IMG/VR virus record: IMGVR_UViG_3300033183_000142
Span: 1 to 36,029 of that record
Length of the DNA stretch: 36,029 nucleotides
Reading direction: 5' to 3' (one strand)
Source of the DNA: a virus
Shown here in pieces: positions 1 through 36,029 of the stretch. The position numbers and the translations under genes were made by a program. How positions within the stretch are numbered: the stretch's first letter is position 1; the number at the start of each line of letters is the position of its first letter. Under the pieces are notes generated by a model. The model searched no databases. It was not told the origin of the DNA and saw only the letters and a program-made list of their open reading frames with translations.

Positions 1-122
1 AAACTCAATTAAAAGCTCAGACGGTGCAACTGATCTTCTCACGCTATCCAATGGATCGCTGACAGGTGCTATTGCCACTGGTGGCCGCAGGAATCTCATC
101 ATCAATGGTGCGATGCAGGTTG
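1..122. repeat. Left copy of 122-bp terminal redundancy
   Basis: These 122 bases recur exactly at 35908-36029. They lie inside the N-terminal part of a tail-fibre gene whose frame continues across the join, so the likeliest reading is overlap from assembling a circular or circularly permuted genome, not a biological terminal repeat. Unit length is then 35,907 bp. Confidence 0.95.
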
Positions 123-1132
123 CACAGCGTGGGACGAGTCAGAGTATTGCGGCAAGCACTGCGCTATTTCCTGTTGACAGATTTGAAGTAGGTTTTGGCT
201 CGCACGATCAAATTGTAGGCACGGTTTCTCAATCTACAACTGCACCGTCTGGATTTGCTAATTCAGCAAAAGTTGACATCACAACGGCAGAGACAACTTT
301 AGAAAGCGGTGAAGGCATTACATTTAGAACTAAGCTAGAAGGACAAGACCTTCAGCAGTTAGCTAAAGGGACTTCAGATGCTAAACAAGTAACGCTGTCA
401 TTTTGGGTGCGTAGTTCACAAACAGGTACTTACATTGCAGAGCTTTACGATGAAGACAATACTCGCCAAATCAGTAAAGCGTACACAATCGACACTGCTG
501 ATACTTGGGAACAGAAAGTAATCACATACCCTGCGGATACCACAGGTACATTTGACAATGATAACGGACGTTCATTGTGGATACTCTGGTGGCTAGCCGC
601 TGACAGTGGATTTTCTAGTGGCACTCTTAATGACGATGCTTGGGACACAGTTACGAATGCTAACAGAGCGGTAGGACAGACCACGTTAGTTACTAGCGTC
701 AACGACTGGTACATCACCGGAGTCCAACTAGAAGTAGGCGACACAGCCACACCGTTTGAACACAGAAGCTACGGTGAGGAGCTTGCGTTGTGTCAGAGGT
801 ATTTTTATATGCATAATTACAGTGCAGATAAAGCAGATGGTCGTGCGCCAGTAGTAAATGGTGCAAATTATTCCTCAACACAACTCTATGGCACTGTGTA
901 CTTTCCTACTGCGATGCGAGATCTACCTACATTAGATCAATCTTCAACAGGTACTTATAGATTGTTATCAGATGGTGATGCTACTCATACTGCGACAGGT
1001 TTTGGCACACAAAGAGTTAGTGAAAATGCTTATGTTTTGTCCTATACAACATCTGGCTTAACACCAGGATACGCAGGATGGGTCGAATCAAACGATACAA
1101 ATTGCTTCTTAGCCTTTAATGCGGAGCTATAA
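1..1132 (+). CDS. Tail fibre / virion structural protein (3' part; gene wraps the join)
   Basis: The reading frame is open from base 2 with no start in the window's left edge, because the gene begins at 35891 and runs across the circular join; the full protein is 382 aa. The N-terminus (MSQINVNSIKSSDGA) is a short adaptor type used by several phage fibres. The next part has the NLIINGAMQVAQRG and VDRF motifs, then a beta-rich carbohydrate-binding-like region (VTLSFWVRSS) and a conserved ending (ITGVQLEVGDTATPFEHRSYGEELALCQRYF). I know this pattern from many marine phage structural proteins. It probably sits at the tail tip and helps bind the cell surface, but the receptor is unknown. The ATG at 113 is an internal methionine and not the true start. 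The family is recognised with good confidence; the exact role is inferred from position at the end of the fibre cluster. Confidence 0.85.
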   Translation, partial: NSIKSSDGATDLLTLSNGSLTGAIATGGRRNLIINGAMQVAQRGTSQSIAASTALFPVDRFEVGFGSHDQIVGTVSQSTTAPSGFANSAKVDITTAETTLESGEGITFRTKLEGQDLQQLAKGTSDAKQVTLSFWVRSSQTGTYIAELYDEDNTRQISKAYTIDTADTWEQKVITYPADTTGTFDNDNGRSLWILWWLAADSGFSSGTLNDDAWDTVTNANRAVGQTTLVTSVNDWYITGVQLEVGDTATPFEHRSYGEELALCQRYFYMHNYSADKADGRAPVVNGANYSSTQLYGTVYFPTAMRDLPTLDQSSTGTYRLLSDGDATHTATGFGTQRVSENAYVLSYTTSGLTPGYAGWVESNDTNCFLAFNAEL

Positions 1133-1135
1133 AAG

Positions 1136-1321
1136 ATGAACAACATACAATCAGCGCAGTATATGCACAATCTTGATGGTGAAAATGTTGCAATTAAAAT
1201 TACATTTACAGACACCAGTATGGTTAAAAATGTTCCATTGTCTTTAGGCAACGCAGACTACGCAGAAATCATGCGTCAGGTTGACGAAGGCACACTCACG
1301 ATACAGGATGCGGATGACTGA
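1136..1321 (+). CDS. Small conserved phage protein, 61 aa, unknown function
   Basis: Starts three bases after the fibre stop, and its stop shares one base with the next start, so it is translationally coupled in the late operon. The protein is soluble and acidic, with no signal or membrane segment. Its C-terminal half (YAEIMRQVDEGTLTIQDAD) is a pattern I recognise in small proteins found beside fibre and lysis genes of marine phages, usually annotated hypothetical. The spacing suggests a virion-associated or fibre-assembly role, but nothing in the sequence proves this. Confidence 0.7.
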   Translation: MNNIQSAQYMHNLDGENVAIKITFTDTSMVKNVPLSLGNADYAEIMRQVDEGTLTIQDADD

Positions 1322-1515
1322 TGGACAAGCGCACAGTAGCTTCAGCTCACAAACGGATTGACGGTATTGAGGTTCGACTAGAAGCTCACGAGGCTGTGTG
1401 CGGTGAACGATGGAAAGAAACCATTTTACGAATAAAAAGAATTGAAGGCGTAATGATTGCGGCAACAGGAGGCATCATTGCCATGCTTGTGGCGATCTTA
1501 ATTAAGGTGACCTAG
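1321..1515 (+). CDS. Small membrane-anchored coiled-coil protein, 64 aa
   Basis: Residues 5-40 are charged and helical (SAHKRIDGIEVRLEAHE), and residues ~43-61 form one hydrophobic segment (VMIAATGGIIAMLVAILI) followed by a short Lys-containing tail. This charged helix plus C-terminal anchor is the plan of XhlA-like lysis accessory proteins, so a lysis or membrane role is possible. The ATG overlaps the TGA of the gene before. No sequence motif identifies the family firmly. Confidence 0.65.
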   Translation: MDKRTVASAHKRIDGIEVRLEAHEAVCGERWKETILRIKRIEGVMIAATGGIIAMLVAILIKVT

Positions 1516-1517
1516 TT

Positions 1518-1967
1518 GTGATCTTTGAAGCCATAGCCGCGATTAAAGTAGCGAATGAGGCTATCGGCGCGATCAAAGAGATGTGCGGAAATATTCAATC
1601 CGTAGGTCAGATGGGGTCACAACTCACCAAGCTGGCCGACTCCAAAGAACAGATACAAAAAAAAGCGGCTGATGGAGACATGGATGCATTTTTTGCACTT
1701 GAAGATATACGTAACAAAGAAGCTGAGATCAAGCAAATGTTCATCTACCAAGGTAGAGCCGGACTTTGGGAAGATTACCAGACTTTTATGCGTACACGTA
1801 AAGAGCTAAAAGAAAAAGAGCGTCAACGTGCAGAAGCTAAAAAATTGGCTAAAAGAAAAGCCATACAGAATGGATTTTTGTATGGTGCTGTTGGCATTGC
1901 TATTCTCGGTGTGGTGGGCGGGGCCGTGGCCTTTGTACTTTGGCTTGTATCTCTACGAGGTAAATAA
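1518..1967 (+). CDS. Membrane-associated virion/lysis-region protein, 149 aa
   Basis: Starts with GTG two bases after the previous stop; no better start is available for the conserved N-terminus. Residues 1-100 are helical with many Lys and Glu residues and a motif I know from marine phages (GDMDAFFALEDIRNKEAEIK, then GLWEDYQTFM). A basic coiled coil at ~93-117 leads into a C-terminal hydrophobic segment at ~119-145. Proteins of this type lie between fibre and lysis genes in many uncultured marine phages. A structural or DNA-ejection role is possible, but function is unknown. Confidence 0.7.
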   Translation: MIFEAIAAIKVANEAIGAIKEMCGNIQSVGQMGSQLTKLADSKEQIQKKAADGDMDAFFALEDIRNKEAEIKQMFIYQGRAGLWEDYQTFMRTRKELKEKERQRAEAKKLAKRKAIQNGFLYGAVGIAILGVVGGAVAFVLWLVSLRGK

Positions 1968-1970
1968 ATT

Positions 1971-2690
1971 ATGAGCATGATTCAAGACATCATTCGATTG
2001 CCTAATGGATTGCTTGGTGCATCAGCAAATCAATATGATGGTATATCTGTAATCCATAAGTTTGGAGCTAACTTTGACATCGATACAGGCTCGACACCGG
2101 AGTCTGTATGGACTGGCGGGGGTTTGTATCCTTGGGACGAATTTGATAGTGCACAGACACTCTACTTAATCTCTACGAGCGCATCCGATACTACGACACT
2201 TCACATTGAAGGGTTAGACGCTAACTACAATCTCCAGAGCGAGACTGTGACGCTAACGGGTACGTCTGCTGTAAGTACAACCAGGACTTATTCCAGGATT
2301 TATCGAATGGCATACGATGCCACAAATGTTGGCACGATCACAGCAAGAGTTGATTCTGGTACTGGGACAGTTGTGGCTCAGATCGATATTGGGTACGCAC
2401 AGACTCTGATGGCGATCTATACAGTACCGGCCAACCATTCTGCCTATCTTTTATGTGGTGACATTACGATTAATGCATTTAGAGACATTCAATTGAAATT
2501 CTTCACTCGATTGAATGGTAAGCCTTTCAGAATCGCGCATATGGCAGAGACTCGCGGCACATACCGGTATGATTTTCCGATTCCTATGCGTATGCCCGAA
2601 AAGACAGATCTAGATGTTCGAGTTGACGATGTTAGCTTGAGCAATTCGAGATGTACAGCGAATTTTGATCTATTGTTAGTGAGGGATTAA
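1971..2690 (+). CDS. Virion structural protein, beta-rich, 239 aa
   Basis: No membrane segment or signal peptide. The protein has alternating hydrophobic and Thr/Ser-rich strands typical of phage surface proteins. The N-terminal stretch FGANFDIDTGSTPESVW and GGGLYPW is a signature I recognise in marine phage virion proteins; the C-terminal part (NGKPFRIAHMAETRGTYRYDFPIP) is conserved too. It lies between fibre and lysis genes with 1-4 bp gaps, so it is transcribed with the late genes. It is probably a particle decoration or tail component; the exact place is not shown. Confidence 0.7.
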   Translation: MSMIQDIIRLPNGLLGASANQYDGISVIHKFGANFDIDTGSTPESVWTGGGLYPWDEFDSAQTLYLISTSASDTTTLHIEGLDANYNLQSETVTLTGTSAVSTTRTYSRIYRMAYDATNVGTITARVDSGTGTVVAQIDIGYAQTLMAIYTVPANHSAYLLCGDITINAFRDIQLKFFTRLNGKPFRIAHMAETRGTYRYDFPIPMRMPEKTDLDVRVDDVSLSNSRCTANFDLLLVRD

Positions 2691-2691
2691 T

Positions 2692-2823
2692 ATGCCATTA
2701 ACTACTAAAGGCAAGAAAATCAAAAAAGAGCTTCAGAAGGAATACGGTACTAAGCGCGGTACATCAATATTCTACGCGATGGCGAATGCCGGGAAAATCA
2801 AAGGAGTGGAGAGGAAGAAATGA
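2692..2823 (+). CDS. Very small basic phage protein, 43 aa
   Basis: ATG one base after the preceding TAA, stop TGA overlapping the next ATG (ATGA). The product is strongly basic, starting MPLTTKGKKIKKELQKEYG, followed by a conserved block (RGTSIFYAMANAGKIKGVE). I recognise this family of 40-60 aa proteins in the late operons of many marine phages. Its function is unknown; the charge would allow nucleic acid or envelope binding. Confidence 0.75.
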   Translation: MPLTTKGKKIKKELQKEYGTKRGTSIFYAMANAGKIKGVERKK

Positions 2824-3128
2824 CCGAAAAAGACATGTATGATCTCAACGGTGACGGCAAGATCGACGAAGTAGAGCGCAAAATCATGTTAGAAGATATG
2901 CGCCGCAAGATGGAAGATGAAGATGCCCAACGTGACTCTATCCGCAAGATGGCATGGTTTGCATTATTCGGACTCTTGCTATATCCATTTGGTATATTCC
3001 TTGCGGACTTGTTTAGTATGGGTACAGCCGCGAATTTAATTGCAAATATCGCACCTACCTATTTCGCCTCGATCGCTGTACTAGTATCAGCCTTCTTTGG
3101 GGCAAGTGCTATTAAGGCGAAGAAGTAA
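2820..3128 (+). CDS. Two-helix membrane protein with EF-hand-like loop; holin or holin partner candidate
   Basis: Residues 8-19 fit the 12-residue EF-hand calcium loop, with acidic or polar ligands D8, N10, D12, K14, D16 and E19 and Gly at 13. A charged helix follows (to ~43), then two hydrophobic segments at ~45-66 and ~73-97 and a short Lys-rich end. It is directly upstream of the holin and overlaps it by one base, so a role in lysis timing or as a second holin is plausible. Whether the loop binds calcium is untested, because isolated EF loops often occur as EF-hand-like repeats in other folds. Confidence 0.75.
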   Translation: MTEKDMYDLNGDGKIDEVERKIMLEDMRRKMEDEDAQRDSIRKMAWFALFGLLLYPFGIFLADLFSMGTAANLIANIAPTYFASIAVLVSAFFGASAIKAKK

Positions 3129-3523
3129 TGTTACAAGCTCTTATTGGACCAGTTACCGGATTACTGGATAAATTTATTGAAGACAAGGACCAGAAAAATG
3201 CCTTGGCTCACGAAATTGCAACCATGGCCGAAAAACAGGCGCATGAAGCCGCTCTCGCTCAAGTGGAAGTCAACAAAGCAGAAGCGCAACACAAATCAAT
3301 CTTCGTCGCAGGGTGGCGACCATTCATCGGGTGGACGTGCGGGGTCGCGCTTGCATACCACTTTGTGGTTGCTCCACTCATACTATTCGGAGTGTCGGTC
3401 TCTGGGGTTGAAATACCTAGACTGCCTGCGTTCGATATGGACTCGCTAATGACTGTATTACTTGGTATGCTAGGACTTGGTGGTCTGCGTACCTATGAAA
3501 AGCAAAAAGGATTGACAAAATAA
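3128..3523 (+). CDS. Holin, three-transmembrane (Holin_3TMs / GTA holin) family
   Basis: The N-terminal ~60 residues form an amphipathic, charged helix rich in Ala, Glu and Lys. The conserved core GWRPFIGWTCGVALAYHF starts a hydrophobic region (~63-90), and the end of the protein has the family pattern LLGMLGLGGLRTYEKQKG. These features match the three-TM holins of phages and gene transfer agents. It should open the inner membrane late in infection so that the endolysin encoded next can reach peptidoglycan. The stop shares one base with the endolysin start. Confidence 0.88.
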   Translation: MLQALIGPVTGLLDKFIEDKDQKNALAHEIATMAEKQAHEAALAQVEVNKAEAQHKSIFVAGWRPFIGWTCGVALAYHFVVAPLILFGVSVSGVEIPRLPAFDMDSLMTVLLGMLGLGGLRTYEKQKGLTK

Positions 3524-3975
3524 TGTATCAATTATCACAAAGATCACTATCTAAATTAGAAGGTGTAGACGAACGATTAGTTAAAATCGTATGTCGCGCA
3601 ATCGAAATCACTGAAATTGACTTTGGTGTAATCCAGGGTCTGCGTACTGAAGAAGAGCAAAAGGCTCTAGTGGCAAAAGGTCTATCTCAGACCATGAAGT
3701 CGAAGCACCTGGAAGGTCTGGCCGTAGATCTTATGGCATATGTAGATGGCAGAGGCTGTTGGGAGTTATCTGCTTATGATGACATCGCCGACGCTATGCA
3801 ACAAGCCGCGACTGAAGAAGGAATACCCGTCAGATGGGGTGCGGCCTGGAATGTTTCGGATATTCGTGAATGGGACGGGTCGATGGGAGAAGCGATGAAT
3901 TATTACGTTGATACTAGGCGGGCTGAAGGGAAGCGTCCTTTTATCGACGCTCCACATTTCGAGCTATATTTATAG
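3523..3975 (+). CDS. Endolysin, peptidase M15 family (L-alanoyl-D-glutamate peptidase type)
   Basis: The 150-aa protein has the zinc peptidase signature S60-K-H62-x-x-G-x-A-V-D69 and the C-terminal H145-F-E motif, giving the expected zinc ligands H62, D69 and H145. The size is normal for single-domain M15C endolysins, which cut peptide cross-links in the cell wall. There is no signal peptide, so export depends on the holin just upstream. It is the last gene of the late operon, facing a convergent minus-strand operon only 4 bp away. Confidence 0.93.
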   Translation: MYQLSQRSLSKLEGVDERLVKIVCRAIEITEIDFGVIQGLRTEEEQKALVAKGLSQTMKSKHLEGLAVDLMAYVDGRGCWELSAYDDIADAMQQAATEEGIPVRWGAAWNVSDIREWDGSMGEAMNYYVDTRRAEGKRPFIDAPHFELYL

Positions 3976-3979
3976 CTTG

Positions 3980-4234
3980 CTATTTGTTAAAATCCAAGGG
4001 AGAGCCTTCCTTTGGCTCTCGTGATACTGCTCGATAGGCTCTGTGGACCACCGTATAGTCGTTAACCGGCATATGGTGGGATTCACGTTGTTCGATCCAA
4101 TCTAGAAGATCATTAACCACAGCTACTAGATTATCCTGGAATTCAGGTAATTCGTCGATCGGTCCACAATTGCGGCACCAATTACGATCGGACAGCAGAT
4201 CGCCGCAGTGGAGACAGTGGGTATATTCAGTCAT
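3980..4234 (-). CDS. Small zinc-ribbon protein, 84 aa
   Basis: The start at 4234 is preferred over the longer frame to 4297, because GGAGA lies at a good distance before it and the protein then begins directly with the motif. Cys7, Cys10, Cys20 and Cys23 make two CxxC-type knuckles, a zinc-ribbon pattern; the rest is helical and acidic with a basic end. The start overlaps the gene before it by 8 bases (ATGACTGA). A nucleic-acid or protein-binding accessory role is possible, but no known phage regulator is recognised. Confidence 0.75.
   Translation of the reverse strand: MTEYTHCLHCGDLLSDRNWCRNCGPIDELPEFQDNLVAVVNDLLDWIEQRESHHMPVNDYTVVHRAYRAVSREPKEGSPLDFNK
4000..4020. terminator. Hairpin between convergent operons (weak terminator candidate)
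   Basis: GAGAGCC and GGCTCTC form a perfect 7-bp stem around a 7-base loop, inside the 3' end of the minus-strand zinc-ribbon gene and 25 bp after the endolysin stop. The plus strand has no T run after it; the minus strand has only a short TTTT a few bases on. It may slow both converging transcripts, but it is not a standard intrinsic terminator. Confidence 0.35.
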
Positions 4235-4370
4235 TTTTATTTCTCCAATAATTATCAGGCCATATACCAATTCCGAATAGACGACGCAGGGCGACATCTA
4301 TACCGGCACTTAAGAATAATACGAACACCCAGGATAGGGCAAATATTGAGATGGTAAATATAGTATCCAT
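4227..4370 (-). CDS. Small membrane protein, 47 aa
   Basis: One hydrophobic segment at residues ~3-24 (IFTISIFALSWVFVLFLSA) is followed by a basic, aromatic tail (RRLF, WPDNYWRNKN). The ATG overlaps the TAA of the gene before (TAATG), and GGAG lies 8 bases upstream. It is easily missed because of its length, but signals on both ends are convincing. No family is recognised; it probably acts in the inner membrane early in infection. Confidence 0.65.
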   Translation of the reverse strand: MDTIFTISIFALSWVFVLFLSAGIDVALRRLFGIGIWPDNYWRNKND

Positions 4371-4798
4371 TATCTTTTCTCCAGTATGTAGATTTCTTGT
4401 ACTCTAGCTCTGCGCTTAATTCGCTTATCGCGAATCGAGCAAATCTCGCCAATTCTACCACAGGCGTATTTAATACCCTGGACAATCTGCCAGTGATTAC
4501 CGGCCACTATCAAGTATGTGGTATCACCACTGCGATCGCGATCCTTGGCCCAAGCCGCGAGAGTAGGTCGTGTATTTCTATCAATGTAGTGGCGATAGGC
4601 TACATAGATATTGTGGGCGTTTAAAATGAATTCGAATTCACTAAAGTCAGAGCCGGTGATCATAGTGCGGCCTGATCTAGCTCGCATCATACGTGAAATG
4701 TCAGCCGTATTGAGACCGGTAAGGAATGAAACCACGGCAGGTCCACAATAGCGGTTATCTTTGCCTGAACGGTTGATTGAGTGTAATTTGATTTTCAT
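4370..4798 (-). CDS. C39-like (papain-fold) cysteine peptidase-like protein, 142 aa
   Basis: The pattern NRYCGPAVVSFLTG places a candidate catalytic Cys at residue 18 at the start of a helix, and AGNHWQIVQG gives a His at 102; this order and spacing fit C39/papain-like folds. I recognise this protein type in marine and other phages, where it is normally called hypothetical. The C-terminus is basic (RIKRRARVQ). It has a good AGAGG ribosome site, and the stop overlaps the next start. It might process a protein or deamidate a host target, but the substrate is unknown and the domain may be an inactive relative. Confidence 0.7.
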   Translation of the reverse strand: MKIKLHSINRSGKDNRYCGPAVVSFLTGLNTADISRMMRARSGRTMITGSDFSEFEFILNAHNIYVAYRHYIDRNTRPTLAAWAKDRDRSGDTTYLIVAGNHWQIVQGIKYACGRIGEICSIRDKRIKRRARVQEIYILEKR

Positions 4799-4825
4799 AT
4801 CTATCCTCTCTATCCTGAGGGTGGC

Positions 4826-5158
4826 TTACGCCACCTCTCCGTATGTATCAAAAATGTAAATGTGGGCTGAATCTTCGATGATCTTCTTTGCTTTTTTGCC
4901 TGAGAAGTGTTGTGGCTCTGAACTATAAAAGACCGAAACGTCTGCATATTTGGTAACGCCACCACGTGGCCCCATTATAAAGTTCATACCGCGATTTGCA
5001 ATGTACCACTTATCAGTAGTTACGAAAACAGAAATCGAGAAAGAACGACGACCGATTTCTTCGATCTTCAATTCGATTTTCCATTCTGGGTGTACACGCT
5101 TCGCTACTTCGATTTGAGCCTTCAAACGTGAAATTGTGTTGATTTGCATTGCGTTCAT
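4826..5158 (-). CDS. Unknown phage protein, 110 aa, first gene of the minus-strand operon
   Basis: The start at 5158 is chosen over one at 5197, because GAGG stands 8 bases upstream and the promoter -10 box (5188-5193) lies upstream of 5158, while the longer start would fall at or before the transcription start. The protein mixes an N-terminal helical part (ISRLKAQIEVAKRVHPEWKI) with beta-rich segments and a Lys-rich helix (GKKAKKIIEDS). There are no membrane segments or known motifs. As first gene behind a strong promoter it is likely made early and in quantity. Confidence 0.65.
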   Translation of the reverse strand: MNAMQINTISRLKAQIEVAKRVHPEWKIELKIEEIGRRSFSISVFVTTDKWYIANRGMNFIMGPRGGVTKYADVSVFYSSEPQHFSGKKAKKIIEDSAHIYIFDTYGEVA

Positions 5159-5187
5159 TTTTAATTCCTCTATCAATCTATGTAAAT

Positions 5188-5216
5188 ATTGTACCACGGC
5201 TTGATTATTTTGTCAA
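5188..5216 (-). promoter_or_regulatory. Sigma70-type promoter for the minus-strand operon
   Basis: On the minus strand TTGACA (5211-5216) and TACAAT (5188-5193) are separated by exactly 17 bp. The predicted start of transcription is about 20-25 bases before the ATG at 5158. This is one base from full consensus and needs no phage factor, so the four genes down to 3980 are probably read immediately on infection. The TTGTC/GACAA dyad of the left composite element lies about 40 bp upstream. Confidence 0.85.
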
Positions 5217-5255
5217 TATATTGTTTATATGTTGCAGTTTTTATAAGGGGATTGA

Positions 5256-5406
5256 TATTGTCATCGAGAGACAATAGGTTTATATGCGGTAACATCGGTA
5301 ACACGGTAACAAACACGCCAGAGACTAAGAAGGACGCGGATTTTGGTGTTACTGAACATAACAACACTTTCGGTAACATCGGTAACATGATATAATGAGT
5401 GCGTAG
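5256..5406 (+). repeat. Left composite control element (dyad + CGGTAACA repeats)
   Basis: In order: a 7-bp inverted repeat TATTGTC-N7-GACAATA (5256-5276); three direct CGGTAACA repeats (5287-5294, 5296-5303, 5304-5311); TAAGAAGGACG (5326-5336); GTGTTACTGAACATA (5346-5360); two more CGGTAACA (5371-5378, 5380-5387); GAGTGCGTAG (5397-5406). The same blocks occur in the same order on the opposite strand at 17336-17478. The last two repeats cover the -35 region of the replication-operon promoter, which fits an operator. An iteron-type origin is the other possibility. Confidence 0.85.
5388..5396 (+). promoter_or_regulatory. Extended -10 promoter of the replication operon
   Basis: TGATATAAT is a full extended -10 (TGnTATAAT). 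There is no TTGACA-like box 16-18 bp upstream; this space is filled by CGGTAACA repeats ending one base before the TG. The promoter therefore either works on the extended -10 alone or needs a protein bound to the repeats. The leader to the ATG at 5465 is about 60 nt. Confidence 0.75.
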
Positions 5407-5464
5407 GGTCTAGAGTATGTCTCTGATTCCTTCTTTTAACCCCTTTATATAGAGAGAATAGTGT

Positions 5465-6991
5465 ATGAGTGCAGAGAGATTCCGGTCGCTTTTTACCGGA
5501 AATGATCGGTCCTTCGGTGTGTTCAATCCGAAGACCAATAAATTATTCACTAAAAATCAGCCAGTAGATTTATCTAATTACGAAGAACACCTGGAAGGCT
5601 CCAAAGGTGTTGGTATAGTGCCGATCATGGACGATGAGACATGTTGGTTTGGCGCGATCGATATTGATGCTCACGGCGATGCCCCAGATATTGATTTGTT
5701 AGAATTAGAGCAGAAGGTACGAGATAACGATTTTCCACTTACGATCTGCAGATCTAGATCGGGTGGAGCGCACCTATATCTATTTTTGACCGATCCTGCA
5801 CCTGCCAAGACATTAAGAAAGGTATTAGCGAATTGGGCAGGTGTTATAGGATATGCGGGTGTAGAGATATTTCCTAAGCAAGATAGTCTACCCGAATCTG
5901 GTGGCGAACGACAGCTTGGTAATTGGATTAATATGCCATATTTCGACGCTGAGGATACCAATAGATTCGCATTCGAAGGTGGCAAGAAAATCGACCTTAA
6001 CCACTTCTTAGACATCGCAGAGTCCAGGCGTATTAAACCGGCTATTCTAGTAGAAAAAGCCGAAGGTGGTTACGCGGAAGCCCCACCTTGTATTCAGAAA
6101 ATGATTACTGATGGTGTCGGCCATGGGCATCGCAACGAAGCATTATATAATTTGGTGCTCTATTATAAGAAAGCTAATCCCGAAACCTGGCGTGACAAGT
6201 CATTTGATGCAAATGCTACAATATTCGAAGAGCCGCTATCGTATGCTGAAGCCAAAAAGACTATTCAAAGTGCCGGTCGTCGAGATTATCGTTATAAGTG
6301 TAAAGAAGAGCCTTGCCGGTCCAACTGTAACAGCTCAGTATGCGTCACTCGCAAATTTGGCATTACGCCAGAGGAACGCGGCGAATTAGAGATCGGCAAG
6401 CCACCTGAATTTGATAAATTAGAAAAGTACACGACCGATCCGGTGAAGTGGGTATTGTATGTCGATGGTACGCCAATTACTCTGTCAACTGCCGAGCTTA
6501 TGGATTACCGCGCAGTGCGGCGAGCGATCGCTGACAATTTGACCCGTATTATCGCACCCATGAAAAATGACAAGTGGGAAGTGATGCTACATAAAATTAT
6601 GTCTGAAGCGATCGTAGTAGAAGCACCAGAAGAAGCATCGACCTATGGATTCATTAAAGATCGATTGTACGAATTCTTTGCACGTACAGATTTGTCGTCT
6701 GATGGTGAAAATATCGAGGAACGTGAAGCCCTATTCCTGGGGTCGCCGGTCGTACAGAAGGTAGACGGACAGCGAGTGGTATATTTCCGTGGACCGGATT
6801 TTATTGATTTTTTGAAGAAGAATCGATCGGAAGAACTGAAAGGGTCGAATTTATGGATGGCTCTTCGCCGAGTGGGAGTCCAACATACTAAATTAAGGGT
6901 GAAAAATCAAGTGGTGTCTGTCTGGTTTGCTCCGTTGAATGAATCAGATTATATCGAATTAACACCTGCTAGAGTGGAGCCAGAGATATGA
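5465..6991 (+). CDS. Archaeo-eukaryotic (AEP) type primase / primase-polymerase
   Basis: AEP catalytic motifs are visible: AIDID with D66 and D68, SRSGGAHLYLF with H103, and the later acidic motif EIFPKQ (~134-139) followed by GERQLGNWINMPYF. This order matches the primase domain seen in phage and TOTE-type systems. A helical PriCT-like region follows (GHGHRNEALYNL at ~220-230). Cys209 and the cluster C279, C284, C288, C293 suggest a zinc or iron-sulphur site. The C-terminal 180 residues are of unknown fold. It should make primers for the family A polymerase. It is the first gene of the operon with an AGAGAG ribosome site, and its last codons overlap the helicase start. Confidence 0.85.
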   Translation: MSAERFRSLFTGNDRSFGVFNPKTNKLFTKNQPVDLSNYEEHLEGSKGVGIVPIMDDETCWFGAIDIDAHGDAPDIDLLELEQKVRDNDFPLTICRSRSGGAHLYLFLTDPAPAKTLRKVLANWAGVIGYAGVEIFPKQDSLPESGGERQLGNWINMPYFDAEDTNRFAFEGGKKIDLNHFLDIAESRRIKPAILVEKAEGGYAEAPPCIQKMITDGVGHGHRNEALYNLVLYYKKANPETWRDKSFDANATIFEEPLSYAEAKKTIQSAGRRDYRYKCKEEPCRSNCNSSVCVTRKFGITPEERGELEIGKPPEFDKLEKYTTDPVKWVLYVDGTPITLSTAELMDYRAVRRAIADNLTRIIAPMKNDKWEVMLHKIMSEAIVVEAPEEASTYGFIKDRLYEFFARTDLSSDGENIEEREALFLGSPVVQKVDGQRVVYFRGPDFIDFLKKNRSEELKGSNLWMALRRVGVQHTKLRVKNQVVSVWFAPLNESDYIELTPARVEPEI

Positions 6992-8664
6992 AAATTGATT
7001 ATGTGAGCAATCGTTTTATAGTGCAGTGTAGCTTGGCTGAAAATGCGATGGTGTCGTTTATCCCATCAAAGAGGTATGATCGTCGCAAAGACATATGGGT
7101 AGTACAGAATCTAAATCGCAATTGTGATTATATGCTACGTCATCTGATGCAGTATATGACTGAATCCGCGATCGAAGTGGCCCAGGAGACAGTAGCTAAG
7201 AATACAGTTCGCTATGAGAAATTCCCATCTTGGTATAAATTCAAGACGATACCTTATGAGCATCAACGCCAGGCTATGGATTTTGCCTATGGCTTGACTC
7301 GATTTGCACTATTTATGGAGATGGGTACCGGTAAGACTAAGACAGTAATAGATCTATATTCAGCACATTTTATGTCTGGCAAGATTGATACCTGGATTGT
7401 ATTTTGTCCGGTCGATCTGAAGCGAAATTGGGAGCGCGAAATTGACATACATTGTCCTTTATCAGACATACCAGTGTATGTGATAGACTCAGGTAAGAAA
7501 GGAGAGAAGGCCGCATTAGAAGCTGTACAACAAGAGCGTTTTATAGCCATCGTAGGCATCGAGAGTCTCTCTGTTGGCTTCAAGAAAGGATCAGCCTATA
7601 AGTCTACCCTAGATTTAGTGGTCAACCGAAAGGTGGCGGTGTGTATTGACGAGTCACATAATTGTAAATCGGCAGACTCAAATCGATCTAAAAACGTACT
7701 ACAACTGTCGCAGACTGCCAGGATTATGAATATTATGACAGGCACACCAACAAGCCAAGGATTCATAGATCTATATATGCAATTTGAGATCTTGGACCCG
7801 AATATATTAGGCTTCGGTTCATTCTTCGCATTTAGATCTAGGTATGCAGTGATGGGCGGTTATGAGAACAAGCAGATTGTGTCATATCAGCACATAGATG
7901 AATTGATGGATCTGATTAAGCCGGTTACCTTCCAATGTACCAAAGAAGAAGCCCTAGATCTGCCACCCAAGACCTACACAGTCCTGGAAGTTGAGATGTC
8001 AGCCGAGCAGAAGAAGGCGTACAGGCAGATTAATGAGGATATGCGTACTGTCGTCGGCGATGATATCGAGGTGACGATCGAGCACATGATGACCAAATTC
8101 GGCGCATTGCAACAGATATCTGGTGGATTTCTCAATTACGATAATGAGTGGGAAGAGCGAGAGGCCAAGATATTGATTGAGCCGACCAAGAATCCAAAGA
8201 TACGCGAAATCATCAAATTGGCCGAAGATCACCCAGATAAATCAATTATCGTATGGGCCAAATATCGAGCTGAAATCGAGATGATCAGACAGGCTCTAGA
8301 GCCATTAGGCGGTGTATCTCAATATCATGGCGGTATCGAAGATCGCATGGAGCAGGTCGACGCATTTAATAACGGTACTAATCGCTTCTTTGTGTCTAAT
8401 CAGCAGACAGGCGGTACCGGCTTGAATTTGGTGGTATCCGATCTAGTGATCTATTATTCTAATTCGTTTAGATTGGTGGACCGGATGCAATCAGAAGATC
8501 GGTGCCACCGAATCGGCCAGAAGTCGAAGAAGGTGACATATGTAGATATATGGTGTAAGGATACCAAAGATGAACACATCTATTGTGCCATCTCGAACAA
8601 GCAGGATTTGGCCGACTACTTGCGGACCAAATTGGCCGATGGTAAACTTGCAGAGATCGAGTGA
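6988..8664 (+). CDS. SNF2-family superfamily 2 helicase
   Basis: The ~85-residue N-terminal part is followed by the two RecA-like lobes. Lobe 1 has the Q-motif-like PYEHQRQAM, Walker A GTGKT (113-117) and motif II DESH (221-224), then MTGTPTS as motif III. Lobe 2 has IIVWAKYRAEIEMI, QTGGTGLNL and the SNF2 motif VI DRCHRIGQ. The length of 558 aa is normal for the short phage members. It probably opens or remodels duplex DNA at replication start or forks, working with the primase whose stop it overlaps by 4 bases. No DnaB-type helicase is seen in the genome. Confidence 0.92.
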   Translation: MKIDYVSNRFIVQCSLAENAMVSFIPSKRYDRRKDIWVVQNLNRNCDYMLRHLMQYMTESAIEVAQETVAKNTVRYEKFPSWYKFKTIPYEHQRQAMDFAYGLTRFALFMEMGTGKTKTVIDLYSAHFMSGKIDTWIVFCPVDLKRNWEREIDIHCPLSDIPVYVIDSGKKGEKAALEAVQQERFIAIVGIESLSVGFKKGSAYKSTLDLVVNRKVAVCIDESHNCKSADSNRSKNVLQLSQTARIMNIMTGTPTSQGFIDLYMQFEILDPNILGFGSFFAFRSRYAVMGGYENKQIVSYQHIDELMDLIKPVTFQCTKEEALDLPPKTYTVLEVEMSAEQKKAYRQINEDMRTVVGDDIEVTIEHMMTKFGALQQISGGFLNYDNEWEEREAKILIEPTKNPKIREIIKLAEDHPDKSIIVWAKYRAEIEMIRQALEPLGGVSQYHGGIEDRMEQVDAFNNGTNRFFVSNQQTGGTGLNLVVSDLVIYYSNSFRLVDRMQSEDRCHRIGQKSKKVTYVDIWCKDTKDEHIYCAISNKQDLADYLRTKLADGKLAEIE

Positions 8665-8677
8665 TAGAGAGGTTACA

Positions 8678-8989
8678 GTGGCTAAAGTTTATGTAGTGCA
8701 GGAAAATTCGTACGTCGACTATTCGGATGCAGAACGCTTCGGCGAGGTCACATTCATGACTGCGGACGAATATAAGCCAATGAACAATTCACTTCGAAAT
8801 CGTTCGATAACCGATCAGATCAGAGGTCAGATGCTTCATTTTGAAGAAGACGATTTTCTGATTCTGACTGGTAATCCAACAGTGATTGGCTATGCCTTTC
8901 ATTGTGCATTAGAACGATTCGATGAGGTGAATATTCTTCATTGGGATAAAATATCGAGAGAGTATAGAGCATTTACGTTTAGAGGATAA
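8678..8989 (+). CDS. Unknown phage protein, 103 aa
   Basis: The frame is open further upstream, but the part before 8678 lies in the helicase gene; GTG at 8678 follows AGAGAGG at good spacing. The protein (VAKVYVVQENSYVDYSDAERFGEVTFMTADEY) looks alpha/beta, has no Cys cluster, and ends with an aromatic basic tail. The segment DDFLILTGNPTVIGYAFHCAL is like small phage proteins that accompany replication genes. No function can be given beyond membership in the replication operon. Confidence 0.65.
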   Translation: MAKVYVVQENSYVDYSDAERFGEVTFMTADEYKPMNNSLRNRSITDQIRGQMLHFEEDDFLILTGNPTVIGYAFHCALERFDEVNILHWDKISREYRAFTFRG

Positions 8990-8993
8990 ATAG

Positions 8994-9467
8994 ATGTTAG
9001 ATAGATTAGAGATGATGGCAGAGGAAACGCAAAAAGCGTTGGCCGACCTTCCTATCCAGGAAGAGTTAGAAAAAGAGGAGCTTCGCGATCTAGCGCGGCT
9101 TCAACAGCGATTAAAGGATCTGCACGAGCTGATGGACAAGAATAAGTCCGAAGTCGGTAAGTGTTTTGATATGCTCCGGGTCGCTGTTATCCCTAAAATG
9201 ATGGAAGACCAAGGTGTAGCTACGATTACTCTGTCTGGAATTGGAAGACTTCAATTGACAGATGATATTCGGGTTAAAGTCCTGGACAAGTCCAAAGAAT
9301 TTGAGTGGTTAGAGGAGACCAAAAATGGCGATTTGATCGCTCAAACGGTCAACGCTTCCTCGCTCAAAGCATTGCTTCGCCGATATTTGCGGGAAGGCAA
9401 AGCGATTCCGGAAGATGCTTTCGAAGTGTCTCCGTTTACCCGCGCATCAATAGTAAAGGAAAAATGA
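8994..9467 (+). CDS. Coiled-coil protein of the replication operon, 157 aa
   Basis: Residues ~5-60 are strongly helical and charged (coiled-coil-like: EELEKEELRDLARLQQRLKD). A small alpha/beta domain follows with ATITLSGIGRLQLTDDIRV and a conserved end NASSLKALLRRYLREG-KAIPEDAFEV. I have seen this C-terminal pattern next to ssDNA-binding protein genes in phages, but I know no assigned function. It lies one base before the ssDNA-binding candidate. A recombination or replication accessory is possible. Confidence 0.65.
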   Translation: MLDRLEMMAEETQKALADLPIQEELEKEELRDLARLQQRLKDLHELMDKNKSEVGKCFDMLRVAVIPKMMEDQGVATITLSGIGRLQLTDDIRVKVLDKSKEFEWLEETKNGDLIAQTVNASSLKALLRRYLREGKAIPEDAFEVSPFTRASIVKEK

Positions 9468-9468
9468 A

Positions 9469-10182
9469 ATGAGCACTAAAGCAGTAGCAACAGCGAAAGG
9501 TGACCAATTACCTGCGTTTTTGGCCGATAAAATGACCGATACCCGTGGCTCTGAAGAGATCGGTACCAATGATCTGACAATTCCCAGGATCGAATTGGTG
9601 CAGTCTCTGTCGGCTTGCCGCAAAAAGAATGATCCGGCCTATATTCCAGGTATCGAGGAAGGCATGTTGTATAACAATGTCACACGCGAGATGTATGGTG
9701 AATCTGTGAACGTAGTGCCAGTGTATTTTCGTAAGGAATACCTGCTCTGGCGCGACCAAGATTTAGGTGGTGGTTTTGGGGGATCCCATCAATCTATGGC
9801 GGAAGCGGAACAAGCTCGCCTAGCACAAGAGAAGCCAGAAGAGTGGGAAGTTGTAGATACGGCACAGCAATTCGTGTTAGTCATCAAAGAAGATGGCTCA
9901 GCCGAAGAAGCTGTGTTGTCAATGGCCAAGTCCAAGGCGAAAGTGTCGCGGAATTGGAATTCATTGATTCGTATCAACGGTGGGCCGCGTTTTTCTCGCG
10001 TTTACCGGTTGTCAGGTGTATCAGATCAGAATCCTGCCGGTCAGGATTACTTCAATCTGGCAGTATCTAACGTCGGCTTTGTCACTGAAGAGGTCTTTGG
10101 TCAAGCTGAACATATCTACGAGTTGATCAAGTCTGGTCAAGCTTCGGCTGATAGTTCATTTGATGGTGTAGACACAATGTGA
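9469..10182 (+). CDS. Candidate ssDNA-binding / recombination-associated protein, 237 aa
   Basis: The product has a conserved phage pattern: IPRIELVQSLSACRKKND, GMLYNNVTREMYG and VNVVPVYFRKEYLLWRDQ, then a Gly-rich loop and a beta-rich C-terminal half. Related phage proteins sit in the place of an ssDNA-binding protein in replication operons. There is no classic acidic C-terminal tail, so the assignment rests on context and partial recognition. A strong terminator just after this gene would raise its transcript over those downstream, which suits a protein needed in large amounts. Function should be treated as probable only. Confidence 0.5.
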   Translation: MSTKAVATAKGDQLPAFLADKMTDTRGSEEIGTNDLTIPRIELVQSLSACRKKNDPAYIPGIEEGMLYNNVTREMYGESVNVVPVYFRKEYLLWRDQDLGGGFGGSHQSMAEAEQARLAQEKPEEWEVVDTAQQFVLVIKEDGSAEEAVLSMAKSKAKVSRNWNSLIRINGGPRFSRVYRLSGVSDQNPAGQDYFNLAVSNVGFVTEEVFGQAEHIYELIKSGQASADSSFDGVDTM

Positions 10183-10188
10183 TATTAT

Positions 10189-10212
10189 GTGGCCCTTCGG
10201 GGCCACTTTTTT
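10189..10212 (+). terminator. Intrinsic terminator inside the replication operon
   Basis: GTGGCCC-TTCG-GGGCCAC gives a perfect 7-bp stem with a stable UUCG loop, followed directly by TTTTTT. It lies 6 bp after the stop at 10182 and 14 bp before the next ATG. No new promoter is visible before 10226, so the helicase, polymerase and Z-cassette genes depend on readthrough or antitermination. Confidence 0.93.
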
Positions 10213-10225
10213 ATAGAGGATAGAG

Positions 10226-11638
10226 ATGCGCAATTCAATTGTTATTTACGGTCCACCGGGAACTGGTAAGACTTCCAGGCTTGTACGTATTATCAAAGAA
10301 TATATTAATTCAGGTGTGGCACCTTCCAGGATTGGTGTGGTGTCATTCACAAAGGCGGCGGCTAAAGAAATGGCCGTTCGCGCTGACGAAGTAGGAATGC
10401 AGATCGCTACCTTGCATTCGTTCGCCTACCACCAAGCCAATATTATCAAAGATCAAGTGATCAACAATGAGTGGTTCAAGCTGTTCGCACAACACTCAAA
10501 GATTCAGATATCTGGTACCCAGAATTACGAGATCGAAGAATTAGGCGAAGGCGACGCTTATTTGTCTTTATACTCATATGGTCGATCGATCTTGAGTTAC
10601 GATTGGGCAACTATCTTTAAGAATGCGCCAACCATTGGTAGTTTGCCTAGATTCAATTATTTCATAGATTCGTATTGTGACTTTAAAGAGCAATTCGGCG
10701 TAGTTGATTTCTCCGATATGCTAGATCTAGCTTTACATAAGGCACCGGATCTAGATGTCCTAATTTTAGACGAGGCCCAGGATTTCACGCCGCAACAGTG
10801 GCAGTTGATTAGATCCTGGATTCCTGAGATCGAAACGGTAGTTATTGCAGGTGACGATGACCAAGCTATTTATAAATGGAATGGTGCCGATCCTGAGGGT
10901 ATGCATGCCTTCGAACGAAAGCATCAATCAGAGCGTATCATTCTTGACCAATCATACAGAATACCTAAAGCGGTCCATAGTCTGGCGAATACTCTAATTT
11001 CTCGTGTTCGATCGCGGGTACCAAAGGCGTACAAGCCAAGGGATTATGAAGGAACTGTTACCAGATATGCAGATGCCAGGTTGGTCAAATTCGACTCAGA
11101 TATAGATACTTTGGTATTGGTGCGTAATCACTCACTTAGGACCGATGTCGAAGCCGCTATGATGCAACGTGGCGTTCCATATATCTCCGAAGGCGGGAGA
11201 CCGGCTCCGTTAAATTCGCCGCAAGCTCGCGCTGTAAGACTATGGTTGTTGGCCCAGAAGTCCAAGGGAATGATCACGGATGCGCAGGAGCGGCAGATTA
11301 TTAGGCATCTCAAACCGATTTATAAGAATAAGCCATTCGACAAGCTACTTGCCATGAATTGGATGAATGCGTTAGAATTACCTAAGCCGTTATTGCATTA
11401 TTTGAGTGCGGTAGAAGGTGAATATGGACATCTACCCCTGGACCCCAAGATCCGTATTTCTACGATTCACGGGTCAAAAGGGCGCGAAGCTGATAGAGTG
11501 ATATTGATCAATGGAATGAGTCAACGTACTTACGAATCTCAGGACACAGACTCCGAGATTCGTACTTTTTATGTCGGCATCACTAGAGCGAAGAAAGAAT
11601 TAATAATAGTATCTGCTTTTAATGGAATACATATATGA
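10226..11638 (+). CDS. UvrD/Rep-like superfamily 1 DNA helicase
   Basis: All main SF1A motifs are present: Walker A GPPGTGKT (9-16), motif Ia SFTKAAAKEM, motif II DEAQD (182-186), motif III GDDDQAIYKWNGA, motif IV-like LDQSYRIP, motif V STIHGSKGREADRVIL and motif VI YVGITRAK near the end. At 470 aa it is shorter than bacterial UvrD (~720) and lacks long 1B/2B insertions, as is usual for phage versions. It should move 3' to 5' on ssDNA and assist replication or recombination. Its stop overlaps the polymerase start by 4 bases. Confidence 0.93.
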   Translation: MRNSIVIYGPPGTGKTSRLVRIIKEYINSGVAPSRIGVVSFTKAAAKEMAVRADEVGMQIATLHSFAYHQANIIKDQVINNEWFKLFAQHSKIQISGTQNYEIEELGEGDAYLSLYSYGRSILSYDWATIFKNAPTIGSLPRFNYFIDSYCDFKEQFGVVDFSDMLDLALHKAPDLDVLILDEAQDFTPQQWQLIRSWIPEIETVVIAGDDDQAIYKWNGADPEGMHAFERKHQSERIILDQSYRIPKAVHSLANTLISRVRSRVPKAYKPRDYEGTVTRYADARLVKFDSDIDTLVLVRNHSLRTDVEAAMMQRGVPYISEGGRPAPLNSPQARAVRLWLLAQKSKGMITDAQERQIIRHLKPIYKNKPFDKLLAMNWMNALELPKPLLHYLSAVEGEYGHLPLDPKIRISTIHGSKGREADRVILINGMSQRTYESQDTDSEIRTFYVGITRAKKELIIVSAFNGIHI

Positions 11639-13425
11639 TAGCGATAGATGTTGAGACCACCGGCGTTGATTGGACCACCGATCGCGTGTTTGGTGTGGCG
11701 ATAGCCTGGATTGAGAATGGCGAGATCAAGTCTGATTATTTTGATGTGCGACGCGATCCAGTTAGATACCAAGAATTGAAGAAGTACAAAGACACTTTGA
11801 TTGTAAATCACAATATCAAATTTGATATGCATATGTTGTTAAATGATGGTATTGAATTGCGTAATTGCGAATGTACAATGGTGCGAGCGGCGTTGATCGA
11901 TGAACACCGGCGCGATTATTCGCTAGACGCTTTAGCCAAGGATTATTTAAATGAGGCGAAAGTATCGGATATCTACGAAGAGTTGGCCGAGAGATTTGGT
12001 GGGCGAGCGACCAGAAACGCTCAAATGCCGAACTTACAACATGCGCCACCAGAGATTGTGGCCCCTTACGCCAAAAAAGACGCTGAACTTGCATTAAGGC
12101 TTTACGTTGCACAGCAGGATCTATTACCACCGGTGTGGGAGTTAGAAAAACGTTTATTTCCCTACATTTTCAGAATGGAACGCGAAGGCGTACGAGTTGA
12201 CCTGGAAGAGGCCGAGCGCAGACAGCAGATGTTGAATCCGCAGATCGCTCAAATGCAAAAGCAGTTAGACCAAATTGCCGGGTTCGCTGTGAATCCTAAT
12301 CCATCAAAATCGATACATGAACTGTTCGACCCTAAAAAAGGAACAGATGGCCTATGGCGAGCTTGTGATGGTACTATTTTGCCTGAGACACCTGCGGGTA
12401 AACCGTCGATCGGCTCAGCTTCATTACAGATTATGAAACATCCGGCGGCTCGTCTGATTATTCAGATTCGCAAATTGACCAAGACGCGAGATACCTTTAT
12501 CGGCTCGCATATTATGGGCCATGCTCGCGGCGATCGAGTACACCCGAATATCAATCAGACCAAAAGTGATGGCGAAGGTGGTACCGGTACCGGTCGACTA
12601 TCCTACACCAAACCGGCATTACAGCAGATACCGTCACGTGACAAAGAGATCGCGAAGATCGTACGGCCTATTTTTGTACCAGACGATAGTATGGGTTGGT
12701 CGTACGGCGATCTAGATCAACATGAATTACGCATCTTTCACCATTATGTCAACAATTCAGAGATCGTACAAGCTTATATTGATAATCCAGATCTAGACGG
12801 GCATGCCGCAGTATCAGAATTGACCGGGCTACCAAGGAATCCACCACCAGAAGGTGGCGCAAATGCTAAGCAGATGAATTTAGCTATGGTGTTTAATATG
12901 GGCGGCGGCGAGCTTGCGGCGGCGATGGGCCTACCGTATACTACCGACACCTGGCATGGCCGCGAGATTAAAGTTGCCGGACCTGAGGCTCAGAAGATCA
13001 TAGACGACTATTACCAAATGATACCTGGAGTTAAGGAGATCGCGCAGAAGGCTAGATCTATCGCCAAGAGTCGCGGCTACGTTAGAACATTGATGGGTCG
13101 CCATATTAGATTTCCGGGTGGCGAATTTACCCACAAAGCATCGGGCCTAATTTACCAAGGCACAGCCGGTGATTTGAACAAGGATAACATATGCAGGATT
13201 TTCGAATATTTAGATGCCGAATGCCCAGATGCCAGGTTGCTTCTAAACATTCACGATGAATATTCGATTTCGCTCCCATTTGGCGGAGCATCAAAGCACC
13301 TTCGGGCAATTAAGGAGGAAATACAAAGAAGACCCGAAATCAGAGTACCGTTACGAATAGACTTTTCAGAACCACAAAGCAATTGGTGGGACGCTACATG
13401 CGCACCCATCATCACAGGAGAGTAA
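11635..13425 (+). CDS. dpoZ: Family A DNA polymerase with 3'-5' exonuclease (DpoZ-type)
   Basis: The exonuclease domain has intact metal ligands: D5 and E7 (AIDVETTG), D64 (NHNIKFD) and Y145/D149 (YAKKD). The polymerase domain has motif A D359-LDQHELR, O-helix K412-QMNLAMVFNMGGG and motif C IHDE with D541. The position of E. coli Phe762 is Leu416, and Tyr766 is Phe420; motif A is DLDQHE where DYSQIE is usual. There is no 5'-3' exonuclease domain. It lies directly before purZ, which is the place of DpoZ in known Z-genome siphoviruses, so it probably inserts 2-aminoadenine opposite thymine. The DpoZ name rests on context; the polymerase call is certain. Confidence 0.93.
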   Translation: MIAIDVETTGVDWTTDRVFGVAIAWIENGEIKSDYFDVRRDPVRYQELKKYKDTLIVNHNIKFDMHMLLNDGIELRNCECTMVRAALIDEHRRDYSLDALAKDYLNEAKVSDIYEELAERFGGRATRNAQMPNLQHAPPEIVAPYAKKDAELALRLYVAQQDLLPPVWELEKRLFPYIFRMEREGVRVDLEEAERRQQMLNPQIAQMQKQLDQIAGFAVNPNPSKSIHELFDPKKGTDGLWRACDGTILPETPAGKPSIGSASLQIMKHPAARLIIQIRKLTKTRDTFIGSHIMGHARGDRVHPNINQTKSDGEGGTGTGRLSYTKPALQQIPSRDKEIAKIVRPIFVPDDSMGWSYGDLDQHELRIFHHYVNNSEIVQAYIDNPDLDGHAAVSELTGLPRNPPPEGGANAKQMNLAMVFNMGGGELAAAMGLPYTTDTWHGREIKVAGPEAQKIIDDYYQMIPGVKEIAQKARSIAKSRGYVRTLMGRHIRFPGGEFTHKASGLIYQGTAGDLNKDNICRIFEYLDAECPDARLLLNIHDEYSISLPFGGASKHLRAIKEEIQRRPEIRVPLRIDFSEPQSNWWDATCAPIITGE

Positions 13426-13427
13426 AA

Positions 13428-13688
13428 ATGTCAGATTACGACAATACAAACAGTGGCGCATTATTTCTTAATAACAATCGAAAGACCGATAAGCACCCAG
13501 ATTTGACCGGCACTATCAACATTAATGGTAAAGATATGTGGATTTCCGGTTGGACCAAGGTCGCTAAATCAGGCAAACGAGCAGGGCAAAGGTACGTGTC
13601 TCTAGCTGTTAATGAGATGGACGAGCAACCATCAAGTCCAGGTTCAATTGGCTCAATTTTAGACGATATCAACGGACAATTGCCATGA
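13428..13688 (+). CDS. Small DUF736-like phage protein, 86 aa, between dpoZ and purZ
   Basis: ATG at 13428 follows AGGAGA at good spacing and is preferred to the upstream in-frame ATG at 13383, which lies in the polymerase gene. The sequence has the pattern DNTNSGALFLNNNRKTDKHP, then TGTININGKDMWISGWTK and a GQRYVSLAV strand, ending in a flexible acidic tail (SILDDINGQL). This small beta-barrel type is common in phage replication modules and could be an OB-fold-like ssDNA binder. Overlap with purZ by 4 bases couples it to the Z-genome genes. No enzymatic residues are seen. Confidence 0.7.
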   Translation: MSDYDNTNSGALFLNNNRKTDKHPDLTGTININGKDMWISGWTKVAKSGKRAGQRYVSLAVNEMDEQPSSPGSIGSILDDINGQLP

Positions 13689-14752
13689 AAAATGTAGATG
13701 TAATTTGCGATTTGCAGTTTGGATCGACCGGTAAGGGCTTAATTGCCGGGTATTGGGCTAAACAGAATGAGCCAGACGTAGTGGTTACTGCTTGGTCTAT
13801 GAATGCCGGGCATACCTTTATCGATGACGATGGCACCGAATATGTACATTGTATGTTGGCCAATGGTATCGTATCACCTAAAATTAAGTATGTGCTCATT
13901 GGTCCTGGATCTCAAGTCGGACTCCGGAAGCTGTTCGAAGAAGTACGAGATTCTGGTTTTGATAAGCCGGTGTATATACACGAACATGCTTGTATCATTC
14001 AGCAACGTCATATCGACCAAGAGAATGAGGTTATGACCGGAATTGGCTCGACTAAGAAAGGATGCGGAGCGGCTCTTGCTGAGAAGATTGGTCGAAATCC
14101 ATTAGCACCGATCGTGGCCAAGCATTATCGAGATGAAGTGATGCGTCTATGCAAAGAATACCGCGTCGATGTCGAGGTGTTGTCGAGTGCTGAGTATAAC
14201 AAAATGGTTGATGCGGCCAAGTTAATCCAAGTCGAAGGCGCACAGGGATTTTCGCTTGGTATTAATTCTGGCTTCTACCCTTATACTACGTCTCGTGAGT
14301 GCACACCCGCTCAGATAATGGTAGACTGTGGATTACCTATCCGCAAGATGCGCCATGTTATCGGCACTATGCGTACTTATCCTATTCGTGTGGCTAACCG
14401 GTATGATGACATGGGCGAGATGGTCGGTTGGTCTGGACCTTGTTACCCAGATCAGCATGAGATATCGTTCGAGGATATTGGCGTTAGCCAGGAATTGACG
14501 ACTGTTACTCAGCTACCGAGGCGTATTTTTACATTCTCGAAAGATCAGACCAAAGAGGCCGTTCGTATGGTGCGTCCTGATTATGTATTCTTGAATTTCA
14601 TCAACTACTGCCAGGATTCAGACGAGGCTTTACAAATCATTAATACGATTGACAATATTTGCCATTGGTACGGCCTGTCCGGTGTCACGCATTTAGGCGT
14701 TGGACCGAAAGTCACAGATGTGGTACCATATAGTGGGGAGCTTAGATTGTGA
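13685..14752 (+). CDS. purZ: PurZ, 2-amino-2'-deoxyadenylosuccinate synthase
   Basis: This is a 355-aa adenylosuccinate synthetase homologue (bacterial PurA ~430 aa). The PurA loop GDEGKG, with the catalytic Asp, reads G13-S14-T-G-K-G here; Ser in that place is the mark of phage PurZ. The NAGHT motif with His43 is kept, as are GIGSTKKGCG (119-128) and the EGAQG motif (184-188) before TTSRECTPAQ. PurZ joins aspartate to dGMP, using a nucleoside triphosphate, to make the succinyl precursor that host PurB cleaves to 2-amino-dAMP; kinases then make dZTP. Neighbours mazZ, datZ and the polymerase complete the pathway. The Ser14 replacement argues clearly against simple AMP synthesis. Confidence 0.94.
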   Translation: MKNVDVICDLQFGSTGKGLIAGYWAKQNEPDVVVTAWSMNAGHTFIDDDGTEYVHCMLANGIVSPKIKYVLIGPGSQVGLRKLFEEVRDSGFDKPVYIHEHACIIQQRHIDQENEVMTGIGSTKKGCGAALAEKIGRNPLAPIVAKHYRDEVMRLCKEYRVDVEVLSSAEYNKMVDAAKLIQVEGAQGFSLGINSGFYPYTTSRECTPAQIMVDCGLPIRKMRHVIGTMRTYPIRVANRYDDMGEMVGWSGPCYPDQHEISFEDIGVSQELTTVTQLPRRIFTFSKDQTKEAVRMVRPDYVFLNFINYCQDSDEALQIINTIDNICHWYGLSGVTHLGVGPKVTDVVPYSGELRL

Positions 14753-15372
14753 GAGATGACCAAAACAAGCCTAAAATGTCATTGATCGACCCTAATTTCG
14801 AAGAACAGCTAGCGCGAGTCCTGGAATTAGGCGAGATCAAATATGGCGGTCCAGATTGGAAAAAGGGTATGGATTTCTCTATCATGATCGATGCGACGAT
14901 TCGCCACTTGAATGAGATCAAGAGACATCAATTCTACGATAAAGAGTCTAAGCAATCACATATGGCACACGTTGCCGCAAATATGATGATGCTGAATTAC
15001 TACATGGACAATTATTCGGATTATGACGTATTCGATAATTTGAAGTGGGTATCACCTGGCAATTTTGCTCGTAGAGACCAGATCGGCGATCTGCAAGAGC
15101 GGATTACCAGTTGGGCAGATAAGATTTTCCCAGAACGGACACCTTACGATGCTCTCCGAAAAATGGTGTTAGAAGAAATACCGGAATTGCTACATGAAGG
15201 ATTAGACGATCCTGAGGAGTGGGCCGATGTATTTATTCTGATGTTTGATGCCGCGAATCTTCGAGGAATCGATATCGTCAAGGCGACTAATGATAAAATG
15301 ACAAAAAATGAGGCTCGTAAATGGAAGCTCAACAAAGAGACTGGATTGATGAACCACGTGAAATCGGACTAA
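14749..15372 (+). CDS. mazZ: MazZ-type (d)GTP pyrophosphohydrolase with extra N-terminal domain
   Basis: Start GTG overlaps the purZ stop (GTGA) and has GGGGAG 8 bases before it. Residues ~6-85 match the DUF5664-type dATP/dGTP pyrophosphohydrolase domain (KPKMSLIDPNF, LELGEIKYG, IRHLNEIKRHQ, SHMAHVAANMMML). Residues ~115-195 form a second MazG-like domain with E142, E143, E146, E157 and D160 (EExxE...ExxD), and the related ending NDKMTKNEARKW. MazZ hydrolyses (d)GTP to (d)GMP and so feeds PurZ. The two-domain form may come from fusion of two members of the all-alpha NTP-PPase group. Which domain is active on dGTP cannot be read from sequence. Confidence 0.88.
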   Translation: MRDDQNKPKMSLIDPNFEEQLARVLELGEIKYGGPDWKKGMDFSIMIDATIRHLNEIKRHQFYDKESKQSHMAHVAANMMMLNYYMDNYSDYDVFDNLKWVSPGNFARRDQIGDLQERITSWADKIFPERTPYDALRKMVLEEIPELLHEGLDDPEEWADVFILMFDAANLRGIDIVKATNDKMTKNEARKWKLNKETGLMNHVKSD

Positions 15373-15875
15373 CACTGGCTGATGTCTTAAGATCTTCTGA
15401 TGTCAACCGGTGGCAGATTGTCAGAACTTCCAGGCATCAATCAGTAGCCGAGCACACCTTTAATGTGATGTTGATTGCGTTGGATATCGCAGAATCAATG
15501 GGCATTGAAGATCAGCCTTCTATAATGAAATGCGCTCTGATGCATGATTTACCAGAGGTGTTGACCGGTGATGTTGCTACGCCTACTAAGAGAGTCCTGG
15601 GTATCGGCGATCGATTAGAGCAGATCGAAGCTCTAATTTCATACCGAGGTATTAAGACCCAGGATTACAGTGATGTAATCCGCCACATCGTAAAGATGGC
15701 TGATTTGGTGGAGGCCGCACATTTCCTTCACCATTTCGGAATTGGGCCGCATGCTCAATCGGTGTTGGACCAGATAATCAGGCGTATTAATACGTTCCCA
15801 GAGGCACGAGCGGCCTTCGCGAGAGCTTTGGACTCGACTCCGACCACGATAGACGGTGCTTATGGCGCGACCTGA
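15321..15875 (+). CDS. datZ: DatZ, HD-domain dATP triphosphohydrolase
   Basis: The start lies 52 bases inside mazZ, with GAGG 7 bases upstream, so translation is coupled. HD metal ligands are H45 (VAEH), H75-D76 (MHDLPEV) and D128 (MADLVEA), the plan of YfbR-like nucleotidases. The pocket residues I recall from S-2L DatZ (W20, I22, P79) appear to have counterparts W31, I33 (RWQIV) and P88 (VATPTK); the D76-to-D128 spacing of 52 also fits. DatZ removes dATP, leaving dA, so that the polymerase sees mostly dZTP. At 184 aa it is close to S-2L DatZ length. Together with purZ and mazZ this is the S-2L-like complete triad. Confidence 0.92.
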   Translation: MEAQQRDWIDEPREIGLTLADVLRSSDVNRWQIVRTSRHQSVAEHTFNVMLIALDIAESMGIEDQPSIMKCALMHDLPEVLTGDVATPTKRVLGIGDRLEQIEALISYRGIKTQDYSDVIRHIVKMADLVEAAHFLHHFGIGPHAQSVLDQIIRRINTFPEARAAFARALDSTPTTIDGAYGAT

Positions 15876-16248
15876 AAGGAAGGTCAAGGAGAGGCTCCGG
15901 AGGGCTATTCCTGCGGGGTTTTCTCTTCATATGATAGAACTGAGGACCGGCGAGGTAGGTTGGCCAGATATGATCTACCTTGGACCGGATCGGAAATGCG
16001 GATTCATTGAAGCTAAATGGATCTACTCTTATACCAATCCTCTAGGCCGGTGGGAAGTACCACAGCGTACTTGGGCTAAAAAGCGACTAGAGATGGGATT
16101 TCCTTGTTATGTACTAATTGGCGATGCCTTGAATACCTGGCTTCTAGATGCGGCTGTACACCTGGAATCTGACGTTATCCTGGAGTCTGTCGGCAAGTGG
16201 GGAAAATCTATCAATAAACTCGAATTACAAAATATATTGACAAAATGA
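15862..16248 (+). CDS. VRR-NUC-like nuclease (PD-(D/E)XK fold), resolvase candidate
   Basis: The core G-W-P-D-M-I followed by GFIEAKW gives the PD...ExK catalytic arrangement, and a C-terminal RTWAKKRLEMGFPCYVLIGD is typical of VRR-NUC domains. The start ATG at 15862 overlaps datZ; a GTG at 15856 is an equal alternative and adds two residues. Such single-domain enzymes cut branched DNA, so Holliday junction or flap processing in replication is likely. It closes the overlapping gene chain from the polymerase onward. A strong promoter for the next genes lies over its last codons. Confidence 0.85.
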   Translation: MARPERKVKERLRRAIPAGFSLHMIELRTGEVGWPDMIYLGPDRKCGFIEAKWIYSYTNPLGRWEVPQRTWAKKRLEMGFPCYVLIGDALNTWLLDAAVHLESDVILESVGKWGKSINKLELQNILTK

Positions 16249-16265
16249 TCGAATTTTGATATAAT
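16237..16265 (+). promoter_or_regulatory. Full-consensus sigma70 promoter
   Basis: TTGACA (16237-16242) and TATAAT (16260-16265) are separated by 17 bp, and TG stands one base before the -10 (extended). The -35 overlaps the end of the nuclease gene. The transcript would begin near 16272, directly at a GGGG-AGAGA-CCCC hairpin (16274-16286). It serves three small genes ending at the terminator at 17273. Confidence 0.92.
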
Positions 16266-16273
16266 AAACATAT

Positions 16274-16286
16274 GGGGAGAGACCCC
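16274..16286 (+). promoter_or_regulatory. 5'-end hairpin of the 16.3-17.3 kb transcript
   Basis: GGGG and CCCC pair around AGAGA exactly at the predicted 5' end of the RNA from the consensus promoter. Such hairpins protect phage mRNA from 5'-end-dependent decay. It leaves the ribosome site (GAGG near 16306) free. Confidence 0.45.
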
Positions 16287-16317
16287 GGTATTGATAGATC
16301 AAATAGAGGTAATAGAG

Positions 16318-16533
16318 ATGACACAAACAGAAGCTTTCAACATGGTACGCGGTCTTGGTAAGGCTGCTTTAACCAAAGGCTTGATCAAGAAGCACGACAG
16401 CACCGAGTTATTCATCGGTTTGGCTGTCTATCGTAAGCTCGATATGAAAGGTCACGACGCAGAGCTTGACCAAGCATACGAGATTGTTAAAAGCTACGTG
16501 GTCGAGGAGATTGCAAATGAAATTAATATCTAA
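16318..16533 (+). CDS. Small acidic helical protein, 71 aa
   Basis: The frame is open to a TTG at 16291, but ATG at 16318 has GAGG 8 bases upstream and gives a natural start (MTQTEAFNMVRGLGKAAL). The protein is mostly helical with an acidic end (VVEEIANEINI) and no Cys or membrane segment. It is the first product of a very strong promoter, so it should be abundant early. This position is typical for host-takeover or regulatory proteins, but no family is recognised. Confidence 0.68.
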   Translation: MTQTEAFNMVRGLGKAALTKGLIKKHDSTELFIGLAVYRKLDMKGHDAELDQAYEIVKSYVVEEIANEINI

Positions 16534-16702
16534 GATCCTTTGGGAAGTGTACGGAGTCGGACCTAGGTCCGCTCCACGCGCTACCGTTTCCTGGGCCAAA
16601 GCTCGAATTGAGCTTCAATACGGGTGGCGCACAGCCGATGCCGAAGTCACGGCACTTAATAAGTGGAGAGCCAAAAAAGGCTATCCGTTAGCATACGTTT
16701 AA
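16517..16702 (+). CDS. Small basic protein, 61 aa
   Basis: ATG at 16517 overlaps the previous gene by 17 bases and has GAGGAG 8 bases before it. The protein is basic with several Trp and Arg residues (WAKARIELQYGWRTADAEV, NKWRAKKGYPLAYV) and could bind nucleic acid, though no helix-turn-helix is clear. It is expressed from the 16237 promoter. It is among the few candidates in this genome for a factor that binds the CGGTAACA elements. Confidence 0.6.
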   Translation: MKLISKILWEVYGVGPRSAPRATVSWAKARIELQYGWRTADAEVTALNKWRAKKGYPLAYV

Positions 16703-16717
16703 TAGAGGAATAGTGAA

Positions 16718-17260
16718 ATGAGATTAATAGCAAGAGCAACGCCAGGTTCATACGTCAAAGCTGACGCAACTGGTACAGGTGATTGGGTGATTGGCCGAAT
16801 CGTATCGATGGATCGTCGCGATCGTGTGACAATCAATCCTGCCGACAATTCTGAACAATTAGTGGTGATCAAAAGTGAAGTCTATAAAGCTACCAAAGAA
16901 GAATACGAGACGTACCTTGAAAAAGCGATCGATTGCTCGACAGAGAGCGATGAAGTTATTGAATCTGTTTCAGAGGAAGCTCAAACGATCGTGAAAGACA
17001 AATACCGCCAAAGATACAAAATATCGGTATCACCTGAAGGTCGCAAATCACTACACAATGGTGATGTCGTCGCGCTGATGCTCGAAGGCAAAAATGTACA
17101 TGAGTGTTATTCAGTCGTCGCCACTGAGACGAAGACTAGTATTCACACCTTAATGCAAAAATGGTCGCATCTGAATAACGGACAGCAACGTATGCTACTT
17201 GGTAATTACCTTCGCAAGCACTACAAAGAGAATGGTTGGGAGCCACCCAAAAAGGATTAA
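16718..17260 (+). CDS. Conserved phage protein, 180 aa, two-part, unknown function
   Basis: Residues 1-70 are beta-rich (SYVKADATGTGDWVIGRIVS) and could be a small barrel that binds nucleic acid. A Glu-rich linker at ~72-95 leads to a C-terminal helical domain (PEGRKSLHNGDVVALMLEGK, then LNNGQQRMLLGNYLRKHYKENG) that I recognise in many phage proteins of unknown role. The C-terminal part resembles small DNA- or regulator-type domains in size and charge. It is the last gene before a strong terminator. It is another candidate binder for the neighbouring composite element. Confidence 0.65.
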   Translation: MRLIARATPGSYVKADATGTGDWVIGRIVSMDRRDRVTINPADNSEQLVVIKSEVYKATKEEYETYLEKAIDCSTESDEVIESVSEEAQTIVKDKYRQRYKISVSPEGRKSLHNGDVVALMLEGKNVHECYSVVATETKTSIHTLMQKWSHLNNGQQRMLLGNYLRKHYKENGWEPPKKD

Positions 17261-17272
17261 TCAAATACTACA

Positions 17273-17294
17273 GGGGTCTACGGACCCCTTTTTT
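17273..17294 (+). terminator. Intrinsic terminator ending the replication region
   Basis: GGGGTC-TACG-GACCCC forms a 6-bp GC-rich stem with a tetraloop, then TTTTTT. It is 12 bp after the stop at 17260 and separates the early/middle region from the control region and late genes. Confidence 0.94.
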
Positions 17295-17335
17295 ATAGGT
17301 ACTTGACAAATGAAAAATGAGACGTTCCAGGGTAT

Positions 17336-17478
17336 CTACGCACTCTTTGTTACCGCTAAAAATATATCTTCAGTTACACTTCGTCAACATAATCAATACC
17401 CGTCCTTCTTAAAATGTAGAGTGTTTGTTACCGTGTTACCGTGTTACCGTATTCACCAAATATTGTCACTCGCGACAA
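17336..17478 (-). repeat. Right composite control element, inverted diverged copy of the left one
   Basis: On the minus strand the order matches the left element: TTGTC-N6-GACAA dyad (17463-17478); three tandem CGGTAACA (17442-17449, 17434-17441, 17426-17433); AACAC; TAAGAAGGACG (17401-17411); GTGTAACTGAAGATA (17365-17379); one CGGTAACA (17348-17355); GAGTGCGTAG (17336-17345). The gap between the third repeat and TAAGAAGGACG is 14 bp in both copies. The second repeat and the TATAAT present on the left are absent here, so no inward promoter is left. The remainder of 17295-17599 holds only this element, the late promoter and its leader terminator. Confidence 0.85.
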
Positions 17479-17510
17479 ATTCACCGTCCTATTAAAGTAA
17501 CGACTACAGC

Positions 17511-17539
17511 TTGATTTAAAATAGTGATAGTGTTAAAAT
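17511..17539 (+). promoter_or_regulatory. Late-operon promoter upstream of terS
   Basis: TTGATT (17511-17516) and TAAAAT (17534-17539) with a 17-bp spacer. The dyad of the right composite element ends 32 bp before the -35 box. The transcript would start near 17546 and meet an intrinsic terminator within about 25 nt. It is the only good promoter I see before the ~19 kb of morphogenesis genes. Confidence 0.78.
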
Positions 17540-17567
17540 GCAGTTGGGTTCCCTCAATACCCCTGTT

Positions 17568-17590
17568 GCCCACCTTCGGGTGGGCTTTTT
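17568..17590 (+). terminator. Terminator in the late leader (antitermination/attenuation candidate)
   Basis: GCCCACC-TTCG-GGTGGGC is a perfect 7-bp stem with a UUCG loop, followed by TTTTT and 9 bases before the terS ATG. It lies downstream of the 17511 promoter, so it would stop late transcription by default. It could also block readthrough from upstream. Confidence 0.9.
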
Positions 17591-17599
17591 CAGAGATCG

Positions 17600-18001
17600 A
17601 TGATGGATAAAAAGTGTTCGAGCAAAGAAGAGCAATTCTGCATAGAGTACGTCCAATCAGGCGGCAAGCTTGCGGACTCTTACATGTCGGTATATACCTG
17701 GACAGGATCCAAAAACGGTTTGACAACAGCCGCATCACGTCTGCTAAAGAGACCACACGTAGAAGCCAGGATAGAGGAATTAAGGGCTAAAGTAGTGGAA
17801 AAGTGCCAAATCACACTCGAACAACACCTGGACGATTTAAAACGTCTACGCGATAAGGCTGAACAAGATCAGAAGTGGCAAGCCGCTATTTCTGCTGAGG
17901 TAAACCGGGGCCGCGCTTGTGGTCTGTATGTGGAGAAAGTAGAGCATGAAAACGCACCGACACCACAAATTGTAATTAATCGACCTTCAGATGCAGATTA
18001 A
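17600..18001 (+). CDS. terS: Terminase small subunit
   Basis: The protein of 133 aa has the Terminase_2-like N-terminal helix-turn-helix region (SSKEEQFCIEYVQSGGKLADSYMSVY, with SRLLKRPHVEARIEELRA following), then a coiled-coil-like oligomerisation region at ~70-105. It recognises viral DNA and hands it to the large subunit. ATG at 17600 and a second ATG at 17603 are both possible. The 3' end overlaps terL by 11 bases. Confidence 0.88.
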   Translation: MMDKKCSSKEEQFCIEYVQSGGKLADSYMSVYTWTGSKNGLTTAASRLLKRPHVEARIEELRAKVVEKCQITLEQHLDDLKRLRDKAEQDQKWQAAISAEVNRGRACGLYVEKVEHENAPTPQIVINRPSDAD

Positions 18002-19223
18002 TCCGACCCTACCCCAGGACGAATTCATATTTAGCAACTCGCAATTCCCGGCATTCGTTGGTGGGTTTGGCTCTGGCAAGACCGAGGCCTTAATTGTCCG
18101 GTCCATCATTGGTAAGATCAATAACCCAACCACCGATCGCGCATTTTATGAGCCGACCTATGATTTGATACGCATGATCGCATGGCCCAGGTTTGAAGAG
18201 ATCTTGTCTAACCTGGAGATTCCATACCGTCTGCACAAATCACCTATCAATGTATTGCATATTGAGGGTTGCGGCAAAATCATATTTCGATCGATGGACG
18301 TACCACAGCGAATTATCGGCTACGAAGTTGGTGATTCAGATGTCGACGAATTAGATACACTTAAGAAGGACGATGCCCAGGAAGTATGGCGCAGGATTCT
18401 ATCTCGAAATCGTCAAAAGAAGGCAGAAGGCAAAAATACTGTAGCTGTAGCGACCACACCCGAAGGATTCAAATTCGTATATGATCTGTGGGAAGTCAAA
18501 TCGCCAGAAGGTTATGAGATCATACGTGCACCGACCTATTCTAATCCACATTTGCCAGATGGTTATATTGAATCGCTGAAGGATACCTACCCCGAACAAT
18601 TGATCGATGCCTATATCGAAGGTAAATTCGTCAACTTGACGTTTGGATCGGTATATAAGAATTTTCAGCGAGATATCAATTCTACTGATGAACAGGTGCT
18701 AGAAGGTGAAACGCTGTATATTGGCCAGGATTTCAACGTAGGCGAAATGGCATCGGTCGTAGCAGTTCGTAGGGTAAATGGATGGCATGCGGTAGATGAA
18801 TTGGTCGGCATCTATGATACGCCACAATTGATTGATACTCTGATTAATCGATACCCAATGTCTAAAATCAATATTTATCCTGATGCGTCAGGCCGCAGTC
18901 GTAAGACTGTAGATGCGTCTAAATCAGACATTGCATTATTAGAGCAAGCCGGTCTATCTGTTAGAGCCAAGAAGCAAAATCCACCGGTTAAGGATCGGAT
19001 TCTAGCAGTCAACGGCGCATTCGACTCTGGTAAATTGTATGTAAACCTGGACAAATGTCCCAATTTGGTTAAATCACTAGAACAGCAGACTTACGATAAA
19101 AACGGCGAGCCTGACAAGACATCTGGTCTAGATCATAATGTCGACGCTTTAGGATATTTTGTCCATTATGAAATGCCGATCGTTAAGCCGGTGGCCAATA
19201 TTTCCTTCGATTTTGCTGTGTGA
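17991..19223 (+). CDS. terL: Terminase large subunit (ATPase and nuclease)
   Basis: The ATPase domain has Walker A GGFGSGKT (24-31) and Walker B ending DVDEL with D119/E120, followed by a TTPEG coupling motif. The nuclease domain has acidic residues D247 (GQDFNVG), D298 (YPDASG) and D385 (HNVDALGY), the RNase H-like triad of TerL. At 410 aa it is compact but complete. It translocates DNA into the prohead and cuts the concatemer. The sequence alone does not tell headful from cos packaging; the circular assembly is consistent with headful. Confidence 0.95.
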   Translation: MQINPTLPQDEFIFSNSQFPAFVGGFGSGKTEALIVRSIIGKINNPTTDRAFYEPTYDLIRMIAWPRFEEILSNLEIPYRLHKSPINVLHIEGCGKIIFRSMDVPQRIIGYEVGDSDVDELDTLKKDDAQEVWRRILSRNRQKKAEGKNTVAVATTPEGFKFVYDLWEVKSPEGYEIIRAPTYSNPHLPDGYIESLKDTYPEQLIDAYIEGKFVNLTFGSVYKNFQRDINSTDEQVLEGETLYIGQDFNVGEMASVVAVRRVNGWHAVDELVGIYDTPQLIDTLINRYPMSKINIYPDASGRSRKTVDASKSDIALLEQAGLSVRAKKQNPPVKDRILAVNGAFDSGKLYVNLDKCPNLVKSLEQQTYDKNGEPDKTSGLDHNVDALGYFVHYEMPIVKPVANISFDFAV

Positions 19224-19257
19224 TAGAATATGAAAATCTTGACATCGAGGTGGATCT

Positions 19258-20658
19258 ATGCCTGTAAACACCGAGCACCCAGATTTTACTAAATATCGAC
19301 CCGTTTGGGTCCGTACTCGTGATGCTGTCGCAGGTAGTGTGGCAATCAAAGAGAAAAAGCACATCTATCTACCCGTACCAGATAACAATTCAGGCGAAGA
19401 AGCCAAAGGTACAGAGACAATTCGATATCGTCAGTACATCAAGCGAGCTTTATTTACCAATTTCACAGCCAGGACCAAAAATGCGTTGGTGGGTGTAGCC
19501 TTTCGTAGGACACCGACCATGGAAATACCGGATCAATTATCGTATTTGGTTGAAGACGCAACCGGTGATGGCCTACCACTTGAGCAGTTGACCAAGGACG
19601 AATTGTCGAATTTGCTTGAGACCGGGCGCAGTGGCTTCTTAGTAGATTACCCGCAGGCCGACCCAGACTTAAGTGTTGAACAGGTACGAATGCTAGATTT
19701 GCGAGCATCCATTATTCCATATTCTGCTGAACAGATCATAAATTGGAAGACAGATGTGGTTGCAGGTCGTCGAGTGTTAGTGTCGGTCGTATTGGCTGAA
19801 ACGTATCTAACACCAAAAGATGAATTCGACCATACAAGTGAGACTCAATATCGGGTATTACGACTCAGACCGGATGGTTATTCACAGCAGATCTACCGCG
19901 AAGATGAGCCTTATACCGAAGAATTCTATCCTACTAAATCAGACGGGTCTAAGTGGGACGAGATACCATTTCAATTCGTAGGATCTAAAAATAATGATTC
20001 TACCATTGATGATCCACCATTAGCCGATATCGCCGATATCAACATCGCACATTATCGCAACTCAGCCGATTATGAGGAGTCGTGCTTCTTTATCGGTCAG
20101 CCTACATTATTTATCACAACATCCATGTCTGCTGATGCATTTGAACGTATGAATCCGCAAGGTATCAAGCTTGGTTCACGTGCGGGTCATGTTCTAGGCG
20201 AGACAGGATCGGCCACACTATTACAAGCAGATCCCAACCAGTTGGTGCTCGATGCAATGAAAGCCAAAGAAGCTCAAATGGTTATGATTGGTGCTCGCAT
20301 CATCACAGATAGGTCAGGTAATGAGACAGCCGAAGGAGCCAGGATCCGCTATGCATCAGAAAATTCAGTCCTGGGAGACTTGGTTAATAATCTATCTGCG
20401 GCTATCCAGACTTGCATTAATTGGGTCGGTGAATTTATGGGAGTGGCAACTGAGGATGCTCAATTCCAAATCAACAACGAATTCTATGATAAGAACGTCG
20501 ACCCACAATTAATCATGTCTATGGTTACACTATTGGATCGCGACATTATTGGTGAGCAGGATATTTTTGATCGTCTCAAGTCTGGCGGCATTATCGATCC
20601 TGAACGTATGTTAGAAGACGTAAGAGAGGAGCGCGGATTAGCTAATCCGTTGGTGTGA
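19258..20658 (+). CDS. Portal protein (DUF4055-like)
   Basis: The 466-aa protein has the DUF4055-type start (FTKYRPVWVRTRDAVAG, then KEKKHIYLPVP) and KRALFTNFTARTKNALVG near residue 70, with a helical C-terminal region (ITDRSGNETAEGARIRYASE). In phages of this type it forms the dodecamer at the packaging vertex. Its place directly after terL supports the role. A GAGGTGG ribosome site lies before the ATG. Confidence 0.88.
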   Translation: MPVNTEHPDFTKYRPVWVRTRDAVAGSVAIKEKKHIYLPVPDNNSGEEAKGTETIRYRQYIKRALFTNFTARTKNALVGVAFRRTPTMEIPDQLSYLVEDATGDGLPLEQLTKDELSNLLETGRSGFLVDYPQADPDLSVEQVRMLDLRASIIPYSAEQIINWKTDVVAGRRVLVSVVLAETYLTPKDEFDHTSETQYRVLRLRPDGYSQQIYREDEPYTEEFYPTKSDGSKWDEIPFQFVGSKNNDSTIDDPPLADIADINIAHYRNSADYEESCFFIGQPTLFITTSMSADAFERMNPQGIKLGSRAGHVLGETGSATLLQADPNQLVLDAMKAKEAQMVMIGARIITDRSGNETAEGARIRYASENSVLGDLVNNLSAAIQTCINWVGEFMGVATEDAQFQINNEFYDKNVDPQLIMSMVTLLDRDIIGEQDIFDRLKSGGIIDPERMLEDVREERGLANPLV

Positions 20659-20945
20659 TGGCAGAGAAAGACCCTAGATTAAAAAAGGCGGGTGTAGAAG
20701 GATATAATAAGCCAAAACGCACACCAAGCCACCCGACTAAATCTCATGTAGTGGTGGCCAAAGAAGGCGACAAAATTAAGACTATACGATTTGGTCAGCA
20801 AGGCGTATCTGGTTCGCCACCACGCAAAAATGAATCTAAGGCTGATAAAGAACGCCGGTCCAATTTCCGCTCTCGCCATGCTAAAAATATAGCCAAAGGC
20901 AAAATGTCAGCCGCATATTGGTCTAATAAGGTGAAGTGGAGCTAA
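20658..20945 (+). CDS. Small basic head-region protein, 95 aa
   Basis: ATG at 20658 overlaps the portal stop (TGATG); the GTG at 20655 is less likely. It is very rich in Lys and Arg. The pattern KAGVEGYNKPKRTPSHPTKS, VVVAKEGDKIKTIRFGQQGV and a conserved end HAKNIAKGKMSAAYWSNKVKW is widespread in marine phages, always near portal or capsid genes. It may bind packaged DNA or help head assembly; function is not known. Confidence 0.8.
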   Translation: MAEKDPRLKKAGVEGYNKPKRTPSHPTKSHVVVAKEGDKIKTIRFGQQGVSGSPPRKNESKADKERRSNFRSRHAKNIAKGKMSAAYWSNKVKWS

Positions 20946-20946
20946 A

Positions 20947-21981
20947 GTGTCTATCATCGACGCTGTTACCCGTCATCAAATCTTTGTACAAAGGTATGCG
21001 GCAGGGCGTGAACAAGAGGCCCAGGCATTTATTGAACGTCTATTAAATCTAATCGAAGGCCGAATGACTGGTGATATCACGCAATTTTCGCGTTCTAGAT
21101 TAGATATGATGTTATCTGATATTAGGCTATTACATAATGATTTGTATGGCCAATTCTCACAGGATTTTATAGATGAGATCCTGGAATTCGCGCAATACGA
21201 GCTTGATTTTAATGAACGCATGCTAAATCAAAATTTAAATGTGACAGTCGCTGTTCCTGGACCGGCTCAATTACAGTCGGCCATGTTTACCAGTATTATG
21301 AATCTAGAGCCTACCAAAGGATACACAATTGGTACTGCTCTAGCTCAATTTGGCACACTCAAGGCGAATCAAATAGTGCAGACAATCAGAGATGGTATTG
21401 CCTTAGGTGATACGCATAATCAGATCAGAAGTCGAGTGCAAGAATTAGGCCCACAAAACAAGAATCAAGCGGCAAGCCTGACACGAACTATCACAAATCA
21501 CGTGTCTATTCAAGCTCGCGATGTTACCCTACGCGAAAATGAAGATCTATTCGATGGTTACGAGTGGGTAGCTACCCTAGATTCCAGGACAAGTTTAATA
21601 TGTGCGTCTAGAGACGGTATTATCTATCCGTTTGGTAATAATCCGCAAACAAGCCCTAAGCCACCGGCACATTTCAGCTGTCGATCGTCTATCGTACCGG
21701 TTATTAAGCCTGAATATGACGCTACTGGTGGCTTAGTAGGTGAGCGTCCGCAAATAGGCGCAGATGGTCGCGGTGTGACTAAAGGTAGCACCACTTATGA
21801 GCAATGGTTAAAACGTCAACCTGCGTCATTTCAAGATGAGATTTTAGGACCAAGCCGGGGTAAGCTATTTCGGCGTGGTGAAGTAAGTATTGGCAGATTC
21901 GTTGATAATCAAGGGCGTACCTTGACCCTGGACGAATTGCGCCAGTTGGAGCCGTTAGCCTTCGAGCAAGCGGGTATTTAA
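20947..21981 (+). CDS. MuF-like head morphogenesis (minor capsid) protein
   Basis: GTG start one base after the previous stop with GTGGAG upstream. The C-terminal half holds the MuF signature: LTRTITNHVSIQARD, then WVATLDSRTSLICASRDG and PPAHFSCRSSIVPV with the conserved Cys-rich and PPxHxxCR motifs (~215-255). The N-terminal part is helical. These proteins sit inside the head near the portal, and some help DNA ejection. The 344-aa length is normal, with no toxin domain added at the C-terminus. Confidence 0.88.
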   Translation: MSIIDAVTRHQIFVQRYAAGREQEAQAFIERLLNLIEGRMTGDITQFSRSRLDMMLSDIRLLHNDLYGQFSQDFIDEILEFAQYELDFNERMLNQNLNVTVAVPGPAQLQSAMFTSIMNLEPTKGYTIGTALAQFGTLKANQIVQTIRDGIALGDTHNQIRSRVQELGPQNKNQAASLTRTITNHVSIQARDVTLRENEDLFDGYEWVATLDSRTSLICASRDGIIYPFGNNPQTSPKPPAHFSCRSSIVPVIKPEYDATGGLVGERPQIGADGRGVTKGSTTYEQWLKRQPASFQDEILGPSRGKLFRRGEVSIGRFVDNQGRTLTLDELRQLEPLAFEQAGI

Positions 21982-22017
21982 TGGCCAGAGGCCAAACATG
22001 TTAACCAGAGGTGATAC

Positions 22018-22680
22018 ATGGAATTTTTAAAAGACATCGAGCTTGATGATGAAATCAAGGGCAAATTAACCGAAGGTATCCAGGCATACGTGCAGACTCA
22101 AATTGAAGAGCAGGTAACTGGACTCAAAGCCAAGAATGACGAATTGTTGGCTGAGAAAAAGCGGATTCAACGTGATAAGGAGAAAGCTGATGCCGAGGCA
22201 AGAATTGAAGCAGAAAGGGTTGCTCAAGAGCAAAACGACTTCAAACAACTCTATGAATCGCAAAAAGCAGAAGCCGAAAAGCTACAAGTCCAACTCGAAG
22301 AAGTAAATAGCAATATTCAGCGTCAAACGGTGATGTCTGAGGCCGCTAGATTGGCTTCAGGATTGACAAAAGACGTTGCAAAAGCTAAACTATTAGAGCA
22401 ACAAATCTCTCAGCGTCTGACGTTGGTAGATGGAGAAATTAAGGTTTTAGATGAGTCAGGGCAACTGACGGTATCTAAACCAGAGAGCTTGACAGAATCT
22501 ATAAGGGAGAATTACCCATTCCTGGTAGATGGCAGTCAAGCTTCAGGCGGTGGGGCCGCAAGATCGCAGGGCGGGGCCGATGCGGGTGAGAAAATGGTAA
22601 GCCGTACAGATTTTGACGCAATGGGCCAACGAGAGCGGGCCACATTTGTGAAGGAAGGCGGCAAAGTAATTGATGATTGA
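22018..22680 (+). CDS. Capsid scaffolding protein
   Basis: The protein is acidic and strongly coiled-coil from ~20 to 110 (EEQVTGLKAKNDELLAEKKR and following), with a Gly/Ala-rich flexible part near 175-195 and a charged C-terminal end. It lies directly before the coat protein gene, the normal place for a scaffold. AGAGGTG precedes the ATG. No protease motif is seen, so scaffold removal may be by exit and not self-cleavage. Confidence 0.8.
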   Translation: MEFLKDIELDDEIKGKLTEGIQAYVQTQIEEQVTGLKAKNDELLAEKKRIQRDKEKADAEARIEAERVAQEQNDFKQLYESQKAEAEKLQVQLEEVNSNIQRQTVMSEAARLASGLTKDVAKAKLLEQQISQRLTLVDGEIKVLDESGQLTVSKPESLTESIRENYPFLVDGSQASGGGAARSQGGADAGEKMVSRTDFDAMGQRERATFVKEGGKVIDD

Positions 22681-22694
22681 TAAGGAGAGGCCAA

Positions 22695-23843
22695 ATGGCT
22701 AATGTACTTACAGATCTCGCCGCAGACATTTACAAAGCGGCTGACGTGGTTGGACGGGAGCTTGTAGGCTTCATTCCATCGGCAACTATTAACGCAAACG
22801 GCTCAGAACGTGCGGCAAAAGGTGATACGGTTCGTGCATCTTTCACTCGTGCGGCATCAGCTGTGAACGTCACTGAAGCGATGACTATTCCGGAAGGAAC
22901 AGATCAGACAGTTGACAACAAAACATTGAGCATCACAAACGCTCGCGCAGTTCAGATTCCATATACTGGTGAAGATATTCTACACCTGAATAATGGTATC
23001 GGCTTCGAGACTGTTTATGGTGATCAGATCAAACAGGCCATGCGTACTCTCGTTAACGAGATGGAAGAAGATTTGGCCCAGGAAGCATATCAAAATGCAT
23101 CACGTGCGTTTGGTACTGCGGGTACTACACCTTTCGGGTCTAACTTCTCAGAGATCGCAGAAATTCGCCAGATTCTGGTCGATAATGGTATGCCTGCGAA
23201 TGATGGTCAAGCATCGATCGTAATGAATACTCTAGCGGGTACTAACCTTCGTCAGCTTGCACAATTGCAGAAAGCGAACGAAGCCGGTGGTACTGATCTC
23301 CTGCGTCAAGGTACACTGCTTGATCTCCAGGGTATGATGATCAAAGAATCTGCACAGGTTCAAGATCACACCAAAGGTACTGGTACAGGCTATTTGATCA
23401 ACGATGCTTCACACGCTGTTGGTGATACAACTATCACAACTGATACTGGCTCCGGTACTATTGTAGCGGGTGATATCATCACAGTTGCCGGTGATACAGC
23501 TAACAAGTACGTGGTCAACACAGCACTGTCAGGTGGTTCATTGGTGATTGGATCTCCAGGATCACGTGTTGCGCTCGCAGACAATGCGGCAATCACTGTT
23601 GGCAATAACTATGCGGCAAACGTTGCATTCCATCGTGCGGCTCTGGAAATCGCTATGCGAGCACCTGCTGTACCAAGTGGTGGTGATGCGGCAGACGACG
23701 CTATGACAGTACAAGACCCATTCTCAGGATTGGTATTCGAGATCCGCGTATACAAAGGATATCGTAAGACCATGATCGAGGTTGCGGCATCTTGGGGTGT
23801 CAAAGCCTGGAAGCCTGACTACATTGCAGTCTTGCTTGGTTAA
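22695..23843 (+). CDS. Major capsid protein (P22-like coat fold)
   Basis: ATG at 22695 has AAGGAGAGG upstream and is chosen over 22677, which lies inside the scaffold gene. The 382-aa protein has the P22 coat-type start (ANVLTDLAADIYKAADVVGR), a PYTGEDILHLNNGIG region and a C-terminal part VFEIRVYKGYRKTMIEVAASWG. Residues ~235-300 look like a beta-rich inserted domain (GDTTITTDTGSGTIVAGDII), as in P22-type proteins with surface insertions. A terminator-like hairpin follows the gene, as expected for a high-level product. Confidence 0.9.
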   Translation: MANVLTDLAADIYKAADVVGRELVGFIPSATINANGSERAAKGDTVRASFTRAASAVNVTEAMTIPEGTDQTVDNKTLSITNARAVQIPYTGEDILHLNNGIGFETVYGDQIKQAMRTLVNEMEEDLAQEAYQNASRAFGTAGTTPFGSNFSEIAEIRQILVDNGMPANDGQASIVMNTLAGTNLRQLAQLQKANEAGGTDLLRQGTLLDLQGMMIKESAQVQDHTKGTGTGYLINDASHAVGDTTITTDTGSGTIVAGDIITVAGDTANKYVVNTALSGGSLVIGSPGSRVALADNAAITVGNNYAANVAFHRAALEIAMRAPAVPSGGDAADDAMTVQDPFSGLVFEIRVYKGYRKTMIEVAASWGVKAWKPDYIAVLLG

Positions 23844-23850
23844 GGTAATT

Positions 23851-23874
23851 GGGGCGGCATTAGTCGCCCCTTTT
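23851..23874 (+). terminator. Partial terminator after the capsid gene
   Basis: GGGGCG and CGCCCC pair around an 8-base loop, followed by TTTT. The short T run and the absence of a new promoter downstream suggest partial stopping that keeps capsid mRNA above tail mRNA. It may also protect the 3' end of capsid transcripts. Confidence 0.7.
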
Positions 23875-23890
23875 CCTATTGGAGGTCAAA

Positions 23891-24046
23891 ATGACTGAAG
23901 AAAAGAAAGAAGCACCAAAGAAACGCGGTCGGCCTAAAAAAGAGTCGAGCGATCTGGTTAAGATGGTCCACGAAGATGGTCGAAAGGCTGATGTTCACCC
24001 ATCTATGGTTGATGCCTACAAATCAGGCGGATACAAAGAGGTTTAA
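23891..24046 (+). CDS. Small protein with AT-hook-like motif, 51 aa
   Basis: A strong GGAGG site precedes the ATG. The N-terminal half is very basic, with KKRGRPKK, which is an AT-hook-type minor-groove binding motif (core GRP). The C-terminal half (VHPSMVDAYKSGGYKEV) is a conserved pattern in small phage proteins between capsid and neck genes. It may be a head-completion or DNA-associated protein. In a genome predicted to carry 2-aminoadenine, which puts an amino group in the minor groove of A-T pairs, an AT-hook is notable. Confidence 0.8.
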   Translation: MTEEKKEAPKKRGRPKKESSDLVKMVHEDGRKADVHPSMVDAYKSGGYKEV

Positions 24047-24049
24047 AAG

Positions 24050-24523
24050 ATGGCTTTAGTTGTCGAAGATGGTTCAGTCGTTACAGGTGCCAATAGTTAT
24101 ATCACAGTGGCTGAATACAAAACATGGGCTGATGCTCGTGGGTTTACTTATGGTACTGATAGCGTTGTAGAGCAAAATATCCTTCGCGCTATGGATTTCC
24201 TGGAGCGTCAGAATTTTATCGGCAACAAAGCTAATGAGAACCAACCTTTGCAATGGCCTAGAACTGAGGCATTGATCGACGGGTACTACGCTGATGCGAC
24301 AGAAATACCACCAGATGTCAAACGATCCCTTTACGAAGCCACCAAGTCTGAAATCGACGATATATCGGAACTTGCGAATCTTGATCGTCGGACTATACGC
24401 GAAAAGGTCGGTGATATTGAAGTACAGTATGATACTTCGAGTGAAAGTCGTACAATTTCACCTGCTCTATCACTGGCATTGTCTAAAATTACACTTGGCG
24501 CGTATGCGATAACGCGATTATGA
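24050..24523 (+). CDS. Head-tail adaptor (DnaT-like neck protein)
   Basis: The 157-aa protein shows the start VVEDGSVVTGANSYITVAEY and an ARGFTYG segment, followed by a helical core (LRAMDFLERQNFIG, WPRTEALIDG, PPDVKRSLYEATKSEI). This is the family often labelled DnaT-like ssDNA-binding in databases, but in phages it is the adaptor ring bound under the portal. Place after the capsid gene and before neck genes supports the structural role over DNA binding. Confidence 0.85.
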   Translation: MALVVEDGSVVTGANSYITVAEYKTWADARGFTYGTDSVVEQNILRAMDFLERQNFIGNKANENQPLQWPRTEALIDGYYADATEIPPDVKRSLYEATKSEIDDISELANLDRRTIREKVGDIEVQYDTSSESRTISPALSLALSKITLGAYAITRL

Positions 24524-24870
24524 GCTATTCATATCTTGGGGTCAAATCAACTGCTACGGATCTATTAAAGAAATTCGGTCGGCAGTTCACATTTACTCGC
24601 AAGACAGACGGTTCGTATGATCCAAATACCGGTAGTACTTCTCCGTCTTCTTCTACGTATCAAAAGTACGGTGCGGTATTTGACTATTCCGACTCAGAGA
24701 GAGGCGAAGGAACGGTCCAGGAAGGCGATCGACGGGTACTTGCTGAAGGTCATACCTATCAAATAGGCGACACGATAGCTATAGAATCTGAGAATTACCG
24801 CATTATAAGTATTTCAAATGTGCAACCTGGCGATACTATCGTCGCTTGTAATTTGCAGGTGCGCAAATGA
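24520..24870 (+). CDS. Head-tail stopper / head closure protein
   Basis: A 116-aa beta-rich protein with the conserved pattern FGRQFTFTRKTDGSYDPNTG and ...YQIGDTIAIESENYRIISIS near the end, as in SPP1 gp16-like and lambda FII-like closure proteins. It overlaps the adaptor gene (ATGA) and the next gene by 4 bases. It should seal the head after packaging. Confidence 0.78.
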   Translation: MSYSYLGVKSTATDLLKKFGRQFTFTRKTDGSYDPNTGSTSPSSSTYQKYGAVFDYSDSERGEGTVQEGDRRVLAEGHTYQIGDTIAIESENYRIISISNVQPGDTIVACNLQVRK

Positions 24871-25289
24871 GTTTTACTAAGCAACTCGAATTGGCTACAC
24901 TTAATCTGCAGAATTTCTCTGAAGAAGCGGTCAAAGGTACGATATTTAAAGTAATTAGTCTTGTTGTAAAACGTACACCCGTAGACATCGGTACTGCTCG
25001 CGGTAATTGGCAGGCTACAGTCAATGCGCCATCGGCATCGCCTATCCCTGTAAAAGATAGAGAAGGCGGTCCAACGATTTCTAAGGCTCAAAAGGTGTTA
25101 AATCAGATGCCTTTAGGGTCGACATTCTATCTGACTAATAATTTGCCGTATATTCTGACTCTAGAGTATGGCGGGTATCCCAATCCACCTAAAGGTGGTC
25201 AAGGTAAGACAATTAATGGATTTTCACGCTTAGCACCGCAAGGTATGCTTAGAGTGACTCTATCTGAAGTGGCGAGGGCATTAAAGTAA
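24867..25289 (+). CDS. Tail completion / neck protein (HK97 gp10-like)
   Basis: Residues ~20-50 contain a helix (EEAVKGTIFKVISLVVKRTP) followed by VDIGTARGNWQ, the family mark of gp10-like neck proteins; LEYGGYPNPPKGGQG lies near the middle and a helical end follows. 140 aa is the usual size. It lies between stopper and tail terminator genes with one- to four-base overlaps on both sides. Confidence 0.82.
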   Translation: MSFTKQLELATLNLQNFSEEAVKGTIFKVISLVVKRTPVDIGTARGNWQATVNAPSASPIPVKDREGGPTISKAQKVLNQMPLGSTFYLTNNLPYILTLEYGGYPNPPKGGQGKTINGFSRLAPQGMLRVTLSEVARALK

Positions 25290-25696
25290 TGGCTACATAT
25301 TTTAATGATATCCAGGCCGCATTTGATAATCGTTTGAATACGTTGACCGGTGGGTATGATATTGCATGGTTTAATATTGCATATGAGCCTGATGCAGGTA
25401 CAACGTATTTAAGGCCAACATTTCTACCAACTGATACAGTACAGGTAGGTCTTGGATCTTCTGGTTTGGACGATACTAGGGGTGTCTACCAAATCGATGT
25501 GGTTTACCCTGCGGGTTATGGAAGAACCACCGTCACCGACTCAGTGGCGGACCACTTCAAAAGAGGTACTACTTTGAGTTATAATGGTACCAATGTGAGG
25601 GTCGTATCGGCTTCGATCGGTCCTTCTATCAGAGATGGGGCATGGAATTTCGTACCTGTCTCGGTAGCTTTTCAAACATATACTGACGCGAGGTAA
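25289..25696 (+). CDS. Tail terminator (DUF4128-like)
   Basis: The protein (135 aa) has an N-terminal helix (FNDIQAAFDNRLNTL), beta strands with RGVYQIDVVYPAGYG, and a C-terminal strand VSVAFQTYTDAR. This alpha/beta plan fits tail terminators such as lambda gpU and the DUF4128 family. It precedes the tail tube gene, as expected. It caps the tail tube and joins it to the neck. Confidence 0.82.
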   Translation: MATYFNDIQAAFDNRLNTLTGGYDIAWFNIAYEPDAGTTYLRPTFLPTDTVQVGLGSSGLDDTRGVYQIDVVYPAGYGRTTVTDSVADHFKRGTTLSYNGTNVRVVSASIGPSIRDGAWNFVPVSVAFQTYTDAR

Positions 25697-25702
25697 GGCA
25701 AA

Positions 25703-26620
25703 ATGGCTATCGCAAACGGCGCACAACACTCTCTGCATTACATCGCAGAAAGTACATATGGTACTACACCGTCAACCCCAACCTGGACACCTCTACCACA
25801 TACAGGTACGACATTAGCTCTTACTAAAGATGCTATCGAATCTGAAAAATTACGTGGTGATCGTCAAGTTGAGGATTTTCGGCATGGTAATAAATCAATT
25901 GGTGGTGACGTTTCATCCGAACTAGAATATGGTGCATTTGATGACCTTCTAGAAGCTGTCATGTGTGGCACCTGGACTACCAATGTATTGAAATCCGGAT
26001 CGACTCGTCGGTCATTCACCTTGGAGCGTAAATTCGCCGATCTAGCAACTGCTGAATGGCACCGGTATACTGGCTGTGAATTCAATTCTCTGGCTCTATC
26101 GGTTGCCCCAAACGCAATGGTATCGGCCACCTTTACGGTAGTTGGCAAAGACTTAAGTCTAGCGACATCTGAGATTGCTTCATCGTCATACTCAAGCGAT
26201 GTCGGCAATACACCATTTGACTCATTCACAGGATCAATTACAGAAGGTGGTTCTTCAATTGCTACTGTAACTAGCCTGGAAATGACGATTGAAAATGGCC
26301 TGGAGCCTTTATTCTCAGTCGGATCGGACACTACTAATCGTCCGTCAATCGGCAAATCGCGTGTCACTGGCACACTAACTACATATTTTGATAGCAAGAC
26401 ATTGTATGAGAAATTCATCAATGAAACAGCATCTGAGATCGTATGTACATTGACTGATGTAGATGGAAACGATATTCAAATCGATATTCCTAATGTCAAG
26501 TACAATTCAGGACAGCCAGACGTGTCTGGTGAAGGTGCCGTGACTGTATCAATGGAATTTGTAGCATTGTATAGTTCTAGTGATGCTTCACAATTGGTAA
26601 TTACCCGTACGGCAGGATAA
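25703..26620 (+). CDS. Major tail (tube) protein
   Basis: 305 aa, rich in Thr, Ser and beta strands. The start (SLHYIAESTYGTTPSTPTW) and the body with IGGDVSSELEYGAFDDLLEA match the tail tube family of siphoviruses. The C-terminal half resembles an added Ig-like or tube-like repeat (SIATVTSLEMTIENGLEPLF). It is followed at 2 bp by the tail assembly chaperone. AGG-type ribosome site before the ATG. Confidence 0.88.
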   Translation: MAIANGAQHSLHYIAESTYGTTPSTPTWTPLPHTGTTLALTKDAIESEKLRGDRQVEDFRHGNKSIGGDVSSELEYGAFDDLLEAVMCGTWTTNVLKSGSTRRSFTLERKFADLATAEWHRYTGCEFNSLALSVAPNAMVSATFTVVGKDLSLATSEIASSSYSSDVGNTPFDSFTGSITEGGSSIATVTSLEMTIENGLEPLFSVGSDTTNRPSIGKSRVTGTLTTYFDSKTLYEKFINETASEIVCTLTDVDGNDIQIDIPNVKYNSGQPDVSGEGAVTVSMEFVALYSSSDASQLVITRTAG

Positions 26621-26621
26621 T

Positions 26622-27005
26622 ATGGACTTTAATGATCTGGCTACAGCTCAATCACACGGCAACGGGGCAGAGATAAATATTCTGTCTCCAGTTGATGGCA
26701 AACCAACCGATGTCTATATCACAATTATGGGTATAGATTCCAAGGAGTGGCGAGCCGCGAAGAAAGCTCAAACGAGCCAGATCATTACTGCCAGGGCCGA
26801 CAATAAAATGGAAGACCTGGATTACGATCGTATGGACGCTGAAGCGTTAGCCAAAATCACTCTTGGGTGGAAAGGCATAGTGAAGGAGGGCAAAGAGTAC
26901 AAATTCTCATATGAGAATGCTCTATCTCTGTACTTAGATGCTCCTGCAGTCGTAAGCCAATTAATAGAATTCGTTAGTAATAGAGAAAATTTTATCAAAG
27001 GCTGA
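26622..27005 (+). CDS. Tail assembly chaperone, short form (gpG-like)
   Basis: The 127-aa zero-frame product starts MDFNDLATAQ and has ITIMGIDSKEWRAAKKAQTSQ, then a helical end with YLDAPAVVSQLIEFVSNREN. It lies between the tail tube and the tape measure, the constant place for this chaperone. A slippery site 12 bases before its stop yields a longer form. It binds the tape measure during tail assembly and is not kept in the virion. Confidence 0.88.
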   Translation: MDFNDLATAQSHGNGAEINILSPVDGKPTDVYITIMGIDSKEWRAAKKAQTSQIITARADNKMEDLDYDRMDAEALAKITLGWKGIVKEGKEYKFSYENALSLYLDAPAVVSQLIEFVSNRENFIKG

Positions 27006-27325
27006 TCGATGAATTCGTCACCTATGGCAGGTGGTGTTTTTGGATAAACTCCTACCCTGAAGGGTCAAAGATCAGCCGATTGGAAGCTCTAAGACAGGTA
27101 GAAAAAAGTAGGGGTATCACGCCACCAGAATTGGCAAATGCTCCAACATTAAGTACAGATCACAACAGTGTATGGGAGGCATACACCAATCTTGCCGAAT
27201 ATACATGGTCTGAGATAGAATCCTACCAAAGAGTTACGGGCCATCTTTTGGATGGATGGGAAGTTGAGGCAGTGATGACACTAGCCAGATACAGGAGTTC
27301 AGAACCAATATGGCCACTGAAGTAG
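26622..27325 (+). CDS. Tail assembly chaperone, -1 frameshift product (gpGT-like)
   Basis: Slipping by -1 at 26987-26993 joins 124 residues of the short form to 110 residues read in the -1 frame from 26993. The -1 frame is open from 26984 and has no proper start before 27080, yet encodes a conserved-looking helical segment (YQRLIDEFVTYGRWCFWINS and EALRQVEKSRGITPPEL). The total is about 234 aa, and the stop at 27325 overlaps the tape-measure start. This is the usual G/GT arrangement of siphovirus tails; the T part contacts the tail tube. Confidence 0.85.
26987..26993 (+). other. -1 ribosomal slippery heptamer
   Basis: A AAT TTT fits the X XXY YYZ rule in the frame of the gene that starts at 26622. 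Both tRNAs can re-pair with AAA and TTT after moving back one base. The zero-frame stop is at 27003. Confidence 0.85.
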
Positions 27326-29058
27326 CAACGCTCACCTTTAAAGCTGATACCAAAGAGATCGAAGCGGCTCACCAAGAGCTAGTCAAGCTTAATAGACAAG
27401 GCAAAATCACCGACAAGACGCTTAAAGACTTCGAAAAATCGATGAAAGGCGCACTTAAGCCTACTGGCAAAATGCCTGTGGCTTTGGGTGATGTAGGTCG
27501 AAAGGCAGGCCAAGCCGGTATCCAATTCCAACAATTGATTGGTCAGGTACAAGCAGGTACAAGCCCAATGGTTGCTCTCTCGCAACAGGCGGCTGACTTA
27601 GGTTTCGTACTCGGATTCCCACTAGCAGGTGCCGTTGCCGGTATCGCGGCTTCGTTGGCCGGTCCACTATTATCAGCTCTATTTGGCGTATCAGAAGAAG
27701 TAGAGAAATTAAGCGATAGAGCCGAAAAGCTCGGTATTGATCTACGAGCCGCTCTACCTGCTCTATTTGGCCAGGAATTAGACAAATTAACTGAGTCATA
27801 TAATGAAGCAACAGAAGCTCTAAATCGGCAATTGGCTGTTCGCGCTAAGACAGAAGAAGCGATCAATAAAGAAATTCGGTCTGTAGTTGTCAGTCAAGAA
27901 GAAGTGAAGAGACTGTCTGAAGAATTCATGCGGCAGACCCTGGAGATTGAAACGCTCACTCTGGCTCAGAAAGAAGCCCTAAAAGCAATTGAAGAATTCA
28001 CCAAGGCGTTTAATGCCGAAGAGATTAAAAAGGCCAACGAAGCCTTAGAAGAGTACATTAAGCGACAGGAGCAGATCTCAGAACGTAAAGAGATGAATAT
28101 TCCGGCCAAGATGTTGGCCGAAGCTTCTGAAAGGGCGGCTGAAGCAGGGCGAGAATTAACGAAGGAAGAGCGGAAGAGATTATTAGTCGCCGGTGTTCGT
28201 TTACAACAGATCGAAGATCAAAAAGTAGCACAGCGTCTCGCCGATGAAGAGGCCAGGGCATCTCAACAAGTAATTACTGCAATGCGTCGGAAAGCTCACC
28301 AAGAGCAATTAGCCGCGATTGCCGCAGAGCGTAAGGCAAGACAACTCGAAGACCAAATGATTCTGCAACGTGTGCAAGAGATGAATGCGGCAGAGAATGA
28401 ATTACGGGCCGCCGGTCTATTAGACGTTGAGCGAGACGAGATTGACTCATTTAATCGTCGGCAAGCCAAATTAGATGAATTTAGACAGAAGCAATTGATT
28501 TCTGAAAAGCAATACGCCGAAGGTAGTAAGAATCTCGAAAGACAGCGTAATGAATTCGCCATTAAATCAGCCGGTGATGCTCTCAACGCATTAGGTCAGA
28601 ATAACAAAACAGCCTTTAAGCTTGCCAAAGCTTACAATATTGGTCAAGCGGTCATGAATACATATACAGGTGCTACTAAGGCATTAGCCGAATTACCGCC
28701 ACCTTTGAATTTCATTGTCGCGGCGGCTACGGTGGCAAATGGTCTGGCTCAAGTACAACAAATCCGCTCGCAACAATATCAGGGTCGAGCTTTGGGTGGT
28801 CAAGTACGCGGTGGTGAATCCTATGTGGTCGGCGAACGTGGACCGGAAGTGTTGACCATGGGATCTTCGGGGCGTATAATACCAAATGACAAAATTGGTG
28901 GAGCAACTCAGACAGTGAATAAGGTAGCAAACATTAGCTTTCAAATCACAACGGTCGATGCTTCTGGATTTGATCAGCTATTGCAATCACGTAGAGGTCA
29001 GATCATCAACATGGTGAATACGGCTATGAATGATAAAGGCAGAAGGGGTGTTGCGTAA
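27310..29058 (+). CDS. Tape measure protein
   Basis: 582 aa. After a short helical start there is a hydrophobic region at ~90-125 (FVLGFPLAGAVAGIAASLAG), then very long charged coiled-coil segments (~150-430). The C-terminal end has the phage motif GGESYVVGERGPEVL followed by IIPNDK. At about 1.5 angstrom per residue the tail would be near 85-90 nm, a short siphovirus tail. It sets tail length and is ejected ahead of DNA. The start overlaps the frameshift product by 16 bases. Confidence 0.93.
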   Translation: MATEVATLTFKADTKEIEAAHQELVKLNRQGKITDKTLKDFEKSMKGALKPTGKMPVALGDVGRKAGQAGIQFQQLIGQVQAGTSPMVALSQQAADLGFVLGFPLAGAVAGIAASLAGPLLSALFGVSEEVEKLSDRAEKLGIDLRAALPALFGQELDKLTESYNEATEALNRQLAVRAKTEEAINKEIRSVVVSQEEVKRLSEEFMRQTLEIETLTLAQKEALKAIEEFTKAFNAEEIKKANEALEEYIKRQEQISERKEMNIPAKMLAEASERAAEAGRELTKEERKRLLVAGVRLQQIEDQKVAQRLADEEARASQQVITAMRRKAHQEQLAAIAAERKARQLEDQMILQRVQEMNAAENELRAAGLLDVERDEIDSFNRRQAKLDEFRQKQLISEKQYAEGSKNLERQRNEFAIKSAGDALNALGQNNKTAFKLAKAYNIGQAVMNTYTGATKALAELPPPLNFIVAAATVANGLAQVQQIRSQQYQGRALGGQVRGGESYVVGERGPEVLTMGSSGRIIPNDKIGGATQTVNKVANISFQITTVDASGFDQLLQSRRGQIINMVNTAMNDKGRRGVA

Positions 29059-29636
29059 TGGCCGGTACCTATCCGACAACACCAGAATTCCAGGCGATTA
29101 ACCTGGAGTCTAAGCATAGCAATTTGATGTCTGAGACTGTATCGGGCAGACAACAAGTTCGTACATTGGGTGGTCAACGTTGGGCCTTTACAGCCAAGTA
29201 TAACCCAATGACTCGCGCCGAATTTCAACCTGTATTCGCATTTGTCATGTCTCAGCAAGGCCGTTTCGGAACATTCACCATCGTTCCACCGGTAATTGGG
29301 TCAGCATCCGGCACTGTTAGTGGTACATTATCGGCCAGTGGTGCGGCATCTGTCGGGGCCACTTCGGTTGATGTGGACGGTATCACTGGAACATTAAAGG
29401 CCGGTGATTTCGTTAAATTCACAAGCCACAGTAAAGTGTACATGGTGGTCACAGATAGAGCGGGTGCAGGTTCAATGACTATTGAGCCACCATTAGTATC
29501 TGCTGTTGCTGATAACGAAACGGTCACATACGATAGTGTCAGTTTCACGATGAGACTAAATAATGATGTGCAATCATATAGTCTTAGTGCCAATGAATTT
29601 TACGAATACGAAATTGATCTGATTGAGGTGTTGTAA
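29058..29636 (+). CDS. Distal tail / tail tip protein, 192 aa
   Basis: The start (PTTPEFQAINLESKHSNL, then TVSGRQQVRTLGGQRW) is a pattern known from tail proteins that follow the tape measure. Residues ~80-140 are a Gly/Ser/Ala-rich beta segment (GAASVGATSVDVDG) that looks like an inserted Ig-like or carbohydrate-binding part. The end YSLSANEFYEYEIDLIEVL is typical for baseplate proteins. It probably links tail tube and tip. Confidence 0.78.
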   Translation: MAGTYPTTPEFQAINLESKHSNLMSETVSGRQQVRTLGGQRWAFTAKYNPMTRAEFQPVFAFVMSQQGRFGTFTIVPPVIGSASGTVSGTLSASGAASVGATSVDVDGITGTLKAGDFVKFTSHSKVYMVVTDRAGAGSMTIEPPLVSAVADNETVTYDSVSFTMRLNNDVQSYSLSANEFYEYEIDLIEVL

Positions 29637-30190
29637 TGCCTCGTACTATTAATGCATCAACTCTTACTGCATTACAAGCGGATTCGGTACGTCTGGCACA
29701 CCTTGTGCGAATTGGATTCGATACAGAGTTATTTTTGACCGATTGCCCACACCAAATTACATACGATAGTGATGATTATATCGCCGCATCGCATTTTCTC
29801 TCGTTAGACACCGCACAAGAGACGCAAGATTTACGCGTAGGGACAATAGGTATGACTCTATCTGCCGTGGATCAATCGTATATTTCCATATTTTTAAGCC
29901 AACAATATGTCAATCGTCGTCTTAGGATTTGGATAGCTATCCTGGACAGCTCTGGTCAAATTGTAGGTGACCCAATCAAGACATTTGATGGTGAAATCGT
30001 AGGATATAATCTAAGTCATTCAAAAGATTCTGCAGTGATCAATATGAAGGCGGCATCACATTGGTCCGATTTTGAGCGAAAGAATGGCCGTATGACTAAC
30101 CCGAATAGTCAACAGTATTACTTCGCTAATGATACTGGTATGCGCTTCGCGGCTGAATCGATCAAAGACATCACATGGGGTAAAGCCTAA
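29636..30190 (+). CDS. Tail tip / baseplate protein (DUF2163-like), 184 aa
   Basis: Residues ~20-110 form a beta-rich domain (AHLVRIGFDTELFLTDCP). The C-terminal part has the pattern RKNGRMTNPNSQQYYFANDT, then an ending of IKDITWG, as seen in DUF2163-type tip proteins between distal tail and gpJ-like genes. One-base overlaps join it to both neighbours. Function as baseplate hub part is inferred from position. Confidence 0.75.
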   Translation: MPRTINASTLTALQADSVRLAHLVRIGFDTELFLTDCPHQITYDSDDYIAASHFLSLDTAQETQDLRVGTIGMTLSAVDQSYISIFLSQQYVNRRLRIWIAILDSSGQIVGDPIKTFDGEIVGYNLSHSKDSAVINMKAASHWSDFERKNGRMTNPNSQQYYFANDTGMRFAAESIKDITWGKA

Positions 30191-33012
30191 TGGGTTGGTT
30201 GAGAGATTTTGTAAGAAATCCGATAAAGACGACCAAAGATACAGTCAATGATGCTGTTGATTTTGTCGGTGATGTAGTCCAGGATACTATCGATTTTGTC
30301 GGTGATGTAGTCGGTGATGTAGTATCCTGGCTTGTCGATATTCCCGAACTTCCAGATATTGACCAAGACGCTCAGTCTGTTTTGGTTAATAAAAATTCAA
30401 ACATTGCTCAAATACCCGTAATATATGGTCAAAGAAAAGTAGGTGGTACGAGGGTATTTGTCGAGACTTCGGGGTCGGAGAACAAGTATCTCTATATTGC
30501 TTTGGTATTATGCGAAGGTGAAGTCGAAGAAATTGGTGATATTTATATTAATGATGAACTTCTAACAGGGTCTAAGTATGCACCATATGTCACGGTAGAT
30601 AAAAAGCTTGGTACAGACAGTCAAACGGCATCGAGTACACTAACAGCCGCACCTTCCTGGACTTCTACAGACACATTATCTGGTATCGCATACCTAGGTA
30701 TCAGATTAGAATTCAATCAAGATGTATTTAGCTCGATTCCTACGATTAATGCTGTAGTAAAAGGTCGCAAAATATATGATCCTCGTACATCAACTACTGC
30801 ATGGTCGTCAAACCCCGCTCTTTGTCTTCGTGACTATCTGACTAACACAAGGTATGGTAAGGGCCTGGACACTTCTTTGATCGACGACACGTCCTTTTCT
30901 TCAGCCGCGAATACATGTGATACTGATGTTACCAACTATGACGGGTCTGGTGAGACTGTTAAGCGATTCTCATGTCACGCGGTTATCAATACCGACCAAA
31001 CATTGTTTAATAACGTCAAATTATTTTTGTCTGGTATGCAAGGCATGATGCCATATCAAGATGGTACGTATAGTCTTGTTATCGAAGATGACTACGACAG
31101 CACATTTGATTTTGACACTGACAATATCATATCTGGATTTCAGATCAAAGGTGCCGATAAAAGTGGTAAGTACAATAAAGTCACGGCTAAATTCGTTAAT
31201 CCAGAAGCCAATTACCAAGCAGACGCTGTTATATGGCCTGAAGCAGACTCAAGTGATTATGCCACATTTTTATCTGAAGACAACAATAAACCACTAGAGA
31301 AAGAAATCGATTTAAATACTATCAACAGCTATTATCAAGCCAGGAATATTGCCAAGACATTATGTCTGGCATCTCGTAAAGCCGGTATACAAATATCATT
31401 TACCGCAACATCTGACGCTCTGAAATGTTCTGTAGGTGACATTGTTACTGTAACGCATCCAACTCCTGGATGGTCAAGTAAAGAATTTAGAGTGCTTTCG
31501 TTAAGCATTAATTATGATTCAACGGTCAATATCACTCTCGCAGAGCATAATGCCACTATATACCCGTGGGTAAGTGATCAACAAGAGCCGACTTCATTTG
31601 CGTCAAATCTACCCGACCCATTAACTGTATCCGCACCCGTTTTAACGGTATCGGACGAAGTTCGAGTACACAATGAAGAAGCAATATCATTTTTGATTGC
31701 AAACGTATCTTCTACCGATCAATTTACTGAAAGATTCGAGGTACAATCGCGACTTGAAGGTGAGACTGAATTTGTGACTATGGGTCAAGCCGGTGGTGGT
31801 CAATTTGAACAGGTTAACATCGAAGATGGCCGTGTTTATACTATAAGGGCCAGAGTTATTAATACACTTGGCGTTCGCTCTGCGTTTACGACATTGGACC
31901 ACCAAGTAGTGGGTAAAACAGCTCCACCGTCAGATGTTAATGGATTGACCGGTAATTTGATTGGCAATCAATACTTCTTAACCTGGACTGCTGTAGCTGA
32001 TGCCGATCTGTCACACTATCGTGTACGATTTGCGGCAGAGGACACAAGCCCGACATACCAAAATTCCATTTCACTTGTACCTAAAGTATCGCGTCCTGCG
32101 ACATCTGTCTTTGTACCTGCCAGGAATGGTACATATTTTGTTAAAGCGGTGGATAAATTAGGTCTGGCTTCTGAAACACCGGCAACAGTTGTCCTAAGTT
32201 CGAATATTGATGAATTAGATAATTTTACCAGTGTACAGACGATTAATGAGCACCCAGATTTTAATGGCACTTTTGATGATGTCGTAGAAGAGGATGCCGG
32301 TGATAATTTAGTGCTAGACACATCATTATTGTTCGATGCTGTGACAGGTAATTTTGATGATGCTTTGGGTCTGTTTGATGGTGGTGCGGGTAACGTCGAT
32401 GCTGAAGGTTTCTACTATTTCGCTAATGATGTTGATTTGGGCGCGACATACCTCGTACGAGCAACATCTATCGTTAAACAGACTCGTGTTGATTATGTAA
32501 CATTGTTTGATGAGACCGAAGGTCTGTTTGATGATCGTCAAGGTGTTTTTGATGGTGACGTGAATGCATTCGATGATGTTGATGTCGAAGTACAAGCCCG
32601 ATTTACCACAGATGATCCTGGCGGTTCACCTTCATGGTCTGATTGGCAGACATTCCAGGTGTCAGATTTCAAATGTCGAGGATTAGAATTCAGGGCCAGA
32701 TTGACATCCACTGATGAACAGGCTACCCCATCTGTATCTTTTTTATCAGTTCAACTTGATATGGGCGATCGAACTGAGTCTGGTGATGATGTATCCTCAG
32801 GTGTCGGAGCCAAGGCGGTAACGTTTGATAAGGCATTTATTCAAACACCGGCAATTGGAATCGGAGCGCAAGACTTGCAAACTGGTGATTATTACGTCTT
32901 GACAGCAAAATCCAGGACAGGTTTTACTATTACTTTTTATAACAGCAGTGATACTGCCGTGAGTCGCACATTTGACTATGTGGCGAAAGGATACGGACGC
33001 GAGGTAACGTAA
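30190..33012 (+). CDS. Central tail tip protein (gpJ-like host specificity protein)
   Basis: 940 aa. A short amphipathic N-terminal repeat region (DFVGDVV twice) precedes NSNIAQIPVIYGQRKVGG, the usual start of the gpJ-like core. The core continues with YIALVLCEGEVEEIGDIYIN, and a fibronectin-type III-like region follows at ~555-670. Residues ~692-800 carry Asp-rich repeats of the form LFDxxxGxFDDxxGxFDG, and the C-terminal ~110 residues form a beta-rich end. This protein closes the tail tip and usually decides receptor binding. The length is slightly under lambda J (1132 aa). Confidence 0.88.
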   Translation: MGWLRDFVRNPIKTTKDTVNDAVDFVGDVVQDTIDFVGDVVGDVVSWLVDIPELPDIDQDAQSVLVNKNSNIAQIPVIYGQRKVGGTRVFVETSGSENKYLYIALVLCEGEVEEIGDIYINDELLTGSKYAPYVTVDKKLGTDSQTASSTLTAAPSWTSTDTLSGIAYLGIRLEFNQDVFSSIPTINAVVKGRKIYDPRTSTTAWSSNPALCLRDYLTNTRYGKGLDTSLIDDTSFSSAANTCDTDVTNYDGSGETVKRFSCHAVINTDQTLFNNVKLFLSGMQGMMPYQDGTYSLVIEDDYDSTFDFDTDNIISGFQIKGADKSGKYNKVTAKFVNPEANYQADAVIWPEADSSDYATFLSEDNNKPLEKEIDLNTINSYYQARNIAKTLCLASRKAGIQISFTATSDALKCSVGDIVTVTHPTPGWSSKEFRVLSLSINYDSTVNITLAEHNATIYPWVSDQQEPTSFASNLPDPLTVSAPVLTVSDEVRVHNEEAISFLIANVSSTDQFTERFEVQSRLEGETEFVTMGQAGGGQFEQVNIEDGRVYTIRARVINTLGVRSAFTTLDHQVVGKTAPPSDVNGLTGNLIGNQYFLTWTAVADADLSHYRVRFAAEDTSPTYQNSISLVPKVSRPATSVFVPARNGTYFVKAVDKLGLASETPATVVLSSNIDELDNFTSVQTINEHPDFNGTFDDVVEEDAGDNLVLDTSLLFDAVTGNFDDALGLFDGGAGNVDAEGFYYFANDVDLGATYLVRATSIVKQTRVDYVTLFDETEGLFDDRQGVFDGDVNAFDDVDVEVQARFTTDDPGGSPSWSDWQTFQVSDFKCRGLEFRARLTSTDEQATPSVSFLSVQLDMGDRTESGDDVSSGVGAKAVTFDKAFIQTPAIGIGAQDLQTGDYYVLTAKSRTGFTITFYNSSDTAVSRTFDYVAKGYGREVT
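30259..30312 (+). repeat. 21-bp direct repeat in the gpJ-like gene
   Basis: A 21-bp unit at 30259-30279 recurs exactly at 30292-30312, offset 33 bp, followed by a partial third unit (GGTGATGTAGT, 30313-30323). It encodes the repeated DFVGDVV peptide. The 33-bp step equals 11 codons, three turns of an alpha helix, so copies can be gained or lost in frame. Confidence 0.85.
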
Positions 33013-33743
33013 TGAGCCAAAATGATTTTACCATAGCTAACCAAGGCTTCCCGGCATTCAGGGCTGATTTGAATAGTGCGTTACAGGCATTAGTATCACT
33101 TAGTGCGGGGGCTACGGCTCCAAGTACAACTTTTGCTTATCAGCTCTGGTATGACACCACCACAGATATTTTAAAAATCCGAAACGAAGCCAATGATGCG
33201 TGGATCACTCTGGCGAGGATCGATCAGACCAATGCTCGCGTTGAGATTGTTGCTGAGTCGATTGAAGCGGCTGATGCAAATGGCCTTCTGATCAAGAATG
33301 ACGGTGCAACTGTTATCGAGGTTCAAGATGATGGTGATGTTGCCATTGACGGCACGACTCTACACGTTGACTCATCGAACAATCGGATCGGTGTCGGAAC
33401 GGCATCTCCTGCTGTCTCTCTCGACTTAACATCGAACACTGATGCCGTAGCAATGCCTTCTGGTACGACTGCACAACGTCCAACAGGCGTTAATGGTCAA
33501 ATACGGTATAATTCAACTGACAACGCTTTTGAAGGCTATGCGAATGGTGCATGGGGCGAGATTGGCGGTGGCGGTGGTGCGACTGGTGGCGGATCAGATC
33601 AGGTCTTCTATGAGAATGGTCAGACTGTGACAACCAATTACACGCTCACAACCAATACGAACGCAATGTCTACTGGCCCTGTGACGGTAGATTCGGGGGT
33701 CACAGTGACCATTCCTACTGGCTCAAGATATGTGGTGATTTAA
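33012..33743 (+). CDS. Tail fibre / virion protein, 243 aa
   Basis: The start (NDFTIANQGFPAFRADLNSA) and APSTTFAYQLWYDTTTDILK form an N-terminal domain I recognise in many marine phage fibres. Repetitive beta segments follow (HVDSSNNRIGVGTASPAVSL), then a Gly-rich linker near 185-200. The end VDSGVTVTIPTGSRYVVI is a typical fibre cap. It follows the gpJ-like gene with a one-base overlap. Confidence 0.8.
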   Translation: MSQNDFTIANQGFPAFRADLNSALQALVSLSAGATAPSTTFAYQLWYDTTTDILKIRNEANDAWITLARIDQTNARVEIVAESIEAADANGLLIKNDGATVIEVQDDGDVAIDGTTLHVDSSNNRIGVGTASPAVSLDLTSNTDAVAMPSGTTAQRPTGVNGQIRYNSTDNAFEGYANGAWGEIGGGGGATGGGSDQVFYENGQTVTTNYTLTTNTNAMSTGPVTVDSGVTVTIPTGSRYVVI

Positions 33744-33744
33744 G

Positions 33745-34497
33745 ATGGCGATTACTTTAGACGGTACTAATGGCCTTAATAACGGTGATGCGAACATCAC
33801 TAACGTAGGTGACATTGCTGTTGACTCAATCTCTGGAGATGCGGATAGCAATACCAAGATTACATTTGAAGGCTCTGATGTTATCAGTATTGATACTAAT
33901 GGCTCAGAACGTATGCGTATCGACTCCAGTGGCAACTTGTTGATGGGGACTACGAGTGAACAGCGACCAACTTTATCCAGAACTCCGCGAGCAACTTTTT
34001 ATAACACATCAGCAGAAGGTATGAATACTGTTGTTAGTGATTTAAGTTATGCAGGATGGGTACACACAAGCCTAGACGGTGGAACTGGCACTCACTACAT
34101 TGCTTTTTTTGAAAATGTTGTTGGCGTAAATGTCGGTCAAATTACTCATAACAGCACTAGTACATCGTATACAACATCATCAGACTATCGCCTTAAAGAA
34201 AATGTAGTCGATATGACTGGTGCGATTACCCGTGTTAAGTCTCTATCCCCTAAGCGGTTTAACTTCATCGCTGATACAGACGACACAACTGTCGATGGTT
34301 TCTTGGCACATGAAGCGGCAACTGTTGTTCCAGAAGCAGTACACGGAACTAAAGATGCAGTCGATGACGAAGGAAACCCAATCTACCAAGGCATTGACCA
34401 AGCTAAACTTGTGCCACTGCTGACGGGTGCATTACAGGAAGCGATTGCAGAAATTGAATCTCTCAAAGCGCGTGTAGACGCATTGGAGGCAAACTAA
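33745..34497 (+). CDS. Tail fibre with C-terminal S74 chaperone domain
   Basis: The N-terminal part has NGSERMRIDSSGNLLMGTTS, a repeat common to phage fibres. From ~150 the protein has SSDYRLKENV, the start of the intramolecular chaperone/peptidase S74 domain, followed by FNFIADTDDTTVDGFLAHEA and a coiled-coil end (IAEIESLKARVDALEA). In this family Ser of the SDYR region is the self-cleavage residue. The domain trimerises the fibre and may then be removed. Confidence 0.88.
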   Translation: MAITLDGTNGLNNGDANITNVGDIAVDSISGDADSNTKITFEGSDVISIDTNGSERMRIDSSGNLLMGTTSEQRPTLSRTPRATFYNTSAEGMNTVVSDLSYAGWVHTSLDGGTGTHYIAFFENVVGVNVGQITHNSTSTSYTTSSDYRLKENVVDMTGAITRVKSLSPKRFNFIADTDDTTVDGFLAHEAATVVPEAVHGTKDAVDDEGNPIYQGIDQAKLVPLLTGALQEAIAEIESLKARVDALEAN

Positions 34498-35072
34498 TGT
34501 CTAACTTGCCAACTGGCGTGTATATACACTCAAAACCAGATGGCACTCCTTTCTATGTTGGAAAGGGGAACAAGTATCGCATGGGCGAATTTTATGGCCG
34601 TAATAATTGGCATCAAAAGATCGTCAAAAAATACGGCAAACTCAACATCATCAAGAAGCATATTGAATGTTCTTCAGATGAAATTGCGTTAGAGCTAGAA
34701 ATTGGGCTAATAAAGCTAATGCGTAATAACGGCTATGAACTGTGCAATCTGACAGATGGCGGTGACGGAGTTAATGGTTACAAGCACGATCCAGAATCGG
34801 TTGAGCGTGTACGTCAGAAAAACTTAGGTAGAGTGCAGACACCTGAAGAACGCAAGTTACGGTCTGTGGCACTTAAAGGTAGGCCAAAAGGCAAGAGAAG
34901 CCCTGAGCATAATGCTAAAATTGGAGCATTGATTAAGGGGCGAAAATGGTACAACAACGGCAAGAATGTCGTTTTTTGTCATGAAGGTAATCAGCCTGAA
35001 GGCTATGTGCTTGGACGAGGCAAGACTACAATGATTTCAGAAACACAGGAGAAAAAGCTGTGTCAAAAATAG
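34497..35072 (+). CDS. GIY-YIG homing-type endonuclease with NUMOD3-like repeats
   Basis: The N-terminal catalytic domain starts G-V-Y-I-H with YVGKG and continues to a Glu-containing helix (ALELEIGLIKLM). The middle has NUMOD3-like DNA-binding repeats (GYKHDPESVERVRQKNLG and SPEHNAKIGALIKGRKW), then KWYNNGKNVVFCHEGN and PEGYVLGRG, an ending often seen in phage homing enzymes. It is a free-standing gene between two fibres, overlapping both (TAATG at its start; 13 bases at its end). Such genes spread by cutting relatives that lack them and add no virion function. Confidence 0.9.
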   Translation: MSNLPTGVYIHSKPDGTPFYVGKGNKYRMGEFYGRNNWHQKIVKKYGKLNIIKKHIECSSDEIALELEIGLIKLMRNNGYELCNLTDGGDGVNGYKHDPESVERVRQKNLGRVQTPEERKLRSVALKGRPKGKRSPEHNAKIGALIKGRKWYNNGKNVVFCHEGNQPEGYVLGRGKTTMISETQEKKLCQK

Positions 35073-35647
35073 CAATTTCAGGCAACGCATCAGGAACTGG
35101 TACGTTCACGATAGCCGCACCGAACAGCAACACCGACAGGACTTTAACGCTTCCAGATGAGGCGGGGACGGTGTTGACGAGTGCGAGTGATATTACTGCA
35201 CAGGCAATGAATGGCCCTGCTTTTAGAGTGTCCAGAACTACATCAACAACACTAAGTAGTGCAACAAATACAACAGTGCCTTTTAACAACGACTTTTCTA
35301 TTTATGGTACAAGTTTTGACACTGCTAGTTGCTATGACGCTACAAATTACAGATTTGTACCTAACGTTGCAGGGTATTATTTTTTCCACTCACAAGTACA
35401 AGCAACCGATGGAAACACAGGGACATTCAACTTAAATCTTTTGAAAAATGGGACAAGAATCGCATCTCATCAAGCAGAAACTGATTCAACCACAACATAC
35501 CCTACCCATCGTGTAGCGGCTACTTTGTATATGAACGGTACGACTGATTATGTAGAAGTACAGATGAGGCAGACGACTGGTTCTAATATGACCATTTATT
35601 ATCAGGAATGGGGATTTTTTGAAGGTTATATGGTGAGAGGTGCATGA
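35060..35647 (+). CDS. Tail fibre with C1q/TNF-like head domain, 195 aa
   Basis: GTG start inside the end of the endonuclease gene. A short adaptor (SKIAISGNASGTGTFTIAAP and DRTLTLPDEAGTVLT) is a common fibre start. From ~50 the sequence has the C1q-like jelly-roll pattern: AFRVSRTTSTTLSS, NNDFSIYGTSFDTASC, RFVPNVAGYYFFHSQVQ and a final YYQEWGFFEGYMV. Such domains form trimers that bind receptors. ATGATGA links it to the next gene. Confidence 0.85.
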   Translation: MSKIAISGNASGTGTFTIAAPNSNTDRTLTLPDEAGTVLTSASDITAQAMNGPAFRVSRTTSTTLSSATNTTVPFNNDFSIYGTSFDTASCYDATNYRFVPNVAGYYFFHSQVQATDGNTGTFNLNLLKNGTRIASHQAETDSTTTYPTHRVAATLYMNGTTDYVEVQMRQTTGSNMTIYYQEWGFFEGYMVRGA

Positions 35648-35838
35648 TGAGTTTGTACGACAAAATTATGGCTATATATCCAGAGTTGACCATTGCTGAT
35701 TTTGATACCTATCGTGATGGAACTATCGAGCTTTGCAATAATACTGGCGAACAGGCAGATGACTACATCGCCAAATGGGAACATCCAACACTGGCACAGC
35801 CCACTCAAGAACAGTTAGATGCGGTAGGTGAAGCATGA
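35644..35838 (+). CDS. Small fibre-associated protein (XkdW-like), 64 aa
   Basis: ATGATG gives two possible starts one codon apart. The pattern YDKIMAIYPELTIADFDTY, then TIELCNNTGEQADDYIAKWE and PTQEQLDAVG is that of small phage proteins related in type to XkdW, found beside fibre genes. It may help fibre folding or attachment. The stop overlaps the start of the following micro-ORF. Confidence 0.75.
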   Translation: MMSLYDKIMAIYPELTIADFDTYRDGTIELCNNTGEQADDYIAKWEHPTLAQPTQEQLDAVGEA

Positions 35839-35895
35839 GCGAACTCTTAGTCAACACAATCAAGAAAGCTGACGGCACAGGCGGTGAAGCATGAG
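35827..35895 (+). repeat. Imperfect 56-bp tandem duplication at the fibre junction
   Basis: GGTGAAGCATGAG occurs at 35827-35839 and again at 35883-35895. The DNA after each copy encodes similar peptides (MSELLVNTIKKADGT and MSQINVNSIKSSDGA). The first copy ends in a stop after 19 residues. Confidence 0.8.
35835..35894 (+). pseudogene. 19-aa micro-ORF, relic of a fibre N-terminus
   Basis: The peptide MSELLVNTIKKADGTGGEA has the same adaptor pattern as the start of the next fibre (MSQINVNSIKSSDGA). It overlaps both neighbours by ATGA. The most likely explanation is a remnant left by replacement of a fibre gene, kept as a seam; translation may also couple the next start. Confidence 0.6.
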
Positions 35896-36029
35896 TCAAA
35901 TCAACGTAAACTCAATTAAAAGCTCAGACGGTGCAACTGATCTTCTCACGCTATCCAATGGATCGCTGACAGGTGCTATTGCCACTGGTGGCCGCAGGAA
36001 TCTCATCATCAATGGTGCGATGCAGGTTG
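35891..36029 (+). CDS. Tail fibre, 5' part (continues at 1-1132)
   Basis: ATG at 35891 overlaps the micro-ORF stop. The frame runs to the window end and continues in the same frame at window bases 2-1132, giving 382 aa in all. The N-terminal ~20 residues act as adaptor, and NLIINGAMQV starts the conserved body. The domain description is with the 3' part. Confidence 0.9.
   Translation, partial: MSQINVNSIKSSDGATDLLTLSNGSLTGAIATGGRRNLIINGAMQV
35908..36029. repeat. Right copy of 122-bp terminal redundancy
   Basis: Identical to bases 1-122. It marks the overlap used to close the assembled circle. Confidence 0.95.

Follow-up and report, generated by a model that had tools for sequence, protein, structure and literature searches.

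Among phages with 2-aminoadenine (Z) genomes, Acinetobacter phage SH-Ab 15497 (MG674163) is one of the three in which the dZTP pathway has been elucidated (PMC12884076). In the phages studied, the steps from dSMP to dZMP and on to dZTP are carried out by host enzymes (PMC12884076, PMC8342488), and purZ, mazZ and datZ of cyanophage S-2L are enough for Z to appear in the DNA of E. coli (PMC8342488). The order helicase-DpoZ-SSB-PurZ-MazZ-DatZ is common to SH-Ab 15497, PMBT28 (Salmonella), PSA28 (Pseudomonas) and JeffCo, and is also found in a 12-kb stretch of Kokobel2 (Providencia), whose record starts at dpoZ. More distant systems are built differently. S-2L lacks DpoZ, being replicated by an unselective PrimPol (PMC8065100), and has a single-domain MazZ, whereas Vibrio phage phiVC8 encodes PurZ, DatZ and DpoZ together with a MazZ-2 type enzyme (PMC8342488) and carries a primase between dpoZ and purZ. 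In the PurZ0 phages of Arthrobacter, Microbacterium and Gordonia, a PurA-like synthetase lies beside Pol I and DUF5664 or a dUTPase-like enzyme (PMC12884076), with no DatZ match found nearby.

The replication block of the window

The DNA analysed here (the window) is an entire IMG/VR record of 36,029 bases, an uncultivated contig that is probably incomplete. Judged by its studied relatives, it almost certainly represents most of the genome of a siphovirus-type phage of the SH-Ab 15497 / PMBT28 replication lineage that makes Z DNA. A sequence-only reading had placed dpoZ, purZ, mazZ and datZ at 11635-15875, and ORF calling returned all four genes at these coordinates on the plus strand, with family HMM matches well above chance level (Table 1). 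The same reading described one chain of overlapping genes, a chain that takes in a fifth gene missed there, ssb, which fills the interval between dpoZ and purZ. The dpoZ-ssb gap is 2 nt, purZ shares 4 nt with ssb on one side and 4 nt with mazZ on the other, and mazZ/datZ overlap by 52 nt.

Table 1 Replication and Z-pathway genes in the window
Gene product	Position	Strand	Length, matches and remarks
AEP-type primase	5465-6991	+	PF22548, PHROG 21866, PF00176 (cited jointly with the SNF2-type helicase)
SNF2-type helicase	6988-8664	+	Matches cited jointly with the primase; like it, a replication gene common to related Z phages
UvrD/PcrA-like SF1 helicase	10226-11638	+	PF00580 E=4e-27, PHROG 1967 E=5e-88; opens the conserved block
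DpoZ, family A DNA polymerase with 3'-5' exonuclease	11635-13425	+	596 aa; NF038380 E=2e-239
ssDNA-binding protein (SSB)	13428-13688	+	86 aa, ATG at 13428; PHROG 7364/18154 E ~1e-12
PurZ, putative succino-2-amino-dAMP synthase	13685-14752	+	355 aa; NF038379 E=1e-109
MazZ, putative pyrophosphohydrolase	14749-15372	+	207 aa, GTG start; PF18909 E=5e-23, PF04447 E=5e-9
DatZ, putative HD-domain dATP triphosphohydrolase	15321-15875	+	184 aa; PHROG 7076 E=4e-30

SH-Ab 15497 shares this gene order, including a tandem DUF5664-DUF550 MazZ, a primase and an upstream superfamily II helicase, and its enzymes are 59% (DpoZ), 57% (PurZ), 44% (MazZ) and 33% (DatZ) identical to those of the window. PMBT28, PSA28 and Kokobel2, from different hosts, have the same order and domain make-up (primase 57-59%, PurZ 54-55%, DatZ 34-38% and MazZ 39-40% identical). 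The position of the SF1 helicase matches SH-Ab 15497 and PMBT28. The AEP primase is 54-59% identical to its counterparts only in SH-Ab/PMBT28-type Z phages, the next best match being about 30%, and therefore the whole replication block is held in common. The SSB of the window could be aligned with SSBs at the matching position in five phages; its C-terminus reads ...LDDINGQLP, and so lacks the protein-docking tip usual for such proteins, which is DDDIPF or DDDLPF in the relatives.

It might be argued that the Z genes are decaying, or that they are a chimeric assembly artefact of an uncultivated contig, given that the 36 kb record is shorter than its 43-48 kb relatives and may be incomplete. 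Such an origin is extremely unlikely, since no reading frame in the Z block is broken and the genes lie close together, five isolated phages have the same order and neighbours, and base composition is even along the whole window. Elsewhere in the window, a homing/HNH-type endonuclease gene lies at 34497-35072 amid tail fibre genes (PHROG 314), and 1518-1967 gives a match to the Shedu SduA N-terminal domain that is probably due to chance (20.0 bits, below the cut-off of 27).

Assignment of the four enzymes

A Z-genome cluster, as had been proposed from the sequence, is what curated models, the closest PDB entries, the active sites, the gene order shared with SH-Ab 15497 and a PurZ/PurA tree all indicate. 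For each of DpoZ, PurZ, MazZ and DatZ the best solved-structure match is a Z-phage enzyme, and when the published catalytic and specificity residues (PMC8342488, PMC8065100, PMC8599892) were placed on the window proteins by alignment, almost all of them were found to be kept.

The PurZ of the window scored 365.9 bits against NF038379 (cut-off 300), and its best PDB match is S-2L PurZ (7odx, E=2e-80), with phiVC8 PurZ (6fm1) also matched. It carries the motif QFGSTGKG with Ser-14, in line with the GSTGKG by which the gene had been recognised. Reference residues S23, V241, T273 and R280 are kept (S14, V236, T272 and R279 in the window), reference Q308 is replaced by N307, as in phiVC8, and C204 of the dGMP pocket by Thr, where near relatives have Val or Thr. 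An ordinary phage adenylosuccinate synthetase that raises the dATP supply, lying beside unrelated nucleotide hydrolases in a phage with normal DNA, has to be considered here given the homology of PurZ and PurA, the window protein matching PF00709 with 105 bits and PurA models with 73-145 bits. However, the PurA scores are far below their cut-offs (368-700), whereas the PurZ model was passed, and where PurA has its catalytic Asp (GDEGKG) the window protein has Ser (GSTGKG).

Phylogenetic analysis pointed the same way. A tree of 61 proteins was built with IQ-TREE (LG+C20 PMSF), with cellular PurA taken by phmmer. In it, 47 PurZ rows lie on one side of a branch with 99/98 support, with the window among them, and the window protein falls in a clade of ten rows (97/95) together with SH-Ab 15497, JeffCo, PMBT28, PSA28, Kokobel2 and IMG/VR contigs. 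Outside the PurZ clade lie cellular PurA and the actinophage PurZ0 proteins, the latter on a separate branch and with another DpoZ subfamily (PMC12884076). No deepest branching order is claimed from this tree, in which one fragment stands for archaeal PurA and some long branches come together close to the root. Phylogeny of PurZ against PurA had been set beforehand as a check, with a position within cellular PurA counting against the assignment; since the window protein lies within the phage PurZ clade and outside PurA, that objection does not arise. An ordinary PurA was thus ruled out by models, active site and tree, and an enzyme that hydrolyses dATP, encoded in the same operon, would oppose any increase in dATP supply, making the normal-DNA reading very unlikely.

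The family A polymerase passed the NCBI model for DpoZ, NF038380, as had been expected (795.9 bits, cut-off 500), its best PDB match being phiVC8 DpoZ (7pbk, E=3e-136). By its sequence it is predicted to be a Z-preferring polymerase of the phiVC8/SH-Ab subfamily (NCBIfam DpoZ_1), a type known to favour dZTP (PMC8599892). The exonuclease acids D5, E7 and D64 are present in the alignment, as are the steric-gate Phe (F420, F459 in phiVC8), L416 (L455), G504 (G548), an HD dyad at 540-541, the helix-O insertion and the Arg/Met of the exonuclease E2 helix. The third insertion, at the fingers tip, is present yet shorter than in most relatives, and the N-terminus is shorter than theirs.

The gene described as a MazG-type pyrophosphohydrolase is indeed MazZ, but in a tandem form, with a DUF5664-type N-terminal domain (PF18909) followed by a DUF550/MazZ-1 C-terminal domain (PF04447). 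Its best PDB match is S-2L MazZ (7ody, E=3e-13). The metal ligands are kept (E142, E143, E146, E157 and D160, the last four corresponding to reference E35, E38, E50 and D53), together with the guanine-reading I163 and D167 (I56 and D60) and R190 (R83). The protein is compact, with 207 residues compared to 290-405 in SH-Ab/PMBT28-type phages; SH-Ab 15497 MazZ, of 385 residues, has a long linker and a C-terminal extension that are both absent from the window protein. Details vary between Z phages, because S-2L MazZ is specific for dGTP and the SH-Ab enzyme accepts dATP as well (PMC8342488). Since the DUF5664 protein of phage Wayne by itself hydrolyses dATP, dUTP and dGTP (PMC12884076), the tandem MazZ of the window probably acts on both purine dNTPs, dGTP and dATP. 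S-2L has the same purZ-mazZ-datZ order as the window and the same catalytic residues.

The HD-domain protein read as a dATPase matched PHROG 7076 (dATP triphosphohydrolase), establishing it as DatZ, and its best PDB match is S-2L DatZ (6zpa, E=2e-14). All 16 S-2L residues checked are identical, covering HD metal sites A and B, R19/K81/K116, W20, I22 and P79 (S-2L numbering), with W20 and I22 corresponding to W31 and I33 of the window. I22, which shuts out the 2-amino group in S-2L DatZ, is therefore among the residues kept. The differences of MazZ, DpoZ and SSB from their relatives are minor and touch no residue known to be essential or catalytic.

Predicted pathway and Z content

What the enzymes do, which steps fall to the host and how much Z results we infer from experimentally studied homologues. 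MazZ would convert dGTP to dGMP, which PurZ would condense with aspartate at the expense of ATP or dATP, giving dSMP. A PurB-type lyase and nucleotide kinases of the host would carry dSMP to dZTP. DatZ, PurZ and probably the DUF5664 domain would remove dATP; in SH-Ab 15497, dATP is lowered by MazZ as well as DatZ. DpoZ, with SSB and the helicases, would then copy the genome, favouring Z opposite T. The description of the locus as a complete pathway goes too far, because the phage genes cover dSMP synthesis, dATP lowering and Z polymerisation, but not the conversion of dSMP to dZMP and dZTP, for which the host supplies the enzymes in the phages studied.

Near-full replacement of adenine and resistance to restriction may reasonably be expected from what is seen in relatives. 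Should this hold, the virion DNA would contain Z:T pairs with three hydrogen bonds and would resist many restriction enzymes with A in their sites. The palindromes of the window (observed/expected: GATC 0.98, TCGA 1.00, CATG 0.65 and GCGC 0.70; sd of z 1.6 over all 4-mers) show no pattern separating A-containing from G/C-only sites. Z could also be made but replace adenine only in part, should one of the diverged components (the compact MazZ, the shortened DpoZ insertion or the diverged DatZ) be less selective, and the short third insertion of DpoZ, the low identities of DatZ and MazZ and the differing MazZ specificities of S-2L and SH-Ab 15497 (PMC8342488) would be in keeping with this. Yet the residues known to matter are all kept, and dATP removal and a Z-selective polymerase are both present and would act redundantly, so that partial replacement is very unlikely. 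The idea that the compact tandem MazZ and the shortened fingers insertion of DpoZ mark a sub-lineage with its Z selectivity set differently, for instance towards partial replacement, is likewise very unlikely; if true, such a sub-lineage would provide a natural test of the parts needed for full substitution.

Relatives of the cluster and PurZ-like genes elsewhere

The co-occurrence of all four genes had been put forward as noteworthy, a claim that did not survive comparison. A profile scan of IMG/VR gave 368 confirmed PurZ relatives, and the best 80, those most similar to the query profile, were examined; 62 of the 80 have 2.5 kb or more of sequence on either side of purZ, and 54 of these 62 carry all four genes within 7 kb, a proportion that may not hold for all PurZ phages. 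Among the same 62, four are without a recognisable DpoZ and four without a recognisable MazZ of this type. For IMG/VR phages with a PurZ of this kind, the four-gene set is the usual state, and the idea that it is exceptional was ruled out by these counts and by the order shared by five isolates. The window belongs, as an ordinary though diverged member, to a phage group already described, whose gene set and order were known from isolates. No relative found shares more than about 61% identity with its PurZ, the identities of its DatZ and MazZ to their relatives are no higher than 32-46%, and its portal protein reaches about 38% at most with any isolated phage. It adds a diverged member to the Z-genome phages, leaving the known picture unchanged.

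A PurZ search of cellular genomes yielded three contigs only, all resembling phage contigs binned into MAGs. On JAHFKN010000011.1 (11.4 kb, from a MAG labelled Ca. Gottesmanbacteria), genes for Pol I, a PurZ-like protein, an HNH endonuclease, a DatZ-like protein and a helicase lie at 3921-10866, and the PurZ-like gene, at 217.9 bits, falls short of the PurZ cut-off (300). Were the binning correct, a candidate-phyla bacterium would be tied to a diverged Z cluster, the alternative being a mis-binned phage contig. JAGVUR010000200.1 (41.9 kb, from a MAG labelled Verrucomicrobia) carries DpoZ-PurZ-MazZ-DatZ and is probably a phage contig; it may point to a host beyond the phyla that PMC12884076 names for Z phages.

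Bacillus phage vB_BpsS-140 encodes at 2929-4050 a PurA/PurZ-like protein with GSEGKG that scored below both the PurZ and the PurA cut-offs and branches beside the PurZ clade in our tree. No recognisable DpoZ, MazZ or DatZ was found in the 7 kb read there, and by its sequence the protein is possibly an intermediate. A Gammaproteobacteria MAG has its own PurA on C542, and its contigs C103 and C631, with PurZ-like or partial PurA-family matches, are probably phage contigs.

Follow-up and report, generated by a model that had tools for sequence, protein, structure and literature searches.

How is terS, the first late gene of this phage, transcribed if a strong terminator-like hairpin stands between the gene and its promoter? 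The window (the whole stretch of viral DNA analysed here, 36,029 nucleotides) carries a sigma70-type promoter at 17511-17539 that is followed by such a hairpin, T2. The initial annotation had interpreted this pair as a probable antitermination switch comparable to the lambda Q, 82 and 21 systems.

Genome setting and the promoter ahead of terS

The record of the window looks complete and bears an end repeat of 122 nt. The replication genes (primase, helicases, DNA polymerase and SSB) occupy positions 5465-16248 together with PurZ-, MazZ- and DatZ-like genes. Three small genes (p71, p61 and p180) come next, and the perfect consensus promoter of their operon is the best promoter match across the 9 kb scanned. 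This operon is closed by the terminator T1, and a hairpin with a short T-run is found at the T1 position in the related genome G001 (locus L098). The late genes begin with terS, continue with the portal, capsid and tail genes, and reach holin and endolysin on the other side of the end repeat. Because the genes at 16318-17260 end at T1 and the late genes follow, the 17511 promoter stands at the early/late border. The coordinates of the features are collected in Table 1.

Table 1. Features of the early/late border and of the iteron modules (window coordinates unless a locus is named)
Feature	Position	Strand	Remarks
Left iteron/inverted-repeat module, ahead of primase gene	5265-5396	-	Repeated where the early block ends
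Perfect sigma70 consensus promoter, p71-p61-p180 operon	16237-16265	+	TTGACA-17-TATAAT, extended -10
p71, small protein	16318-16533	+	No recognisable relatives in phage collection
p61, small protein	16517-16702	+	No recognisable relatives in phage collection
p180	16718-17260	+	Predicted Tudor/SH3-like N-terminal barrel and helical C-terminal domain
T1, terminator closing early operon past p180	17272-17295	+	Unchanged in L003
Three tandem iterons GTTACCGT	17427-17450	+	Unchanged in L003; inverted copy at 5286-5310
TTGTC...GACAA inverted repeat, right-hand module	17463-17478	.	Counterpart in left module and in relatives
-35 element TTGATT of late (terS) promoter	17511-17516	+	Unchanged in sister contig L003
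Extended -10 element TGTTAAAAT	17531-17539	+	Unchanged in L003 while spacer changes
Likely transcription start, G17546	17546	+	Inferred from promoter geometry, 7 nt past -10
T2, intrinsic terminator-like hairpin and TTTTT	17568-17590	+	Begins at ~+23, runs to ~+45; unchanged in L003
terS, first late gene	17603-18001	+	PHROG terminase small subunit (1.7e-10); Pfam Terminase_2
Module pair, window	5180-5400 and 17395-17480		
Module pair, L017 / L098	7330-7530 / 730-960		
Module pair, L018 / L097	9780-9960 / 714-840		
Module pair, L100	20925-21146 / 42959-43173		

The 17511 promoter consists of TTGATT, a 17-nt spacer with TGT at its end and TAAAAT at 17534-17539, which together provide an extended -10 element. 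Taken by itself, a 9/12 promoter match is no more frequent than expected by chance (23 sites vs 19.7 ± 3.4 in shuffles); plus-strand extended -10 sites number just three in the whole window, including the one at 17511. The interval from the hairpin to terS contains no promoter candidate, so late RNA from the 17511 promoter has to cross the hairpin. The 17511 promoter is likely the late promoter, since the early/replication block stops at 17260 with T1 and the terS, terL, portal and capsid genes come next.

The close relative used for comparison is one sister contig, L003, with ~91% identity in coding DNA. Divergence between the window and L003 amounts to 8-11% of bases in coding genes and 5.6% in the intergenic region. 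The -35 element and TGTTAAAAT show no change in 15 bases, vs 5 of 14 in the spacer between them (Fisher p = 0.017), which is the fastest-changing stretch. The T2 hairpin and T-run are also free of changes (0/23), a result expected by luck in ~15-27% of cases at the local divergence. Conservation is highest from 17395 to the -35 element, where 2 of the 116 nt that end at 17510 differ. The terS start at 17603 aligns better with L003 than does 17600. A 61-aa open reading frame at 17310-17495 was rejected as a gene: its start region is altered and a stop codon is present in L003, and the region is thus taken as non-coding.

Terminator T2 and the region before terS in relatives

The T2 hairpin (17568-17585) is composed of GCCCACC-UUCG-GGTGGGC with a 7-bp stem and is followed by TTTTT at 17586-17590. 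The stem alone has a minimum free energy of -13.9 kcal/mol (z = -4.1 vs shuffles). Terminator strength was measured with a d'Aubenton-Carafa-type score. Strong intrinsic-terminator-like sites number four in the whole genome (10189, 17273, 17568 and 23851), and a score of at least 20.3, the level of T2, was reached by one site in ten whole-genome shuffles, both strands included. T2 is far above chance. The gap between the likely start and the stem is 22 nt, and the stem opens at +23. The sequence and coordinates of TTGATT-17-TAAAAT and of the UUCG hairpin with TTTTT before terS were given correctly in the initial annotation, and its spacing of ~20 nt is right if transcription starts at G17546. 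Stretches 10-60 nt downstream of such a promoter make up 5.1% of the plus strand, so the odds that one of the four terminators is paired with one are ~19%; at about one in five, the pairing alone is weak evidence.

The T-run of T2 is short (TTTTT, then CAGAG), and the ribosome site of terS is located directly 3' of it. No RNA family in Rfam matches. An antiterminator RNA fold in the leader was considered and rejected, because a start at 17546 leaves just GGGU to compete with the stem.

A late promoter is common among the relatives, whereas T2 is known only from the window and L003. Relatives found on the basis of the primase include SH-Ab 15497, PMBT28 and Kokobel2. In G001, p180 is followed by an intergenic region and terS, with a -10-like TGGTATAAT just upstream of the terS start. 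G002 (locus L097) contains TTGATT-18-(TGT)TAAACT a few bases ahead of the terS start, SH-Ab 15497 contains TTGGCA-17-(TGT)TATAAT immediately ahead of terS, and PMBT28 has a promoter-like site in the same place. The interval from promoter to terS holds no terminator in any of these four genomes. SH-Ab 15497, G001 and G002 share with the window the order of iteron module, promoter and terS; PMBT28 differs in that its second module lies farther upstream in direct orientation, whereas the module of the window is inverted and adjoins the promoter. The lack of a T2-like terminator in these four relatives points to T2 as a putative lineage-specific attenuator, which the lineage of the window and L003 alone would have gained or retained. 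Among other comparisons, the TerS relatives L103-L106 show no comparable promoter or terminator ahead of terS, and the context of the TerL relatives L004-L014 is mostly different, with terminator-like hairpins near terS in L007 and L010.

Hairpins are also present in other co-directional gaps of these genomes. The gap between phrog_2402 and the helicase gene contains a hairpin in 8 of the 8 genomes examined, including the window (10183-10226), and a T-run in five of them (the window, L017, L018, L019 and Kokobel2); PMBT28, K21lambda1 and SH-Ab 15497 have kept the hairpin and lost the T-run. A post-capsid hairpin occurs in 7 of 7 genomes, the window included (23844-23893), with a T-run in about half. 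Attenuator-like hairpins are thus ordinary in this phage group. A 9/12 promoter with an extended -10 element was also noted at 10160-10188; it abuts the 10189 terminator, and its start would sit in the 5' arm of the hairpin. This arrangement weakened the argument for obligatory read-through at each strong terminator of the genome.

Antitermination and the rival explanations

Two sequence elements are required at a Q promoter: a site for Q that lies between -35 and -10, and a pause element that resembles a -10 and is transcribed first (PMC6606751). At 17540-17570, no hexamer combines A at position 2 with T at position 6, and the best candidate matches at 3 of 6 positions. The spacer contains an ATAGTG-ATAGTG tandem; it was rejected as a conserved Q-binding site because it is broken by the spacer changes in L003. 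The Q families PF06530 and PF03589 are absent from the record, which agrees with the initial statement that no Q-like gene is recognised. The NusG N-terminal domain (PF02357, NusG/LoaP-type) is likewise absent, and none of the genes scanned matches a PHROG antitermination family. On the plus strand of 16200-17600, no boxA with at most one mismatch and no boxB with at most three mismatches of the N/nut type were detected. The window is similar to the Q late promoters of lambda, 82 and 21 (pR'-tR') in having a late promoter with a downstream terminator at the early/late border, but it differs from them in that it has neither a pause element nor a Q gene, its spacer lacks a conserved site for Q, and its terminator is missing in relatives. 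The resemblance to these systems that had been claimed is not upheld by these results and by the failure to find NusG genes.

The AlpA-controlled promoters of Pseudomonas aeruginosa offer another comparison. Their terminators begin at +26 at PA0807 and at +54 at alpB (PMC7969949). The likeness consists of a sigma70 promoter with a close intrinsic terminator before the first gene, at ~+23 in the window; the difference is that the spacer, where AlpA binds, is unconserved in the window, and the AlpA-binding motif (GGGACG-N5-GGTA) is not visible at 17511-17539. AlpA is an antiterminator but not a recognised Q homologue (PMC7969949), so the absence of Q homologues is weak evidence, and since AlpA runs a promoter with a terminator at +26 without a recognised Q, an unrecognised factor is possible in the window as well. 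P7 of phage Xp10 is reported to prevent bacterial RNA polymerase from stopping at intrinsic terminators (PMC6624301). It is a precedent for a block of termination by a phage protein, but p71 and p61 have no sequence match to P7 among solved structures.

The initial annotation sought the factor among the small proteins encoded at 16318-17260. No convincing structural match was obtained for p71 and p61. The p180 family is spread over related phages and phiVC8-like phages, and its C-terminal domain (W/Y-SHLN-G-QRM--GN--R) is common to phiVC8-like phages, Alteromonas phage ZP6 and PMBT28. The p180 model has a pTM of 0.40 and no fold match at E <= 0.001; NusG is among the weaker fold matches, and the C-terminal part matches Fis weakly (E = 0.03). 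A role of p180 as a dedicated antiterminator was rejected because its family also occurs in phages without T2. This part of the proposal is consequently dropped for p180, and p71 and p61 stand as candidates by position only.

The favoured explanation, to which a probability of roughly 45% is assigned, is passive attenuation rather than an all-or-none switch of the Q type. Host sigma70 RNA polymerase would start near 17546 and meet T2 at +23 to +45, where part of the transcripts would stop as a ~43-45-nt RNA, while the remainder would continue through terS and the structural genes. In this role of attenuator close to the promoter, T2 would reduce late transcription, chiefly because termination is partial and passive; both the termination itself and the passive nature of the read-through are inferred. 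Passive attenuation is placed first because the relatives manage without the step and hairpins occur in other gaps: with a promoter-like site, terS right after it and no terminator in L098, L097, SH-Ab 15497 and PMBT28, this type of phage appears to need no antitermination step ahead of terS. The conservation of the promoter elements while the spacer changes in L003, the place of T2 among the four best terminators of the genome, the hairpins in other co-directional gaps of the same genomes and the results for the Q-type features are all consistent with it. Against passive attenuation, T2 is a strong terminator directly behind the sole late promoter visible for a ~20-kb operon, an arrangement that is regulated in the studied cases (lambda-type Q and AlpA); the PA0807 terminator at +26 is close to the +23 found here (PMC7969949), and the conservation of T2 is drawn from one sister contig.

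A regulated switch with AlpA- or P7-like logic, in which p71, p61, p180 or another phage protein loads on RNA polymerase at the 17511 promoter or shortly past it and carries the enzyme across T2, is somewhat unlikely. In its favour are the +23 layout matching AlpA PA0807, the persistence of promoter and T2 in L003, and a perfect early promoter (16237) that heads three small genes ending at T1, one of them (p180) with a predicted Tudor/SH3-like barrel and NusG among its weaker fold matches. However, the spacer that would hold a Q or AlpA site differs at 5 of 14 positions in L003, where the ATAGTG tandem is broken; no pause element and no Q- or NusG-family match were found; and p180 belongs to a family found in phages without T2, with all fold matches at E > 0.001 and a model pTM of 0.40. 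The term "probable antitermination switch" is therefore too strong, as the Q features are lacking and p180 is not dedicated to the hairpin. Alternatively, T2 may serve chiefly at the mRNA level, as a hairpin in the 5' leader that shields or structures the terS message, and may cause little termination owing to its short T-run. The ribosome site right past the T-run and the gap hairpins kept before ribosome sites without a T-run in PMBT28, K21lambda1 and SH-Ab 15497 are in its favour, but the score and stem fit a good terminator and the T-run is unchanged in L003, which makes this reading unlikely. It is highly unlikely that the pairing arose by chance, with T2 as a fail-safe after T1 for upstream transcripts and the 9/12 promoter unused or not the main one: although the promoter score alone is at chance and the pairing odds are ~19%, the promoter elements, with their extended -10, are conserved while the spacer drifts, L097 and SH-Ab 15497 carry similar promoters at the corresponding position, and no other late promoter candidate lies ahead of terS.

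No description of transcription control in this lytic-looking phage group was found. Should T2 be regulated, the late genes of this phage would be switched without Q, and the three small early proteins would be the immediate candidates; should it be passive, this would be a clean case of a lineage that added an attenuator to a late promoter which its relatives run without.

Probable 2-aminoadenine DNA and the two-copy iteron module

Genes similar to purZ, mazZ and datZ (PHROG/Pfam matches) are located together at 13685-15875, beside a family A DNA polymerase gene. In S-2L, the purZ/mazZ/datZ cluster makes 2-aminoadenine (PMC8342488). The DNA of the present phage probably contains 2-aminoadenine (Z) in place of adenine, as judged from this gene content. 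The rU:dZ hybrid that forms on Z-substituted DNA is held by three hydrogen bonds. The function of an intrinsic terminator on a Z template is a direct question for a phage that probably carries Z in its DNA, and the literature search turned up no study of intrinsic terminators on such a template.

Upstream of the late promoter lies an inverted counterpart of the sequence that precedes the primase gene (79% identity over 78 nt, E = 2e-12). In both modules of the window, GTTACCG iterons stand in tandem and are accompanied by a TTGTC...GACAA inverted repeat. A further copy of GTTACCGT is present at 17349-17356; in the left module, the -35 region of a rightward promoter overlaps with two additional iterons (5370-5386). 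Another contig with three GTTACCGT, L016, was set aside; it is 82 kb long, looks unrelated and has the repeat in a longer array. The same two-copy arrangement is found in relatives, while the iteron differs from phage to phage. The inverted modules of G001 have TGTAGAA-like iterons (86% over 140 nt), those of G002 have TGTAG/TGCAACA-like iterons (81% over 112 nt), and those of SH-Ab 15497 have the GAGCAACC iteron (71% over 233 nt), with the second copy just ahead of terS. In PMBT28, Kokobel2 and K21lambda1, the matching pieces are in direct orientation and are located within the early region or where it ends. The second module is thus inverted and directly ahead of the late promoter in the window and three relatives. 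The likeness of the copies within each genome, although iterons differ between phages, points to a binding protein common to both copies and to exchange between them. Their form and position beside the primase gene indicate that the modules may be replication-origin-like. It is quite unlikely, but conceivable, that late transcription is linked to replication through the second, origin-like iteron module beside the late promoter, and that T2 is gated by a new antiterminator family or by the DNA itself, with a terminator that halts RNA polymerase on ordinary DNA being leaky on a Z template because of the three hydrogen bonds of rU:dZ.

The leftward early promoter at 5187-5227 shows 76% identity over 41 nt with the 16237 promoter (16226-16266) in the opposite orientation, TTGACAAAAT included.
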